A stretch of DNA of 64,000 bases, taken from positions 1 through 64,000 of the forward strand of contig CAIJLV010000010.1 of the NCBI GenBank assembly GCA_903821635.1, written 5' to 3'. How positions within the stretch are numbered: the first letter of the stretch is position 1; each line of letters opens with the position of its first letter. Shown here in pieces: positions 1 through 64,000 of the stretch. Origin of the DNA: an uncultured Verrucomicrobiota bacterium (GTDB lineage Bacteria > Verrucomicrobiota > Verrucomicrobiia > Limisphaerales > UBA9464). Both the position numbers and the translations under genes were made by a program. Under the pieces are notes generated by a model. The model was not told the DNA's origin, ran no database searches, and was given only the letters and a program-made list of their open reading frames with translations.

Positions 1-747
1 TACCCCGAGTCGCTCCCCGAACAGCAGCGGATTGTTAGGCTGCTGGACGAAGCATTTGAGGGCCTCGCCACCGCCAAAGCCAACGCCGAAAAGAACCTCC
101 AAAACGCCCGCGCCCTCTTCGAAAGCCACCTCCAATCCGTCGTCACCCAGCGCGGCCCGGGGTGGGTGGAGAAGAAGCTCGAAGAGATTGGAAAGACGCA
201 GACCGGCTCGACGCCCAAGACATCCGACCAATCGAACTATGGAGACTTCATTTCGTTCGTGAAGCCGGGCGATTTCAACACGGACGGCACGTTGGACTAT
301 GACAAAGATGGATTGAGCGAAAGCGGAGCGGAAGGCGCACGCATTGTTCCTGCCGGCTCAGTGCTCATGGTCTGTATTGGTGCGACGATAGGGAAATGCG
401 GCTATTGCGACCAAGACGTGACCACGAACCAGCAAGTGAACGCACTCACGCCGAGCGATGGATCGTCCAACCGATTCATCTATTACCAAATGCTTACCGA
501 AACATTTCAGCGCAAAGTCATCCACGCTTCCGGCCAAGCCACGCTGCCCATCATCAACAAATCAAAGTGGAGTGCGCTTTCCGTTTGGCTGCCGCCAAAG
601 GTCGCAGAGCAAAAGAAGATCGCCGCCAAGTTCGACGCCCTCGTTGAAGAAACCCAACGCCTCGCCCGCCTCTACGAGCGGAAGCACGCCGCGCTGGAGG
701 CGTTGAAGAAGTCGCTGCTGCACCGAGCCTTCACCGGAGAACTGTGA
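1..747 (+). CDS. hsdS: Type I restriction enzyme specificity subunit HsdS, 3' part (5' end outside window)
   Basis: The reading frame is open from base 1 to the stop at 745-747, so only about the last 248 residues are present. HsdS chooses the DNA target of the type I restriction-modification complex. Residues near the start form a helical conserved region (AFEGLATAKANAEKNLQNA), then a target recognition domain begins (KLEEIGKTQTGSTPK). The second conserved helix follows, ending in RLARLYERKHAALEALKKSL and FTGEL, the usual end of HsdS proteins. The internal GTG at 166 is not a credible gene start, because the upstream frame already reads as HsdS. The methylase gene hsdM is not in the window and presumably lies to the left. 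Downstream are a second copy of this C-terminal tail, then fic and hsdR. Confidence 0.9.
   Translation, partial: YPESLPEQQRIVRLLDEAFEGLATAKANAEKNLQNARALFESHLQSVVTQRGPGWVEKKLEEIGKTQTGSTPKTSDQSNYGDFISFVKPGDFNTDGTLDYDKDGLSESGAEGARIVPAGSVLMVCIGATIGKCGYCDQDVTTNQQVNALTPSDGSSNRFIYYQMLTETFQRKVIHASGQATLPIINKSKWSALSVWLPPKVAEQKKIAAKFDALVEETQRLARLYERKHAALEALKKSLLHRAFTGEL
652..747 (+). repeat. HsdS tail direct repeat, copy 1
   Basis: These 96 bases encode the last 31 residues of HsdS plus the stop. They recur at 987-1082 with about five substitutions and no length change, in the same orientation. Confidence 0.9.
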
Positions 748-769
748 AGTGAATCCGCCCGCGCCCATC

Positions 770-857
770 CCAGCCCTGCAAGGGCGCAATGTGACAGCCC
801 GGGGTGAAGCCCCGGGGTATCGGTGTTCCCAAAAACCTCCCCAGCCCTGAAAGGGCG
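770..857 (+). repeat. Dispersed palindromic repeat, unit A
   Basis: The unit begins with ccagccctgcaagggcg, has an inner hairpin agcccgggg/ccccgggg, and ends with ccagccctgaaagggcg. It matches the reverse complement of 900-982. Each end is a short palindrome (agccct..agggc), so the unit is a set of nested hairpins. Families of this look are scattered in Verrucomicrobiota and Planctomycetota genomes; that statement is general knowledge, not checked here. Confidence 0.8.
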
Positions 858-899
858 ACAACACCTCACACCTCGCCGGTTGGCCCGCGCTGATTGTTC

Positions 900-982
900 C
901 GCCCCTTCAGGGCGGGAAATCCTTGGGACATCGAACCCGGGGCGTTGCCCCGGGCTATCACATCACGCCCTTTCAGGGCTGG
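900..982 (-). repeat. Dispersed palindromic repeat, unit B (inverted)
   Basis: This is the inverted partner of the unit at 770-857: cgccccttcagggcggg at its left, a gcccggggc-type inner hairpin and cgccctttcagggctgg at its right. Four bases separate it from the orphan hsdS tail that starts at 987. Confidence 0.8.
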
Positions 983-986
983 CGCC

Positions 987-1082
987 ACCCAACGCCTCGC
1001 CCGCCTCCACGAGCGGATGCACGCCGCGCTGGAGGCGGTGAAGAAGTCGCTGCTGCACCAAGCCTTCACCGGAGAACTGTGA
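987..1082 (+). pseudogene. Orphan duplicate of the hsdS 3' end
   Basis: A 96-base copy of the last part of hsdS, reading RLARLHERMHAALEAVKKSL then HQAFTGEL and a stop. It is about 95% identical to 652-747. No target recognition domain precedes it; the inverted repeat unit joins it directly, in frame. It is either the scar of an older hsdS that was replaced, or a homology block for recombination with another specificity gene. Confidence 0.75.
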
Positions 1083-1183
1083 CTTGTCGCCGGTTTCGAC
1101 ACGTCCCGCCGTCGTGTCGAAAACAACCGATTCCTTCGACATGAACGGTTGATGTGTCGAACGCCGCGACATAACGTGCGCCC

Positions 1184-2317
1184 ATGCCATCCGCCCGAAA
1201 ACGACCGCCGAACGAGCCGGAGTGGCGTCCCGCGGAACCGTTCAACGCGCTGCCGCTGCTGCCGCCCGCGCCGGAGCTGGAGACCAAGGCGGTGCTCAAG
1301 CGGTGCATTTCCGCCCGGGCCGCGCTGGCGGAACTGAAGCAGGCGGCGGAACTCATCCCCAACCAGGGCGTGCTGATCAACACGTTGCCGCTGCTGGAGG
1401 CGCAGGCCAGCTCGGAGATCGAGAACATCATCACGACGACGGACCGGCTGTTCCAATACCGCGAGGTGGACGACGCGGCGGATGGGCCGACGAAGGAAGC
1501 GCTGCGTTACAGCCGGGCCTTGCTGGAGGGATTCCGGACCTTGCGGGAGCGTCCGCTCGTCACGCGCACGGCGGAGGAGATTTGCAGCCTGATCAAGGGG
1601 CGGGAGATGCGGGTGCGGAAAATTCCGGGCACGGCGCTGGCGCGGTCCACGGGGGAGATCGTCTATACGCCGCCGGTGGGCGAGGAGTTGCTGCGGTCGC
1701 TGCTGGCGAACTGGGAGCGCTTTCTGCATGAAGCCACGGAGATCGATCCGCTCATCCGCATGGCCGTGGCCCACTACCAGTTTGAAGCCATTCACCCGTT
1801 CACGGACGGCAATGGGCGCACGGGGCGCGTGCTGAACAGCCTGTTTTTCATCAGCGAGGGTTTGCTGACGCTGCCGATCCTCTACCTGAGCCGCTACATC
1901 ATCCGGCACAAGGCGGACTATTACCGGCTGCTGCGGGAGGTGACGCAGACGGACGGGTGGGAGGGGTGGGTGCTGTTCATGCTTCAGGGCGTGGAGGAGA
2001 CGGCAGGCTGGACGGTGGCGAAGATCGCGGCGATCCGGAAATTGCAGGCCCACACGGTGGAGCATGTGCGCCGGGCCGCGCCGAAGGCTTACAGCCACGA
2101 GCTGGTGAACCTCATCTTTGAGCTGCCGTATTGCCGAATCCAGAACCTGACAGAGCGGGAGATCGCCGGGCGGCAGACCGCCTCGGTGTATCTGAAGGAG
2201 CTGGTCAAGGTGGGAGTGCTGGAGGAGCAGGCCGTCGGCCGGGAAAAGCTGTTCATCCACCCCAAGCTGATGGGCCTGCTCACGCGCGAGCCGAACGAAT
2301 TCCTACCCTACCCATGA
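1184..2317 (+). CDS. Fic family protein (adenylyltransferase-like) within the type I R-M operon
   Basis: A 377-residue Fic-domain protein. Fic enzymes usually move AMP from ATP onto hydroxyl side chains of target proteins. The active-site loop [12 protein letters not shown] (residues 204-215) matches the HPFx(D/E)GNGRxxR consensus, including the catalytic His. The segment SSEIEN (76-81) fits the (S/T)xxxE(G/N) inhibitory helix of N-terminally self-inhibited (class II) Fic proteins. The C-terminal third ([20 protein letters not shown]) looks like a winged helix. Its stop overlaps the hsdR start by four bases (ATGA), so the two are probably translationally coupled. The role in the restriction operon is unknown; damage or phage-triggered modification of a host protein is one guess. 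Confidence 0.9.
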
Positions 2318-4722
2318 ACGAAGCCGAGACCCGCGCCGAGCACATTGACCCCGCCTTGAAGGCGGCGGGCTGGGGCGTCGTCGAGGGCAGCCGCATCCGC
2401 CGCGAGTATTCGATCGCGCCCGGCCGCATCGAAGGCCACGGCAAACGGGGCAAACCGCTGACGGCGGATTACGTGCTGGAATACCGCAACACCAAGCTCG
2501 CCGTGGTCGAGGCCAAGGCCTGGGGCGAGGAAGTGTCGGAGGGTGTCGCCCAGGCCAAGAACTACGCCACCAAGCTGGCCATCCGCCACACGTATTCCAC
2601 CAACGGCCGTGGTCTCTACGGCATCGACATGGACACGGGCGCGGAAGGCGACATCGCCGACTATCCGACGCCGGACGAACTGTGGGCGAAGACCTTTGCC
2701 CACCCTAACGCATGGCAAGACCGCTTCGCTGCCGTGCCCTATCCCAACAAGAGCGGCAGTTGGACGATCCGGTTTTATCAGGAAATCGCGGTCAACCGCG
2801 TGCTGGAGAAGGTTGCCGCCGAACAAACGCGGATTCTCCTGACCCTGGCGACGGGCACCGGGAAAACGTCCATCGCCTTTCAGATTGCGTGGAAGCTGTT
2901 TCAGGCACGCTGGAACCTGAACGACTGGATATGGAGCGGCGAACCGACACGTCGCCCGCGAATTCTTTTCCTCTCCGACCGGAACACGCTGGCGACCCAA
3001 GCCTATAACGATTTCACCTCGTTCGCCGCCTTTGCCGACGATGCGCTGGTTCGCATCAAGCCCGAGGACATCCGCAAGAAGGGCAAGGTGCCGAAGAACG
3101 GCAGCCTGTTTTTCACGATCTTCCAGACCTTCATGTCCGGGCCCCCGAAGGATGGGAAACCGTCGCCCTACTTCGGCGAATACCCGCCCGACTTCTTCGA
3201 TTTCATCGTCATCGACGAGTGCCACCGGGGCGGGGCCAACGACGAAAGCACTTGGCGGGGCATCCTCGACTACTTCGCCCCGGCGGTGCAGCTCGGCCTG
3301 ACGGCCACGCCCAAACGGAAGGACAACGTGGACACCTACCGCTACTTCGGCGAGCCGGTGTTCATCTACTCGCTCAAGGAGGGCATCAACGACGGGTTCC
3401 TGACGCCCTTCCGCGTGAAGCAGATCCAGACGACTCTGGATTACTACCGCTACACGCCCGACGACGCGGTGGTGGAGGGCGAGATCGAGGCGGGCAAGCT
3501 CTACGAGGAAGCCGACTTCAACCGGAGCATCGAAATCCGCGAACGGGAAAAGAAGCGCGTGGAAATCTTCCTCGCGCAGATCAACCCGACGGAGAAGACG
3601 CTGGTCTTCTGCGCGAATCAACCCCACGCGCTGCTGGTCCGCGACCTCATCAACCAGCTCAAGGCGAGCAAGGACCCGAACTATTGCCACCGCGTGACGG
3701 CGGACGACGGAGCGCTGGGCGAACAGCACTTGCGGGACTTCCAGGACAACGAGAAGACGATTCCCACGATCCTGACCACCTCGCAGAAGCTCAGCACGGG
3801 GGTGGATGCGCGGAACGTGCGGAACATCGTGCTGCTGCGCCCGATCCATTCGATGATCGAGTTCAAGCAGATCATCGGACGCGGAACGCGGCTCTTTGAT
3901 GGGAAGGATTACTTCACGATCTACGACTTCGTGCGGGCGCACCTGAACTTCCAAGACCCGGAGTGGGACGGCCCGCCGCAAGAGGAAGCGCCGTGCCCGA
4001 AGTGCGGCCAGCGTCCGTGCGCCTGCGAAGTGAAGCCGCCGAAGCCATGCGAGGTCTGCGGCAAGTCGCCCTGCGAATGCCCGAAAGAGCCGTGTGAGGT
4101 TTGCGGCCAGATTCGCTGCGGGTGCGAGAAGAAGCGCAAGGTGAAGGTGAAGCTGGCCGACGGGAAGGAGCGCACGATCCAGCACATGATGCTGACGACC
4201 TTCTGGCACCCCGACGGCACGCCCATGAGCGCGCCGCAGTTCATGGAGCTGCTGTTCGGCAAGCTGCCCGACTTTTTTCAGAGCGAGGAGGAACTACGCA
4301 AACTCTGGAGCGCACCCGACACGCGGGCGAAGCTGCTGCAAGCCCTCGCGGAAAAGGATTTCGGCCAGGCCTCGCTCGTGGAAATGCAGAAAATCATAGG
4401 CGCGGAGAACAGCGATCTCTTCGACGTGCTGGCTTACGTGGCCTACAACCTGCCACCCGTGCCTCGCGAAGCACGCGCCGACCATGCGCGGGTGTATATC
4501 AACTCCACCTTCAACGCCAAACAGCGGGCCTTTCTGGAGTTCGTGCTCACCCATTACGTCACCGTCGGGGTGGAGGAGTTGGACCTGCAAAAGCTGACGC
4601 CGTTGCTCCGGCTCAAATACCACAACTCCCTCGCCGATGCCGTAGCGGAGCTGGGGCGGCCGGAGGAAATCGGGCAGGCGTTTGCCGGCTTCCAGAAGCA
4701 TCTCTACGCCGTGCCTCATTGA
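2314..4722 (+). CDS. hsdR: Type I restriction enzyme endonuclease/translocase subunit HsdR
   Basis: An 802-residue subunit that moves DNA by ATP hydrolysis and cuts it. In order: an N-terminal PD-(D/E)xK nuclease (D52, then E66-A-K68 in VVEAKAW), Walker A TGTGKT (180-185), DECH box (301-304), TATP motif III (330-333), and the motif VI arginines in QIIGRGTR (519-526). Residues 561-604 hold three repeats of CxxCGxxxCxC, twelve cysteines in all, before a C-terminal helical region of the kind that contacts HsdM/HsdS. The start at 2314 overlaps the fic stop. An earlier in-frame start at 2131 would lie inside fic and is unlikely. The protein is shorter than EcoKI-type HsdR (over 1000 aa) but normal for EcoEI-like forms. 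Confidence 0.93.
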
Positions 4723-4858
4723 GCTGCGGCCCACCCTCTTCTCCCACGTCACCGCGGCCCAATTGCCCGGGGCGGCGAAATTCGCCCGGTGCATTTGCCG
4801 GGGTGACACGTCGTCGCCGACTTGCACCCACGGCCTTGGGTCCTGATTCTCCGCGGCG

Positions 4859-6052
4859 GTGAAACCGCGTTCCATCCTGCTCATTGCCGGCGATCCCAGC
4901 GGGGATCTGCTGGGCGCTGAGCTGGCCCAGGCCTTGCGGGAGCAGGCCGGACCATTCCCGCCGCGACTCTGGGGCGCCGGCGGTCCCGCCATGGCGGCGG
5001 CCGGTGTGGAACTCCGCCACGACCTCACCCGGCATTCGGTCATCGGCTTGGAAATCTTGCGGCGCTACGCCGAACTCCGCGGCGCTTTTCAGGACCTGCT
5101 CGACCACGCGATGCGCGAGCGGCCTGACATCGTCGTGGGCGTTGACTATGGCGGGTTCAACCTTCGTTTTGCCGCCGCCCTGCGCGCCCGGGTGGCCCGG
5201 GAACGGGGCCCGTTCCTCAATTGGCGTCCCCAACTGGTCCAATACGTCTCGCCCCAGGTCTGGGCTTCCCGGCCGGGCCGCGTCAAAACTCTGGCCCGCA
5301 CGCAGGACCTGCTGCTGAGTATTCTGCCCTTCGAGCCGGCTTGGTATGCGGCGCGCGCACCGAACCTGCGCGTGGAATTCGTCGGCCATCCCATCGTCGA
5401 CCGACACGGGCAGGAACCGGTGGTCGCCCCCGACCCGGACCCGCCCGCGACCCTGCTCCTGCTCCCCGGCAGCCGGGTCGGCGAAGTGCAGCGCCATCTG
5501 CCAGTGATGATTCCCGCGGCGGAACACGTTGCGGCGGCGACCGGAGCCCGGGTGCGGATGGTTTTGCCCCAGGAATCGTTGCGCGCGATCGCGGCGCCGT
5601 TCACCGCCGCCCTCCCGGGCTTGGAAGTGCAAATCGGCGGCCTAGCCGCGGCCTTGCGCGGCGCGACGGTAGCCCTTGCCTCCACCGGCACCGTCACGCT
5701 GGAATGTGCGTGGTTCGGCGTGCCCACCGTCGCGCTCTACCGGACCTCGTGGCTGACTTACGAGGTCGGCCGCCGGCTCATCACCGTAAAGTATTTGGCC
5801 ATGCCGAACCTGCTCGCGGGCGAAGCGGTGATGCCGGAATTCGTGCAAGCCGCCGCCACGCCTGAGGCGTTGGCCGCCGTCGCCTTGGAATGGTTCCGCA
5901 GCCCGGAGCGCCGCGCCGAAACCCGGGCTCAATTGGCCCGCGTGGCGAAATCACTCGGCCCGCCCGGTGCCGGCCGCCGCGCGGCCGCCGCGATCCTCAG
6001 CGCGCCAGCGGCCACCAGCGGCCCCGCCAATCGAACCATTCCGAACCGCTGA
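4859..6052 (+). CDS. lpxB: Lipid-A-disaccharide synthase
   Basis: A 397-residue glycosyltransferase that joins UDP-diacylglucosamine and lipid X to make the lipid A disaccharide at the inner face of the cytoplasmic membrane. The N-terminal AGDPSGDLLGAEL (10-22) is the family signature. LLLPGSRVGEVQRHLPVM and the late segment STGTVTLECAWFGVPTVALY are the usual C-terminal donor-site motifs (LPGSRxxEI; SGTxxLE). The start is GTG, 136 bases after hsdR. Its 3' end overlaps the convergent gene at 5997 by 56 bases. Presence of lpxB implies a lipopolysaccharide-bearing outer membrane. Confidence 0.95.
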   Translation: MKPRSILLIAGDPSGDLLGAELAQALREQAGPFPPRLWGAGGPAMAAAGVELRHDLTRHSVIGLEILRRYAELRGAFQDLLDHAMRERPDIVVGVDYGGFNLRFAAALRARVARERGPFLNWRPQLVQYVSPQVWASRPGRVKTLARTQDLLLSILPFEPAWYAARAPNLRVEFVGHPIVDRHGQEPVVAPDPDPPATLLLLPGSRVGEVQRHLPVMIPAAEHVAAATGARVRMVLPQESLRAIAAPFTAALPGLEVQIGGLAAALRGATVALASTGTVTLECAWFGVPTVALYRTSWLTYEVGRRLITVKYLAMPNLLAGEAVMPEFVQAAATPEALAAVALEWFRSPERRAETRAQLARVAKSLGPPGAGRRAAAAILSAPAATSGPANRTIPNR

Positions 6053-6731
6053 ACTGCTTCTTGTAGTCCATCGCCGAGGGTTCATGGAAAGCGTAGCCGG
6101 GATGGTAATGCGCGCACCCCTGCGCCCGGGCCCGCCCGATTTCCCACAGCAGGGTCGCCACGCCCAGACTGCGCCGCGCCTCGGCCGGTTCGAACATTGC
6201 GTAAACACTCGAAGCCCCGGCCACGCCTAGATCAAGGTAACTGGCCGCCACCAACCGCCCCGCGAGGCGGGCCGTCACCTCAACCAAGGGACACGGATAG
6301 TCCGCAAGCGAGGGGCCCAAGAAATCCGTGAGCGCATCCGGCACAGCACGTTGAAAGCGGAGCCGATGCCGGGCGAACAGCGCGTGCCGCTCGGCGTCCA
6401 GCTCCGGCGGACCAAACGCGACGACAAGATCCGCGTTGCGCCGCAGGATCCGCCGGTGGCGGGCCGAAAACGTGAGCGTCGCCAAGGGCACCCGTATGGG
6501 CTGCACGCGCTGAATCTGATCGGCGCCCAGCCCATACGAGTAACGGAAAAATGAGCGGCCGAAATGACGCCACCCGGCGTTCCACAGTTCGTCCATTTGC
6601 TCCGGCAACACCCGGACCCGCTCGCCCGCTTCAAACACGAGGGGCAGGTGCAGCGAGGGCGCCCGCGGAGCTTCGTCCCAGAACGCGCCGGCAGCGGCAG
6701 CGCCGGCCGGTTGCTTTTCTGGGTCAGTCAT
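5997..6731 (-). CDS. Arginyl/leucyl-tRNA-protein transferase-like protein (ATE C-terminal type), paralogue 1
   Basis: A 244-residue protein with features of the C-terminal catalytic half of arginyl- and leucyl-transferases, which add an amino acid from aminoacyl-tRNA to a protein N-terminus. The segments DELWNAGWRHFGRSFF (47-62), RRILRRNADL and, near the C-terminus, PGYAFHEPSAMDYKKQF fit the family's GYxI...MxYKxxF core. The N-terminal cysteine-rich ATE_N region is missing, so activity is uncertain; a GNAT acyltransferase of other function is possible. A second copy with the same motifs lies at 58522-59373. It sits 18 bases after the gene at 6750-7475, probably in one operon, and runs convergent with lpxB. 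Confidence 0.7.
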   Translation of the reverse strand: MTDPEKQPAGAAAAGAFWDEAPRAPSLHLPLVFEAGERVRVLPEQMDELWNAGWRHFGRSFFRYSYGLGADQIQRVQPIRVPLATLTFSARHRRILRRNADLVVAFGPPELDAERHALFARHRLRFQRAVPDALTDFLGPSLADYPCPLVEVTARLAGRLVAASYLDLGVAGASSVYAMFEPAEARRSLGVATLLWEIGRARAQGCAHYHPGYAFHEPSAMDYKKQFSGSEWFDWRGRWWPLAR

Positions 6732-6749
6732 CGGGGCTTGAGCCGGGCC

Positions 6750-7475
6750 TCAGCCGACCGAATTCGTTTCGAGATAGGCGCGGAAGACCGGTTCCAAGCC
6801 GGCCAAGCCGTCGCCCTCGACGCTCATCGCCCCAAAGACCGCGAAACAATCCAAATGCACGAGCGCGTTGAAATTCGCATCCCGCATTTCCACGCGGGCC
6901 AAGCGCTCCCGAAAACAACGGTTGAGCTGGGCGACGGCGTCGTAAACGGCCGCGAAGTCCGCGAGTTCCCAATCCGGCGACAGCCCGCGGCAGCGGCGAA
7001 AATGTTGAGCCAACAGATAGGCGCCGAGGGCACGGAAGAGGGTTTCGTCCAAGGTGGCAAAGGGCAGGTGCGTGATCACCATGGGGCGGAGTTTGTCCAA
7101 GATGGGACAACCACTAGTGACCATGATCAACCCCATCAGGGAACTGAGGCCGGATTGCAGGGCGACTCGCTTGTGGAAAGCGCGCGCCTCACTGCGGATC
7201 GTGACCTCGGCTTCCGCGTGGGATAGGCAGTCTTTGAAGACGTCGATGACCTCAACCAGATTGGCCGCCACGGGGCAATGGGGATGGGTGCTGACCTTCA
7301 AGGGGCAATGGGTGCACTGGCCCTCGCCCAAGCGAGTCCACGCCGGCAGCGCCACGGAGTCGGACGGGATTAACCGCAAGTCGGGGACCCGCAGCTTGAC
7401 GGCAAACTCGCGGCTCGTGCCGTCGGCCAGCCGGAATTCGTAGTGCACCTGGTGAGTGATGGGCTCTTCGGCCAT
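6750..7475 (-). CDS. Conserved CxxC/HxHC protein of unknown function (DUF6901-like)
   Basis: 241 residues with ATG at 7475. A longer frame using TTG at 7529 is open, but its first 18 residues look non-coding. The most distinctive part is ECTHC-like: C54 and C57 in GQCTHCPL, then HPHCPVA (H64, H66, C67), which could bind a metal or an Fe-S cluster. The rest is predicted helical, with a hydrophobic middle (LMGLIMVTSGCPILDKLRP). It resembles proteins I recall as DUF6901, but the assignment is from memory. It is the first gene of a probable two-gene operon with the arginyl-transferase-like gene downstream. Confidence 0.75.
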   Translation of the reverse strand: MAEEPITHQVHYEFRLADGTSREFAVKLRVPDLRLIPSDSVALPAWTRLGEGQCTHCPLKVSTHPHCPVAANLVEVIDVFKDCLSHAEAEVTIRSEARAFHKRVALQSGLSSLMGLIMVTSGCPILDKLRPMVITHLPFATLDETLFRALGAYLLAQHFRRCRGLSPDWELADFAAVYDAVAQLNRCFRERLARVEMRDANFNALVHLDCFAVFGAMSVEGDGLAGLEPVFRAYLETNSVG

Positions 7476-7696
7476 GAACGTAGGGGCTCGTCGGTTCGTC
7501 GCGATGCGGGGAAGCGAGCGCGAGTGCAACGGGTTTGAGCGGAGTGGGAAAGGCGAATTTCAGGCGGCCCACCGGGCCTTGGGGCTGGGCCGGGCTTGAC
7601 CCTGAAAGGCTGCCCCCCACTCTCTGGCCACCAAATTTACCCGCCGCCGGCCGCCCGGTCACGCCGAGCGAACCGCCCCCTTGCTCCCTTTCCGCA

Positions 7697-9924
<2,228 letters not shown>

Positions 9925-11163
9925 ATGAAGAAACCTTCGCTGCCGGTAATTTTTCTGACGGTCTTCCTCGACCTCGTGGGCTTTGGCATTGTGCTGCCGT
10001 TGCTGCCGATTTTTGCCCAGAGCCTCGACGCTTCCGGCTTCGTCATCGGCTGCCTCATGGCCAGCTATTCCGCGATGCAGTTCCTGTTCGCGCCCATTTG
10101 GGGCCGGCTTTCAGATCGCGTCGGGCGGCGGCCAATTCTCCTCCTCAGCACTGCGGGTGCCGCCATTTCGTATGTCATCTTTGCCCTCGGTTCGAGCCAG
10201 ACGGGGCTGGGCGCGCTGATCCTCCTGTTTGCCGCCCGCCTCTTCGCCGGCATCTGCGGGGCCAACATCACGGTCGCCCAAGCCTACATCGCCGACATCA
10301 CGCCGCCGGAGCAGCGCTCCAAACGCATGGGCCTGATCGGCATGGCGTTTGGCATGGGTTTCATCTTTGGACCGGCCCTCGGCGGACTGGCGCTGAAGAC
10401 GGGCAATCTGGGCGCGCCGGGCTGGCTGGCCGCCGGTTTGTGCACGTTGAACTTTATTTTCGCCTTCCTGCGGTTGCCGGAAAGCCGGCCCGCCGAGGCC
10501 AAACCGGCCGAGGAACGGCCGCGCTTCCAACAACTCGTCCACACGTTGCAACGGCCCGGGATCGGCGTGTTGGTGCTGATCTTCTTCCTCGCCACGTTCT
10601 GCTTCGCCTGCTTCGAAACCACCCTCGGGCTGCTGGTCAGCCGCAACTTCAATCTGGTGCTCCAAGACCTCAAAGGGGGCGTGCATGTCTTCGATTCGAA
10701 GGTCGTTTACCTCTATGCCTTTTGCGGCGTCATCGGAGCGTTTGTGCAGGGCGGTCCCTTGGGTCGGATCGTGAAAAAGCTGGGTGAACCCCAACTGATT
10801 GCGCTCAGCCTGCTGCTGTTGGGGCTCAGCCTCCTGCCCCTGCCCTTTATGCGCACTTGGCCGCTACTGCTGCTGGTGCTCGCGGTCTTGTCCATCGGTT
10901 CCAGCCTCACCCGCCCGCCAGTCTTCGGTCTGCTGTCGAATCTGACCTCCGCCGCCGAGCAGGGCGTCACCATCGGCACCGCCCAAAGTGCCGGCAGCCT
11001 CGCGCGCATCGCCGGACCAATCTTCGCCGGTTCGCTCTACGAACTGCATCCCACCGCGCTTTACCTCACCTGCGGCACCCTAGCCCTGCTCACCGCCGGA
11101 CTCGCTTGGGCGAAATTGGGCGCCAAGCCCGGCCGACCGACCGCCGCGGTGCCCACGGCGTAG
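9925..11163 (+). CDS. Major facilitator superfamily drug-efflux-type transporter (TetA/DHA1-like)
   Basis: 412 residues with about 12 hydrophobic segments. The N-terminus has the DHA1 signature of TetA-like carriers: IFLTVFLDLVGFGIVLPLLP in helix 1, and GRLSDRVGRRPILL, the cytoplasmic loop 2-3 motif A (GxLaDrxGrkxxl). A hydrophilic linker (ESRPAEAKPAEERPRF) divides the two six-helix halves. Such carriers export small molecules by proton antiport. The substrate cannot be told, and tetracycline resistance should not be assumed. Confidence 0.88.
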   Translation: MKKPSLPVIFLTVFLDLVGFGIVLPLLPIFAQSLDASGFVIGCLMASYSAMQFLFAPIWGRLSDRVGRRPILLLSTAGAAISYVIFALGSSQTGLGALILLFAARLFAGICGANITVAQAYIADITPPEQRSKRMGLIGMAFGMGFIFGPALGGLALKTGNLGAPGWLAAGLCTLNFIFAFLRLPESRPAEAKPAEERPRFQQLVHTLQRPGIGVLVLIFFLATFCFACFETTLGLLVSRNFNLVLQDLKGGVHVFDSKVVYLYAFCGVIGAFVQGGPLGRIVKKLGEPQLIALSLLLLGLSLLPLPFMRTWPLLLLVLAVLSIGSSLTRPPVFGLLSNLTSAAEQGVTIGTAQSAGSLARIAGPIFAGSLYELHPTALYLTCGTLALLTAGLAWAKLGAKPGRPTAAVPTA

Positions 11164-11229
11164 GCCCCCGCTCCGGAATCGCCCTGAACCCTTCCCGGGG
11201 CAAGCCCACCACCGAACGTCCCTGCCCGT

Positions 11230-11258
11230 TTGACACCTGTTCCCCTCAATTCTAGCGT
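11230..11258 (+). promoter_or_regulatory. Possible sigma-70-type promoter upstream of the erpA/iscA-like gene
   Basis: A perfect TTGACA at 11230-11235 is followed after 17 bases by TAGCGT (11253-11258), a weak -10. The gene starts at 11268, so the leader would be very short. No Shine-Dalgarno is visible. Confidence 0.3.
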
Positions 11259-11267
11259 GCCCCCGTT

Positions 11268-11627
11268 ATGACTGAAACCGCCACCGCTCCCGGCACCGAT
11301 ACGTTGATCACGTTGACCGAAAGCGCCGCCCGCCAAATCACCACCATGCTGGCCACCGACTCCGAAAACGCCGGAAAAAATCTCCGCGTGTTCGTGGAAG
11401 CCGGCGGCTGTTCCGGGCTCCAATACGGCATGGTTTTCGACGAAAAGCGCGACGACGACGTGGCGGCTGAATTCCACGGCGTTCAAGTGCTCGTGGACCC
11501 GTTTTCCGCCAACTACATGCGCGGGGCGACGATTGATTTCAGCGAAGATCTGAGCGGCGGCGGTTTCAAGATCAACAACCCCACCGCCCACAGCTCCTGT
11601 GGGTGTGGCAAGTCGTTCACCGCCTGA
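11268..11627 (+). CDS. erpA: A-type iron-sulfur cluster carrier (ErpA/IscA/SufA family)
   Basis: 119 residues of the HesB/IscA fold, which hold and pass Fe-S clusters to apo-proteins. The three ligand cysteines are present: C48 in GGCSG, and C111 and C113 in SCGCGKSF. ErpA, IscA and SufA cannot be separated by these motifs; erpA is the usual name for a stand-alone copy. No isc or suf genes are next to it. A strong terminator follows at 11653. The neighbouring hemW product is a [4Fe-4S] enzyme, though the two genes converge. Confidence 0.92.
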   Translation: MTETATAPGTDTLITLTESAARQITTMLATDSENAGKNLRVFVEAGGCSGLQYGMVFDEKRDDDVAAEFHGVQVLVDPFSANYMRGATIDFSEDLSGGGFKINNPTAHSSCGCGKSFTA

Positions 11628-11652
11628 TTTCCCCTCCCGACCGCGGATCCCC

Positions 11653-11682
11653 AAGCCGGCTGCCCTCGCAGCCGGCTTTTTT
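11653..11682 (+). terminator. Rho-independent terminator after the erpA-like gene
   Basis: A perfect 10-base stem aagccggctg/cagccggctt with a six-base loop (ccctcg) runs into six T residues. It serves the plus strand; read on the minus strand there is no T tract for hemW. Confidence 0.9.
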
Positions 11683-11699
11683 GTGGGTTCAACCCACCC

Positions 11700-12890
11700 T
11701 CAACACTCCCCTTCCAACCGCAGGAACCGCTCCGCCGCTGTATCCGCGAAGCGCAGACCCGCCCGGGTCAGGTGAAAACGTTCCTCCGTTTCAGCCGCCC
11801 AACCCCGCGCGATCAAGTCGTCCATCTCCGTCCGCCAGCCGGTCGCCAGCGAAAAACCGGTGCGCTCCGTGAACTCGGCAAAACCCCACCCGCGGTTCAT
11901 GCGCAGGCCGAAGGCCGCCAATTCGCCGGCCCGCTGCGCTGGAGCGAGTGCTTCGGCCAGTTCCTTCGCCCGGCGCCCCTTCTCCACCTGCTCACAGTAG
12001 AGCGTCGTGTTGGACCAGTTTTTCGCGCGCAGGCCCCGGACATATTCGCTCGCGCTCGGTCCCAAGCCATAACTGTCGAGCCCCCGCCAGTAGCCGACGT
12101 TGTGGCGGCACGCATAGGCGGGCAGGTCCAGGGACAGGGTTTGCCCCGCGCCGCCTTGACCGGGCGCATTCGCCGGCTGGTCCCGAGCAAAGTTCGCGAT
12201 TTCGTATTGTCGGAAGCCCGCTGCCCCACTGCGGTCGATCAAGGTCTCAAACAAGTCGCAGGCCAGCGCTTCATCCACGTCAAATTCGCCGGCCTTTAAC
12301 TGCGCGAACAGCGGCGTGTCTTCTTCGTAGATCACTTCGTAGCTGCTCAAATGCTCGGACCCGAGCGCCAACGCCTCGGTCAGCGTCTGCTCCCAATGCA
12401 CCCGCGTTTGCCCGGGGATCGCGAACATCAAGTCCACGTTCACATTGTCGAAGCCGGCGGCGCGGAGCGTATCGAAACTACGGAAGACCTGCTCGCGCGT
12501 GTGAATACGCCCCAGGCGTTCCAAGAGTCCTTCGTCGAGCGACTGCACGCCCATGGAGATGCGGTTGACGCCGAAATCCCGCAGTAACTTCGCCTTGTCC
12601 GCCGACACCGTGGCCGGATTGCACTCGACGGTCCACTCGGCCGCCCCGAGGAGATTCAGTCGCTGCATAGCGCCTAAGACAGTTTCCCACTGTTTCAGCG
12701 TGAGCAGCGACGGCGTGCCGCCGCCGAAAAACACCGTCTCCGGCCGGCAATCCGGCGCGATCAACTCCATTTCCCGCACTAGTGCGGCGACGTAGCGGTT
12801 CACCACGTCGCCGGAGGGCGGGGCCGAATAAAAGGCGCAATATTCGCACTTGTGCGCGCAGAACGGCACATGGACGTAAAGGCTGCGCAC
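11700..12890 (-). CDS. hemW: Radical SAM haem chaperone HemW (coproporphyrinogen III oxidase-like)
   Basis: 396 residues. C11-x3-C15-x2-C18-x-F in FCAHKCEYCAF is the HemW form of the radical-SAM cluster motif; true HemN has CxxxCxxCxC. FFGGGTPSLL and the run NRISMGVQSLDEGLLERLGR are further family marks. HemW binds haem and helps load it into haem proteins. The GTG at 12890 is chosen because GGAG lies eight bases upstream and the first residues (VRSLYVHVPFC) are typical. The open frame to 13010 would need a TTG and adds a non-conserved leader. Confidence 0.92.
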   Translation of the reverse strand: MRSLYVHVPFCAHKCEYCAFYSAPPSGDVVNRYVAALVREMELIAPDCRPETVFFGGGTPSLLTLKQWETVLGAMQRLNLLGAAEWTVECNPATVSADKAKLLRDFGVNRISMGVQSLDEGLLERLGRIHTREQVFRSFDTLRAAGFDNVNVDLMFAIPGQTRVHWEQTLTEALALGSEHLSSYEVIYEEDTPLFAQLKAGEFDVDEALACDLFETLIDRSGAAGFRQYEIANFARDQPANAPGQGGAGQTLSLDLPAYACRHNVGYWRGLDSYGLGPSASEYVRGLRAKNWSNTTLYCEQVEKGRRAKELAEALAPAQRAGELAAFGLRMNRGWGFAEFTERTGFSLATGWRTEMDDLIARGWAAETEERFHLTRAGLRFADTAAERFLRLEGEC

Positions 12891-13210
12891 GGGCACCGCT
12901 CCGGGCGAGATGCTCGGGCCAGCGGTCAGCCAGCGCACGGGCGCGGCCAGAGAATCGGTAGGGGTTCCGCTCAAGGCCGCGGAGTCTGGCAGGCGGCCAC
13001 CGCAGGGCAATGTTGGAGCTCAACCTCGTGCCGCAGGTCGCCCCGCGAGCCCGCCCCGGGGCGAGCCCCCAAGCCCACGGCCAGTCGGGCTTGCTACCCG
13101 GGTGGATCCCCTTGGCGGCGCCCGGTTTTCGTCACTTTAATCGGCCCAGTGATTGCGCCGCCCGGCGAACCTCGCCTACGATCGCCAACGTCACGCCGGA
13201 CGTTCCCTTC
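12891..13210. other. Divergent intergenic region, hemW / coiled-coil gene
   Basis: 320 bases between divergent starts. Apart from a GC palindrome (gccccggggc, about 13054) nothing clear is seen. Open frames across it are extensions of the flanking genes. Confidence 0.55.
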
Positions 13211-14683
13211 ATGAGCACACTGATCGCCCAACATCCGTTCCTGTGGCTGATTGCCGCCTTCCTTCTGGGCCTCCTCGTCAAATGGCTGCTCGACCTCTTC
13301 TTCCTGCGGGAAGACCGCGAGCGCATGGAGTCGTTGGCGCGCAAGACCAAGGAGGAACTGGAGTCCGAACGCTTCGGCCACAATCGCCTGCAAAACGACT
13401 TCAAAGCCCGCGGCACAGAACTCGATCAGGCGCAAAAAGGCCGCGCCCTCGCGGAGTCCCTGCTCACCGCGACCAAGACCCGGCTGGCCGAAACCGAGAC
13501 CGCTCTCGCCACGGCGCGCCAAACGGCGATCGAACTGGAGTCCACTTTGACCGACACCCAGCGGCAACTGGAGGAGACGCGCGGTGAAACGGTCGAGCTG
13601 CGCGCTCAAAACGGCGCCCTCGGTCTGCGCCTAGTCGCCGCTGAAGCCCAGGCTGAGACCCACGCCGGGGCCGCAACCGAGCTGCGCCAAGAGCTGGCTC
13701 GGGTCGAGGGTGAAGCCAGCGATGCCCAGGCTCAAGTCACCCGGTTGGAACGCGATCTCCAAGCGCAACTTACGAAAGCCTCAGCGTTGGAAGCCGACCT
13801 GAACGTCGCCTTGCAGGGACAGTCCGCGGCGCAGGCATCGCTCAACGAAACGCAGGGCGCACTCCGACAAGTCCAAGAGCACTTGGCCGACCTGTCCCGA
13901 CGGGCCACCCAAGCGGCCGGCGAGGCGGCGCTACAGGGGGAAACCCTCGTGGCTCGCGACCAGGAATTGCAGGCCGCCCGGGCAGAACAGGAGCGCTTGG
14001 AACAAGTCATCGCGGCCCAGACAGGCGGGCTCACCTCGCTCCAACTCGAAGCCCGCCAAGCGGCGGAACAGGTCAGCGAGACGCACGGCCTGCTGGCCAG
14101 CGTCGAGGCCGACAAGGCCGCCTTGGCCGCCCGCTGTGAGAAGCTCGAAACCGCCGCCCAAGATTCCCGGGCGGACGCCCAGGCGGCGGAACACAAACTC
14201 AAGGCGCGCATCGACGAAGTGAAGGAATTGGCCAATCAATTGGGCGAAGCCAGCGAAGAGCTGGCTGAACTGCGCAAGAAAGTGTCCCAACTTCAGGCCA
14301 ATTTCGAAGCCGCCACCGCGACCCGGCAAACCCTGGAACAGGAGGTGGCCCGCCTCGAAGCCACGGCGGCCAAACCGGCGCCAGAACCCAACTCAGACCA
14401 GGCAGGTGAACTCATTTCCCTGCGCGAAGAAGTCCAGGAATGGGAACGCGAGGTGTCCACGTGGAAGGGCAAGGCCGAGGAGCTCGAAGCCGAATTGCTG
14501 GCCACGTCCCGCGCCCACCGCGAACTGGAGGCGGAAGCGGAACGGCTGCGTTCCAGCAGCGCTTCCGGCGGGGCCGATGACGCGTTGTTGGCGGAACTCG
14601 AAGTGATGACCCGCGAACGCAACGAGCTCGCAGCCGAACTGGCCGGGCTGAAGGCCCAGTCCAACGACCACGAGGACAACTGA
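13211..14683 (+). CDS. Membrane-anchored long coiled-coil protein, unknown function
   Basis: 490 residues. One hydrophobic segment near the N-terminus (residues 9-31, FLWLIAAFLLGLLVKWLLDLF) is followed by a charged stretch, and the rest is almost pure heptad-like helix rich in Glu, Ala, Gln and Leu. A long rod in the cytoplasm, or in the periplasm if inverted, is expected. No enzyme motif is seen. ATG at 13211 gives the membrane helix at the very start; the open frame upstream (from 13010) is not convincing. Its stop codon overlaps the next ATG by one base, so it is likely co-translated with the Ig-like membrane protein downstream. Envelope organisation or scaffolding is a guess. Confidence 0.8.
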   Translation: MSTLIAQHPFLWLIAAFLLGLLVKWLLDLFFLREDRERMESLARKTKEELESERFGHNRLQNDFKARGTELDQAQKGRALAESLLTATKTRLAETETALATARQTAIELESTLTDTQRQLEETRGETVELRAQNGALGLRLVAAEAQAETHAGAATELRQELARVEGEASDAQAQVTRLERDLQAQLTKASALEADLNVALQGQSAAQASLNETQGALRQVQEHLADLSRRATQAAGEAALQGETLVARDQELQAARAEQERLEQVIAAQTGGLTSLQLEARQAAEQVSETHGLLASVEADKAALAARCEKLETAAQDSRADAQAAEHKLKARIDEVKELANQLGEASEELAELRKKVSQLQANFEAATATRQTLEQEVARLEATAAKPAPEPNSDQAGELISLREEVQEWEREVSTWKGKAEELEAELLATSRAHRELEAEAERLRSSSASGGADDALLAELEVMTRERNELAAELAGLKAQSNDHEDN

Positions 14684-15177
14684 TGTTTCGCGACGGCAAA
14701 CCCCGCTATTGGATCCCAGGCTACGACGGCGCCTTTCTCGTCGTGCCGCTGCTGTTGGCCGCGGTGATTGGCGGCCTAGTCTGGCTGCCCAAACCACCGC
14801 CGGTGCGCCAAAACGTGACCGCCGTGCCCCCCCGGCCAATGCTGCCCCCGGTCATCCTAGAGCCGCCGCCCGGCAGCCTCGTGACGGCCAATGAAGCCTT
14901 CACGATCAGCGGTTCGGCGGAACCCGGCAGCGTGGTTCGGCTCAACTATTTCCTGAACGGAGTGGATGTTTTGCTCGCCGAACAACCCTACGCGACGAAC
15001 GGGGTCTGGGCCTTCAGCCTCAATCGCCTCCAACCCGGGGCTCATACCTTTCGCGCTTCCTCCTTCCTCGCCGGGCGGACCCTGATGTCCGGCGAAATCA
15101 CCTATCTCGCCAAGGTGAAGCCGCGCCCCCCCGCGGCCAAGCGGCCGGCGGCCACCCCGCCAGCCAAGAAACGCTGA
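14683..15177 (+). CDS. Membrane-anchored Ig-like domain protein, unknown function
   Basis: 164 residues: an N-terminal membrane helix (about 17-35), a proline-rich linker, and one Ig-like beta-sandwich (about 55-150; SLVTANEAFTISGSAEPGSV, then GVWAFSLNRLQPGAHTF) of the bacterial 'Ig-like' type. A basic Pro/Ala/Lys tail (PPAAKRPAATPPAKKR) ends it. It starts on the last base of the preceding coiled-coil gene's stop (TGATG), which suggests the two membrane proteins work together. Confidence 0.75.
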   Translation: MFRDGKPRYWIPGYDGAFLVVPLLLAAVIGGLVWLPKPPPVRQNVTAVPPRPMLPPVILEPPPGSLVTANEAFTISGSAEPGSVVRLNYFLNGVDVLLAEQPYATNGVWAFSLNRLQPGAHTFRASSFLAGRTLMSGEITYLAKVKPRPPAAKRPAATPPAKKR

Positions 15178-15245
15178 CTTCAGTTTCACGGCCTCACCCG
15201 GTTGACGCGCCGGACTCCCGCCGTGATGCTCGCCGCCTTTCACCC

Positions 15246-15806
15246 ATGAGTGGTTCAAATCCAGTCGCGGCGCTTTTCTGCCGCCACGTCAGCACGCCCG
15301 AGCCGCCCGAGCTCGGGGCGGGACCACGACTTGGGGTCCGTCCGCGCCGCGACTTGGAAGGCCAGTTGGATTCGTTCTTCGCCGAACACCACGTCGAGCC
15401 CGCGGCGGCGCTCCGCCTGCGCGCCCTCGGCCTGCTCTACCACGACCACCACGATCCCGCCCACGACATCGTGCAGGATCTCACCGACCGTGACGGTGCC
15501 CTGATCCACGCCATCCTGCACCGGCGCGAACCGGATTACTGGAACGCCAAGTATTGGTTTCGGCGCACCGATGCGCACCCGATTTACCTGATGCTGGGTC
15601 ACCGGCTCAACACCTTGACCGGTGGACCGGAAGCGGCCGAGTGGGCGCGCCAACTGGTTTTGCCGGGTTCGTTTGATCCCTTTGCGTTCGTCGATCTCTG
15701 CGAACAGGTCGCCCGCCAACCCCTGGATGATCCGCACGTCGCTTGGCTGCGTCGCGTGCAGCACGCCGAGTTCGAGGCGGTCGCCCACCACCTGCTCCCC
15801 GCGTGA
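15246..15806 (+). CDS. Hypothetical protein, His-rich helical
   Basis: 186 residues that match no family I recognise. The central part is rich in His and acidic residues (LLYHDHHDPAHDIVQDL; HAILHRREPDYWNAKYWFRR), which could form a metal site, and no signal or membrane segment is present. The first ~35 residues look poorly ordered, so the true start may be later. Its TGA overlaps the next gene's GTG start (GTGA), indicating an operon with the AEC carrier. Confidence 0.7.
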   Translation: MSGSNPVAALFCRHVSTPEPPELGAGPRLGVRPRRDLEGQLDSFFAEHHVEPAAALRLRALGLLYHDHHDPAHDIVQDLTDRDGALIHAILHRREPDYWNAKYWFRRTDAHPIYLMLGHRLNTLTGGPEAAEWARQLVLPGSFDPFAFVDLCEQVARQPLDDPHVAWLRRVQHAEFEAVAHHLLPA

Positions 15807-16747
15807 ACGACACCCAGACGGTGCTCGCCGCGGTCCTGCCGGTCTTCTGCCTCGCCGCGATCGGGGCCGGGTTGCGCAAGGTCGAATGGCTCACCGAAGA
15901 GGCGGACGCCAGCTTGATGCGGGTCGTGGTCAACGTGCTCACGCCGGCGCTGATCCTCGACAAGGTCCTCGGCAACACCGCGCTACGCCGCCCCGAAAAC
16001 CTCTTTCTGCCCCCGATCTTGGGCTTCGTCGGCGTGTTGCTCGGCGTCTGGATCGCGTGGTTGGTGCGCCGGCACGCCGCACCGGGCGCGGACGTCATCC
16101 AACGCACCTTCGCCTCGGCGACCGGCATCCAAAACTACGGTTACGTGCCGCTCCCGCTCATTCTGGAACTGTTCCCCGGGGATACCGCCGGCGTGCTGTT
16201 CGTCCATAACCTTGGGGTGGATGTCGCCCTCTGGACGGTCTGCCTGATCGCCCTCGGGCACGGCGGCGCGCGCGAATGGCGCAAGCTCCTGAATCCGCCC
16301 CTGCTCTCCATCGTCGCCGCGCTGGGGTTAAACGCCTTGGGCGCGAACGACTGGTTGCCCGTGTTTGGCCGGCGAACGGCCCACATGCTGGGCGAATGCT
16401 GCTTCCCCCTCGCGCTCATTCTCATCGGGGCCACCATGGCGGATTCCCTGCGCGAATTACGCCAAGGTCTGGGCGTGCGGTTGAGCGTGTGGACCTGTGC
16501 CTTGCGCCTCGCCCTGATCCCCGCGCTGCTGTTGTTGATCGCCCACTTTGTGCCCGCCTCACGCGAACTCAAACAAGTGCTGGTAGTCGAAGCCGCCATG
16601 CCGGCGGCGGTCTTCCCGATCATGCTAGCCCGGCATTACGGCGGCGACCCGGCCACGGCCATCCGCATTGTGCTGGCCACGTCGATGGTCGGTTTCATCA
16701 CCATTCCTTTTTGGCTGCGAATCGGGCTCCAAGCGGTGGGCTTGTAA
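15803..16747 (+). CDS. AEC (auxin efflux carrier) family transporter
   Basis: 314 residues with about ten hydrophobic helices. The N-terminal ten (VLPVFCLAAIGAGLRKVEWL) and the two halves each ending in a conserved region (SATGIQNYGYVPLPL; VEAAMPAAVFPIMLARHYGG) fit the AEC family, which exports organic acids and amino acids in bacteria. The GTG start overlaps the previous stop. The open frame from 15743 lies inside the previous gene. The stop is 16 bases from the end of the convergent subtilase gene. Confidence 0.85.
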   Translation: MNDTQTVLAAVLPVFCLAAIGAGLRKVEWLTEEADASLMRVVVNVLTPALILDKVLGNTALRRPENLFLPPILGFVGVLLGVWIAWLVRRHAAPGADVIQRTFASATGIQNYGYVPLPLILELFPGDTAGVLFVHNLGVDVALWTVCLIALGHGGAREWRKLLNPPLLSIVAALGLNALGANDWLPVFGRRTAHMLGECCFPLALILIGATMADSLRELRQGLGVRLSVWTCALRLALIPALLLLIAHFVPASRELKQVLVVEAAMPAAVFPIMLARHYGGDPATAIRIVLATSMVGFITIPFWLRIGLQAVGL

Positions 16748-16763
16748 AATTCCCGCCGGCCAG

Positions 16764-19400
16764 TCAATGCGGGCGCACCACGCGGAAGAACGCGTTGGTG
16801 CCGGGCGCAAAATAATATGCAGCCTCCGGGAACTGGCCCGGCACTACCACTTGGCTCCACGGCCCGGCCGGCTGGGCCGCCAGCCCGACTTCATACGAGG
16901 TGCCCGCCGTCGCCGGCCAGGCCACCCGGAGAGCCTTCGCCTGCACGGTGAGCTCCGCGGCAAAGGGCACGTTGGCGGCGGTGGGCGGGCTGCCCTGCAA
17001 CTGTTCCGCCGCGTTGTTCCAGCCATCCGCATCCGGGTCCTCGCGGGGGCCCCACCCGAGGTCGCCAAACCAATGCCGCTCCCAAGCATCGTCCAAACCG
17101 TCGGCGTCCGTGTCGGTCACCGGCACGCCGTCGAGCAGCAACTCCGCCTCCTCCAACGTCCCGACGGAACCCGCACCCAAACCAATGTCGGTCACGGCCA
17201 GCGTCCATGCCCCAACGCTGCTTTCGCCCAAATGGTGGGTGGAGGCGTAAGTCCACTCGGCCAACGGCGCCGACTCCACCGTGCCGGGCCGTTGCAACAG
17301 ACTGACCGTGCCGGCGGGCGAACGCAGCGTGACCCGCAAATCGCCTTGGCGAGGGTGTTGCCAGCGGACCCGCAGACGGACGTGTTCCACCAGCAGGGCC
17401 TCGGGCACCCAAAACGTGCGGGTCGCCGACTCCAGCGCCAACTGCACCCGGACGCTCGCATTCGTGGCGACCCAAGCGCGCAAAGCCTTCCCGGCGTCGA
17501 AGCCGATGCCGGCGGCCGGCAGCGTGGTAAAATCCGTATCGAGCATCAGCACGCGCTCGTCGGTGCCGGTATCGTTGGCGAGCACGACCAACGCCGCCCC
17601 CGCCTCGGCCGCATTTTTTAGCTTTTGGGCAAAGGTGCCGCCGCCGCGCTCCAATAACGCCGCGCCCCCATTCAAGGGCGACAGCGGGGCGAGGTTGCCC
17701 AAACCCCGGTCCACGAGCGGAACTGCCGCGGTGGGCGCGTCCGGATACCGGCCGGTTCCGCCCGTGGCGGGCAGGCTGCGCAGGGCCTCGGGCACGCCTT
17801 CGCCCGTGATTAAGACCCGGAACCCTTGGTCGGGAATGGCCGTGCGGCTCAGGTCAGCATAGCGGTGCCGAACGGGCGCCGGCCGGTTACTCCAAGTCTG
17901 CGCCAGCCGCACCGCCGCGCCGGCGTTGACGACGCCGAAGCCGGTGTTGTGGCTGACTCCAAACCCGGCGCCATTCGTGACGGAGTCCGGGTCCGTGCGG
18001 TCCACCTGCCGCGCGGACAACGCCAACACCTGCTGCACATCCCGCCAGCCGAGCTGCGGATTCGCCGACAAGACCAGCGCCACCACGCCGGACACGATCG
18101 GGGCCGCCGCCGAGGTCCCAATGAAGCCATTCACGCCCGAAAGATAATCGGCCAACACCGGGTTCGCCGGATCGACGAACCGATTGTCGCCGTTCTTGCC
18201 CTGAGGATCCGTCGTGAACAACCCTTCGAAACCACTCGTGCTGTCGCCCCCGGGCGCCGCCACGAGCAGACACGCCCCCGGCGTGCTGTAACTGGCCACC
18301 CGCCCATCGGAGCGCACGGCCCCGACGGTGATGTGAAACAGATCATTGGCGTAGGCATCGAGATTCGAGTCACCCACACCCGCCAGAAAATTGTAGTCTT
18401 GGAAGCGCGTGTTGCCGGCCGACCGCACAAAAATCACGCCCCGGCCGCCGCGGCCCCGGGTGAGCGAATCCCTCACGGCAAGCGACTGCACCGCGGGCAT
18501 TTCCAAGCAGAGAAAGTCCGAATTGCCCCACGAATGGTTCTGAATGCTCACCGTGTCGCGTTCATACGCAAACACTGACGCCAGGCCCGCGTCGTCCGGC
18601 ATGGAGTCATCTGAATTGAACAACACCAACGCCGCCAAGCCCGCCGCCGGCGCCACGCCGCTCACGCCCAAGCCGTTGCCGCCCCGCGCCGCAATGGTGC
18701 CCGCGACCGCCGTGCCGTGGTAAAACGAGGTCCGCGGATGCGCCCCTGAGCTGGAGTCGGTGAAAAAATTGTGGCTCGGCCCGGTGAGGTTCGCCGCCAA
18801 GTCGGGATGCGTCAGGTCGAAGCCGTCGTCGCCGACTCCAATGACTACGCCTTCGCCGCGGGTGATCGCCCAGGCCCCGCGCGCATTCACCGTCGCCGCC
18901 GGAGCGAAAGCTCCGCTGAGCGGTTCCGGCGGATCCAAGTGCGCCTGCTGCGGGTAAAACGGGTCGTTCGGCGCCGCGGCATAAGCCCGATGCCGGCGGG
19001 CGGCGCCGCGGGCGGCCGGCCGGGCAAACTCGACCTCCGGCTGCGCGGCGAGCGTGGCGGCGGCTTGCAGGGCGGCACGCGGCGTCGGGAACCCGACCAC
19101 CACGGTGCGCTCATCCACGAGCAAACGGGCGGAGTCACCGGCTTGCTGCAGAAAGGCGGTCGCGGCCGCCACTCCATGAAATCGCACGACCAACCGACGG
19201 CCAAATTCCACCGGCCGACCGCCGTCCCGGGATTGCGCCCGCAGCCAGTCGCCGGATTCGGCCAGGGCCGCCCGCGCCCCGACCGGCGGCGACGGCACTT
19301 CGTAGGTGCGCCACCGCGGTTCGCGCAACCACACCGGGTCTGCCAGGACCACGGTGGTCAGGAGCAACGCCCAAGCAAGGCGGGACGAAAGGACGAACAC
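16764..19400 (-). CDS. Secreted subtilisin-like serine protease (S8) with PA and P domains
   Basis: 878 residues with a GTG start and a signal peptide (LAWALLLTTVVLA). A pro-region is followed by an S8 catalytic domain with Asp191 (GVGDDGFD), His228 (YHGTAVAG) and Ser430 (GTSAAAPI). A PA-like domain follows (about 560-660, VPLVDRGLGNLAPL), then a kexin-type P/proprotein-convertase domain (about 670-760), and a Ca-binding type-3 / dockerin-like pair (DTDADGLDDAWE, DPDADGWNNAAE). A final beta-domain (SYEVGLAAQPAGPWSQV) may be a fibronectin-like or sorting domain. It is probably exported to degrade protein or process surface proteins. It lies 67 bases after lysS on the same strand. Confidence 0.9.
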   Translation of the reverse strand: MFVLSSRLAWALLLTTVVLADPVWLREPRWRTYEVPSPPVGARAALAESGDWLRAQSRDGGRPVEFGRRLVVRFHGVAAATAFLQQAGDSARLLVDERTVVVGFPTPRAALQAAATLAAQPEVEFARPAARGAARRHRAYAAAPNDPFYPQQAHLDPPEPLSGAFAPAATVNARGAWAITRGEGVVIGVGDDGFDLTHPDLAANLTGPSHNFFTDSSSGAHPRTSFYHGTAVAGTIAARGGNGLGVSGVAPAAGLAALVLFNSDDSMPDDAGLASVFAYERDTVSIQNHSWGNSDFLCLEMPAVQSLAVRDSLTRGRGGRGVIFVRSAGNTRFQDYNFLAGVGDSNLDAYANDLFHITVGAVRSDGRVASYSTPGACLLVAAPGGDSTSGFEGLFTTDPQGKNGDNRFVDPANPVLADYLSGVNGFIGTSAAAPIVSGVVALVLSANPQLGWRDVQQVLALSARQVDRTDPDSVTNGAGFGVSHNTGFGVVNAGAAVRLAQTWSNRPAPVRHRYADLSRTAIPDQGFRVLITGEGVPEALRSLPATGGTGRYPDAPTAAVPLVDRGLGNLAPLSPLNGGAALLERGGGTFAQKLKNAAEAGAALVVLANDTGTDERVLMLDTDFTTLPAAGIGFDAGKALRAWVATNASVRVQLALESATRTFWVPEALLVEHVRLRVRWQHPRQGDLRVTLRSPAGTVSLLQRPGTVESAPLAEWTYASTHHLGESSVGAWTLAVTDIGLGAGSVGTLEEAELLLDGVPVTDTDADGLDDAWERHWFGDLGWGPREDPDADGWNNAAEQLQGSPPTAANVPFAAELTVQAKALRVAWPATAGTSYEVGLAAQPAGPWSQVVVPGQFPEAAYYFAPGTNAFFRVVRPH

Positions 19401-19467
19401 ACCGCGAAGTTAACCAGCCAAACTGAAATGTCATGCCGGAGCCGCCGGCCGTGGCCGCGCCGGTCGC

Positions 19468-21312
19468 TCAGACCTTCGGCTTGAGCTGCGGGAACAGGAT
19501 CACGTCGCGGATGCTTTCCTGGCCGAGGAGCATCATGCACAGGCGGTCAATGCCGATGCCGATGCCGTCCGCGGGGGGCATGCCGTGTTCGAGCGCCACG
19601 AGGAAGTCCTCGTCGAGCTTCTGCTGCTCGCCGCCGGCCTGGTGTTCGAGCACGTCGCGCTGGGCGATGGGATCGTTCTGCTCGGTGTAGCCGGGCGAAA
19701 TCTCCTGGCCGTTGATGCAGCACTCGAAGACCTCGACGGTCGTCGGGTCGTCGGGCGAAAGCTTGGCGAGCGGCACGAGTTCCTTAGGCAGGTGCGTGAC
19801 GAATGTGGGATTGATCAGGGTCGGCTCGATCAGCTTCTCGAACACGGCCCCGGTCACCTCGAAGTCCTCGTAGCCGGCCGCGATGTCGCCTCCGAGCTTG
19901 AGGTCTTCGACAGCGCGGCGACGGCGCTCGGCGGGCGTAACATCGAACCAATCGGCTCCGGCTTTCTCGCGGACGAGGTCTTTGTAACGAGCGCGTCGCC
20001 AAGGCGAGTTGAGGTTTATCGCTTGGTTGGAAAGTTCACTGTCGACGATGATTTCTGAACGCCTGAACGACTTCTCGAACTCTTGCCAAGCCTCCCAACT
20101 CGACATGGCTCCAGTGAATACCGCATCCAGCAAAGTAGACTTCTTAAAGCTGTTGATCTGCTCTAACGAAGCGCCGGCAATCTTGGCGGCGTTGTCAGAC
20201 GTCAACGTGGTCCGAAGCAGCAACAGTTCCGAACGGTGCGCTAGAGCATTCGAACGAAGGGATTGAATGGCTTCCTGGCTTACCTGATTTGGAAGACGGC
20301 CATCTTCAATTGTCCTCTTGAGTTCGTCGAGGGCTTCAATAGCGCGGTCAATTGCTGAGGCGACCTGACCGGAAACCACTTTCCTAGAGACCGAAAGGCC
20401 ACCAACAACCCGCTCCGCCACCCGCTTCACCAGCGACTCCACCGTCTCCATCATCGTCTCGTAGTCGCCGTAGGCCTGGTAGGCTTCGAGCATCGTGAAC
20501 TCGGGGTTGTGCCGGCGCGACAGGCCCTCGTTGCGGAAGTTCTTCCCGATCTCGAACAGGCGGTCCACGCCGCCCACGAGCAGGCGCTTGTGGTAAAGCT
20601 CCAGCGCGATGCGCAGGTAGAAGTCGCAGCCGAGCGCGTTGTGCTTGGTGATGAAGGGCTGCGCCGCCGCGCCGCCGGGAATGGCCTGCATCACGGGCGT
20701 CTCGACCTCGACGTAGCCGCGTTCGTGGAAGAAGGCGCGGATCTCGCGGACGATGGCGGAACGCTTGAGGAAGACGTTCTTCACGTCGTCGTTGGCGATC
20801 AGGTCGAGGTAACGCTGGCGGTAGCGAATCTCGGTGTCGGCCAGCCCTTCCCACTTTGCCGGCGGCGGCCGCAGCGCCTTGCCGAGGATGGTGAACTTCT
20901 CGACCTTGAGGCTGGGTTCGCCCGCGCGGGTGACGAACAGCGTGCCCTCGACACCGATGAAGTCGGCCAGATCAAGGTGCTTGAAGATCTCGAACTGGTC
21001 GTCGCCGAGCGTCTGCTTCTGGGCGTAAAGCTGGATGCGGCCAGAGACGTCCTTGAGGTCGAGGAACTGGCTCTTGCCCATGTCGCGGTGGGCGGTGATG
21101 CGGCCGGCGAGCTGCACGCGAGTGCCCTCGGGCAGGCCGACGGCGGTGGCCGGGTCGGTTTGTTTTGCGTCGAACCAGGCCTTGAGGCCGGCGCGGGCCT
21201 CGTCACACCCGCGGTCGGGCGTGAACTTGTTCATGAAGGGGTTGATGCCCTTCGCTTGGAGGGCTTCCAGCTTCTCGCGGCGCTGCTTGATCAGTGAATT
21301 TTCGTCGTCCAT
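19468..21312 (-). CDS. lysS: Lysyl-tRNA synthetase (class II) with an internal insert
   Basis: 614 residues, against about 490-510 for bacterial LysS. The OB-fold anticodon domain (about 60-160) is normal, as are motif 2 (FRNEGLSRRHNPEF, 259-272), the carboxy part with ECCINGQEISPGYTEQNDP and motif 3 (GIGIGIDRLCMMLL). The extra length lies in one place, about residues 306-432, between RVVGGLSV and INLNSPWRRARYKDLV, where other LysS proteins have about 16 residues. The DNA there (about 20019-20400) is clearly lower in GC than its surroundings. The frame is intact, so the enzyme is probably active with the insert as a surface domain. Confidence 0.95.
   Translation of the reverse strand: MDDENSLIKQRREKLEALQAKGINPFMNKFTPDRGCDEARAGLKAWFDAKQTDPATAVGLPEGTRVQLAGRITAHRDMGKSQFLDLKDVSGRIQLYAQKQTLGDDQFEIFKHLDLADFIGVEGTLFVTRAGEPSLKVEKFTILGKALRPPPAKWEGLADTEIRYRQRYLDLIANDDVKNVFLKRSAIVREIRAFFHERGYVEVETPVMQAIPGGAAAQPFITKHNALGCDFYLRIALELYHKRLLVGGVDRLFEIGKNFRNEGLSRRHNPEFTMLEAYQAYGDYETMMETVESLVKRVAERVVGGLSVSRKVVSGQVASAIDRAIEALDELKRTIEDGRLPNQVSQEAIQSLRSNALAHRSELLLLRTTLTSDNAAKIAGASLEQINSFKKSTLLDAVFTGAMSSWEAWQEFEKSFRRSEIIVDSELSNQAINLNSPWRRARYKDLVREKAGADWFDVTPAERRRRAVEDLKLGGDIAAGYEDFEVTGAVFEKLIEPTLINPTFVTHLPKELVPLAKLSPDDPTTVEVFECCINGQEISPGYTEQNDPIAQRDVLEHQAGGEQQKLDEDFLVALEHGMPPADGIGIGIDRLCMMLLGQESIRDVILFPQLKPKV
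20019..20400 (-). other. Lower-GC in-frame insert inside lysS
   Basis: About 380 bases encode roughly 115-127 extra residues (from VSRKVVSGQVASAIDRAIEA to IIVDSELSNQAI). The content is helical and charged, with no known motif, and codon use shifts to A/T-ending codons. Boundaries are set from where LysS homology stops and resumes and are approximate. Confidence 0.75.
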
Positions 21313-21521
21313 GTGCGTGTGTTCCCCGGGAGGGCGGACTTTCCAGTTCGCCTAGCGGGTTGGAAAACCCGCAGCCCTGACGCGGGACGCGGAGTGAAGC
21401 ATGTCGCCGGGCGCTGCCGCAAGCCGGGGGAGTGAGGGTGCCCCCTTTTTAGGCTGCGCCCCGCCGAAGGTTTCCCGGGTGCGGCCAAGTCACCCGCGCC
21501 GAGTCGGAGACCAGCGCTCGC

Positions 21522-22175
21522 CTACTCCACCGAGGTGATTTCGGCCCAACGTTCCAGCGCGGTCATGATCGCCGAGGTGCGGTTTTCCACCCCGAGTTTG
21601 CCGAAGATGTGTTCGAGGTGCTTTTTCACCGTGGCGTGGGCCAAGCCCAAGATGATGGCGATGTCGGCGTTCCCCTTCCCCTCGATCAACCAGAACAGGA
21701 CTTCGTTTTGGCGGTCCGTCAGGCCAAGCCGGGCCAGGTCGGCGGGCTGCGTGGGCCGGCGGGTGCCGGACTGGGCGGCGGCGAGGGCCTGTTGGCGCCG
21801 AGCTAGGCGCATTCGGATGGCCCCCAGCAGGTCGTCCACTTTCACCGGCTTGGTCAGGTAATCGTCGGCCCCGAGGTTCATGCCGGCGCGGACTTCGTCG
21901 CGTTCGCCCCGGGCGGTGAGAAAGATAAAAGGAACGGGCGCGAGCCGAGGCACGGCGCGGAGCCGGCGGAGCACTTCGATACCGTCGAGGTCCGGCATCA
22001 TGAGGTCGCAGAGTATCAGGTCGGGAAGCTCGGCGTGGGCGAGGGCGAGGCCTTCCTGTCCACCCGGCGCGCCGAGCACGGAAAAGCCCTCGGCCCGCAG
22101 AATGGTGACGAGATTCCGCAGCATCTGGGGTTCGTCCTCAATGACGAGGAGACGGTGGGCGGGGGGCAGGTTCAT
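21522..22175 (-). CDS. Response regulator, NarL/FixJ type (receiver + LuxR HTH)
   Basis: 217 residues. The receiver domain has the acidic pair E13-D14, the phospho-acceptor D57 (LILCDLMMPDLDG), Thr at TAR and K109 (LTKP). A LuxR-type helix-turn-helix follows (LTDRQNEVLFWLIEGKGNAD then HATVKKHLEHIFGKLGVENR), so it is a DNA-binding transcription factor. Its start overlaps the stop of the upstream kinase gene by four bases (ATGA), so the two form a coupled two-component pair. Confidence 0.93.
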   Translation of the reverse strand: MNLPPAHRLLVIEDEPQMLRNLVTILRAEGFSVLGAPGGQEGLALAHAELPDLILCDLMMPDLDGIEVLRRLRAVPRLAPVPFIFLTARGERDEVRAGMNLGADDYLTKPVKVDDLLGAIRMRLARRQQALAAAQSGTRRPTQPADLARLGLTDRQNEVLFWLIEGKGNADIAIILGLAHATVKKHLEHIFGKLGVENRTSAIMTALERWAEITSVE

Positions 22176-25027
22176 GGAATTCCTTCATAGAGCGGCACGC
22201 GCACGGTGACGGTGGTGCCCTGATTTTCAGTGCTCTCGAGTTCGATGGTGCCCCGGTGGAGGTCGAGGCAGTGCCGAATGACGACGAGGCCCAGCCCGGT
22301 GCCGGGGAGGTGGCGGACGTTTTCGCCCCGCTGAAAGGCGGTGAAGAGACGTTCACGACTGGCGGCGGGAATGCCGAGGCCGCGGTCGGCCACGCCGAAG
22401 ACGGCCACGCCGCCCTCGTGCCGGATGCTGAATTCCACGGTGCGCCCGGGCGGCGAATACTTCACCGCGTTGGAGAGCAGGTTGGAGACGACGTGGGCGA
22501 GGAGATCCACGTCGCCACGGGCCAACCGGGGTAGTTCACCCACCGAGACTCGGATCGGACAGCGGTGCTCGGTGGCCAGCGACAATTCCTCCGCCCACCG
22601 CTGGCAACGCTCAGCCAGATCAAAGTCAGTCGGGCGAAACTCCAGTCGCCCCGCTTCGACTCGGCCGAACACCAGCACCTCCTCCATCAGCACAGCCATC
22701 CGCCAAGCGTGGGTCTGGATGGCGCGCAGATGTTCCTGCCGTTCGGACTCCGACAGGCGGGCGAAGTAGCGTTCCAGAATCTCGGCGGAGGAATGAATGA
22801 TCCCGATGGGCGTGCGAAACTCGTGGGAGACCAGCGAGACAAAGGAACTTTTTAACCGGCTGAGTTCGCGTTCGCGCGCCAGTGAACGGATGAGTTCCTC
22901 CTCGGCCTGTTTGCGTTCGGTGATGACCACGCTGAGCGCCAAGATGTGCGGCTCGCCCTCCACGTCGATCTTCTCGGCCGCAATGATGACGGTGTCGAGG
23001 CGCCCCGACTTGGCGCGCAGGGTCACTTCCAACGGCAGCACCCGACCCTCCATCCGGAGCCGCCGATAGAATTCGTCCCGCTGGGTTTCATCCGCCCAGA
23101 TGCAGAGTTCGCTCGTGGTCCGGCCGATGACTTCCGCGCGGGTGAAGCCGGAATAATCGAGCAACGCTTGGTTAACCTCGACGAACCGTTGGTCCACTGC
23201 CCGAACAATCGAGACGTTGGAAGGCATGGCCGAGAACGCCTTGCTGAAGCGCTCCTCCGATTCCCGCAGCCGCTGGGTGCGGGCACCGAGTTGTTCCTCG
23301 GCCCGCTTGCGGTCGATCGCAAGCGCCGTCTGGCCGGCGACAAAGCTCAGGATGCGTTTCTCCTCTTCGCCGAACGCCTCAGCGTTGGCGGCATCCTGCA
23401 CGGCCATAACGCCAAAGGTCCGCCCCTCCACCGTCAGCGGCACCCCGAGCCAGATCGCCGCTGGGTGGCCGGACTGGTGGTATTCGCCGGCGTCCTTGAG
23501 CCGCTGGATGTCGGCGAGCCCAACCAACGCGGCGCGGCCGGTCCGCAGCACGTATTCCGTCATGCCGCGCCGGCCGGTGCGGGGCGGCGGCGGCGGATCG
23601 GCGCGGTCCCGGTGATACGGGAAATTTACCATCCCGGTGGCCGCATCTTGCAGGGCCAGATAGAAATTCTCCGCCGGCATCAGCGTGCCGATGACGGCGT
23701 GAATCCGGGCGTAAAGGCTGGGCAGATCCACCGCGGCGTGGACGGCTTCCGAGATTTCAAACAACGCCCGCTGCACCTGTTCTGCCCGGCGACGTTCCCC
23801 GATTTCGCGTTTAAGCTGCTCATTCGTCTGCACCATTTCCACGGTGCGCGCGGCGATGCGGCGTTCGAGCTGCTGGTTCACATCCCGCAGGCTCACCTCC
23901 GCCCGGGCCCGCACCAGCTTGGTCGCGCAAATGGCGGCGATGGACGAAAGAATCGTGAGGTGTTCGGCGGTGAAGAAGCCGGCCTGCGGGTGTTCGGAGT
24001 CGATCACGCCCAGCACCTGCCCATCGGCGATGATCGGCACGGCGATTTCGGCGAGGCGCCGTTCGTCGTCCACGATGTAGCGGGGCTCCAGCCGAGTGTC
24101 CGTGATCAGGGCGGGCAGGCCACTTTGGGCAACCCCGCCCACCACGCCTTGGCCAAGGGGGATTTCGATCCGGTTCAAAATCTCCCGGGCGCGGGGATTT
24201 TTCGGTCCGAACGCCGCCCGCTGGACCAACACCCCGCGCGCCCCGGCCACAAGGTAAATCACGCAGTCCACGAACCCGAGCAAGTCCACGCACTGACGGG
24301 TGATCTGCCAAAGGACTTCGTCCTCATCGTGCAGCGGCGACAGCGAACCAGCGAATTCGTTGAGGCGACGGTGCAATTCCGCCGTCCGAGCTAGGCTCGC
24401 AAACGCCACGGTTTGTTCGGTGATGTCGTGAATGTTCACCACGACCCCTTCCACGCCGGGAACGTGCAGGCAATTGGTCCCCACGGCCTCGACCCACCGG
24501 AGGTCGCCGCCGGGCAGCACGAGCCGGTAATTGCTCACTTGGCAGGAGTGCCCGGGGGCCTGCAACACCGCTGCGTGCGCCCCCAGCATCCGCGGGCGGT
24601 CGTCTGGATGCACCACGGCGGCGAACCCCGTCTCCATGAACGAGGCCGACGCCTGATTGCCCCCCAACATCCGCTGCGCCGCCGGCGTCAAATACGTCAC
24701 GTTGCCGGCCGCATTCAGGATCACCGTGGCGTCAAAGGAATTTTCCAACAGAGCCCGCCCGCGCTGCTCGGAAGCCACCGCCCTTGGCCGCCGACGGCGT
24801 TGCATCCAAAACCCCAAGCCCGCCCCTAAACCCACCCCAAAAGCCGCCGCCCCCACCTGAGTCCAAGGGCCGGATTCGTCCCCCGACGGCGCCACCGTGG
24901 TCACCGGCTGGGCCGCTGCGGCCACTGCCGACAGCCCCGACGACTCCTGCGCCTGCCCCGCCCAACCCAGGGTCCAGACTAGCCAAACCAACCCCGCGCC
25001 CCCCCGCAATCCGCGGGGCACACGCAT
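22172..25027 (-). CDS. Multi-domain sensor histidine kinase (PAS/GAF)
   Basis: 951 residues from ATG at 25027 (an open frame to a TTG at 25078 is less likely). In order: signal/membrane segments at the N-terminus, a second membrane helix (AAAFGVGLGAGLGFW), a PAS domain, a GAF domain (ICATKLVRARAE region), a second GAF-like domain, a second PAS (LRESEERFSKAFSAMPSNVS), then HisKA with the phospho-histidine in VSHEFRTPIGI and a HATPase domain (DRGLGIPAASRERLFTAF, GTGLGLVVIRHCL). The signal is unknown. It is coupled to the response regulator at 21522. Confidence 0.9.
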   Translation of the reverse strand: MRVPRGLRGGAGLVWLVWTLGWAGQAQESSGLSAVAAAAQPVTTVAPSGDESGPWTQVGAAAFGVGLGAGLGFWMQRRRRPRAVASEQRGRALLENSFDATVILNAAGNVTYLTPAAQRMLGGNQASASFMETGFAAVVHPDDRPRMLGAHAAVLQAPGHSCQVSNYRLVLPGGDLRWVEAVGTNCLHVPGVEGVVVNIHDITEQTVAFASLARTAELHRRLNEFAGSLSPLHDEDEVLWQITRQCVDLLGFVDCVIYLVAGARGVLVQRAAFGPKNPRAREILNRIEIPLGQGVVGGVAQSGLPALITDTRLEPRYIVDDERRLAEIAVPIIADGQVLGVIDSEHPQAGFFTAEHLTILSSIAAICATKLVRARAEVSLRDVNQQLERRIAARTVEMVQTNEQLKREIGERRRAEQVQRALFEISEAVHAAVDLPSLYARIHAVIGTLMPAENFYLALQDAATGMVNFPYHRDRADPPPPPRTGRRGMTEYVLRTGRAALVGLADIQRLKDAGEYHQSGHPAAIWLGVPLTVEGRTFGVMAVQDAANAEAFGEEEKRILSFVAGQTALAIDRKRAEEQLGARTQRLRESEERFSKAFSAMPSNVSIVRAVDQRFVEVNQALLDYSGFTRAEVIGRTTSELCIWADETQRDEFYRRLRMEGRVLPLEVTLRAKSGRLDTVIIAAEKIDVEGEPHILALSVVITERKQAEEELIRSLARERELSRLKSSFVSLVSHEFRTPIGIIHSSAEILERYFARLSESERQEHLRAIQTHAWRMAVLMEEVLVFGRVEAGRLEFRPTDFDLAERCQRWAEELSLATEHRCPIRVSVGELPRLARGDVDLLAHVVSNLLSNAVKYSPPGRTVEFSIRHEGGVAVFGVADRGLGIPAASRERLFTAFQRGENVRHLPGTGLGLVVIRHCLDLHRGTIELESTENQGTTVTVRVPLYEGIP

Positions 25028-25209
25028 AAGACGCACGGCGGAACCGGTGGTGAGCGGATGGTAGACGGCGAGTTTCAAACGTGGCGAAAGGAAGCCCTAC
25101 GCGAGCGGAACCTCGGCGTCGATACGGCGAAAGACGTATTCGGGGCGGCGCCCGACGTCACCCATCGACGGGACTTCCAGGCCGCCACCACCGGCGTTAG
25201 CGTCACGCC

Positions 25210-27231
25210 ATGAAATTCCCCCTCCTGCTCCTGCTCGGCGTTTTGACGGTTTGCGCCCCCTCGCTGGCCGCCGGCCCCCTTGCATTCCGCGCCCGCGCCC
25301 GGGTTCAAGTCCCGGGCCAGACCAACACCTGGCAGGTGCGGGAAAGCCAATTGTCTTGGGCCGCCCCGAAGACCGCCGTCGTCGTCTGCGACATGTGGGA
25401 CAAACACCACTGTCCCGACGCCACCGCGCGGGTCGGTGAAATGGCGCCGCGCATGAACGAAGTGCTGAAGGCGGCCCGCAAACAGGGCGCGCTCATCATC
25501 CACTGCCCGAGCGATACGCTGGATTTTTACAAAGATCATCCGGGCCGCAAGCTCGCCCAAGCCGCGCCCAAAGTGGTCACCACGATCCCGCTCGAAGGCT
25601 GGTGCTCCCTCAAGCCAGACCGGGAAGCCCCACTGCCGATTGATGACTCCGACGGCGGCTGCGATGGCTGTCCCGATTGCCCGAGTTACAAGGCGTGGAG
25701 CCGGCAGCATCCCGCGCTGGAGATCATGGACGGCGACGCGATTACCGATTCCGCCGAGGCCTATTACCTCATGCGCCAGCGCGGCATCACCAACGTCATC
25801 GTCATGGGCGTGCACATCAACATGTGCGTCCTCGGCCGGCCGTTCTCGATCCGCCAGCTAGTCCGGCAGGGCCAAAACGTCGTGTTGATGCGCGACCTGA
25901 CCGACTCGATGTATAACCACCGCAAGGCCCCGTTCGTCTCCCACTTCCGCGGCACCGAACTCGTCGTCGAGCACATCGAGAAGTATTGGTGCCCCAGCAT
26001 CACCAGCGCGGACCTCCTCGGCGGCGACGCGTTCCGCTTCCAAGGCCACACCCAGAAGGAAGTCTGCTTCATCCTCGGCGAAAACGAATACCAGACCGGA
26101 GAAACACTCCCGGCGTTTGCCCAACAGGAACTCGCCTGGCGCGGCTACACGCTGTCCTTCGTCACGGCCTCGACCCGGACGGACGACTTCAACTTTCGGA
26201 ACTGGGAAGCGATTTCCCGCGCCGACACCCTCGTGATCAGCACCCGCCGCCGCGCCACGCCCAAGCCGATGATGGACGCCCTCCGCGCCCATGTCGCGGC
26301 CGGCAAAGCGGTCGTCGGCCTGCGCACGGCCAGCCATGCGTTTGAATTGCGCGACCAGCAAAACCCTGCGGACACAACGTGGGCGAACTTCGACACCGAG
26401 GTCCTCGGCGCCGACTATCAGGACCACTACGGCAAAGGCCCCGGCAAGGACACGCTCGTCCACCAAATCACGGAGACCGCCGGGCACCCCATCTTGAGTC
26501 AGGTGGACGCCACCTTCCGCTCACCCTCGCACCTCTACAAAAGCCGCACGCTGCTGAACACCGTCACCCCCCTGCTCCGCGGCCAGACCGAAGACGGCCG
26601 GTCTGAGGTCGAGCCGATTGCCTGGATCAACACCCGCGAAAACCGCCGCGTCTTCTACACCTCGCTCGGCGCGCCGGAGGACTTCGCCGAACCCAACTTC
26701 CGCCGCCTCCTGCTCAACGGCATCCTCTGGTCGCTCGACGAATACATCGCGCCCGGCACGCCCAAGCCCGTGGATTACAGCGGCGCTTGGCAGACGCTGA
26801 AGGTCCCCGGCACGTGGGACGACAACTCGCAGGGCAGGCTCGCCCAGTTCGACGGCTTCGCCTGGTATCGCTGCTGGGCGAAGATTCCCAACGATTGGCC
26901 CGCCGAAGCCCAGTTCGCCCTCGAACAGCTCGACGATGCCGGCGAGGTCTATTTCGACGGCCAGCGCCTTGGCGCCGTCGGCACACTGCCGCCGAACTAC
27001 ACCAGCGGACTCGGCCCGGAGAAAACCTTCGCCGTGAAAGTCACGCCCGGCGCCTCGCACTTCGTCGCCGTGCGCGTCTTCGACCACGGCGGCCGCGGCG
27101 GCTTCAAAGGCCGCGCCCCGGAACTCAGCGCGAATGGCCAGGCACTCCGGCTGGATGGGGAATGGCAATTCCGCACGGGGGACAATCTGGCGTGGGCTTC
27201 GCCAACTGAAGGCGCGCTTGGCAAACGCTGA
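25210..27231 (+). CDS. Secreted fusion: isochorismatase-like cysteine hydrolase + ThuA-like domain + jelly-roll domain
   Basis: 673 residues with a signal peptide (LLLLLGVLTVCAPSLAAG). Residues about 50-270 form a cysteine hydrolase of the isochorismatase type: D61 in VVVCDMWDKHHC and nucleophile C206 in GVHINMCVLGRPFS, with an inserted CDGCPDC motif (C151, C154, C157). Residues about 285-510 resemble ThuA-like sugar-processing domains (GKAVVGLRTASHAFEL; RRVFYTSLGAPEDF; LLLNGILWSL). The last ~150 residues look like the GH2 N-terminal jelly roll (KVPGTWDD, FDGFAWYRCWAKIP, VYFDGQRLG). Such ThuA/jelly-roll modules are frequent in polysaccharide-using Verrucomicrobiota and Planctomycetota. The substrate is unknown. 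Confidence 0.8.
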   Translation: MKFPLLLLLGVLTVCAPSLAAGPLAFRARARVQVPGQTNTWQVRESQLSWAAPKTAVVVCDMWDKHHCPDATARVGEMAPRMNEVLKAARKQGALIIHCPSDTLDFYKDHPGRKLAQAAPKVVTTIPLEGWCSLKPDREAPLPIDDSDGGCDGCPDCPSYKAWSRQHPALEIMDGDAITDSAEAYYLMRQRGITNVIVMGVHINMCVLGRPFSIRQLVRQGQNVVLMRDLTDSMYNHRKAPFVSHFRGTELVVEHIEKYWCPSITSADLLGGDAFRFQGHTQKEVCFILGENEYQTGETLPAFAQQELAWRGYTLSFVTASTRTDDFNFRNWEAISRADTLVISTRRRATPKPMMDALRAHVAAGKAVVGLRTASHAFELRDQQNPADTTWANFDTEVLGADYQDHYGKGPGKDTLVHQITETAGHPILSQVDATFRSPSHLYKSRTLLNTVTPLLRGQTEDGRSEVEPIAWINTRENRRVFYTSLGAPEDFAEPNFRRLLLNGILWSLDEYIAPGTPKPVDYSGAWQTLKVPGTWDDNSQGRLAQFDGFAWYRCWAKIPNDWPAEAQFALEQLDDAGEVYFDGQRLGAVGTLPPNYTSGLGPEKTFAVKVTPGASHFVAVRVFDHGGRGGFKGRAPELSANGQALRLDGEWQFRTGDNLAWASPTEGALGKR

Positions 27232-27249
27232 TCGATGGCTTCGAATCCA

Positions 27250-27445
27250 CTCAACCCGTTTGTGCCCTTGCTTCGGATTGGTGGATAGCCGGCGAGCGAC
27301 ATGAGCCGTCGGCTTGATTGTTGAGGTTGAGTTCGAAGTCCAAAGGTGACTGATAGGATAGTCTAGGGCGCTGTGGAACCGCCCCCGGTTGTAAAAGACT
27401 TCGAGCCATTCGAAGAGGGCGGTCTGGGACTCGTCCCGTGTCCGG
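27250..27445 (-). pseudogene. IS3-family transposase relic (C-terminal end, frameshifted)
   Basis: On the minus strand this reads VRTRDESQTALFEWLEVFYN then RGRFHSALDY, the hallmark end of IS3 OrfB transposases (integrase core, FYNxxRxHSALgY). The frame then shifts and continues as YQSPLDFELNLNNQAD, the usual final SPxxFE segment. Only the last ~65 codons remain. No terminal inverted repeat or target duplication was found. It abuts the 3' end of the PEP-CTERM gene. Confidence 0.8.
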
Positions 27446-27458
27446 ACACCGACGGCCC

Positions 27459-28025
27459 CTATTCAACTCGAGGTGGCGATTTACGACCCACCGCTCGGCG
27501 CCAAACGGCGACGCCCAACAGTCCGGCGGCGGAAACGATCACCGCAGTCTCGGGTTCAGGAACCGGAGTCAGCGTCGCCCCGACGGGACCGTCCACTTGC
27601 CACTCTATGTCACCCAACTCGTCTATGAATTCTACCCTCATATAGGGACTTGTGACAATCGTGTAGGTCTGGCCAGCCGTCAGGTTGATCGCCAGCCCCG
27701 ATCCTTGCCAATCAAAATCGTCATCCCCCGTCAACCATCCAATAGAGAGGTCGGAAGTGTTGAAGGATGCTGAGTAAATACCTACGACCGTGTCGCCGAT
27801 CCCAGCGCCAGTGTCTTTGAACGAGTAGGAACCGGTCGCGGACACTGTGAACGTCGTGAAGTCAAACCGTCGTGTTTCCCCGCCTAACGAGCTGTTGCTA
27901 TAGACATTCCATCCGGTGGTTGGCGACCCTGCGGTGATGGTATGGGTCTCCGAATAGATTACTGCGGCTGAAGCCTTGGCGAGCAAGGTAAACGAGAAGG
28001 CCAGTGAGAGCTGTTTCGATAACAT
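27459..28025 (-). CDS. PEP-CTERM sorting-domain protein
   Basis: 188 residues from ATG at 28025 (ATG at 28046 or 28091 also possible). A signal peptide (LSLAFSFTLLAKASAAV) precedes a Ser/Thr/Gly-rich beta-sandwich body. The C-terminus has the exosortase sorting signal: VPEPETAVIV, a hydrophobic helix (AAGLLGVAVW) and a basic end (RRAVGRK). Exosortase substrates are moved to the cell surface and often bound to exopolysaccharide. The ORF stays open far upstream, but those residues belong to another relic. GC is lower than in the neighbours. Confidence 0.85.
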   Translation of the reverse strand: MLSKQLSLAFSFTLLAKASAAVIYSETHTITAGSPTTGWNVYSNSSLGGETRRFDFTTFTVSATGSYSFKDTGAGIGDTVVGIYSASFNTSDLSIGWLTGDDDFDWQGSGLAINLTAGQTYTIVTSPYMRVEFIDELGDIEWQVDGPVGATLTPVPEPETAVIVSAAGLLGVAVWRRAVGRKSPPRVE

Positions 28026-28498
28026 AGGCGAAGGTAGAATCGCCATAGGCCGAACACTTGGAGAGTAACCAAATGTGGTTACATTCGTCATGGAAAAGCA
28101 GTGAAAACTACCGCTCTCGTTTCGCGGCGGGCGCAAACCGTCAACGGATTGCTTGAGGTCACCAAGCGCAATGGTAGCACCGGTTGGGTCCAAGGCATCG
28201 AAATCAACGGCCGTGCCGCCCTCGGCTTTGACCTCAGCCTCAATGGCAGACTGGCTTGGCAGGATTTCCGCCAGTTCCCGTTGATTCAGCCGTCGTTCGC
28301 CTCGGCGCTGCCGTAGCAAATCACCAAGGGATTTCCCCTCCGTCGGGTAGGCTTTCCGAAGTTGCTTCCGCCCATTATGAGGGGTTCTTTGGCCATGGAT
28401 CGACCAGCTGACCAATACCCAACAGTGCTAACGGGCTGCTGGCTGGTGCGTAGCCTTGGGCTGGCTCGGAAGGCGCAAGTGGGCAACAATCCAAGCAA
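28026..28498 (-). pseudogene. Relic with XRE-like helix-turn-helix remnant upstream of the PEP-CTERM gene
   Basis: The minus frame is open through this 473-base stretch without a credible start. Near 28300 it reads GKSLGDLLRQRRGERRLNQR then ELAEIL, which is the first part of an XRE-type helix-turn-helix of the sort common in this phylum. It then passes into a run I cannot identify (AEGGTAVDFDALDPTGATIA). Taken with the IS3 relic on the other side, this looks like a mosaic of degraded mobile or plasmid-like DNA. An inverted repeat, gtaacca-aatg-tggttac, is at 28065-28082. Confidence 0.5.
28065..28082. promoter_or_regulatory. Perfect 7-bp inverted repeat upstream of the PEP-CTERM gene
   Basis: gtaacca/tggttac around a 4-base centre, 40 bases upstream of the chosen ATG. 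The size fits a dimer operator. No regulator is identified. Confidence 0.35.
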
Positions 28499-29443
28499 AT
28501 GGGAAATCAACTGGGTAACATTTGCGCCCTGAGGGCGACAATTAGTGCAGTTCTGCTCGGCTTCTCGGCGTTCGCGGCCGAACCGAACCTCAAAACCAAC
28601 CTTGCCGTCACCTCACCCCTTCCCCACGGCCCCGGCCTCGCCGCGAAGTTCCCCGGCGACGTAGGGCTGCGAAACGACCCGCAGGTGATCTTTGCCGACA
28701 ACTTCGAGGCGGGCGGCTTGGGCGAAGGTTGGGACGAAGTCGGGAACCAGGGCGGCAAGGTGCTGTCGCTGGCCAGTCCCGGCGCGGACCGCGAGTTGGG
28801 CCAGCGGGCGCTGCGCGTCGAGGCGCATCTCGGGCAGGATACCGGCGGCGGACTCACGCAGTGGTTCGAGTCGGCGGACACGGTGTTCGTGCGCTTCTAC
28901 GTGAAGTTCGCCCCCGACTGCGACTACCTGCATCATTTCGCCACGCTGCGGGCGAACAAGGGCCTGAAGGGCGGCGACCGCTGGAGCGGCTTCGGCGGGG
29001 CCGGTCTGAAGCCCGAGGGCGGCGAACGCTTCTCGACCGCGCTGGAGCCGTGGGGTGACTGGGGCCGCAATCCACCGCCGGGCCGGTGGAACTTCTACAG
29101 CTATTGGCACGAGATGACCGCGTCGCCCGACGGCAAGTTCTGGGGCAATTCCTTCGCCGTGCCCGCCGCGCCGGTCATCCCGCGGGACCGCTGGATCTGT
29201 GCGGAGTTCATGCTCAAGCACAACACACCCGGCCAGCCCGACGGCGAACAGGCGTTCTGGATCGACGGCGTCCTGCAAGGCCATTGGAAGGGCTTCAACT
29301 GGCGGAAGACCGCGGCGCTGAAGGCCAACGCGCTGACCTTGGAAAGCTACTTCACCGACCGCTGGACGAAACACGCCACCAACGTCGTCTGGTTCGATAA
29401 TGTGGTGATTGCGCGGAGCTACGTCGGGCCATCCGCCCACTAG
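28499..29443 (+). CDS. Secreted concanavalin-fold/polysaccharide-lyase-like protein
   Basis: 314 residues with a signal peptide (ATISAVLLGFSAFAAEP). The body carries VIFADNFEAGGLGEGWDE, ADTVFVRFYVKFAPDCDYLH, GRWNFYSYWHEM and EQAFWIDGVLQGHWKGFNW, the pattern of beta-jelly-roll lyase-like or laminarinase-type proteins that bind or cleave polysaccharide. A catalytic site cannot be named. The gene lies 99 bases before the haem-tailed dehydrogenase gene, same strand, and both appear to be exported. Confidence 0.72.
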   Translation: MGNQLGNICALRATISAVLLGFSAFAAEPNLKTNLAVTSPLPHGPGLAAKFPGDVGLRNDPQVIFADNFEAGGLGEGWDEVGNQGGKVLSLASPGADRELGQRALRVEAHLGQDTGGGLTQWFESADTVFVRFYVKFAPDCDYLHHFATLRANKGLKGGDRWSGFGGAGLKPEGGERFSTALEPWGDWGRNPPPGRWNFYSYWHEMTASPDGKFWGNSFAVPAAPVIPRDRWICAEFMLKHNTPGQPDGEQAFWIDGVLQGHWKGFNWRKTAALKANALTLESYFTDRWTKHATNVVWFDNVVIARSYVGPSAH

Positions 29444-29542
29444 CTTGGGCTCTCGTCGATCGGCTTGGCCGATGAATTCCCCCATCTCGCCCCTTGGCGA
29501 GGCGAGACCGAGCGACCCATGCTGGCGAAAGCAATTCCCGCC

Positions 29543-32500
29543 ATGAAGCACCCGTTCGTCTTCTTCGCTGCGTCCCTGCTGGTTCCGCTCATGCTCTTGG
29601 GCCAAACCACCGGACCAGCCCTTTCCCCGGAGGCCGCCGCGGCCCCCGTCTTCTCGAAGGTGACCGGGCTGGAAGCACCGACCGCCGCCAAACCCGCCGA
29701 ACAGTTGGGCCCACTTTCGCCCCCGGAGGCGGCGAAGTCGTTTCATGTCGCCGACGACCTCGTGTTCGAGCAGGTGCTCGCCGAACCCATCGTCGCGCAG
29801 CCGGTGTTTCTTACCTTCGACGAACGCGGCCGGATGTGGGTCGTGCAATACCGGCAGTATCCAAACCCAGCCGGAGTGAAGATGGTGAGCCGCGATAATT
29901 TTTGGCGCGCCGTCTATGACCAGGTGCCGCCCCCGCCGCCGCATCACTTCAAGGGCGCGGACACGATCACGATCCACGAGGACACGGACGGCGACGGGAC
30001 GTTCGATACGCACAAGACCTTCCTCGACGGCTTGAACATCGCCACCAGCGTCGCTTTCGGCCGCGGCGGCGTGTTCGTGCTGAATCCGCCCTACCTGCTC
30101 TTCTATCCGGACAAGAATCGCGACGACGTGCCCGACGGCGATCCGCAGGTGCTGCTCTCCGGCTTCGGCTTGGAAGACACCCACAGCATCGCCAACTCGC
30201 TGCGCTGGGGCCCCGACGGCTGGCTCTACGGCTGCCAAGGCTCGACGGTGACGGGAAACATCCTCGTGTATGGCGCGGACGGAAAGGTGTTGGAGGAAGT
30301 TGAAGTAGGTTCCGAAAGTGAGAAGGACGCCCGCCCTCTCCCCCGCGGAGAGGGAGCCGCGAAACCGGCCGCGGACAACTTCACAGCCGCCGCGCAACAG
30401 GACAGCGCGGCGGCCACTCCAGCGAATGCCTCCGCTGAATCGAAGCCCAGCAACGCCAGTTCAACGACCGGAGTCGCTACCTTCCCCCGCTCCCCGGGGG
30501 AGAGGGCTGGGGTGAGGGCGGGCAACCCACCATCTTCATCCAGCATCCAGACCCCAGCATCCAGCAACGGGTCCAGTCAGAGCCTCCTCACATCGGCTCC
30601 TACGAAGAAACTCCGCCGCCCGATGCGCCCCATCTATTCCCAGGGGCAGAACATCTGGCGCTACCACCCGGAGAAGCGGATCTACGAAGTCTTCAGCGAA
30701 GGCGGCGGCAATGCCTTCGGCCTGGAGATCGACTCCGCCGGACGCATCTTCAGCGGGCACAACGGCGGTAACACGCGCGGCTTCCACTACGTCCAGGGCG
30801 CTTATCTCCAGAAGGGCTTCGACAAGCACGGCCCGCTCTCGAATCCGTATGCCTTCGGTTATTTCCCACAGATGCCGCACCCCGACGTGGACCGCTTCAC
30901 GCACAACTTCGTCCTCTACGACAGCGGCGCGCTCGGCGAACGCTACCAGGGCAAGCTCTTCGGCGTGGAACCGCTCCAGGGCCGCATCGTCCTGAGCGAA
31001 CTCACGCCCGACGGCTCGACCTTCCGCACGCGCGACCTCGGATATCCGGTGACGAGCGACGACAAATGGTTCCGCCCCGTGGACATCAAGCTCGGCCCCG
31101 ACGGCGCGCTCTACGTGTGCGACTGGTATGACCGCCAGGTGAACCACTACCGCAACCACGAAGGCCAGATGGACGCGAGCAACGGACGGATTTACCGGCT
31201 GCGGGCGAAGGACTGGTCTCCAAAACGCGCTACCGACTTGTCGCGAGCGACTTCCCGAGGAATGTCCCATTTGCTCCAAAATCCGAACCGTCATATCCGG
31301 CAAACGGCACAAAGGTTGATCGCGGAAAACCGAACGCTCGCCCGCGACTCTGATGACCTAATTGGTGCAGCATCTTCTCAGGCAGCCTTGGAATGGCTGT
31401 GGGTCCAACACTCGGTCGGCCGCCTGCCGCGACAGGGGCAAGGCATTCCAACACCGGCTTATGCTATTCAGATTGTTGGACAGTTCCTGAACCATGCGAA
31501 CCCCTTCGTGCGTGCCTGGACCGTGCGCCTATTGGGTGATGATCGGTTGGTATATCCAAAACTTGTTCCCAAACTATCGGACTTGGCCGCCACCGAACCC
31601 AACCTCGAAGTCCGCGCCCAACTTGCCTGCACTGCCAAGCGCCTGCCCGCCGCCGACGCCCTGCCCATCGTCCGCAACCTGCTGGCGCATGACGGTGACG
31701 CCGCCGACCCGCGCCAACCGCTCCTGCTCTGGTGGGCCATCGAGGACAAATGCGCCACCGACCGCGACGCCGTGCTCGCCCTCTTCGCCGACCGCGAACT
31801 GTGGCGCGCGCCGCTCGTCCAGCAGCACCTCCTGTCGCGTCTGATGCGCCGCTTCGCCGCCACGGGCAAACGCGACGACCTGCTCACCTGCGCCACACTC
31901 TTTGCCCGGTCGCCGGGACCCGACCAAACCGCCCAGCTCACGCGCGGCTTCGAGGAAGCCTATCAGGGCCGCCCGATGATTGGGTTGCCCGAGGAACTGC
32001 TTTCCGCCATGGAACGCGCCGGCGGCGAGTCCGTGCTCATCGGCGCCCGGCGCAGAAAACCCGCCGCCGTCGAACAGGCTCTCGCCCTGATCGCCGATCC
32101 CAAAGCCGACGCTTCGAAGCGCCTCCAGCTCGTCCAAGTGCTCGGCGAAACCAAGCAGGCCAGCGCCGTGCCCGCGCTGCTCGCCGTCACCCGCGACGCG
32201 AAGCAGGCCGATCTGCGCAAAGCCGCGCTCGGCGCGCTTCAGGCTTACGATTCGCCCGCCATCGCCGGCGAAGTCCTGACGCAATTGGCGAGCTATCCGA
32301 ACGACGTCCGCACCGCCGCCTTCGGCCTGCTCGCCAGCCGGGCGAACTGGGCTTTGGCGCTGTTACAGGCCGTCGATGCGGGGCGTTTGGAACAGGCAGC
32401 CGTGCCGAATGATGTGGTGCGCCGAATCAAGGCGCTCGCCGAAGTGGGACCGGCTTCCAGCCTGTCTCCGGGGCTTCCAGCCCCAAACAAGGCCGCTCAC

Positions 32501-33070
32501 TGGCAAGAGGCCCGTAGCGGCAGGCTGGAAGCCCGCCCCACTATGGCGGCACTGCTCACCAAGCACTGGCCCAATCTGCGGGAAGCCACCTCCGCCGAGT
32601 TGGAACAGGAAATCACCCGCCTCGCCGAGGTCATCAACCTCACGACCGGCTCGCCCTACGTCGGCAAAAAGCTGTTTCTGGAAAACTGCGGTGCCTGCCA
32701 CAAACTCTTCAACACGGGGGGCAACGTCGGTCCGGACCTGACCGTTTACCAACGCAACGACCTGCCCAATCTGCTGCTCAACGTCGTCAATCCCAACGCC
32801 GAGATCCGCGAAGGCTACGAAAGCGTCACCGTCGAGACCCAGGACGGCCGCTCCTTGACCGGCTTTCGCGCCGATCAGGATTCCCAAGTGCTCGTCCTGC
32901 GCACGCCCGACGGCCAAACCCTTCCCCTGCCCCGCGCCGAAATCGCGTCTGTGGAAGCCGCGGGCGGCTCGCTGATGCCCGAGGGACTGCTCGCCAACCT
33001 GAGCGACCAACAAGTGCGGGATCTCTTCGCCTACCTGCGGAGCACGCAGCCGCTGAATGACGGCAACTGA
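29543..33070 (+). CDS. PVC-type secreted dehydrogenase-like beta-propeller with c-type haem tail, interrupted by repeat insertions
   Basis: 1175 residues with a signal peptide (FVFFAASLLVPLMLLG). The N-terminal propeller (about 60-560; MWVVQYRQYPNPAG, WRYHPEKRIYEVFSEGGGNAFG, FSGHNGGNTRGFHYVQGAYL) matches the 'membrane-bound dehydrogenase' family of Pirellula and Verrucomicrobium (TIGR02604). A helical HEAT-repeat-like region follows (about 700-1000). The C-terminal domain has one c-type haem site C1049-GA-C1052-H1053 and GPDLTVY, as in TIGR02603. About 100 residues at 253-352 and about 33 residues at 968-1000 appear to be inserted repeat DNA read in frame. Such proteins are thought to oxidise sugars or sugar alcohols outside the cytoplasm, but the substrate is unproven. 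Confidence 0.85.
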   Translation: MKHPFVFFAASLLVPLMLLGQTTGPALSPEAAAAPVFSKVTGLEAPTAAKPAEQLGPLSPPEAAKSFHVADDLVFEQVLAEPIVAQPVFLTFDERGRMWVVQYRQYPNPAGVKMVSRDNFWRAVYDQVPPPPPHHFKGADTITIHEDTDGDGTFDTHKTFLDGLNIATSVAFGRGGVFVLNPPYLLFYPDKNRDDVPDGDPQVLLSGFGLEDTHSIANSLRWGPDGWLYGCQGSTVTGNILVYGADGKVLEEVEVGSESEKDARPLPRGEGAAKPAADNFTAAAQQDSAAATPANASAESKPSNASSTTGVATFPRSPGERAGVRAGNPPSSSSIQTPASSNGSSQSLLTSAPTKKLRRPMRPIYSQGQNIWRYHPEKRIYEVFSEGGGNAFGLEIDSAGRIFSGHNGGNTRGFHYVQGAYLQKGFDKHGPLSNPYAFGYFPQMPHPDVDRFTHNFVLYDSGALGERYQGKLFGVEPLQGRIVLSELTPDGSTFRTRDLGYPVTSDDKWFRPVDIKLGPDGALYVCDWYDRQVNHYRNHEGQMDASNGRIYRLRAKDWSPKRATDLSRATSRGMSHLLQNPNRHIRQTAQRLIAENRTLARDSDDLIGAASSQAALEWLWVQHSVGRLPRQGQGIPTPAYAIQIVGQFLNHANPFVRAWTVRLLGDDRLVYPKLVPKLSDLAATEPNLEVRAQLACTAKRLPAADALPIVRNLLAHDGDAADPRQPLLLWWAIEDKCATDRDAVLALFADRELWRAPLVQQHLLSRLMRRFAATGKRDDLLTCATLFARSPGPDQTAQLTRGFEEAYQGRPMIGLPEELLSAMERAGGESVLIGARRRKPAAVEQALALIADPKADASKRLQLVQVLGETKQASAVPALLAVTRDAKQADLRKAALGALQAYDSPAIAGEVLTQLASYPNDVRTAAFGLLASRANWALALLQAVDAGRLEQAAVPNDVVRRIKALAEVGPASSLSPGLPAPNKAAHWQEARSGRLEARPTMAALLTKHWPNLREATSAELEQEITRLAEVINLTTGSPYVGKKLFLENCGACHKLFNTGGNVGPDLTVYQRNDLPNLLLNVVNPNAEIREGYESVTVETQDGRSLTGFRADQDSQVLVLRTPDGQTLPLPRAEIASVEAAGGSLMPEGLLANLSDQQVRDLFAYLRSTQPLNDGN
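30334..30522. repeat. Dispersed 'ctctcccc' repeats inside the dehydrogenase gene
   Basis: Left mark: ccctctc-ccccgcg-gagaggg hairpin at 30334-30354. Right mark: ccccgggggagagggctggg type sequence through ggtgaggg at 30487-30520, inverted to the usual orientation. The in-frame peptide (RPLPRGEG ... SPGERAGVRA) is the read-through typical of this repeat class. Confidence 0.7.
32444..32541. repeat. 98-bp palindromic element inside the dehydrogenase gene
   Basis: 21-base arms, gtgggaccggcttccagcctg (32444-32464) and its inverted partner at 32521-32541, match at 19 of 21 positions. An inner ggcttccagcc copy is present. The element is read in frame (from GPASSLSPGLPAPNKAAH to SGRLEARPTMA). Confidence 0.8.
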
Positions 33071-33218
33071 AGGGCGATTAGCTTCGGCCGGGGGGAGGGC
33101 CAACCGGTGCCCTGGCTTGATCGCGAGGTCAGGCACCGACAGGAATCCAAGCCCGATAGTTGACTCGCCCACGACCACCGTCTTCTTTGGTGAGGTCGGT
33201 CTAATCCAGAACCTCCCT

Positions 33219-33692
33219 ATGAAATTCCCCCTCGTGTTTTCCGTGCTCCTCACCCTTGCCCTTTTGCCCGTCGGTTGCGGCAAAAAGGACTCCACCGAAG
33301 CGGCCGCCGCCGTGGACACCACCAAGACGGAGTCCGCCTTTGCCTCGGCGGAACCCACCATCAAGGCCGAATTCGAAAAAGTGATCACCGCGGTTAAAGG
33401 TGCCGATTGGCCCGCCGCCGGCAGCGCCGTGCAAAGCCTCGCTAGCAACGTGAAGTTGAGCGACGAGCAAAAATCGGCGCTCACCAGCCTGGCCGAGCAA
33501 CTCAAGGCCAAGGCCGCCGCCGCCGCCGAGCAAGCCAAACAACAGGCGGCGAAACTCGCGGAAGACGCCAAAAAGGCCACGGGGCAAGCGGTTGAAGAAG
33601 CCGGCAAGCTAGCCGAAAAAGCCAAGGATGCGACGAGCAAGGCCGCGCAAGATGCCTCCAAGGCCGTCGGCGACCTATTGCCGAAGAAGTAA
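33219..33692 (+). CDS. Small lipoprotein with Ala/Lys/Glu-rich helical tail
   Basis: 157 residues. The signal peptide ends in LPVGC, a lipobox, so the cysteine is probably lipidated. The second half is an alternating Ala/Lys/Glu helix (AAEQAKQQAAKLAEDAKKAT and similar), like apolipoprotein- or LEA-type amphipathic helices. The ATG at 33219 is chosen because the earlier frame (from 33057) lacks a signal peptide. It lies six bases from the end of the convergent DUF3445 gene. The function is unknown; envelope stress or membrane association is possible. Confidence 0.8.
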   Translation: MKFPLVFSVLLTLALLPVGCGKKDSTEAAAAVDTTKTESAFASAEPTIKAEFEKVITAVKGADWPAAGSAVQSLASNVKLSDEQKSALTSLAEQLKAKAAAAAEQAKQQAAKLAEDAKKATGQAVEEAGKLAEKAKDATSKAAQDASKAVGDLLPKK

Positions 33693-33698
33693 GCGGGC

Positions 33699-34511
33699 TC
33701 AGCCCAACTGTCGCAGAAGACTCAGCCGGGCCGGTTGGATGCCTTTGTAGGAGGCAATTCCTTCCGGCATGGTTTCCAGCAATTGGCGGAAGGCCGAATT
33801 CACCTCGGCATTCCGCAACACCTCCGACAACCGGTGCACGGTGAGGTGAATGAGGAACAGGAGCCCACCACTGTCGGGCAACGCGCAAAACGCCTGGTGC
33901 TCCACCCGCAGCCAGATTTCCGCCAGCGGCGTCGTCGCCGCCAGCCGTGGTTGGCCCCGCAGCGGGTGCAAATTTCGCGCCGGCACCGCGGCCAAACCCC
34001 AGTTCTCCCGCTCGAAGACCAGCCCCGCCGGTAGCTTGGCAAGAAAGTTCCGAATCCGGGGCCCGAGATCCTCATTCAGCGTCGGCACCGGCCCGTGAAT
34101 CACGGCCACCGTTTGGCCGAGCTTTGCTTCCGGGGCCCACGCCGAGGGGAAACACACCGCCGAACCCACCATTTGAAACTCGTCGCTGGGCGCACGCTGC
34201 AGCAATACGAAATCAGGTTCCCACTGCGCCGCTAGGGAACGGAGGCGAGCGCTTCCCGTCCCTAGGCAGGTGGACCGAAATGCGGCGGGGAACAGGCCCA
34301 ACGTTTCGGCCAACAAGGGCTCGGCCGAGTCCTGCCAACCGACCACCGGCACCGCCGTTTGGGCTAGCCACTGGCGGCGTTCCTTCAGGATGGGCGAGTC
34401 CGGCGAGGGCGGCGCAAACCAACGGCGATCCCCCCGCCGAACGCCAAACTCGAAGCGGTAACGGTCGCCGCGAAACAAGCGCGCGAAGAATTCAGGGGCC
34501 GAGGAAACCAC
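33699..34511 (-). CDS. Haem-dependent oxidative N-demethylase family protein (DUF3445)
   Basis: 270 residues with a GTG start. VIHGPVPTLNEDLGPRIRNF (H139) and LRVEHQAFCALPDSGGLLFL (202-221) match the DUF3445 pattern (HxPVPxLN; RxERQxLxRLPxTgavxF). Related proteins are haem-containing N-demethylases acting on dimethylamine-type substrates. Haem binding is inferred from family knowledge. The gene starts 13 bases after purE, so the two are probably cotranscribed; no link in function is obvious. Confidence 0.8.
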   Translation of the reverse strand: MVSSAPEFFARLFRGDRYRFEFGVRRGDRRWFAPPSPDSPILKERRQWLAQTAVPVVGWQDSAEPLLAETLGLFPAAFRSTCLGTGSARLRSLAAQWEPDFVLLQRAPSDEFQMVGSAVCFPSAWAPEAKLGQTVAVIHGPVPTLNEDLGPRIRNFLAKLPAGLVFERENWGLAAVPARNLHPLRGQPRLAATTPLAEIWLRVEHQAFCALPDSGGLLFLIHLTVHRLSEVLRNAEVNSAFRQLLETMPEGIASYKGIQPARLSLLRQLG

Positions 34512-34524
34512 GGTTCACGCCCGG

Positions 34525-35022
34525 TCAGGCCGGCTGCCCCGGGATGGGGTGAGCCAGCACCTTGTTCGTCTGTTCGGTGCGGAATTGTTCGTAGGCCGCT
34601 CGAAACTGCGGATGTTTATTGCCCAGAATAGCCACGGCCAACAGCGCGGCATTGATCGCGCCGGCCTTGCCGATCGCAAGCGTGCCCACCGGAATTCCGC
34701 CCGGCATCTGCACGATGCTCAGCAACGAGTCCAAGCCGTTGAGGGCCTTGGATTGCACCGGCACCCCGAGCACGGGCAACACCGTCTTGCTCGCGCACAT
34801 ACCCGGCAAATGCGCCGCCCCGCCGGCGCCCGCAATGATCACTTCGATGCCCCGCCCCGCCGCCGCCGCCGCAAATTCAAAGAGCAAATCCGGCGTGCGG
34901 TGCGCCGACACCACGGAGGCCTCGTGCGGCACCCCGAGGGCGGTGAGCTGTTGGGCGGCGTGCTGCATCGTTTCCCAGTCGGACTGGGACCCCATGATGA
35001 GGGCGACGAGGGGCTGATTCAT
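34525..35022 (-). CDS. purE: N5-carboxyaminoimidazole ribonucleotide mutase (class I PurE)
   Basis: 165 residues. PurE moves the carboxylate in N5-CAIR to give CAIR in purine synthesis. [10 protein letters not shown] (10-19), SAHRTP (H41 and R42) and [14 protein letters not shown] (with H71) are the substrate loops. purK is not nearby. Its start faces the RecF start across about 175 bases. Confidence 0.95.
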
Positions 35023-35197
35023 GACCGGCCGAGTGAAGTCGGCGGCGCCCCCGGGTCAAAGTTCAAAATCTTCCGGAGCGAGTTTTTTGTCGGGTGCCAG
35101 AGGGCCGGGTGCGCCCGGGGGCAGCGGCCTCTTCACTGTCTGGGCGGACCTGGTTTTGAACTTTGAACTTTGCCGGCCAACCTCTGAACCTGTCGGC

Positions 35198-36274
35198 GTG
35201 CATCTGGCTCATCTCCGGCTCCGCGACTTCCGCAATTACGCGCGGCTGGATGCAGCGTTTACCCCCGGCTTCCAAGTCCTGCTGGGGGATAACGCCCAGG
35301 GGAAAACCAACATCCTCGAAGCCATCTATCTGCTGGCCACGCTGCGGTCCTTTCGCGGCGTGGGCGGCGCGCACTTGGTGCGCCACGACGCCAAGGGCTA
35401 CTTCGTCGGCGCCACCGTCGTCGGGCGCACCACCAGCGAGATCAAAGCCTACTGGTCGAGCAAGGAACGAAAACTCAGCCTTAACGGCACCCCCGTGAAG
35501 CGCCTGGCGGATTACCTGGGGACCCTGCGAGCCGTGATCTTTTGCACCGAGGATCTGCAACTGGTGAAGGGGACTTCCCGGGTGCGCCGCCGGTTTCTCG
35601 ACCTGTTGCTCTCCCAGACCCAGCCGGGTTACCTGCCCTTGCTCCTGCGCTACACCCAAGCCTTGCGCAATCGCAACGCCCTGCTGAAACACTCGCAACC
35701 GGACGCGGACGAACTGGAGGGCTTTACCGCCCAATTGGTGACGCTCGGCGAAGAGTTGATGGCTGCCCGTCGGGCCTTTACACCCAAGCTTTCGCCGCTC
35801 GTTCGGTTGGCTTTTCGCCGCATCGCCGCCGACGCGGACGAACTGCTGCTCGAATACCAACCCAGCGTCACCGGCGACTTCACCGTGGCGCTGGCCAACA
35901 ATCGGGCGCGGGAACGGGCCATGCGCACCACCGTGGTCGGGCCTCACCGCGATGAACTAGGCTTCGTAGTGAACGGCCAAGCCGCCGCGCTTTTCACCAG
36001 CGAGGGGCAAAAGCGAACCCTGGCCCTCGCCCTCAAGATGGCCCAGGCGGAATACCTCACCGGGATTCACGGCAGCCCTCCCATCCTGCTCATCGATGAC
36101 GTTATGGGGGAACTCGACGCCCGCCGGCGGGCGGGGTTGCTGCCGTTGTTAAACCAAGCCCACCGCACGGGGGGACAGGTATTCATGACCTGCACAGCGG
36201 AGCATTGGCCGGCAGAGTTAGGCCGCGACTGCGTCCGCTGGCACGTCAACGCGGGCACCTTGGCGCCGGCCTGA
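35198..36274 (+). CDS. recF: DNA replication/repair protein RecF
   Basis: 358 residues, SMC-like ATPase that loads RecA at gaps. HLRLRDFRNYARLD at the N-terminus, Walker A GDNAQGKTN (30-38), the signature region (FTSEGQKRTLALALKMAQAE) and Walker B ILLIDDVMGELDARR are all present. GTG at 35198 is chosen because MHLAHLRLRDF is the normal RecF start; the open frame to 35021 lacks homology. It is usually part of dnaA-dnaN-recF-gyrB, but here it stands apart. Confidence 0.95.
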   Translation: MHLAHLRLRDFRNYARLDAAFTPGFQVLLGDNAQGKTNILEAIYLLATLRSFRGVGGAHLVRHDAKGYFVGATVVGRTTSEIKAYWSSKERKLSLNGTPVKRLADYLGTLRAVIFCTEDLQLVKGTSRVRRRFLDLLLSQTQPGYLPLLLRYTQALRNRNALLKHSQPDADELEGFTAQLVTLGEELMAARRAFTPKLSPLVRLAFRRIAADADELLLEYQPSVTGDFTVALANNRARERAMRTTVVGPHRDELGFVVNGQAAALFTSEGQKRTLALALKMAQAEYLTGIHGSPPILLIDDVMGELDARRRAGLLPLLNQAHRTGGQVFMTCTAEHWPAELGRDCVRWHVNAGTLAPA

Positions 36275-36298
36275 GGGCGAGCCCCGACTGGGCCGACC

Positions 36299-38995
36299 TC
36301 ACGGTGGGATCAAGCCGCGCACGCGATAGAAGCGGGTCGCCACGTCCGCGTTTACCTCGGTGAAGGTTTCGTTGGGGCGGTTGGTGCTGACGCTGGTCCA
36401 ACTGACAAGGTTGGTGGAAACCTCGACCACGAGACAATTTCCCAATGGATCCACGACCTTGAACTGCAACTTGCCGTCCACGATGCCCAAGTTCGAGGGC
36501 TGGGGCGGCGGAGTCGGGAGCGCGAAGGTCGCATTGGCCCGATGGGTGGGATCTCGGCTGAACATGGGCCACCCGGTGGCCGGCGGTGGGCCCGAGGCGG
36601 CCACCGCCACCAATTTGCCCCAGGCACCCACCAGCAACCGCCCCGCGGAATCAAGGGCGGGGGAGGAGGAACCGTTGCCCCCGATTTCAACACTCCACAG
36701 TTCCCGTCCCGAGGGCGCCCAAGCGCGTAACTTCGAGTAGGAATCCACGAAATGCAGCGCGCCATCGGCCGAAAGTGCCGGGATCGAAATCCGGGGGGAC
36801 TGCGTGTTGAGGGCCCAGTTGGTTTTGCCGTCCGGCCGCACCGACCACAGGACCTGATTCAAGTTGGCCACGTAAATGGTTCCATTCGGGGCGATCACCG
36901 GATCCCTGAGGCTAGCCCCGGTCTTGAGTTCCCATAGTTTACGGCCGTCCGGGCTCAACGCGTAGAGCATGCCGTCGTTGAAAAACGAGGCGGCGAGAAT
37001 CGTGCCGTCCGCCGCAATGGCTGGCGTGGCCGAAAAAGGGCCGCGCGGGGATTCGAAACGCCATTTCTCGGTGCCATCCGGATTCAAGGCATAGAACACA
37101 CCCGCCGTGCCGCCGGTAGCTAAGGGTTTGCCGGCGCCGACGTAAATCGTGCCGTCACTCGCGAGCGACGGAGTGGAGATCCCCGCCCCGGCTTCCGTTT
37201 CAAACCGCCAAGCTTGCGTGCCGTTGGTCCGGACGGCGAAGAGGGTGCCACTGTTCGCGGTGAAATAGGCCGTGCCGTCGGCTCCGAGGGACACCGCGGA
37301 TTGGAGCGTGGAGCCAGCCTCAAAGCGCCACTTGACGCGGCCGGCCGGATCCACGGCGAGGAGTTGGTTGGTAGGATACGAGACGCACAAATAAAGGGTG
37401 CCATCCGGCGCCAACGTCGGGGAACACCGCGCCTGAGTGCCTAAGGGGAGAGTCCAATGGGGAGCCCCGTTCGTGGTAAAGGCATGGAGCACGCCATCAT
37501 CGGAGCCAGAATCGGTAGCGAGATACACCGAACCGTCGGGGCCGACGGCGGGCGAACTGTAAGTATTGCCTCCGATCGTGGCCTCCCACAGCACCGTGCT
37601 GGGCGGGATGAAACCGTTGAGCACGTTCAAGCGAACCGGGGTAGTGCCGACGACGCCCTGCTCATTACTGACCACCAAGAAGTAGTCGCCGGTATCCGCC
37701 GGCAGCGCCTCCGCAATCACGAGCGTATCGGTCTGGGCGCCCGAGACGTTGCACTGGTCGCGCAATTCCCGGTCGTTTCTCCGCCACTGGTAGCGCAACG
37801 GCGGCGTGCCCACGACCGACGCCCGGAGCACCACGTTGGAACCGCTGGCGACATTGATGCCCTCGGGTTGGCGGGTCACGACCGGCGGTCCACCCGGGGG
37901 CAAAGCGCCGCCCCGATCGGCTTGGCGCCGAAACATCGGCCACGACGACGCCGCGGGTGGACCCGAACCGCGGAGTGCAGTCAGGTAGCCGTCACCGCTG
38001 CCGATGTAGACCGTGCCATCGGGTCCCACGAGCGGACTGCTTTCGAGGAAAACAGTGCCCGGGACAAACTCCCAAGCGACGTCGCCATTGGCTTTCACCG
38101 CCGCAAAACGCCCGCTTTCCGCGCCCAGATACGCCGTGCCATCCGCCGCCACGGCCGGGCCGCTATAGATGCGCCCACCGAGCGGATACGCCCACTTGAA
38201 GGCGCCTTGGGCCGAATAGGCCGCGAGCGAGAAGCCCTGCGGAACATAAATCGTGCCGTCGGCCCCCAGCGCCGGGGAACCCATTCCCAACCCGGGGTTC
38301 ACCGACCAGCGCACCTTCCCATCGGGCTTCAACGCGTAGAGCTTCCCGTCCACACCTCCGAAGTAAATCGTGCCGTCGGCCCCAAGGGCCGGCGACGTAT
38401 TCAGAAATTGCCCGGTGGTAAATTCCCACCGTTTGGTGCCGTCCGGCTTTAACGCGTAGAGCTTGTGGTCATTGGAACCGATGTAAACGGTGCCATCCGC
38501 CCCGAGTGCCGGGGAAGAAGACACGGTCCCGCCGGTCAGAAACGCCCACCGCACGGAACCGCTGGGATTCACGCAGTAAACGCGACCATCCACACAGCCG
38601 ACGTAAATCGCGCCGTCGGGCCCCACCGCTGGGGAGGACGCGATCCGATCCTCGAGCCGGGTTTCCCAGCGAACCGAACCATCGCTCTGGTAGGCGTGGA
38701 GGAACGGGGTGCTGTCGCCGAAATACAGCGTGCCATCTTCGGCCAGTGCCACAGCGCTGACGATTTCGGTGACGACAGAAACATTCCAGCGAATGGATCC
38801 GTCCGGATTGACGGCCGCCAACCGATCCGGACTGCCCTTGCTGCTGACGTAAAGGGTTCCATCGGCCGCCAACGTCGGCGTGCCGCGCACCGCGTCGTTG
38901 AGTTTGGTGCGCCAAAGCACGGGGGCTGGCTCCGGTGCCGCTTTCACCAACCAAACAGCCGCAAGGAAGAGCAGTAATCGCGCGAAAACAGTCAT
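36299..38995 (-). CDS. Secreted PQQ-like beta-propeller protein with Ig-like domain
   Basis: 898 residues with a signal peptide (VFARLLLFLAAVWLVKA). Two eight-bladed-type propellers are built from repeats such as ADGTLYVSSKG, GADGTVYIGSNDHKLYAL and LGADGTIYFGGVDGKLYAL. An Ig-like domain lies between them (about 365-460, SGSNVVLRASVVGTPPLRYQ). The repeats resemble PQQ-dependent dehydrogenase blades, but no PQQ disulfide (Cys-Cys) is evident, so a binding or scaffolding role is more likely than catalysis. A candidate promoter lies at 39025-39054. Confidence 0.85.
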   Translation of the reverse strand: MTVFARLLLFLAAVWLVKAAPEPAPVLWRTKLNDAVRGTPTLAADGTLYVSSKGSPDRLAAVNPDGSIRWNVSVVTEIVSAVALAEDGTLYFGDSTPFLHAYQSDGSVRWETRLEDRIASSPAVGPDGAIYVGCVDGRVYCVNPSGSVRWAFLTGGTVSSSPALGADGTVYIGSNDHKLYALKPDGTKRWEFTTGQFLNTSPALGADGTIYFGGVDGKLYALKPDGKVRWSVNPGLGMGSPALGADGTIYVPQGFSLAAYSAQGAFKWAYPLGGRIYSGPAVAADGTAYLGAESGRFAAVKANGDVAWEFVPGTVFLESSPLVGPDGTVYIGSGDGYLTALRGSGPPAASSWPMFRRQADRGGALPPGGPPVVTRQPEGINVASGSNVVLRASVVGTPPLRYQWRRNDRELRDQCNVSGAQTDTLVIAEALPADTGDYFLVVSNEQGVVGTTPVRLNVLNGFIPPSTVLWEATIGGNTYSSPAVGPDGSVYLATDSGSDDGVLHAFTTNGAPHWTLPLGTQARCSPTLAPDGTLYLCVSYPTNQLLAVDPAGRVKWRFEAGSTLQSAVSLGADGTAYFTANSGTLFAVRTNGTQAWRFETEAGAGISTPSLASDGTIYVGAGKPLATGGTAGVFYALNPDGTEKWRFESPRGPFSATPAIAADGTILAASFFNDGMLYALSPDGRKLWELKTGASLRDPVIAPNGTIYVANLNQVLWSVRPDGKTNWALNTQSPRISIPALSADGALHFVDSYSKLRAWAPSGRELWSVEIGGNGSSSPALDSAGRLLVGAWGKLVAVAASGPPPATGWPMFSRDPTHRANATFALPTPPPQPSNLGIVDGKLQFKVVDPLGNCLVVEVSTNLVSWTSVSTNRPNETFTEVNADVATRFYRVRGLIPP

Positions 38996-39024
38996 AGGTT
39001 AAGAAACTAGAGCACCCTTACTGA

Positions 39025-39054
39025 AAAATAGTTCAAGCGGAATCGTCCCCTCAA
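39025..39054 (-). promoter_or_regulatory. Possible promoter of the PQQ-like propeller gene
   Basis: On the minus strand TTGAGG (39049-39054) and TATTTT (39025-39030) are 18 bases apart, 30 bases upstream of the ATG. The local DNA is AT-rich compared with its surroundings. Confidence 0.35.
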
Positions 39055-39172
39055 TGAAACTTCAGCGGGCGGGGAAAAATGCCTACTGCCCGAACTTCAA
39101 ACCGACTTCAGTCCGGTCGCCTGTAACTGGAAGCCTTCCCGCCGGACGAGAGAACGTGGGACCGGGTTCAGG

Positions 39173-41650
39173 TCAACTTCCGACCCAGTAAGGCACTTTG
39201 AGGGAAGCCGTGGTGCCCACCCCGAGTTGGCTTATGACCGTGAGTTCGCCGCCGTGCAGGCGGGCGCAGTCACGCGCGATCGTGAGGCCAATGCCAGTGC
39301 CCCGAATCTTGCCGACGTTGCTTGCCCGGAAAAACGGTTGAAACAGTTTTTCCTGATCAGCCGCCGGAATGCCGCAACCCTGATCCCGTATTTGAAACCG
39401 CAGGCTCGATCCTGCCTCATTTTCGAGGCACAAGCTCAGCGTCACCTTCGCCGGAGCCGACGAATATTTCAGAGCGTTGATCAGTAGATTCAGCAAAGCG
39501 TGCCGGAGAATATTAGGGTCCAACAGTGCCAGCGTCGGCAAACCACTCCCGATTTCGATACTTACCCGGGACTGGCCTTCGCCCGCCTGTCGCTTTAGTT
39601 CCTCCAAGAAACCCAACAGATCAACAGGTATTGGGACACAATTAAATTTACCCGATTCGATCCGGCCGAGCAATAGCAGGTCGTCCATGAGTTCACTCAT
39701 TCGGCGCGTGCTATCGAAGATGATTCCGAGATAACGAAAGGCCCGTCCGGCCGTCGCTTCCGGCAGGGCCTGCACGCAGTTGCCGAGCAAATCGTGGGCG
39801 TAAACGATGCTGGTGAGCGGCGTCCTAAACTCGTGCGAAGCCATCGTGATAAAGGAACTTTTTAGGGCGTTTAATTCACGTTCACGCGTCAGTGCCTCAG
39901 CCATTTGGCTTTCCACCCGTTTCGGCTCGGTCAGGTCAGTAATCACGGCAATTGTGCCAATAATCCGCCCGTTTTCGTGGCGAGGCACTCCGGTTATCAT
40001 GACCGGGATTTTCACTCCGCCCGGCTGGACCAATTGGGTTTGGTAAGCCGAAGTGATTCCACGCGATTGCTCGGCCAAGACTTGGCGAAAAACCTCCTGT
40101 TGGTCTTCGGGCACCAACTCCGCCGGATTCATACCAATCAATGATTGCCGCGACCGCGCCACGACCGCGGCGAACGCTTCATTGACGAAACTGAAGGTTC
40201 CTTTTTCGTCGGTCACGGTGAGTCCCTGCCCCATGAGATGCATGACCTTTAGGGCAAAATCCCGCGAGCGCTGGAGCTCTAGTCGCGCTTGTTGGCGGAC
40301 GATGAACTGGCCGATCTGATTACTGAGCAGGTCCAGCAAGCGCAGCATTTCGCCGGAGGGTTTTGGCAGGGCCACCCCGGCGAGGATAATCTTGCCCACC
40401 AACCGTCGGTCAGCTCGACAAGCGATCGCAACCGCGGACAACCCGTGAGACGGAACCGGTTCAGCCGTTGCCGCCTCGATAATGCGCGGCCACTCCTCCC
40501 CTTCACTCCAGTTCAGCCGGCCTTCCAAATCGGCAAAATAAGACTCCGTCGGCAGCCCCTCGCAGCGGTCGCCGCTGCTCCAGAATAAATACTCGACAGC
40601 CAGATCACCGAACGATTCAGCCAACCCGAAGCCGCCGAGTCTGGCCGCCACCGCGCCCCCAAAAAGGCTCAGCACCGAGGAAATCCCCTGCGCCAACGTT
40701 TCGGCTTCACCGAGCGCAGTGGATACCGCTTGCTGAAGCTGGCGCCGCTGCTCGGATTCAACTCGCTCCGTAATCTCCTGCTGAATCGCTATGTAATGCG
40801 TGACTCGGCTCCCAGTCTCGTCGCGCACCGGTTGGACATCAAGGGCCACCCAGTAGTGCCGTCCGTCTTTGGCATAGTTGATCAACTCCGCCTTGAATCC
40901 TTCTTGGGCGGCTATTTTGCCGCGCATAAATTCCACAGTCTTCGGGTCCGTCGCTGCGCCCTGCAGGAGCATGCCGGCCGTTTTGCCGACTAATTCGGTC
41001 AGGCTAAAACCGGTCAGACGGACAAACCCGTCATTCACCCACTCGATCTTCCCTTCTGAATCCGTGATTACCACCGCGTTGTTCGTCCGGGCGGCCACAT
41101 TGGCCAACTTGGAAGCTTCCGCCTCGCGTAATTTGAGCTGGGCACACGCCAACTGTAGTTCTGAGCGCTGGATTTTGAGTCGTTCCACCAACCGCTGGCG
41201 ATCCCCGGCCGCCATTCGTTGCGCCTGAACCGCGAGTATCAAATCCAGCGACGCATCGTGCAGGGCAAATTCGTCCACCGAAATGCCATAGAGCTGAAGG
41301 TCGGCCAACTCCATGATCCAAGGCGAACCCACGAACAGCACTTGCCCATTGTCCAAGGGCAATATTTGTCCGCGAAGCCTCAAATTGTGACCCCGCAATT
41401 GCAGTAAGAATAGCTCCCCCAAGTGGCTTTGGATCGCCCCGGGCAGCGATTCCACCAGCGGCCGCTGGATCGCCAGAAATTCATTAAAATCCGGCTGGTC
41501 TCCAAATCCGCGACAAAGCCGGAGCAAAGTGGAGCCGACCTGAACCACGCGATTTTGACCATCGACCACGAGGTGAAATGGGAAAAGCCGCGCAAACTGG
41601 GCTGGGCTGGGCCCGACAAGGTTTACCGCAGGCGCAACTGAGGAACTCAT
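39173..41650 (-). CDS. HNOBA-type sensor histidine kinase, partner of H-NOX
   Basis: 825 residues from ATG at 41650, which overlaps the H-NOX stop by four bases (ATGA). Residues about 12-170 match HNOBA, the haem-NO-binding-associated domain (FARLFPFHLVVDGQNRVVQV; GLFLLQLRGHNLRLRGQILP; SPWIMELADLQLYGISVDEF). A coiled coil, a PAS (VVITDSEGKIEWVNDGFVRLTGFS), a GAF-like region, a second PAS, HisKA with phospho-His in ASHEFRTPLTS, and a HATPase (RDQGCGIPAADQEKLFQPFF) follow. Gas binding by the H-NOX protein presumably tunes this kinase. No response regulator lies beside it. Confidence 0.92.
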   Translation of the reverse strand: MSSSVAPAVNLVGPSPAQFARLFPFHLVVDGQNRVVQVGSTLLRLCRGFGDQPDFNEFLAIQRPLVESLPGAIQSHLGELFLLQLRGHNLRLRGQILPLDNGQVLFVGSPWIMELADLQLYGISVDEFALHDASLDLILAVQAQRMAAGDRQRLVERLKIQRSELQLACAQLKLREAEASKLANVAARTNNAVVITDSEGKIEWVNDGFVRLTGFSLTELVGKTAGMLLQGAATDPKTVEFMRGKIAAQEGFKAELINYAKDGRHYWVALDVQPVRDETGSRVTHYIAIQQEITERVESEQRRQLQQAVSTALGEAETLAQGISSVLSLFGGAVAARLGGFGLAESFGDLAVEYLFWSSGDRCEGLPTESYFADLEGRLNWSEGEEWPRIIEAATAEPVPSHGLSAVAIACRADRRLVGKIILAGVALPKPSGEMLRLLDLLSNQIGQFIVRQQARLELQRSRDFALKVMHLMGQGLTVTDEKGTFSFVNEAFAAVVARSRQSLIGMNPAELVPEDQQEVFRQVLAEQSRGITSAYQTQLVQPGGVKIPVMITGVPRHENGRIIGTIAVITDLTEPKRVESQMAEALTRERELNALKSSFITMASHEFRTPLTSIVYAHDLLGNCVQALPEATAGRAFRYLGIIFDSTRRMSELMDDLLLLGRIESGKFNCVPIPVDLLGFLEELKRQAGEGQSRVSIEIGSGLPTLALLDPNILRHALLNLLINALKYSSAPAKVTLSLCLENEAGSSLRFQIRDQGCGIPAADQEKLFQPFFRASNVGKIRGTGIGLTIARDCARLHGGELTVISQLGVGTTASLKVPYWVGS

Positions 41651-42219
41651 ACCGACCGCCTTGTGCCCGCCCTGTCTGGCCACTCGATGTGGAAGGAGTC
41701 GTGAGCGTGGCCGGGACTTCTAAACCCGACCTGCGTGACTTTAACCGCGAGGTTAAACCGTTTGCCCAAGCCCCGAATCAGGCCGAACACAAAAGGAGAC
41801 AACCCTTCGCGATGCGTCTCATGGTGCAGGACGACCGAAGTTGCGGTGACCGATGAAACCGAAAATTTGGGCGGCTGCAGGTTGGGGAATTGCAGGACCG
41901 CCCGGGAATGGAGGTTGTTCAAGTTTGCGAGCAGGTCCGGGAGATCGTTCCCACACGAATCAAGCAACAAGCCGTAGTGCTCTTGAGCAGTCTTTAAGAC
42001 CCAATGTTCGCCAAATGCTTCCAGAATTTCAGCGACTGACACCCCAAACTCCCGACTCGCCGCCGCGACTAAATTGTAAGTGACCGCGTCCGGGTAACTC
42101 TCGTTGCTCAAAAACACCTCCTCATCCACCCCGGCGCCGAGGCGGACCCGTGCCCAAGCAGCATCGCCGTAGCGGGCGACAATCAATTCTTCGATCGAAC
42201 GATTTACTAAGCCATACAT
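41647..42219 (-). CDS. H-NOX (haem NO/O2-binding) sensor protein
   Basis: 190 residues. The haem-ligand His is H104 in NNLHSRAVLQFPNLQPP, and FGEHWV (69-74) is typical. The YxSxR propionate-binding motif should fall 29 residues after the His; here it is H133-E-T135-H-R137 (HETHREGL), so Y becomes H and S becomes T, with Arg kept. The position of the distal Tyr that binds O2 in anaerobe H-NOX is P142, which points to NO rather than O2 sensing. It is coupled to the kinase at 39173 by a four-base overlap. Confidence 0.93.
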   Translation of the reverse strand: MYGLVNRSIEELIVARYGDAAWARVRLGAGVDEEVFLSNESYPDAVTYNLVAAASREFGVSVAEILEAFGEHWVLKTAQEHYGLLLDSCGNDLPDLLANLNNLHSRAVLQFPNLQPPKFSVSSVTATSVVLHHETHREGLSPFVFGLIRGLGKRFNLAVKVTQVGFRSPGHAHDSFHIEWPDRAGTRRSV

Positions 42220-42222
42220 AGC

Positions 42223-42262
42223 GATACAGAGGGATACAGAGGGATACAGAGGGATACAGAGG
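42223..42262 (-). repeat. Four exact 10-bp tandem repeats just upstream of H-NOX
   Basis: gatacagagg repeated four times with no change (plus-strand reading), i.e. ccctctgtat on the coding strand, from -4 to -43 relative to the ATG. No Shine-Dalgarno is seen in the leader, so the repeat array occupies the ribosome landing zone. A 10-bp unit would change spacing by one helical turn per copy. Confidence 0.95.
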
Positions 42263-42430
42263 GAAAGTCCTCCAATAATCCAACCTAGCTAACGCAATGC
42301 CGATAGTAATCCTCAAATGTGGAGTTTTTCGCCACCCCGGAGCCCCGTCCCGAATGTCATCGGGGGGCCTCAATACGCCCAAATTGAAGCGATTGCCCCC
42401 GGAGCCACCGCCGCAGCTGACTCGAGCCCG

Positions 42431-45406
42431 TCATTGGCCGGGTTCCTGCAGGTAGGCGAGTAAGTCGAGGATCTCCTCCGCGGCGAAGTTGTTGAGCAAT
42501 CCCTCCGGCATCGGCGAGAGCGGCGAGGGGCGGCGCGATTCGAGGTCGGCGACTTGTAGTTCGACCGTAGTTTGTTTGAGCGGATCCGTCATTACCGTCA
42601 GCCGGCCACCGGCTTCCGCCACGATTCGCCCCACCACTTCCTCGCCGTTCTTGGGGTGCAGGATCGTAAACTGATACTGCTCCGACACGACCGCGCTCGG
42701 CTCGGTCAGAGACTTAAGCAAATCCAGCGGGGTAAACCTTGAACCCACCCCCGTCAGGTCCGGCCCCACCGCTCCGCCTGCCCCGCCCAACCGATGGCAG
42801 GCCGCGCACTGAGCGGCGGTAAAAAGTTCCCGCCCACGGGAGCGGTTGCGGGCTTCCTTCAACTGCCCAAGGGAGGCTTGCAGATCCTCCGTCTTCCAAG
42901 CCCGGACCAACGCCCTTGCCGGCCCGACCGGGGCGATTGGCGCAGGCGCTTTGCGAGAAAGAATCAGGGCCATTTCCCCTAGTTCAGTCGGGGGCGTCGC
43001 CTTCAATGCGAGGCTGCGAACGTGCTTCAGAAAATTGTCAAAGCTGGCCCCGTTGTGGGCGGGCACACCCACCGCTTCAAACCACTGGGTAAACTCCGCC
43101 GGATGGCCCGAGCGCCGCGTGCCGGTGCCGGGTTGGTCCGCAAACCACGTGAAGAATCGCCGCCGCAAGGCGGTGGTCCAACCGTCCTTCAGTTGGCTCA
43201 CGGCGATCTGGTAATGCAACTGCTCTTCCTGCGTCGTCGCCGCGTCGCGCAAATCCAAAATTTTACCCGCGAGCTCCGGCGCCTGCAACGCGACGAGGAG
43301 CGACACCAATTCGCGATTCCGCGGCCACGTTTTGGCCGGCAGTTGGGCGCCCAATTTTTCCAAAGCGCGCGGACGCATCGTCGCCGGAATGCCGTGCCGC
43401 GCGAAACTGACTTGGAGCACCCGCAGTTTGAGCAAGAAATCAGCTTCCGGGAGCGAATCCAACGGCCACCGGGTCAACGCTTGAAGCAAGGCCAGTTGGT
43501 GGGTGGGGCCGCCCACCCGAGCGAGGGCGAGCAAAGCCGTCAGCCCACCTGTGGCGTCCGATTCCGTCAGGGCTTTTTCGCTCCACGTCGCGACGGGTTG
43601 GTTTTCTAGCGCCACCCGCGCAGAAAAACGGAGCTGTCGATCCGGATTTCGAAGCGCCGCCCAGTAATCGCTGACGAAGCGGGGATCCTCACGCGTGTGA
43701 AAGAATTCCAATTGCGAACGGTAAGGCAACTGTGCCAGCCCATCGGCCGTGATCACGTTCAACTTGGGCAGCACCGGCGGCAGCGCGGCGGTCGCTTCGG
43801 AGCCCACGTAAGTCACGCGATAGAGCCCCGACTGCGTGCCCCGGCCCCCGGTAATGAAATAGAGGGCCCCATCAGACCCGATTTCGAGATCCGCCACATT
43901 GAGGGGTTTGCCCGTCACAAAATTCTCTACTGCACCGGTGAAGCTGGCCCCGTCGGGCGCGAGGTGAACCGCCAAAATTCGGCCATAGCTCCAATCCAGC
44001 GCGTAGAGCGCACGCTGAAACTTCTCCGGAAATTTCGCCCCGGTCCCAAACTTGACGCCCGTCGGCGAGCCTATGCCGACGTTGACCGTGGCGGGCAGCG
44101 AATCGGCGTAGAATTCGGGCCACTTGCCGGACCCTTCCCGGAACCCGTAGTCGCCGCCGCTCACGAGGTGATGGATGCGGGTCGGGCGATACCACGGGGT
44201 GCCCCAATCCCACTCCATGTCGGAGTCGAAGGCGAACAGCTCACCGGCCGGACTGAAATCAAGGTCGTAGGAATTGCGCTGGCCGGCGGCAAAGAGCTCC
44301 GGCTGGCCGCCGTCGCGATTCAGGCGCAGCACGTAGCCGCCCGGCGGCTTGCGGCCGGCGCCAAAGCCATTGCCGTCTTCCAAACGCGGCAACACGAGAT
44401 CCTCCGCGTAGTGGCGAACCGGGGAGCTGCGGGAAACATCAGTCGGCACGTCCACAAAATTGCCGTTGAGGACGTAGATCCGATCATCGGGGCCTTTCAC
44501 CAAGCCATGCGCCCCGTGCTCGCCAGCGCCCCCCACCCAGCGGCGCAACAGTTCCGTGCGGTCATAAACGTCATCGCCGTTGGTATCGGTTAGGCGATAC
44601 AAGTGGTAGCCTTCGGGACCCTGCCCGTTGACGTAAAGCGCGCCAAAGGCACTCAGCAAACCCATCGCGCCGCGCACCGGCAGTCCGATGGTTTCTTGCC
44701 GCTCAACTGAGCCGGTGGCCGCGAGGGTAAAACGCAACATCGGTTCAGGCCCCTGCGGACTAATGATGAGCCGACCTTTTGAATCCATGGTCAACGCGAC
44801 CCAAGAACCTTCGTCCTCCCCGGCGGACCGGATCAACTCGACTTGAAAACCGGGGGCGACTTGCAACGCCGCTGCGGGCGTCGCCACAGGCGGTCTCAGG
44901 ACGTCGCCCCACGGCGCGACCCCAAGTTTGCCCAGACTTTTCACCGCCACCCACGCGGGGCCCGCCGGCGGATTGGTGCCCCAACCCGGGGCCACCTGAG
45001 GGGCGGTAAACCAAGAAGCGTCGCTGACGAGGTTGGTTTTGAACCCGCCGCCCGCGAGTTCGAGCTTCAGCAACCAACCGGCTTGGCCAACTTGGTTCTT
45101 CGCGATCACCGCGAGTGAATTGGGACCGCCGGAGAAACGGCCAGCGAGATTCGCCCGGGTGGCCTCATGGTAGTTGGTGTTTTTCGCAACCCGCCGGTTG
45201 TTCAGGAACACTTCCACTTCGTCATCCCCCGCCACGCTGAGGGTGGCGCGATCTACGCCGGCCGGCAGCACGAAGTCCTTGCGAAAGAACCGGCTTTCCG
45301 CCGCCGGCCCCGCCGCGGCCCAAATCCACTCGGGCGTTTGCGCGGCGAGCTGGGGCAGCACGGCCGCGACGACGAGGGCAAAGCTCCAGGTCCAAAGGCG
45401 AATCAT
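42431..45406 (-). CDS. PVC-type secreted propeller protein with c-type haem tail
   Basis: 991 residues with a signal peptide (FALVVAAVLPQLAAQ). A jelly-roll module begins it (EWIWAAAGPAAESRFFRKDF), like GH2-type sugar-binding domains, and the sorbosone-dehydrogenase-like propeller follows (EDGNGFGAGRKPPGGYVLRL; FDSDMEWDWGTPWYRPTRIH). A helical region leads to one c-type haem site C867-AA-C870-H871 and the tail seen in TIGR02603 (GPDLTGVGSRF; EILDLLAYLQ). It is a probable periplasmic oxidoreductase for sugar-like compounds, similar to but not a close copy of the gene at 29543. Confidence 0.87.
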   Translation of the reverse strand: MIRLWTWSFALVVAAVLPQLAAQTPEWIWAAAGPAAESRFFRKDFVLPAGVDRATLSVAGDDEVEVFLNNRRVAKNTNYHEATRANLAGRFSGGPNSLAVIAKNQVGQAGWLLKLELAGGGFKTNLVSDASWFTAPQVAPGWGTNPPAGPAWVAVKSLGKLGVAPWGDVLRPPVATPAAALQVAPGFQVELIRSAGEDEGSWVALTMDSKGRLIISPQGPEPMLRFTLAATGSVERQETIGLPVRGAMGLLSAFGALYVNGQGPEGYHLYRLTDTNGDDVYDRTELLRRWVGGAGEHGAHGLVKGPDDRIYVLNGNFVDVPTDVSRSSPVRHYAEDLVLPRLEDGNGFGAGRKPPGGYVLRLNRDGGQPELFAAGQRNSYDLDFSPAGELFAFDSDMEWDWGTPWYRPTRIHHLVSGGDYGFREGSGKWPEFYADSLPATVNVGIGSPTGVKFGTGAKFPEKFQRALYALDWSYGRILAVHLAPDGASFTGAVENFVTGKPLNVADLEIGSDGALYFITGGRGTQSGLYRVTYVGSEATAALPPVLPKLNVITADGLAQLPYRSQLEFFHTREDPRFVSDYWAALRNPDRQLRFSARVALENQPVATWSEKALTESDATGGLTALLALARVGGPTHQLALLQALTRWPLDSLPEADFLLKLRVLQVSFARHGIPATMRPRALEKLGAQLPAKTWPRNRELVSLLVALQAPELAGKILDLRDAATTQEEQLHYQIAVSQLKDGWTTALRRRFFTWFADQPGTGTRRSGHPAEFTQWFEAVGVPAHNGASFDNFLKHVRSLALKATPPTELGEMALILSRKAPAPIAPVGPARALVRAWKTEDLQASLGQLKEARNRSRGRELFTAAQCAACHRLGGAGGAVGPDLTGVGSRFTPLDLLKSLTEPSAVVSEQYQFTILHPKNGEEVVGRIVAEAGGRLTVMTDPLKQTTVELQVADLESRRPSPLSPMPEGLLNNFAAEEILDLLAYLQEPGQ

Positions 45407-45529
45407 GCCGGGGTATTACCGAAAGGATTCACCGGCGAAAAGGATCGGCGGAAGAAATGTCCGACCTACCCGTCCGCCAAGCGAACGGGTGGGCTGAGCT
45501 TCCAGCCATGCAGTCGGGAGCCACCTACC

Positions 45530-48500
45530 CTACTCGGCCAGCGAGGGCTCCGCCCCCGTGGTGCCGATCAGTTGCTGGAGGTATTCCACCCGCTTGGTCT
45601 GCTCCAGCATGACGCGCGCGTAGCTGAGCCGGTCACGAATCCCGAGGCGATCCACTTCATCGGCGTAGGCGGGCGAGTTGGCGAATTTCTCCACGTAGCG
45701 GATGTGGGTTTGCCACCGCTGCCGATCAATCCGCTGCTTGGCCCGGAGGCGAGCCGCATACCAATCGCTGGCGAGCACGCGGTCGCGGTCGAAGAGGGCT
45801 CGGAGGTCCGGATGGTCGAGCGACTTTCCTTCAAAGTGACCGTCGTGCATCACTTGCAGCAGGGCCCGGAGCGGTGGGCAGGCTTCCGCCACCGAACCGT
45901 CGGCGAAGTAATGTTCCGCCACGCGCCGGTGGGTGGCCACCACGTTGTCCACCGCGTCGGCAAATTCAGCGGCATCCTGCAATTCCGGCCGCAGCATCGC
46001 TTCCGTGAGCACCGCGTGCGGGTGATTGAAGAGGCGCCCGAAATAGGCCGTAACGAACTTGTGATTGATGCGGTAGCCGAGTCGGCTGGCCAGCACCCGG
46101 CGGCCGTCATAATCGAAGTCGTTCAACTTCTCCAACATGCCGTGAGCCAACAGCCAGCGGGGATCACGCTCCTCGTAGCCCAGGCGGCACCACACTTCGG
46201 GCACCAGCAACGAGACGTCGTGATCCACCCGCGTCTTCGGTCCCAAGCAACCGGCGCTGGTCAAAAACGTATCGTAACCGCTAACGAGGTAACTGAGCAA
46301 CGCGGCGTTGAGATCGTAGATCGGCGGCAACGCGTTGAACGGTCCCTTGGTGAGCGCGCCTTCGCTGCCTGCCCCAGTGGTGGAGGGGGATTTGCCGGTC
46401 ATGCTGGAGATGAACTCCATGAACAATTCGGGCAATTCCATGTAATGGATCGGGCCATAACACGCGAGGGAGCGAATCTTGCCCTCGGCCGGATTATTCC
46501 GGCGGCCGGCGAGCACGCTGGTCACCGGGGTGTGCAGCGGTTCGGAAAACGACAGGCGACGCGCCAACCGCTGACCGATGTCTGCCATGCGCCGGAGCCG
46601 GGGTTCCCGCAGGTCGGGACGCAATTGCAGGTAACGGGGATTCTTCGACGGCTTGCCGTCCACGAGCCGAGGGAAGGCCGCACTGACGAAGAACCGCTTT
46701 GATTCGTCGGCCGCCACCTGCTCAATCAAACCTTGCGCGGCCGGCGTGAATTGGTTGAACCCGATGGCGTCCTCGATGAGTTCGTTGGCAAACGTGCGAG
46801 GCAGCGGTTCGTAGTTGGAAAAGAAATTTCCCGGCTCGGCAAACTCACGCTCCGTCGTGTGGTCGTAACCCCGGATGATGGCGTCGTCCGGGCGTTGAAA
46901 TAGTCGTTCTTCGCAGTTCAACACGAACTTGAGCGAGTGCTGGCGAGCGGTCGACTGGTCGAGGTGGTTCAAGGCCGAGCGCGGCACCGTCACGCTGGCC
47001 GTGATATCATCCTCCATCTGGACTTTGGCGGCTGGATGGAAGTCCTTGCGCAGGCCGAAGGTGCGCCAAGAACCGTCGGCGTCGTAACCCACGCGAAGAA
47101 ACTGCGTGGCGAGTTTTTTCCGCCCCAGCCGCAGTTCGTTGGAGGATTCACCGTTGATGATGTCCACCGCAAAGTATTCCCGCCAATTGGCCCCCCACGC
47201 CGGCTGCCAGAACCGCTTCACGACAAAGACGAGTTCCTTGATGTGGGGCGGCACAGTAGCCAACCACGCATTGTAGTCGTCGCTGTAATCGTCCGCGTTG
47301 GGGGTCAACAGCTTGATCACGCTGCCCAGCGAGCGCGACGGCGCCAAGATCTCCCGGCGATCCTTGCCCGCCAGCGCCGGGTCGCGGAAACGGGCGGAGT
47401 AATCGCGGTTTAGCAATTCCTCCACCCGATCAAAATCCAACTTAAAGTCGGCGACGAAGACCGGTCCGTGAATGACCGCATCGGTGATGGGTTTCGAAAT
47501 CTCCGACTTGCCGCCGCCACTGACCGTGCAGGGCTTGTGGCACAACGTCGGTTCAGGCTTGGTGCCGATCAGACGCCAAGCCCGATTGCCCAAGGGTTTT
47601 TCCAAGTGAATCCGAAAGCCGCTGGGCAGGAAGTAGTGGTGCTGGAGCAGCAGTTTAATCTGATGTCGGCCGCCCTCGTTGGTCCAAGAAACGGTCTGCC
47701 GTTCGAGATCGAACCGGGCTGTTTCGGGAACATAAATGAGGCTGGAGAACTGGCGATCCACCGCGTAGCCCTCGGGTTTGACTTCGAGCTGGCCCGCAAA
47801 GCGTTCCGCCACTTCCTGAAACGTATGAGGAAAATCGTGGAGGTGCTGGGCCGCGTCGTATTCGCCCGCCAAATCGTAGCAGGGGAAGACCAAAGCCCCG
47901 CCGGCGTGTTCCTCCTCCGCCAAGCCAAAGAGGTTGGCAGCGAAGGAAATCTGGGTCTTCACCTCCTTCTTGCAGTAGCCGAAGTAGTTGTCGCCGATGA
48001 TGGTGACGATGACCCCCGAGGCATCGCGGGCGCAGATTTTGAAGGCGACGCCGTCGTTGTAGATTTCCCCCGGCTCACGCCAACACATGCCGTCCCGTCG
48101 TTGGCGTTCCGTCGCCTCCGCCCAAGTAGGCAACCCGAGCTCCTGCTTGGTGATGTTACCGACCAAATGCGGGGCCAAGATGATGCAACCGCTGTGCCCG
48201 GACCAGCCCTGCACATCCAAGCCAGCGTCATTCTCCGGCAGATAGGGATCCCCGGCGTTGCCGAAGATCGTTTCCACAAAGTCGAGGTTGCTGACCAAGT
48301 TTCCGGGCGCGAAAAAGCGCGTCTCCATGTGGTGCGCCGCGATGTAGCCGGGCACCTCCGGACAGACCACCGGGCGCAGGTAGAGGGACACCCAACACTC
48401 GGCCTGCTGCTCTTGGGACGCCGTAAACGGCAGCCGCATGAGGTCGCTCGGCGGGGTCAGGGCCCGCCGCAACAAGGCTCCGAACACGGCTTTCGGCACA

Positions 48501-48946
48501 GCCTTCTTGTCGTCGGGAATCGGCAGCCCGCCTTCGACGATGTGAAAGATGCCAGCGGTCGTGCGCCGATCCGAGCGCGGGTTGTGCAGGACCCCGTTGG
48601 CAACGCGATAGCTGTGGATGATGTCGCTCTCGAACTCGTCGCGGTCCGGGGGCAACGACGCCATGCGCGCTAATCCGGGCCGATCCAGCGTGAGGGTGCG
48701 GGAAGGCAGTTTGGGAGCCCCACCGCTGTCGTGTAGATAATCGTATAGGAACGACTGGATCCGGGCATCCGGCGGGCATAGGTGGCTGGCCAGCAGGCGG
48801 TCTTTTTCGCGACTGCGAGCAATGAATGACGCCACAATGGCCGCCGCCTCGGGGTTAACCTTGGGCTCGAAAGCCGGGAGACCGAGCTCGGCGAGCTTGA
48901 AGTTGAGGTGACGAATCTCAGCGTTGGCAGAAAGTTGCGTTTGCAT
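45530..48946 (-). CDS. Large conserved protein, proposed PPi-type phosphoenolpyruvate carboxykinase
   Basis: 1138 residues from ATG at 48946. There is no signal peptide, so it is a cytosolic enzyme by appearance. Very conserved-looking segments are YLPENDAGLDVQGWSGHSGC, IIGDNYFGYCKKEVKTQISF and EEHAGGALVFPCYDLAGEYD. I recall these as features of the ~1100-1200-aa PPi-dependent PEP carboxykinase first found in propionibacteria and Entamoeba, which interconverts PEP, CO2/Pi and oxaloacetate/PPi. This rests on memory of the family and length, not a search. It lies 177 bases downstream of zwf on the same strand, which would fit central carbon metabolism. Confidence 0.6.
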   Translation of the reverse strand: MQTQLSANAEIRHLNFKLAELGLPAFEPKVNPEAAAIVASFIARSREKDRLLASHLCPPDARIQSFLYDYLHDSGGAPKLPSRTLTLDRPGLARMASLPPDRDEFESDIIHSYRVANGVLHNPRSDRRTTAGIFHIVEGGLPIPDDKKAVPKAVFGALLRRALTPPSDLMRLPFTASQEQQAECWVSLYLRPVVCPEVPGYIAAHHMETRFFAPGNLVSNLDFVETIFGNAGDPYLPENDAGLDVQGWSGHSGCIILAPHLVGNITKQELGLPTWAEATERQRRDGMCWREPGEIYNDGVAFKICARDASGVIVTIIGDNYFGYCKKEVKTQISFAANLFGLAEEEHAGGALVFPCYDLAGEYDAAQHLHDFPHTFQEVAERFAGQLEVKPEGYAVDRQFSSLIYVPETARFDLERQTVSWTNEGGRHQIKLLLQHHYFLPSGFRIHLEKPLGNRAWRLIGTKPEPTLCHKPCTVSGGGKSEISKPITDAVIHGPVFVADFKLDFDRVEELLNRDYSARFRDPALAGKDRREILAPSRSLGSVIKLLTPNADDYSDDYNAWLATVPPHIKELVFVVKRFWQPAWGANWREYFAVDIINGESSNELRLGRKKLATQFLRVGYDADGSWRTFGLRKDFHPAAKVQMEDDITASVTVPRSALNHLDQSTARQHSLKFVLNCEERLFQRPDDAIIRGYDHTTEREFAEPGNFFSNYEPLPRTFANELIEDAIGFNQFTPAAQGLIEQVAADESKRFFVSAAFPRLVDGKPSKNPRYLQLRPDLREPRLRRMADIGQRLARRLSFSEPLHTPVTSVLAGRRNNPAEGKIRSLACYGPIHYMELPELFMEFISSMTGKSPSTTGAGSEGALTKGPFNALPPIYDLNAALLSYLVSGYDTFLTSAGCLGPKTRVDHDVSLLVPEVWCRLGYEERDPRWLLAHGMLEKLNDFDYDGRRVLASRLGYRINHKFVTAYFGRLFNHPHAVLTEAMLRPELQDAAEFADAVDNVVATHRRVAEHYFADGSVAEACPPLRALLQVMHDGHFEGKSLDHPDLRALFDRDRVLASDWYAARLRAKQRIDRQRWQTHIRYVEKFANSPAYADEVDRLGIRDRLSYARVMLEQTKRVEYLQQLIGTTGAEPSLAE

Positions 48947-49122
48947 CAGAGAAATCAGGGCATTGATCCGAACCGCCCCGCCACCTAACAAGGTGCCGTC
49001 CGGTGGGGCAAGTCGGACGACGATTCAGAGCGTGAAAAACCTGCATTGTTTCGGGCGGGCAAACCGCCCACTCGGCACCATTTTCCGACAGCCGCCTAGG
49101 CTCCCGGCAAATCTGCCCGGGG

Positions 49123-50685
49123 TCACCGTTGCGGCTGCGGATTCTTCCACTCCCGGCCGTCGGCGGCGAGAAGTTCGTCCGCCGCTGTGGGGCCCCACGT
49201 GCCGGCTAGGTAAAACTCGCGATTGGTCAGCGGCTTGTCGGTCCACGAATTGCGGATGCTGTCCACAATGCGCCAAGCCGCCTCCACTTCGTCGCGGCGA
49301 ATGAAAAGCGTCGCGTCGCTGGCGATGGCTTCGAGCAGGAGCCGCTCATACGCTTCCGGCGTGTAGGCACCGAATTCGCTGTCGTAGCTGAAACGCATCC
49401 GGACGGGCTGAAGTTTCGTGGCGGCGCCCGGAACCTTGCCGTTGAAGCGCAGCGTGATGCCCTCGTTGGGCTGGAGCCGGAGCGTGAGGGAATTGGGGTC
49501 CAGCTTCACGCCGGACTTGGCGGCAAAGAGGATGTTGGGCGCCGGCTTGAACTGGATGCGCACCTCGCTGGCGCTCACCGGCAGATTCTTGCCCGTGCGC
49601 ACGTAAAACGGCACGCCGCTCCAACGCCAGTTGTCGATCCATAGCTTCATCGCCACGAACGTCTCGACGTTCGACTTGGGATTGACCTTGGGCTCGCTGC
49701 GATAGGCCGGCCGCGGTTCACCGTCCACATCGCCGGCAAAATACTGGCCGCGCACGATGTTCTTGGCGATGTCCGCCGCCGTCATCGGCCGGATCGACTT
49801 GAGCAGCTTCACCTTTTCGTCGCGGACACTTTCGGCCTCCAGCGACACAGGCGGCTCCATACCGATCAACGAGAGCACTTGCAGCACATGGTTCTGCACC
49901 ATGTCGCGCATCGCGCCCGACTCCTCGTAATACCCACCCCGGGAACCGACGCCGAGCTTCTCCGCGACCGTGATCTGGACGTGGTCCACCGTGTCCCGAT
50001 TCCACAAGTGCTCGAAGATGCTGTTGGAAAAACGGAACGTCAGGATGTTCTGAACCGTTTCCTTACCGAGGTAATGGTCGATGCGGAAGATCTGACTTTC
50101 GTGCGCGTGCCGGATGAGTTCGGCATTCAAGACATGCGCACTCGGCAGGTCATGGCCAAAGGGCTTTTCGACCACCAACCGCTGCATACAGCCGCCATTT
50201 TCACATTTTTGCAGCAAGCCGACTTCGCTGAGGTGCTGTGAAATTTCGCCAAACTGGCTGGGATTGGTGGCGAGGTAGAACAGCAGGTTTGTCTTGAGCC
50301 GCTCGTCCCCCGACTGGTCGATCAACCCCTTGAGCTTCTGATAGCCGGCGGCGTCCGAGATGTCGGCCTGGCAGTAGGACAAGTTCGCGGCAAACTTCGC
50401 CCAGACAGCCTCATCGACCGGTTTGGTGCGGGAAAACTGGTTCAAGGCCTCCCGTAATTCAGCGCGAAAGGAATCGTCCGTCTTATCCCGCCGGGCAAAG
50501 CCGATGATGCGATACGGCGTCGGCAGGGCGTGCTCCAAGGCAAGATGATAAAGCGCCGGGATGAGCTTGCGGGCGGTCAGGTCGCCAGAAGCGCCAAAGA
50601 TAACCACCGTGCAGGGAAGTATTTGGCGACGGCCGGCGGCTTCGCGGGAGGCTAGCAATTCGTCGAGGTTGGACGACTCGTTCAT
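49123..50685 (-). CDS. zwf: Glucose-6-phosphate 1-dehydrogenase
   Basis: 520 residues. The first enzyme of the oxidative pentose phosphate pathway makes NADPH. The nucleotide-binding GASGDLTARKL (31-41), EKPFGHD and the active-site RIDHYLGKE are all present. ATG at 50685 is chosen; the open frame to 50727 adds 14 residues without conservation. No gnd or pgl is next to it. Confidence 0.96.
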   Translation of the reverse strand: MNESSNLDELLASREAAGRRQILPCTVVIFGASGDLTARKLIPALYHLALEHALPTPYRIIGFARRDKTDDSFRAELREALNQFSRTKPVDEAVWAKFAANLSYCQADISDAAGYQKLKGLIDQSGDERLKTNLLFYLATNPSQFGEISQHLSEVGLLQKCENGGCMQRLVVEKPFGHDLPSAHVLNAELIRHAHESQIFRIDHYLGKETVQNILTFRFSNSIFEHLWNRDTVDHVQITVAEKLGVGSRGGYYEESGAMRDMVQNHVLQVLSLIGMEPPVSLEAESVRDEKVKLLKSIRPMTAADIAKNIVRGQYFAGDVDGEPRPAYRSEPKVNPKSNVETFVAMKLWIDNWRWSGVPFYVRTGKNLPVSASEVRIQFKPAPNILFAAKSGVKLDPNSLTLRLQPNEGITLRFNGKVPGAATKLQPVRMRFSYDSEFGAYTPEAYERLLLEAIASDATLFIRRDEVEAAWRIVDSIRNSWTDKPLTNREFYLAGTWGPTAADELLAADGREWKNPQPQR

Positions 50686-50804
50686 TTTTCGAGGGCGGAG
50701 CTTGGGGAGGCGTGGCTGGTGATTCAATGACGGTTTAAGCCCTCACCGCGCGGGCAATTCATGGGCAGGATGAGGCCGAATGAAACTTCAACGGTGCGTA
50801 AAAT

Positions 50805-51140
50805 TCATCCAGCAGCGGGCTCGGGGTTGGTAATCGCCGCCCAAACTTGGCCGTCGCGCACTTCGGTGCGGTAAGTGCGCAGCGGTTTGTCCGGTCGGGT
50901 GAGCCCGGTCCCGTGGGTCACGTCAAACGACCACCCGTGCAACGGGCAGAAGATTTCACAACCTTGGAGAAAACCGCCGCCGAGCGAGGCTCCCCGGTGG
51001 GGACAGGCATCCTCCGTGACATAAAACCGGCCCTCGACCTTGGCCAGCAACAGCCGCCGGCCGCCGGCTTCGACGGATCGGCAGGCGCCGTCGGCGAGCG
51101 AGTCAACCGGAGCAACGGGTAGAAAAGTGGGGTTCAACAC
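50805..51140 (-). CDS. Rieske [2Fe-2S] protein (nitrite-reductase-small-subunit/ferredoxin type)
   Basis: About 111 residues from GTG at 51140. The Rieske motif CPHRGASLGG...CPLHGWSFD (CxH and CxxH, 17 residues apart) is complete. The small size fits soluble NirD-like or dioxygenase-ferredoxin Rieske proteins, which pass single electrons. The frame is open to 51425, but upstream residues are a shadow of the TPR gene. The start is not certain. Confidence 0.85.
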   Translation of the reverse strand: MLNPTFLPVAPVDSLADGACRSVEAGGRRLLLAKVEGRFYVTEDACPHRGASLGGGFLQGCEIFCPLHGWSFDVTHGTGLTRPDKPLRTYRTEVRDGQVWAAITNPEPAAG

Positions 51141-51201
51141 AGCTATCTCAATTCGGAAATTAACGTCACCGCACGCCACCCAACCAAGGGCCGGACCAGG
51201 A

Positions 51202-51681
51202 TCAATGAGCGGGCGGCGGCGCGCCGGCGGCTTTGTTCTTCTTCCAAGGTTGCTCGGGGAATTTTTCCGGCAGCTTGAACGCTTGGGCCTTCGGTTGCGC
51301 CATCTTGAGGTCATCTTCCGCGCTTTCGGTGACCGCTGATTGTCCTGCGGGCGGCGGTGCCATATTTTCCTTCCACGACGCAATCCGGGCCTGCAAGCCA
51401 TGGTATTCGGCCGTCTTTTTGTCACCGGACTTCATGTAGAAAAGGGAGAGATTGGTGTGCACCAACTGCTCGTTGGGCTTCAGCGTCTGCGCCTTGTGCC
51501 CTTCGGCAATGGCAGTCGCGTAATCGCCTTTGCGATAGTGGCACATGGCGATGCTCAACTGAGCATCGAAGTGCTGCGGATCTTCGGCCAAGATGCCCGC
51601 CAGTTTGGCGATGGCCGTGTCGTAGTCGCCCGTCGAGTAGTCGAACATCGCGTCGTCGTAGATCGCCTGAAAGTCAGACAT
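51202..51681 (-). CDS. TPR-repeat protein
   Basis: 159 residues with about three tetratricopeptide repeats (AIYDDAMFDYSTGDYDTAIA, AQLSIAMCHYRKGDYATAIA, HTNLSLFYMKSGDKKTAEYH) and a charged, Pro-rich tail. A GAGG sits five bases before ATG at 51681. It lies between the RodZ-like gene and the Rieske gene, all on the minus strand. A protein-protein scaffolding role is expected. Confidence 0.85.
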   Translation of the reverse strand: MSDFQAIYDDAMFDYSTGDYDTAIAKLAGILAEDPQHFDAQLSIAMCHYRKGDYATAIAEGHKAQTLKPNEQLVHTNLSLFYMKSGDKKTAEYHGLQARIASWKENMAPPPAGQSAVTESAEDDLKMAQPKAQAFKLPEKFPEQPWKKNKAAGAPPPAH

Positions 51682-51754
51682 GAGGCCCTCAAGGTGGCGG
51701 GTGCCCCGCAAGGCGGCAAGGGCGCCCATGGAATGCCCTAGGTCGGTAGCTGAA

Positions 51755-52270
51755 TTATCGCCCCGACCGCCCGGCGGGACCATTGGTCGGCAACGGCAAC
51801 GTGCCCGGCGTTCGGGACCGAGGCTGCACCAAACCACTGCCCAAGCCATTGAGCGGATCCGACTTCGGCGTGGCCTGCCAAGACTTGAAGGCGAGCCAAC
51901 CGCCGACGATCAGCGCCAGCCCTAAAAGCAGGGGAAACACGACCGTCCACTTCACGCGGGAGAGTTGCAGCATGACGAAATCGACCGCGCCCCGCGATCG
52001 CCGCCCACTGCCGGCGGACACGCCATATTCATCGACCGCACCGATCTCACCGTTGACCTCCGCCACGATTACCTGCTCATCCAACCGTAAAAACTTGGCG
52101 TAGGTGCGGGCAAATCCACGGATGTAAACGGGGGCTGAAAACACCGACCACTCACCGGCTTCCAGCGCCCGGATGTGATCAGTTTTGATATTGGTGCCAT
52201 CGGCCGCTTGGTGAACTGAAAGTCCACGCCGCTCCCGTTCCGCACGAAATTTGTCCCCGACAGATGGCAT
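51755..52270 (-). CDS. RodZ-like HTH-membrane protein
   Basis: 171 residues from ATG at 52270. Residues 5-65 resemble the HTH_25 domain of RodZ (GDKFRAERERRGLSVHQAAD; YIRGFARTYAKFLRLD). A linker, a membrane helix (about 109-127, TVVFPLLLGLALIVGGWLAF) and a short periplasmic tail follow. RodZ links the MreB cytoskeleton to the wall; this version is short and lacks a large periplasmic domain. The upstream frame to 52528 is not convincing. Confidence 0.8.
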   Translation of the reverse strand: MPSVGDKFRAERERRGLSVHQAADGTNIKTDHIRALEAGEWSVFSAPVYIRGFARTYAKFLRLDEQVIVAEVNGEIGAVDEYGVSAGSGRRSRGAVDFVMLQLSRVKWTVVFPLLLGLALIVGGWLAFKSWQATPKSDPLNGLGSGLVQPRSRTPGTLPLPTNGPAGRSGR

Positions 52271-52443
52271 CGCCGTGAGAAATAGCGGGTTTGGCCACCG
52301 TCCGGCAATGGCGGAAACAAAAGGCCGACCGCCAAATTTTGCTCCCGGGGCGGGAATGACCCGGAAACCAATTCTTGCCCTTGGGTCAACCAACCCGCGG
52401 GAACACGATTGCCGACCCGGCGTCCGGCGTGGCTTGCTTCGGC

Positions 52444-53685
52444 ATGCGCACCCGGATTCGTTCCCTCGAACTTGCCCTGCTGGCTTTAGTCGCCACTTGG
52501 GGTGCCGCCGCCGCCACTTATTTTCCACCGCCGGATAGCGCGGGTGGCTGGCGCACGACGAAGTCCACCGGCGAGACGCGGCAACTCGCGGGCATGGACG
52601 CCGCCGCGTTGGAACGCGCCTACGACTTCACCCAGCGTTGCACGCAGAACGGCGGGCTCGTCGTCGTGCGCAAGGGCTACCTCGTCTTCGAACGCTACTT
52701 CGGCCGTGCGGGCCGCCACGTGAATCCCGACATGGCGTCCACCGGCAAGGCCTACACGAGTATCGCCTGCGGCATCATGCTTCAGGAATTCCGCGACAAG
52801 CTTCCCGACGGCCTGAATACGAAGGTCTTCACGGAGAAGTTCCTGCCGGAATCGCTGCCGCTCGATGATCCGCGCCGCGCCGACATCACGCTGGGACACC
52901 TGCTCTGCATGTCGGCCGGATACTGGGGCGAAGGCGGCGCGCCCACCGCCGTGGTCGAGGGCAAGGTGCAGTCGTTGAAAGCCGTCGCCGGCCAGAACAT
53001 CCGCGAACTCGACCAATCGTCGCTCAAGGTGCCGATGTGGACGAACGCTGGCGGCGGTTACTCCTATTCGTCCCCCGCCCCGCACATTGCCAGCCTCGTG
53101 CTCCGTCAGGTGACGGGCAGGGAGTTGGACCGCTACCTCGACGAACGCCTCGCCCAACCGATGGGCTGGGGACCGTGGGGCTATTGCCTCAACCGCGGCG
53201 GCTTCCGAATGCCGCACGCGAACGGCGCGGGCAGCATCGCCGTCCACGCGACGGACGCGGTGCGCTTCGGCTACTGCCTTGCCCATGGCGGCCAATGGGC
53301 AGGAAAGCAGCTGATTCCCGCCGACTACATTACCCTTTGCGCGAAACCGTCGCCCTTCAATCCGCACACGCCCTTCAGCCTCCAGTTCGAGCACAACTCC
53401 GATGCCCACGTGGCCGGCGCGCCGAAGGATGCGTTCTGGAAATCCGGCGCGGGCGGCTTCGGCCTTCTCATCGTGCCCTCGCTGGACCTTGTGATCTACA
53501 AGCTGGGCGGCAACAACGGCCAATACGACCCCACGCTGACCGACGTGCCCCAACCGAAGGACGTGGACACTTCGCGCGACAATTGGAAACCGATCGCCCG
53601 AACGCCCTTCAACGAAGGCAGCCTCGGCGGTGATGACGGGCTGCGGCGGGTGCTGGAGATGGTGGTCGGGGCCGTGCGGGATTAA
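52444..53685 (+). CDS. Secreted serine hydrolase, beta-lactamase/DD-peptidase (class C) family
   Basis: 413 residues with a signal peptide (LELALLALVATWGAAAA). The nucleophile motif STGK (S99-x-x-K102) is present, with GGGYSYSS as the second motif (Y-x-S/N) and KSGAGGFG as the KTG-like third. ATG at 52444 is preferred. Members of this fold include esterases, DD-peptidases and beta-lactamases, so antibiotic resistance should not be assumed. Confidence 0.85.
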   Translation: MRTRIRSLELALLALVATWGAAAATYFPPPDSAGGWRTTKSTGETRQLAGMDAAALERAYDFTQRCTQNGGLVVVRKGYLVFERYFGRAGRHVNPDMASTGKAYTSIACGIMLQEFRDKLPDGLNTKVFTEKFLPESLPLDDPRRADITLGHLLCMSAGYWGEGGAPTAVVEGKVQSLKAVAGQNIRELDQSSLKVPMWTNAGGGYSYSSPAPHIASLVLRQVTGRELDRYLDERLAQPMGWGPWGYCLNRGGFRMPHANGAGSIAVHATDAVRFGYCLAHGGQWAGKQLIPADYITLCAKPSPFNPHTPFSLQFEHNSDAHVAGAPKDAFWKSGAGGFGLLIVPSLDLVIYKLGGNNGQYDPTLTDVPQPKDVDTSRDNWKPIARTPFNEGSLGGDDGLRRVLEMVVGAVRD

Positions 53686-53837
53686 ACGACGAGGGCAACA
53701 CCCCGATTCGGCAGTGCCGGTGACCGGAGCTTGGGTAAGGATGCCGCAGCGGTGGATTACCGCCCAAAAAGGGCCGCACGCTTGCGCGTCCCGCGTTGAT
53801 TTAAAAATTCGCGTTCCTCACCTAAGCGGCGGAGAAC

Positions 53838-55013
53838 TCACTTCTTCAGCCCACGCACGAAGCGATCCATCCGCTCCAATCCCTTCTCGATGTTGGCGAG
53901 ACTGGTGGCGTAGCTGATGCGGATGTAGTCGTCGGCCCCGAAGGCGATGCCGGGGACGGCGGCGACCTTTTCCTGCTCCAGCAAGCGCGCGCAGAAGTCG
54001 GCAGACTTCAGGCCGGTGCCGCTGATGTTCGGGAAGAGATAAAACGCGCCCTTGCTGTTCACGCAGGTGACGCCGGGCATGGCGTTGAGCAGTTCCCAGG
54101 CACGGGTGCGGCGCTTGGCGTATTCGGCCAGCCACTTCGGCAGGTGATCCTGCGAACCGGTCAGCGCGGCTACGCCCCCCTTCTGGGCGAAGGAGCACGG
54201 ATTGCTGGTGCTGTGGCTTTGCACGGCATCAATGGCCTTCGCGATCGGTTCGGGCGCGGCCAAGAAACCGAGCCGCCAGCCGGTCATGCTCCAGGCCTTG
54301 GCAAAACCGTGGACAATGATGGTGTGGTCGTAGTGGGCCTGGCTGAAGCTCGCGACACTCTTCACCACGGCGCCGTCGTAGGTGAGATGCTCGTAGATTT
54401 CGTCGCTCATGATGAGCACCCCGTTTTCCACGCAGATGTCGCCGAGCGCCTTGATCTCGTCCGGCGTGTAAACGCTGCCGGTCGGATTGCTTGGGGAATT
54501 CAGAATGAAGAGCCGGGTGTTCGGCGTGAGGGCGGCGCGGAGCTGGGCGGGCGTCACCTTGAACTCGGTCTGGTCAGTCGTCGCCAAGATTACGGGCGTC
54601 GCGCCGGCGAGCTTTACCATCTCCGGATAGCTCAGCCAGTAGGGGGCGGGAATGATGACTTCATCCCCGGCCTCGCACGTAGCGAGGATGACGTTGTAGC
54701 AGGAGTGCTTGCCCCCGTTGCTGACGACGATCTGGGAGGGCTTGTAGGTCAGGCCATTCTCGCGTTTGAACTTGTCGGCGATGGCTTGGCGGAGCTCGGG
54801 AATGCCGCTGCTCGGGGTGTATTTGGTGAAACCGTCAGCCAAGCCCTTGATGGCGGCCATCTTGATGTGTGGCGGGGTGTCGAAATCGGGTTCGCCCGCG
54901 CCAAAGCCCACGACGTCCTCGCCCGCGGCCTTCATTTCCTTCGCCTTGGAATCAATGGCGAGGGTCAGGGAGGGGGACAACGAGGCAGCGCGCTGCGCGA
55001 TCTTGTAGTTCAT
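53838..55013 (-). CDS. Class I/II aminotransferase (AspC/AAT-like)
   Basis: 391 residues. The PLP lysine is K239 in HGFAKAWSMTGWRLGF, with NSPSNPTGSVY and SDEIYEHLTYDG as the cofactor-binding segments and YTPSSGIPELRQAIADKF at the substrate side. These are typical of the Iγ (aspartate aminotransferase) subfamily of bacteria. ATG at 55013 is chosen since MNYKIAQRAASLSPSLTL is the usual start. Confidence 0.92.
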   Translation of the reverse strand: MNYKIAQRAASLSPSLTLAIDSKAKEMKAAGEDVVGFGAGEPDFDTPPHIKMAAIKGLADGFTKYTPSSGIPELRQAIADKFKRENGLTYKPSQIVVSNGGKHSCYNVILATCEAGDEVIIPAPYWLSYPEMVKLAGATPVILATTDQTEFKVTPAQLRAALTPNTRLFILNSPSNPTGSVYTPDEIKALGDICVENGVLIMSDEIYEHLTYDGAVVKSVASFSQAHYDHTIIVHGFAKAWSMTGWRLGFLAAPEPIAKAIDAVQSHSTSNPCSFAQKGGVAALTGSQDHLPKWLAEYAKRRTRAWELLNAMPGVTCVNSKGAFYLFPNISGTGLKSADFCARLLEQEKVAAVPGIAFGADDYIRISYATSLANIEKGLERMDRFVRGLKK

Positions 55014-55336
55014 ATCGAAACGGCGCGGAGGTTGCTGAAGGTGGCGAACGAGGCAAGCGGAAGTTCGTCCGCCGCGCCGGAAGGTAATTTCTCGCCAGCC
55101 TCGGGCTACGCTCGCCCCACCGACCGCCATGGCCCCAAGGCGTCCCTCCCAATGCGGTCCGCCCGGACCCAAGATTCGAGGCTTCTCCGTCAAGCTTGGG
55201 GAAGCTGCCGCCCGGGGCGCGGGCTAAGGTTTTCTCGGTGGCAGCCAAGGAAATCCCCCCTGGTCTCAAGGTCGCTGGAGCCGGCCTTGGAACACCAAGA
55301 CTCAACCCCGGGGAACCGCGCCACGAGGAATGGCTT
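55014..55336. other. Divergent intergenic region, aminotransferase / Hsp20
   Basis: 323 bases with no gene of its own. Frames across it are 5' extensions of the flanking genes. No heat-shock type promoter or CIRCE-like inverted repeat was seen. Confidence 0.55.
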
Positions 55337-55786
55337 ATGAAGGCATCAACTCGCTGGAACCTGTTCAAAGACTCGGCTGATGTGGAAAGTCTGTTTGCGC
55401 CCCTGCACGGTCCGCCCCTAGACCGCGGAGGCAACGGCGGGGCGGAACAGATCATTCCTACAGAATGGATTCCAGCCGTGGATATCACCGAAGGCGAGCA
55501 GGAATGGCGGCTAACCGTTGATCTGCCCGAGGTGAAAAAACCGGACGTCAAAATCACCGTCGAGAACGGCGTGCTGAGCGTCACCGGGGAACGCCGGATC
55601 GAACCGGAAGGGAAAAACCGGAAATATCACCGCAGCGAGCGCGCCTACGGACACTTCATGCGCCGCTTTGCGCTGCCCGCCGAAGTCGATCTCACCCTGA
55701 TGACGGCTGAGTTCAAAGAAGGCGTGCTGAGCATCCATCTGCCGAAGCATAAAAAAGCCCAACCCCTCGACGTAAAACTGGCTTAA
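55337..55786 (+). CDS. Small heat-shock protein, Hsp20/alpha-crystallin family
   Basis: 149 residues. The alpha-crystallin domain spans about 45-140: WIPAVDITEGEQEWRLTVDL, VLSVTGERR, HRSERAYGHFMRRFALPAEV and the GVLSIHLPK end strand. ATG at 55337 is preceded by GAGGA with seven-base spacing. Such proteins hold unfolding proteins in a refoldable state. Two small unknown genes follow on the same strand. Confidence 0.92.
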   Translation: MKASTRWNLFKDSADVESLFAPLHGPPLDRGGNGGAEQIIPTEWIPAVDITEGEQEWRLTVDLPEVKKPDVKITVENGVLSVTGERRIEPEGKNRKYHRSERAYGHFMRRFALPAEVDLTLMTAEFKEGVLSIHLPKHKKAQPLDVKLA

Positions 55787-55865
55787 GCCCAAGCGCAAGC
55801 GAACGCCCCCACGCCGAATTTACGCTCCACCCGGCGCCGCCATCGTCACCCAGCCAGCACTTCCC

Positions 55866-56489
55866 ATGATCACCATCGACCAATTGGTTCCTCGCCTGCT
55901 GGACCTGCCCCGCTTGGAAGGAGATACGCCCCGCGCGCCAGGCACCAAGGAGCCCGGCCACAGCCTGACTCCGTTCATTATCTACAACGATTTCCAAGCC
56001 GGTCACCGCGCCCGTCAGTTGATCGCTTCCATCACGCATGAACTGCGGGATCAAGTGCAGGTGCAACCGACTTTCTGGCACTTCGACCTCTTCCTTGATC
56101 CCGCCGGGCGCAGCCAAGCAACGACCGAAGCCATGGCCGCCAAGCTGATCATCCTGACAGCCAGCGGAAACGAGGCCCTCCCCGACGCCGTCTGTGACTG
56201 GTGGCGAGCCTGCTTGACCGCGAAGCGCGGCAGTTGCACCGCCGTAATCGCGCTGCTCGGTTCGCCTGACCACTTTGACGGTCCAGAATCGCCCCGCCTT
56301 CAGTTCCTGCGAGAAACCACCCACGCCGCCGAGTTGGATTTCTTCGCGCCAGGACCACACTTGGAATCAGCGCATCCAACCACTTTTGAAATCGTGCATG
56401 AGCGCGAAGCAACGATCACCCCCACCCTCTACGGCATCCTGCACCATCCGCCAGATGTGTTCCCCGCCCCGGTATCCTCCACGCCTTAA
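55866..56489 (+). CDS. Hypothetical protein following hsp20
   Basis: 207 residues, no signal or membrane segment and no family recognised. The frame and codon use look coding (ITIDQLVPRLLDLPRLEGDT, FWHFDLFLDPAGRSQATTEA). The next gene follows 11 bases after its stop. Its placement after hsp20 may mean a stress-induced group. Confidence 0.7.
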   Translation: MITIDQLVPRLLDLPRLEGDTPRAPGTKEPGHSLTPFIIYNDFQAGHRARQLIASITHELRDQVQVQPTFWHFDLFLDPAGRSQATTEAMAAKLIILTASGNEALPDAVCDWWRACLTAKRGSCTAVIALLGSPDHFDGPESPRLQFLRETTHAAELDFFAPGPHLESAHPTTFEIVHEREATITPTLYGILHHPPDVFPAPVSSTP

Positions 56490-56500
56490 TTTTTCCCGTC

Positions 56501-56785
56501 ATGATCCCCAAATATACCATCGAATACTCCATGCCGCTTCGCCGGCATGCGCACGTCAACCACTACCACACCGATGATCCGGTCGCGGCCAAGGAGTTTC
56601 TGGAAGAAGCCTTGGATCGCGGCCTGAAACTGCTCGCGATCCGCCATGAAGGAGTAGAGCTGGCCCCCAAGGAGTCAGATCGGCTGGTGAACGATGCCGC
56701 GCGCATGTTGGCGGCGAAACGAATCTGCGCCTCCCTAAACCTCAGCGCCGATGAGGAGCGTTTCCGCTTCGGACTGATGGCCTGA
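56501..56785 (+). CDS. Small hypothetical protein
   Basis: 94 residues, mixed charge (YSMPLRRHAHVNHYHTDDPV; AAKEFLEEALDRGLKLLAIR), no known motif. It shares its direction and short spacing with the gene before it, so a bicistronic unit is likely. Confidence 0.7.
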   Translation: MIPKYTIEYSMPLRRHAHVNHYHTDDPVAAKEFLEEALDRGLKLLAIRHEGVELAPKESDRLVNDAARMLAAKRICASLNLSADEERFRFGLMA

Positions 56786-57034
56786 GGGATATAAGTAGAG
56801 GGCCTAGACTCAAGCCCTCCACCGCGACGCCGCGCTGGGTTGAATTTGCGACCCGCTGGCAACCCAGCCGGCAGGCCTAGGCGAGTTAGGCTCATTTCCA
56901 ATCGTTACGCGCTACGATTAGCCGCTAGAAGCGTCGTGAAGCTGCCGAATTTCCTGATTCCAGCAGCAAGTCTGAGGACTTTTAGATGGCCTCAACCCAG
57001 CCCGCCTCGCTGATTTTCTGCCCTCCACCCCGGC

Positions 57035-57415
57035 TTACGCCACCCATTGCCACTGGGCTTCGCCGATCTTCTTCACGTCCTTGCGTTTTGCTTTTTTAGC
57101 ATTGAAGAACCACGTGTGAATGGCGCCCGTGTCCCGGCCCAACTTCGCAGCCAGATCCTTGATCGTGAGCCCGCTCGCCCCGGCTTCCCGCAAGGCGGCC
57201 AACACCGATTCAGTAAGTTGGCCGCGTTTGCCCCGCTTGCCTTTGACGACCGACTTCGCCTTGGCCACCGCACTGCCTTTGGCAGTTTTGCCGCCCGAGG
57301 CGAAACTATCGATCTGGTCGTTGAGCGCGTCGACCTGAGCCTTCAGTGCGTCCCGTTTCTCTAGGAGTTGCGAGAGGCGCTTCAGGTCGGCCGCGGAGAG
57401 CGAAGAGAGATTCAT
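57035..57415 (-). CDS. Small basic protein with coiled coil and helix-turn-helix-like end
   Basis: 126 residues. An N-terminal coiled coil (SSLSAADLKRLSQLLEKRDA) is followed by a Lys/Gly/Ala linker (about 42-64) and a winged-helix-like segment (SGLTIKDLAAKLGRDTGAIH, then TWFFNAKKAKRKDVKKIGEA). The layout resembles a nucleoid-associated or small DNA-binding protein of this phylum. ATG at 57415 is used; the frame to 57652 is not convincing. Confidence 0.72.
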   Translation of the reverse strand: MNLSSLSAADLKRLSQLLEKRDALKAQVDALNDQIDSFASGGKTAKGSAVAKAKSVVKGKRGKRGQLTESVLAALREAGASGLTIKDLAAKLGRDTGAIHTWFFNAKKAKRKDVKKIGEAQWQWVA

Positions 57416-57911
57416 CGAGCGATGTAATAGAGCAACTTGGCGAGAAAGACAACCGGCGGAAATCGACTCCAGCAACTCGCCACCCCGGCGACTCAAACCT
57501 TGAGGTTCGGCCCGCACCTTCAGCCAAGTCCAGAACCCGGGTAAGCATCGAACTCTCAAGGTGCCGGCAAACGGGAAGCCTCGACCGCGAATAGCTGCCC
57601 AGTCTGAATTCCGAATGAGAGACGAGCGCGACCCAAGAGCAACCGCAGGCACCGTTCAAGCTTGGCTAGGTCGCCGAGCGCCTCGCCCACTTCAGGCTTC
57701 CAACTCATTCGCCCACGGTTGGCATTTTTCCACGCGTAGTCTTGCCCCGCCAGTGCCACGCCCACACCGCCACCGTCGGTCCACTTCACGCCCGATTCCG
57801 CCCTTCGTCGCTGGACCGGCGAAAAGACTTTCATCCGCCGCGGTTAGTTTTCAGCTTGCCGCCAATTCGAGCGAACCAGTAGTAAGTGCTCCTCGGTTTG
57901 CAGCGAGTCGC
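57416..57911. other. Region without a clear gene before tRNA-Ser
   Basis: 496 bases. A minus frame of 92 codons (57834-57556) starts with ATG and could encode a basic hypothetical protein (KVFSPVQRRRAESGVKWTDG), but it lacks a ribosome-binding site and has no known motif. Nothing else is seen. Confidence 0.5.
57556..57834 (-). CDS. Doubtful small hypothetical protein
   Basis: 92 codons with ATG at 57834, about 30% charged and with no homology recognised. It may be a real lineage-specific gene or a chance frame in GC-rich DNA. Kept only because the region is otherwise empty. Confidence 0.3.
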   Translation of the reverse strand: MKVFSPVQRRRAESGVKWTDGGGVGVALAGQDYAWKNANRGRMSWKPEVGEALGDLAKLERCLRLLLGRARLSFGIQTGQLFAVEASRLPAP

Positions 57912-58001
57912 GGAAGGGTGGCTGAGTGGTTAAAGGCACCTGACTCGAAATCAGGAGATGGGGTAACCCATCCGGGGGTTCGAATCCCTTCCCTTCCGCC
58001 A
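57912..58001 (+). tRNA. tRNA-Ser(CGA)
   Basis: Acceptor arms GGAAGGG (57912-57918) and CCCTTCC (57991-57997) pair fully, discriminator G and encoded CCA follow. The anticodon stem cctga/tcagg encloses loop ctcgaaa with anticodon CGA (reads UCG). The long variable arm (agatggggtaacccatc) and TTCGAAT T-loop make this a class II tRNA, as expected for Ser. Confidence 0.97.
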
Positions 58002-58103
58002 TTCACTACCAACGTTTTCCCCGGCGGTGCAACCGGTTCCATTTCTGCCCGCAAGCAGGTTTCCCGGCTCCACATTTCCCCAACCGATAGCGCCTTGGCG
58101 TCG

Positions 58104-58424
58104 TTATTCCACCCGATCGTGGGCCCAAGGATACTTGGCCGAGATGTAGAATTCCCGGCGCTCCACTTCGGCCGGTAACTGCCAGTGCAGCACCGCGGGG
58201 TCAAATGACGCCCCGGCCTCCCGCAGGATGATTTCCAGCAGCGGATGACCAAAAGTTACCCTTGGAAAGACGAGTTCGTCTCGGTTCACGTCAGCCACGC
58301 GCGTCACCGATCGTTCCACATAGACCCACCGGAGCAGGCTCAAATGGGCGGACTGTTGCCGGATGAAGTGGCGGGCTTCGGTTTCGCCGGAGCCCTCGAA
58401 CTGAAATTCACGCTTGGACCTCAA
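58104..58424 (-). CDS. Hypothetical protein
   Basis: 106 residues if it starts at TTG 58424; a later start is possible. Sequence includes LSLLRWVYVERSVTRVADVN and HWQLPAEVERREFYISAKYP. No family recognised. It faces the arginyl-transferase-like gene across about 100 bases. Confidence 0.55.
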   Translation of the reverse strand: MRSKREFQFEGSGETEARHFIRQQSAHLSLLRWVYVERSVTRVADVNRDELVFPRVTFGHPLLEIILREAGASFDPAVLHWQLPAEVERREFYISAKYPWAHDRVE

Positions 58425-58521
58425 ACCAGCCGGACTATGGGACCCGGACGGCGGCGCGGCCAGTCGGGTTTATGCTGAATTTGGCTACTGGCGAAAAAGC
58501 GGCTGAGGCGCACGTTCAAGT

Positions 58522-59373
58522 GTGAATAAGAGACGGCAGGCCCGGCGCGAACGTTCGCCCGGGTTCGCCATTGACGAGCGGGCATTTTTTCCTCTGTTTG
58601 CCGGGAGCATGCGCAGCCGGTTCGAAAACACGTTTGTCGCTTGGACGGTGCCCCCTGCGGCCATGGACGAGCTGTGGGCGGGCGCATGGTGGTTTTTGGG
58701 CACGACCTTCTTCCGCCAGTGCGTCCTGCCGTGGAACGGCCGCATGGAACCCTTGCTCCATCTTCGGATCCGGATGGATCAATCGGAGTTTTCCAAAAGC
58801 CAAGCGCGGGTGCTGCGCCGGAACACTGATCTGCGGGTGCAGATTCAGCCGGCGAAGGTCGGCCCCGAGCAGCGCGAACTCTTTCATCGCCACAAACAGC
58901 GGTTTTTCGACGGCATCCCCGAAAGCCTCGATGACTTTCTGGGCCCGGCCCCGGAGTCGCACCCGGTCCCGATTTTGGAGTTCGGCATTTTCGAGGGTTC
59001 GCGCCTGTTGGCCGCCAGCTATCTGGCTCGGGGCCAAAATTCCGTCGCCAGCCTCTACGGCATCTTCAACCCCAGCGACGCCCACCGCAGCCTCGGCACT
59101 CTCACGATGCTGCTCGAACTGAATTTCGCCCGCCAACAGGGCTGTGAATTTTATTATCCCGGCTACACTCTCGAGAACCCTTCGCCGATGGATTACAAGA
59201 AACGATTTTTGGGCTTGGAAGCCTACGCTTGGGATCTCGGTTGGGAACCTTTCAAGCGCCACACTCTGCCCCATGCGGAACCGGCGCCCACACCCCTCCG
59301 CGGGAGCCTGAATGTGGACGCCACCGGGCAATCCGTCCGGCCCGGGTTCGCCCGCCGAAAAACCGTGGTCTGA
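58522..59373 (+). CDS. Arginyl/leucyl-tRNA-protein transferase-like protein (ATE C-terminal type), paralogue 2
   Basis: 283 residues from GTG at 58522; an ATG at 58606 would remove a basic leader. It shares with the gene at 5997-6731: MDELWAGAWWFLGTTFF, RVLRRNTDL, a DDFLGP motif, SYLARGQNSVASLYGIFNPS and the end PGYTLENPSPMDYKKRF. The cysteine-rich N-terminal part of full ATE proteins is missing, so its activity is unproven. A sulfotransferase-like gene follows 15 bases later. Confidence 0.7.
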   Translation: MNKRRQARRERSPGFAIDERAFFPLFAGSMRSRFENTFVAWTVPPAAMDELWAGAWWFLGTTFFRQCVLPWNGRMEPLLHLRIRMDQSEFSKSQARVLRRNTDLRVQIQPAKVGPEQRELFHRHKQRFFDGIPESLDDFLGPAPESHPVPILEFGIFEGSRLLAASYLARGQNSVASLYGIFNPSDAHRSLGTLTMLLELNFARQQGCEFYYPGYTLENPSPMDYKKRFLGLEAYAWDLGWEPFKRHTLPHAEPAPTPLRGSLNVDATGQSVRPGFARRKTVV

Positions 59374-59388
59374 AGGTCCACCCACTCC

Positions 59389-60405
59389 ATGGAACTTACG
59401 GCTGAAAATCTGCGCGGCTGGCTCCCCGGAAAAATTCTCTGGGAAGCCGGCGAACCAACCGTCGTCTGGCGACCGCTCGGTCCCGGCAGAATGATTGATC
59501 CCTATTTTGACGACACGCTGCGCACGACCGCCACCGACCCAGAGCCCGAAGGCAAGACCTTCCATACCCCGATCAGCCTGCTCCGGGAAGTCGCCGAAGC
59601 GCCCCAAGACGAGCCGGGGCCCGGGCCCGCCGGGTTTGTTTTTCACTGGAGCCGCTGCGGGTCCACCGTGGTGGCCCAGATGCTCGCGGCGAGCTATACC
59701 CACTTGGTTTTGGCTGAGTCTCAGCCGATCGACGCGCTGCTGCGCTGCCACCTCTGGGACGCCCGAGCGACACCGGAATGGCAGCAGGAGCAACTCCACT
59801 GGTTGGTCGAGGCCTCAGCCCGCGCTACCCCGCACCGGACGCGTCTGTTCATTAAGTTCGACTGCTGGCACCTGCTCCAACTGCCCGTAATCCGGGCGGC
59901 CTTCCCCCATGTGCCATGGCTCTTCATCTACCGCGATCCGCTGGAGGTCTTGGCCTCCCACGAGCACCGCTGTGGCGCCCAATTCGTGCCCGGGGAGCTG
60001 GAACCGGAACTTTTTGGCTGGGAGCTTGGCGACGTCATGCGACGGCCTTTTGCCCTGCACTGGGCCAAGATGCTCGCCGCCTTTGGTCAAGCGGCGCTGG
60101 CGGGCTTGCCCTCCGGGCGAGGCTACTTGGTGAATCACGATGAACTGCCCGACGCCGCCACCAACGGCATCCTGCGCGCCTTGGGCGTGCCTCGCAGCCC
60201 GGAATTGCTGGCGGAAATGGCCAAGACCGGCCGCTACCACACGAAGGATCCAAAAACGATTTCCGGGGCGGTCACCACCGCTCGGCTTCAACAGGAGTTG
60301 CCAGACCACGCGCTCGCAGTGGCGCAGCACGTCGCCGCTGTTTACGCCGAGCTCGAAACCCGCCGCAACGGTGACTTCGGGTTGCCCGAAGGTTCCGGGA
60401 ATTGA
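59389..60405 (+). CDS. Sulfotransferase-family P-loop protein
   Basis: 338 residues. The 5'-phosphosulfate loop VFHWSRCGSTVVAQML (84-99) and the 3'-phosphate-site segment IYRDPLEVLASHEHRC match the sulfotransferase fold, which moves sulfate from PAPS to hydroxyl or amine groups. No signal peptide is seen. Its closeness to the ATE-like gene (15-base gap) suggests coexpression. The acceptor is unknown. Confidence 0.75.
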   Translation: MELTAENLRGWLPGKILWEAGEPTVVWRPLGPGRMIDPYFDDTLRTTATDPEPEGKTFHTPISLLREVAEAPQDEPGPGPAGFVFHWSRCGSTVVAQMLAASYTHLVLAESQPIDALLRCHLWDARATPEWQQEQLHWLVEASARATPHRTRLFIKFDCWHLLQLPVIRAAFPHVPWLFIYRDPLEVLASHEHRCGAQFVPGELEPELFGWELGDVMRRPFALHWAKMLAAFGQAALAGLPSGRGYLVNHDELPDAATNGILRALGVPRSPELLAEMAKTGRYHTKDPKTISGAVTTARLQQELPDHALAVAQHVAAVYAELETRRNGDFGLPEGSGN

Positions 60406-60476
60406 GCCCTCCAAGCCGCATTTAAGCGGCCGCACGGTTGCCGGCCGACCGGCTTGCGCCACACTGCGCGGGCGTC

Positions 60477-62540
60477 ATGTCCGGGAAGTTCCAACTGCAT
60501 TCGTCCTACCAACCCGCCGGGGATCAGCCAGCGGCCATCGCCAAGCTGTCCCACGGGGTGCTCAACGCCGTAAAACATCAGGTGCTGCTGGGCGTCACGG
60601 GGTCGGGCAAAACCTTCACCATGGCCAACGTGATCGCCCACGCCAACCGGCCGACGCTGATCATTTCGCACAACAAGACGCTGGCGGCGCAGCTCTACGG
60701 TGAGTTCAAGAGCTTCTTCCCTAACAACGCGGTCGAATACTTCGTCAGTTACTTCGATTACTATCAGCCCGAGGCCTACATCCCGCGCACCGATACGTTC
60801 ATCGAAAAAGATTCCGCGATTAACGATGAAATCGAGCGGCTCCGGCTTTCGACGATGAACTCGCTGCTGGGCCGACGCGACGTGGTGGTGGTCGCGAGCG
60901 TGTCGTGCATTTACGGCATCGGCAGCAAGGAGGACTACGAGGCGATGGTCATCCCGCTCCGGGTTGGTCAAACCATCACCCGCCAGCAACTGCTCGAACG
61001 CCTCGTCGCGCTGCAATACGCCCGCAACGATTTCGACCTCACGCGCGGCAAGTTTCGGGTCCGGGGCGACGTCATCGAATTGCACCCGGCTTACACTGAA
61101 GACGCCGTGCGCATCGAATTTTTTGGCGACGAAATTGAGCGTATCAGCCGCTTCGACCCGCTGACCGGCGACCTCGCGGAAACCCTCCAAGCCGCCAACA
61201 TCTTCCCCAGCAAACAGTTTGCGACGCCCGAGGAAAAAACGAAACGCGCGATCCTTGGCATCCGGGAAGAACTCGGTGAACGCATCGCGTGGTTTGAAAA
61301 ACAGGGCAAACTCCTCGAGGCCCAACGCATCAAGATGCGCTGCGAATTCGACCTCGAACAGTTGGAGGAACTCGGCTTCTGCTCGGGAATTGAAAACTAC
61401 TCCCGCCACATCTCCGCCCGCCCGCCCGGGTCGCGCCCCGGCACGTTGTTAGACTTTTTCCCCGCCGACTACCTGCTGATCGTTGACGAATCCCACGCCA
61501 CCCTTCCCCAAGTAGGCGGCATGTATGCCGGGGACATGGCCCGCAAATCCGTGCTCGTAGAACACGGGTTCCGCCTGCCCAGCGCCCTCGATAACCGGCC
61601 GCTCGGCTTCGAAGAATTTCGCAGCCTGGTGAACCAAGGGATTTACGTCAGCGCCACCCCAGGGCCGACAGAACTGGGCTGGGCCACGCCCGCCCACATT
61701 GCCGAACAGATTGTCCGCCCCACGGGGCTGATCGACCCCGAGATCGTCATCAAGCCGCTCAAAGGACAGATCGACGACCTGATTGAGGAGGCCCGCCAGC
61801 GCGTGGAGTTAAACCAACGCACACTCGTCACCACCCTCACCAAACGCACCGCCGAAGAACTCACCGACTATCTCCGCGACCTCGGGATCAACGTCCGCTA
61901 CCTGCACAGTGAGATCGATGCGATCGAGCGGGTGGAAATCCTGCGCGCGCTGCGCAAGGGCGAATTCGATGTGCTGGTTGGCATCAACCTCCTGCGCGAG
62001 GGCCTCGACCTGCCGGAGGTTTCGCTCGTCACAATCCTCGACGCTGACAAGGAAGGCTATCTGCGCAGCGCCACCAGCCTCATCCAGACCGCGGGCCGCG
62101 CTGCCCGACACCTGAATGGCAAGGTGATCCTCTACGCCGACGTGATGACGCAGAGCATCCAGAAGTTCCTCGCCGTCTCGAATTACCGCCGCCAAAAGCA
62201 ACTCGCCCACAATGCCGCCCACGGAATCATTCCCCGCAGTGTGACCCGCGCGGTGGATGAACGCCTCGGCAGCCAACCGCAGGGGCGGGCCGCCGCCGCC
62301 GCCGCCCTGCATGAGAGCGTTGAACAATTCGACCTCACCGAAACAGTGCGCGAATTGGAGGGTGAAATGGTCGAGGCCGCGAACAACTTGGAGTTCGAAA
62401 AAGCCGCCCTGCTCCGCGACCAAATCCGGGAATTGAAGAGCCGGGTGGCCGGAGCCGAACTGAAGGCGCCCGGGGCCGTCAACCGGGCCGTCAGTTACAC
62501 GGCGAAATCCCGAGGGCGGGGTCGCGGCCGGCGCCCATAA
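60477..62540 (+). CDS. uvrB: Excinuclease ABC subunit B
   Basis: 687 residues. Helicase-like damage verifier in nucleotide excision repair. Walker [11 protein letters not shown] (39-48), beta-hairpin [37 protein letters not shown], the helicase motif VI (QTAGRAARH) and a C-terminal UVR domain ([20 protein letters not shown]) are present. ATG at 60477 is chosen over 60438, because [17 protein letters not shown] is the usual UvrB start. Confidence 0.97.
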
Positions 62541-62581
62541 AGATCGCGTTGGGGCACGCCCCCGACTGCCCCGGCGAAGCC

Positions 62582-63562
62582 CTATTTCAGGCGCTGCCGA
62601 GCGAGCACAGCACCGCCGGTGATACCCGCGTTGTCGCCCAGTTTGCTGGCGATGATTTCAATGCCCGAGGTCGTGCCCGGCATCGCGTAATCAAAGGCCG
62701 TTTCCACGATGATCGACATCATCTCGCCTTCCAACGCATCGATCACCCCGCCCCCGAGCACCACGACTTCAGGGTTCAGGATGTTGATGAGGTTGGCCAC
62801 CGCGATGCCGGTGTATTCAGCGGCTTCCTCGATGACCCGCTCGACCAACTTGTCACCGCGCTTGATCGCCTTGCGCAAGTCACCGCTCTTCATGTCGGCC
62901 AAACCCGGCCCCAGCATCTCGGTCAGCACCGTTTTGCCGCCTTCCTTGAGGCGTTCTTGGATGCGTCGAAAGATGGCGGTGCGGCTAGCCAACGCCTCGA
63001 AGCACCCTTTGTTGCCGCAGCCACACTCGGGGCCGCCGACTTCGATGACCATGTGCCCGACTTCGCCGGCGGTGCGGTTGAAGCCACGGTAAAGTTTGCC
63101 GTCAATGATGAGTCCGCCGCCCACCCCGGTGCCGAGAAACAGCCCGAGCAGGTGGCGCGGGCGCCCCTTCAGCTCCACCTCATGCACGCCGAGGGTGCAG
63201 AGGTTGGTGTCATTCTCGGCGAAGACCGGCACCTCCAACCGTTTCTCCAGTTCCTTTTTTAGCGGGGCATTCTTCCAGTCGAGGTTGGGCGCGTAGATGA
63301 CCTCCCCTGACTCAGGGTCAACCGCGCCCGGAGCGCCAATGCCGATGGCTTTGACGTTCTTGAGCGAAAGGTCGGCTTCGTCCACGGCATCCCGCACGCA
63401 CCGTGCGACCCGCTCGACGACCGCCTCGAACCCCCGACTGGACTTGGTCGAGAGCTTGGCCGACTGGAGGAGTTTAAGTTGGGGCGTGAACACCCCCGCG
63501 AGGATCTTGGTGCCGCCCAGATCGACCCCCACGATCAGATCAGATTTCGGAGTTTCAGACAT
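62582..63562 (-). CDS. ROK-family sugar kinase (glucokinase-like)
   Basis: 326 residues. DLGGTK (14-19) for phosphate binding, catalytic D118 in AENDTN, and the ROK zinc site H170-x9-C180-x-C182-x4-C187 (GHMVIEVGGPECGCGNKGCF) are intact. Glucokinase is the most likely role, but other hexose or N-acetylhexosamine substrates are possible. ATG at 63562 is used; the leader to 63643 is not conserved. It converges with uvrB. Confidence 0.92.
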   Translation of the reverse strand: MSETPKSDLIVGVDLGGTKILAGVFTPQLKLLQSAKLSTKSSRGFEAVVERVARCVRDAVDEADLSLKNVKAIGIGAPGAVDPESGEVIYAPNLDWKNAPLKKELEKRLEVPVFAENDTNLCTLGVHEVELKGRPRHLLGLFLGTGVGGGLIIDGKLYRGFNRTAGEVGHMVIEVGGPECGCGNKGCFEALASRTAIFRRIQERLKEGGKTVLTEMLGPGLADMKSGDLRKAIKRGDKLVERVIEEAAEYTGIAVANLINILNPEVVVLGGGVIDALEGEMMSIIVETAFDYAMPGTTSGIEIIASKLGDNAGITGGAVLARQRLK

Positions 63563-63648
63563 GGAAACCGCTTGGATGGAAGACAGATTCAAAGAGTTTG
63601 TGCCCCGCGAACCCAGGCCAATAAAAAAACGGTGGCCGGGCAAAAAAA

Positions 63649-64000
63649 TCAGGGCCGCCCCGACCGGGGATTCTGCGGTTGCGCCACGCGCGGAGTGATG
63701 TTGCCGACGCCGTCGAAGGCAGAGTAGAGCGGCAGGGCGATTCCCCCGACCCGTTGGGGTAACGGTTGATCCTGCGTCAGCCCACTGGCCGGCAGCGCCC
63801 GGGTCACGCCTTTTCGGACCTCCGTGGCGATGGTTTGGAAGGGGGTGCTATTGAAGGAAGATTCCCCCAAGACGAAGACCCCCGAGGCGTCGCGCAGGCG
63901 GAACATGGGCTCCGACTTCCAAATGCCACTCGAAACGCAAAGCCCGCCCAGCAGTTCGGTTTTCCCACCCGCCGCCGTCTCAATCAAAGCGCCGCCCAAA
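63649..64000 (-). CDS. C-terminal part of a hypothetical protein (cut by the window edge)
   Basis: The frame enters from the right edge and stops at 63649, giving 116 or more residues (GGLCVSSGIWKSEPMFRLRD; SSFNSTPFQTIATEVRKGVT). No family recognised. The 5' end is outside the window. Confidence 0.6.
   Translation of the reverse strand, partial: LGGALIETAAGGKTELLGGLCVSSGIWKSEPMFRLRDASGVFVLGESSFNSTPFQTIATEVRKGVTRALPASGLTQDQPLPQRVGGIALPLYSAFDGVGNITPRVAQPQNPRSGRP

Follow-up and report, generated by a model that had tools for sequence, protein, structure and literature searches.

REP-type repeats within the reading frame of a verrucomicrobial haem-binding protein gene

A haem-binding protein gene with two repeat inserts

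We analyzed a window of 64,000 nucleotides from a freshwater Verrucomicrobia genome, in which positions 29465-33070 of the forward strand form a single uninterrupted open reading frame of 1201 codons. Its start codon is uncertain (TTG at 29465, ATG at 29519 or ATG at 29543). The product is a PVC-type haem-binding CxxCH protein with a DUF7133/TIGR02604 propeller, HEAT repeats, and a TIGR02603 haem domain. Scores of 237 bits for TIGR02604 (cut-off 122) and 119 bits for TIGR02603 (cut-off 68) place it in this family. The CxxCH haem-binding motif, read from the sequence as CGACH, lies at 32687-32701 (forward strand), and C1049, C1052, and H1053 are invariant in our alignment of host-protein homologues (A1). 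Named relatives of the gene come from Verrucomicrobia metagenome genomes, the closest record being LaPlata_bin-1618, with a contig matching that of the sister species G001. In Pedosphaera sp. Baikal-deep-G231, the match to the host gene spans 4336 bases (L129, 3501-7836) and the open frame covers only about 2990; this homologue may be interrupted or duplicated. The original prediction held that two types of repeat lie in frame in this one gene, and this is confirmed. That the gene is unbroken is supported, at the level of sequence, by the open frame and the intact flanking domains.

A REP is a short hairpin headed by GTAG or GTGG; RAYT (TnpA-REP) HUH transposases usually move such elements as head-to-head pairs. 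At the first site (30287-30613, forward strand; ends approximate), a net insertion of about 109 codons (327 bp), slightly larger than the 100 or so residues first estimated, replaces a short linker between propeller strands. The anchor-to-anchor distance is 134 residues in the window and 99 in G001. Among 53 measurable homologues besides the sister species (nine further ones could not be measured), it is 25 residues in 46 and 19-27 in the other seven. The insert is bounded by two type C REPs: a degenerate left copy at 30305-30326 (+; GTAGGTTCCGAAAGTGAGAAGG; consensus GTAG-GAGCC-GACGTGAGGA-GGCTC), with a local score of 22, a level that 12 out of 5000 50-mers drawn at random from the window also reach, and an inverted right copy at 30580-30603 (-; GAGCCTCCTCACATCGGCTCCTAC; 23/24 to consensus). 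Enclosed by these outer hairpins is an inverted pair of type A repeats, overall at 30329-30523. The left arm (30329-30354, +) is without about 12 bases (CACCCCGGCCCT) found in full-length copies on contigs C88 and C103, and the right arm (30486-30523, +), which includes GGGGAGAGGGCTGGGGTGAGGGCGGGC, agrees with the family consensus at 26/27 positions. Within this pair, 28-nt arms at 30327-30354 and 30486-30513 are 86% complementary and give rise to the ctctcccc-type hairpins noted originally. A short direct repeat, two copies of CCAGCATCCAG (30540-30564, +), separates type A from the right type C REP. The 320-nt block folds better than shuffled sequence (z -4.0).

The block of about 300 bases proposed at 30301-30600 fits the outer REP pair almost exactly, but it holds at least two families, apparently nested, which rules out a single 300-bp repeat. 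The type A pair is probably nested within the type C pair; the nesting is probable rather than certain because the left type C REP is degenerate. Elsewhere (C88, C103, and C205), type A repeats pair up in inverted orientation over about 200 bp. The GTAG/GTRG head that marks REPs is absent from both type A arms; we term type A only a dispersed inverted-pair repeat, and it may belong to another repeat class.

The second site, which comes after the HEAT region and ahead of the haem domain, is filled by a head-to-head dimer of type B REPs (32443-32543; 101 bp with ends; net about 32 codons). The left REP, GTGG-GACCGGC-TTCCA-GCCTGTC (32444-32466, +), has 1 mismatch to GTGGGACAGGCTTCCAGCCTGTC and the inverted right REP (32519-32541, -) has 3; the unit of the pair reads GTGG-GACMGGC-TTCCA-GCCTGTC. 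This is the feature described earlier as a 98-bp palindrome with 21-base arms (32444-32541): arms at 32444-32464 and 32521-32541, each of 21 nt, are complementary at 19/21 positions, and a 106-nt stretch folds at -33.7 kcal/mol versus -19.5 for shuffles (z -5.2). In relatives, the last HEAT helices run straight on towards the haem region, and a separate homologue comparison contains about 20 relatives without inserts. The expectation that relatives would be continuous at both points is confirmed by these comparisons and, at the first site, by 19-27 residues versus 134.

An AlphaFold2 model of the host protein from 36 sequences has a mean pLDDT of 72.6. Residues 255-355, corresponding to the first insert, have a pLDDT of about 27 (all <50) and lie between strands 237-243 and 364-367; the second insert falls in a weakly predicted stretch (970-982) flanked by confident helices. 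Low confidence at the inserts is partly expected, since hardly any other sequence covers them. Pro, Ser, and Ala abound in the first insert, which is disordered in the model; peptide stretches at or in the inserts include ADGKVLEEVEV-GSESEK, SPGERAGVR, and VGPASSLSPGLPAPNK. Elsewhere in the window, two 96-nt direct copies (652-747 and 987-1082) are 96% identical and have a common stop codon at their end; their translation presumably looks like the C-terminal part of a type I restriction specificity subunit.

Dispersed copies and in-frame repeats in other genes

BLAST searches of this genome returned 17 matches for the first block (itself included) and 6 for the second. Core patterns allowing up to 3 mismatches gave 13 matches for type A and 6 each for types B and C, the latter two with 5-7 sites each. 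Reversed control patterns had zero matches, both in this genome and across 36 genomes. Of these 36 genomes, all from the family and order, 17 contain type C (up to 87 sites) and 15 contain type B (up to 106 sites), counts that derive from pattern searches and sampled stretches, not complete genomes. One related genome, G024, has about 106 type B REP sites and 52 type B dimers. The repeats are thus dispersed in the genome, as predicted, and they recur elsewhere in the order; the opposite pattern, in which homologues would share the inserted residues and the genome would have no other copies, was not observed. With about 6-13 matches per family, this genome has few copies, a point against the explanation we favor below.

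Types B and C have the anatomy of GTAG-type REPs. A GTAG or GTGG head directly precedes the palindrome (GTGG-GACAGGC-TTCCA-GCCTGTC in type B, GTAG-GAGCC-GACGTGAGGA-GGCTC in type C), copies are dispersed, and head-to-head dimers are frequent. The heads, palindromes, and head-to-head pairs agree with the published REP description (PMC3733652). Ends of types B and D also carry TA (TAGTGG...CCACTA): of the 52 type B dimers of G024, most have TA at one end or both, 31 having it at the left end and 33 at the right.

Insertions of this kind extend to other genes. The gene for IspG, a MEP pathway enzyme (C32, L184:2075-3991, reverse strand), contains a type B insert of net +24 residues that is absent in seven relatives, and type B also lies in frame in a BaiN-like flavoprotein and in a 1495-codon gene on contig C53. 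PSD1 carries an in-frame type C dimer; G001 has a similar insert in this gene, and in G007 the place is filled differently. By an automatic test, elements are intragenic and in frame in 9/22 cases in this genome, 9/21 in G001, and 19/50 type B dimers in G024. About 40% of the sampled REP elements in these three genomes are thus in frame inside genes, a sample fraction because the elements were gathered by search and not from complete genomes. In a test for frame selection, dimer length in G024 is 1 mod 3 in 16/19 in-frame dimers versus 20/31 of the rest, a difference that is not significant overall (Fisher p 0.20). Lnt (C215) was considered as a further host and rejected: the REP at 397-420 of L071 lies outside the open frame (489-1919), and the linkers of relatives are similar in length.

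G001, the only congener compared, is 78% identical to the window in the host gene and is occupied at the same two places by different elements: the first site holds type A-like repeats, the second a type C REP dimer. Both of its inserts match other places in the G001 genome. The chance of two random protein sites coinciding with both is about 0.0005. Beside the first site, KVLEE and KK-RRPMRP are common to the window and G001 and missing in other genera, which suggests that the insertion there predates the split of the two species and was later overwritten. Alternatively, the coincidence may reflect a limited set of tolerant loops.

A RAYT gene inside a conserved reading frame

The RAYT-like transposase anticipated in the original prediction is present, the genome having five Y1_Tnp (Y1 transposase) matches. 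No type A, B, or C element lies beside any of these five within the stretches read; only type D, which is related to type B, flanks a RAYT here. This RAYT is encoded within the C53 gene, a 1495-codon open frame with a UDPGP-like region (L179:2091-6575) that holds such elements at three points: one is occupied by a type B REP dimer, another by a complete RAYT together with its flanking inverted REPs, and the third by one more block of REPs. Relatives are continuous at these points, apart from G001 at the third. In each of the 17 relatives found to have the gene, whose open frames have 1081-1399 codons (mostly 1108-1183), no more than about 45 bases separate the two sides of the RAYT point. In G001, the RAYT point is empty and the two sides are 95% and 90% identical. 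The third insert repeats the pattern seen between the two species in the haem-protein gene, consisting of type D REPs here and of a type C dimer in G001.

The C53 RAYT has about 200 residues. It matches NF047646 at 58.7 bits, under the curated cut-off of 80, and a weak alignment to E. coli TnpA-REP (4er8; E 0.0018) covers both its HxH and its Tyr region. It is bracketed by inverted type D REPs, TAGTGGCACAGGCG...CGCCTGTGCCACTA (GTGGCACAGGCG REPs). Type D (GTGG-SACAGGC...GCCTGTS) is similar, though not identical, to type B and has TA ends in common with it; this likeness makes the C53 RAYT or a relative a likely mobiliser of type B. A literature search limited to open-licence papers turned up no earlier description of a conserved gene that contains a RAYT in frame, an absence that is weak evidence of novelty because of that limit. 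On a second contig (C98, L181:1843-4653), the reading frame of an HsdR-like type I restriction subunit continues into a second Y1/RAYT transposase and reaches the end of the contig. PADLOC found nothing.

Origin of the inserts and relation to known elements

We propose, with a probability of about 0.87, that both extra peptides are REP elements within the reading frame and are predicted to be translated. This proposal rests on the absence of the inserts from homologues, dispersed copies, REP anatomy, the open frame, the RAYT genes, and other REP-type repeats at the sister's sites. REP pairs would insert widely in the lineage, their movement presumably catalyzed by RAYTs, and most intragenic ones would be lost; copies that persist would be those that left the frame open and fell in a tolerant surface loop. 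At the first site, a type C pair would have arrived first and a type A pair then inserted inside it, followed by erosion that may include the deletion of roughly 12 bp in the left type A arm. The second site would have been filled by the type B dimer. The resulting peptides would be translated and, most simply, neutral passengers. More tentatively, the RAYT/REP elements of this lineage may largely be in-frame translated passengers of genes, including a complete transposase that, with its REPs, would form an extra domain of a conserved protein, and a site opened by one REP may be reused repeatedly by other REP families.

The composition of the first insert invites a different account, in which both sites are linkers of low complexity that evolve fast and resemble GC-rich repeats only through composition and slippage. 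The Pro, Ser, and Ala content of the insert is high, its model is disordered, its sequence is unlike that of the sister species, and it contains the small CCAGCATCCAG duplication. We consider this account very improbable given near-exact matches of 21-27 nt to dispersed families, the zero matches of reversed controls, the arrangement in inverted pairs, and the short, constant length of the homologous linkers (25 residues at 46 loci). It is refuted for the repeat cores; the spacer around 30355-30480 may have such an origin. Whether RAYTs or a DDE transposon moved the repeats is a separate matter. TA at the ends of types B and D recalls many bacterial MITEs (PMC2229807), and type A is without a GTAG head; however, types B, C, and D have a GTRG head and a short stem-loop, and an inverted GTGG-REP pair surrounds a Y1 HUH transposase on C53, which makes ordinary MITEs an unlikely source. 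A benefit to the protein, for example from exposed linkers, could be invoked in place of neutrality, as both sites are filled in both sister species against a chance of about 0.0005. The sister sequences differ, though, the model is disordered, and common ancestry or a small number of tolerant loops explains the coincidence equally well; retention for benefit appears quite improbable.

Our preferred reading, in-frame REP insertion, concerns a kind of event that is already known, because intragenic REPs were reported in 2013, most abundantly in the verrucomicrobium Opitutus terrae (PMC3733652). The original claim of a clear case stands as to REP DNA in coding sequence and is less exceptional than proposed, given these earlier REPs in open frames. 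The frequency, probable nesting, site reuse, and in-frame transposase are notable extras. The published set includes the GTGG variant (in O. terrae), double insertions, clusters encoding 43-82 residues, and, in recB of two Xanthomonas species, nearly coincident positions that hold different REPs (PMC3733652). Our elements share with it the GTAG/GTGG head, short stem, dimers in open frames, and genes with two inserts. At about 109 residues, the first insert here exceeds those of the published set in length, and it combines families; our genome also has a haem protein and IspG among the hosts, and one gene contains a whole RAYT with its REPs in frame. Inverted REP pairs forming hairpins in association with RAYTs recall the REPINs of Pseudomonas fluorescens SBW25, where, however, 14 of about 1067 REP 16-mers overlap genes (PMC3116915), in contrast to about 40% of sampled elements in frame here.

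The classic case of palindromes in genes is the Rickettsia palindromic elements (Ogata 2000), as outlined in PMC10969869 and PMC2229807. By those outlines, mobile palindromes of about 100-150 bp lie in frame within many conserved genes in both systems and are apparently tolerated by the proteins; as in Rickettsia, a repeat here lies in frame in a conserved protein and is absent from homologues, judged by open frame and homology. Compared by these descriptions, ours differs in its phylum, REP-type ends, and RAYT genes. The filled, differently filled, and empty sites of sister genomes offer a comparative case of mobile DNA adding peptides to conserved proteins, and the in-frame C53 RAYT offers a chance to ask if a transposase can persist within a host protein. 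For annotation, they are a warning that some Pro/Ser-rich 'linkers', such as SPGERAGVRAG and VGQASSLSSGLPA, can be REP DNA.
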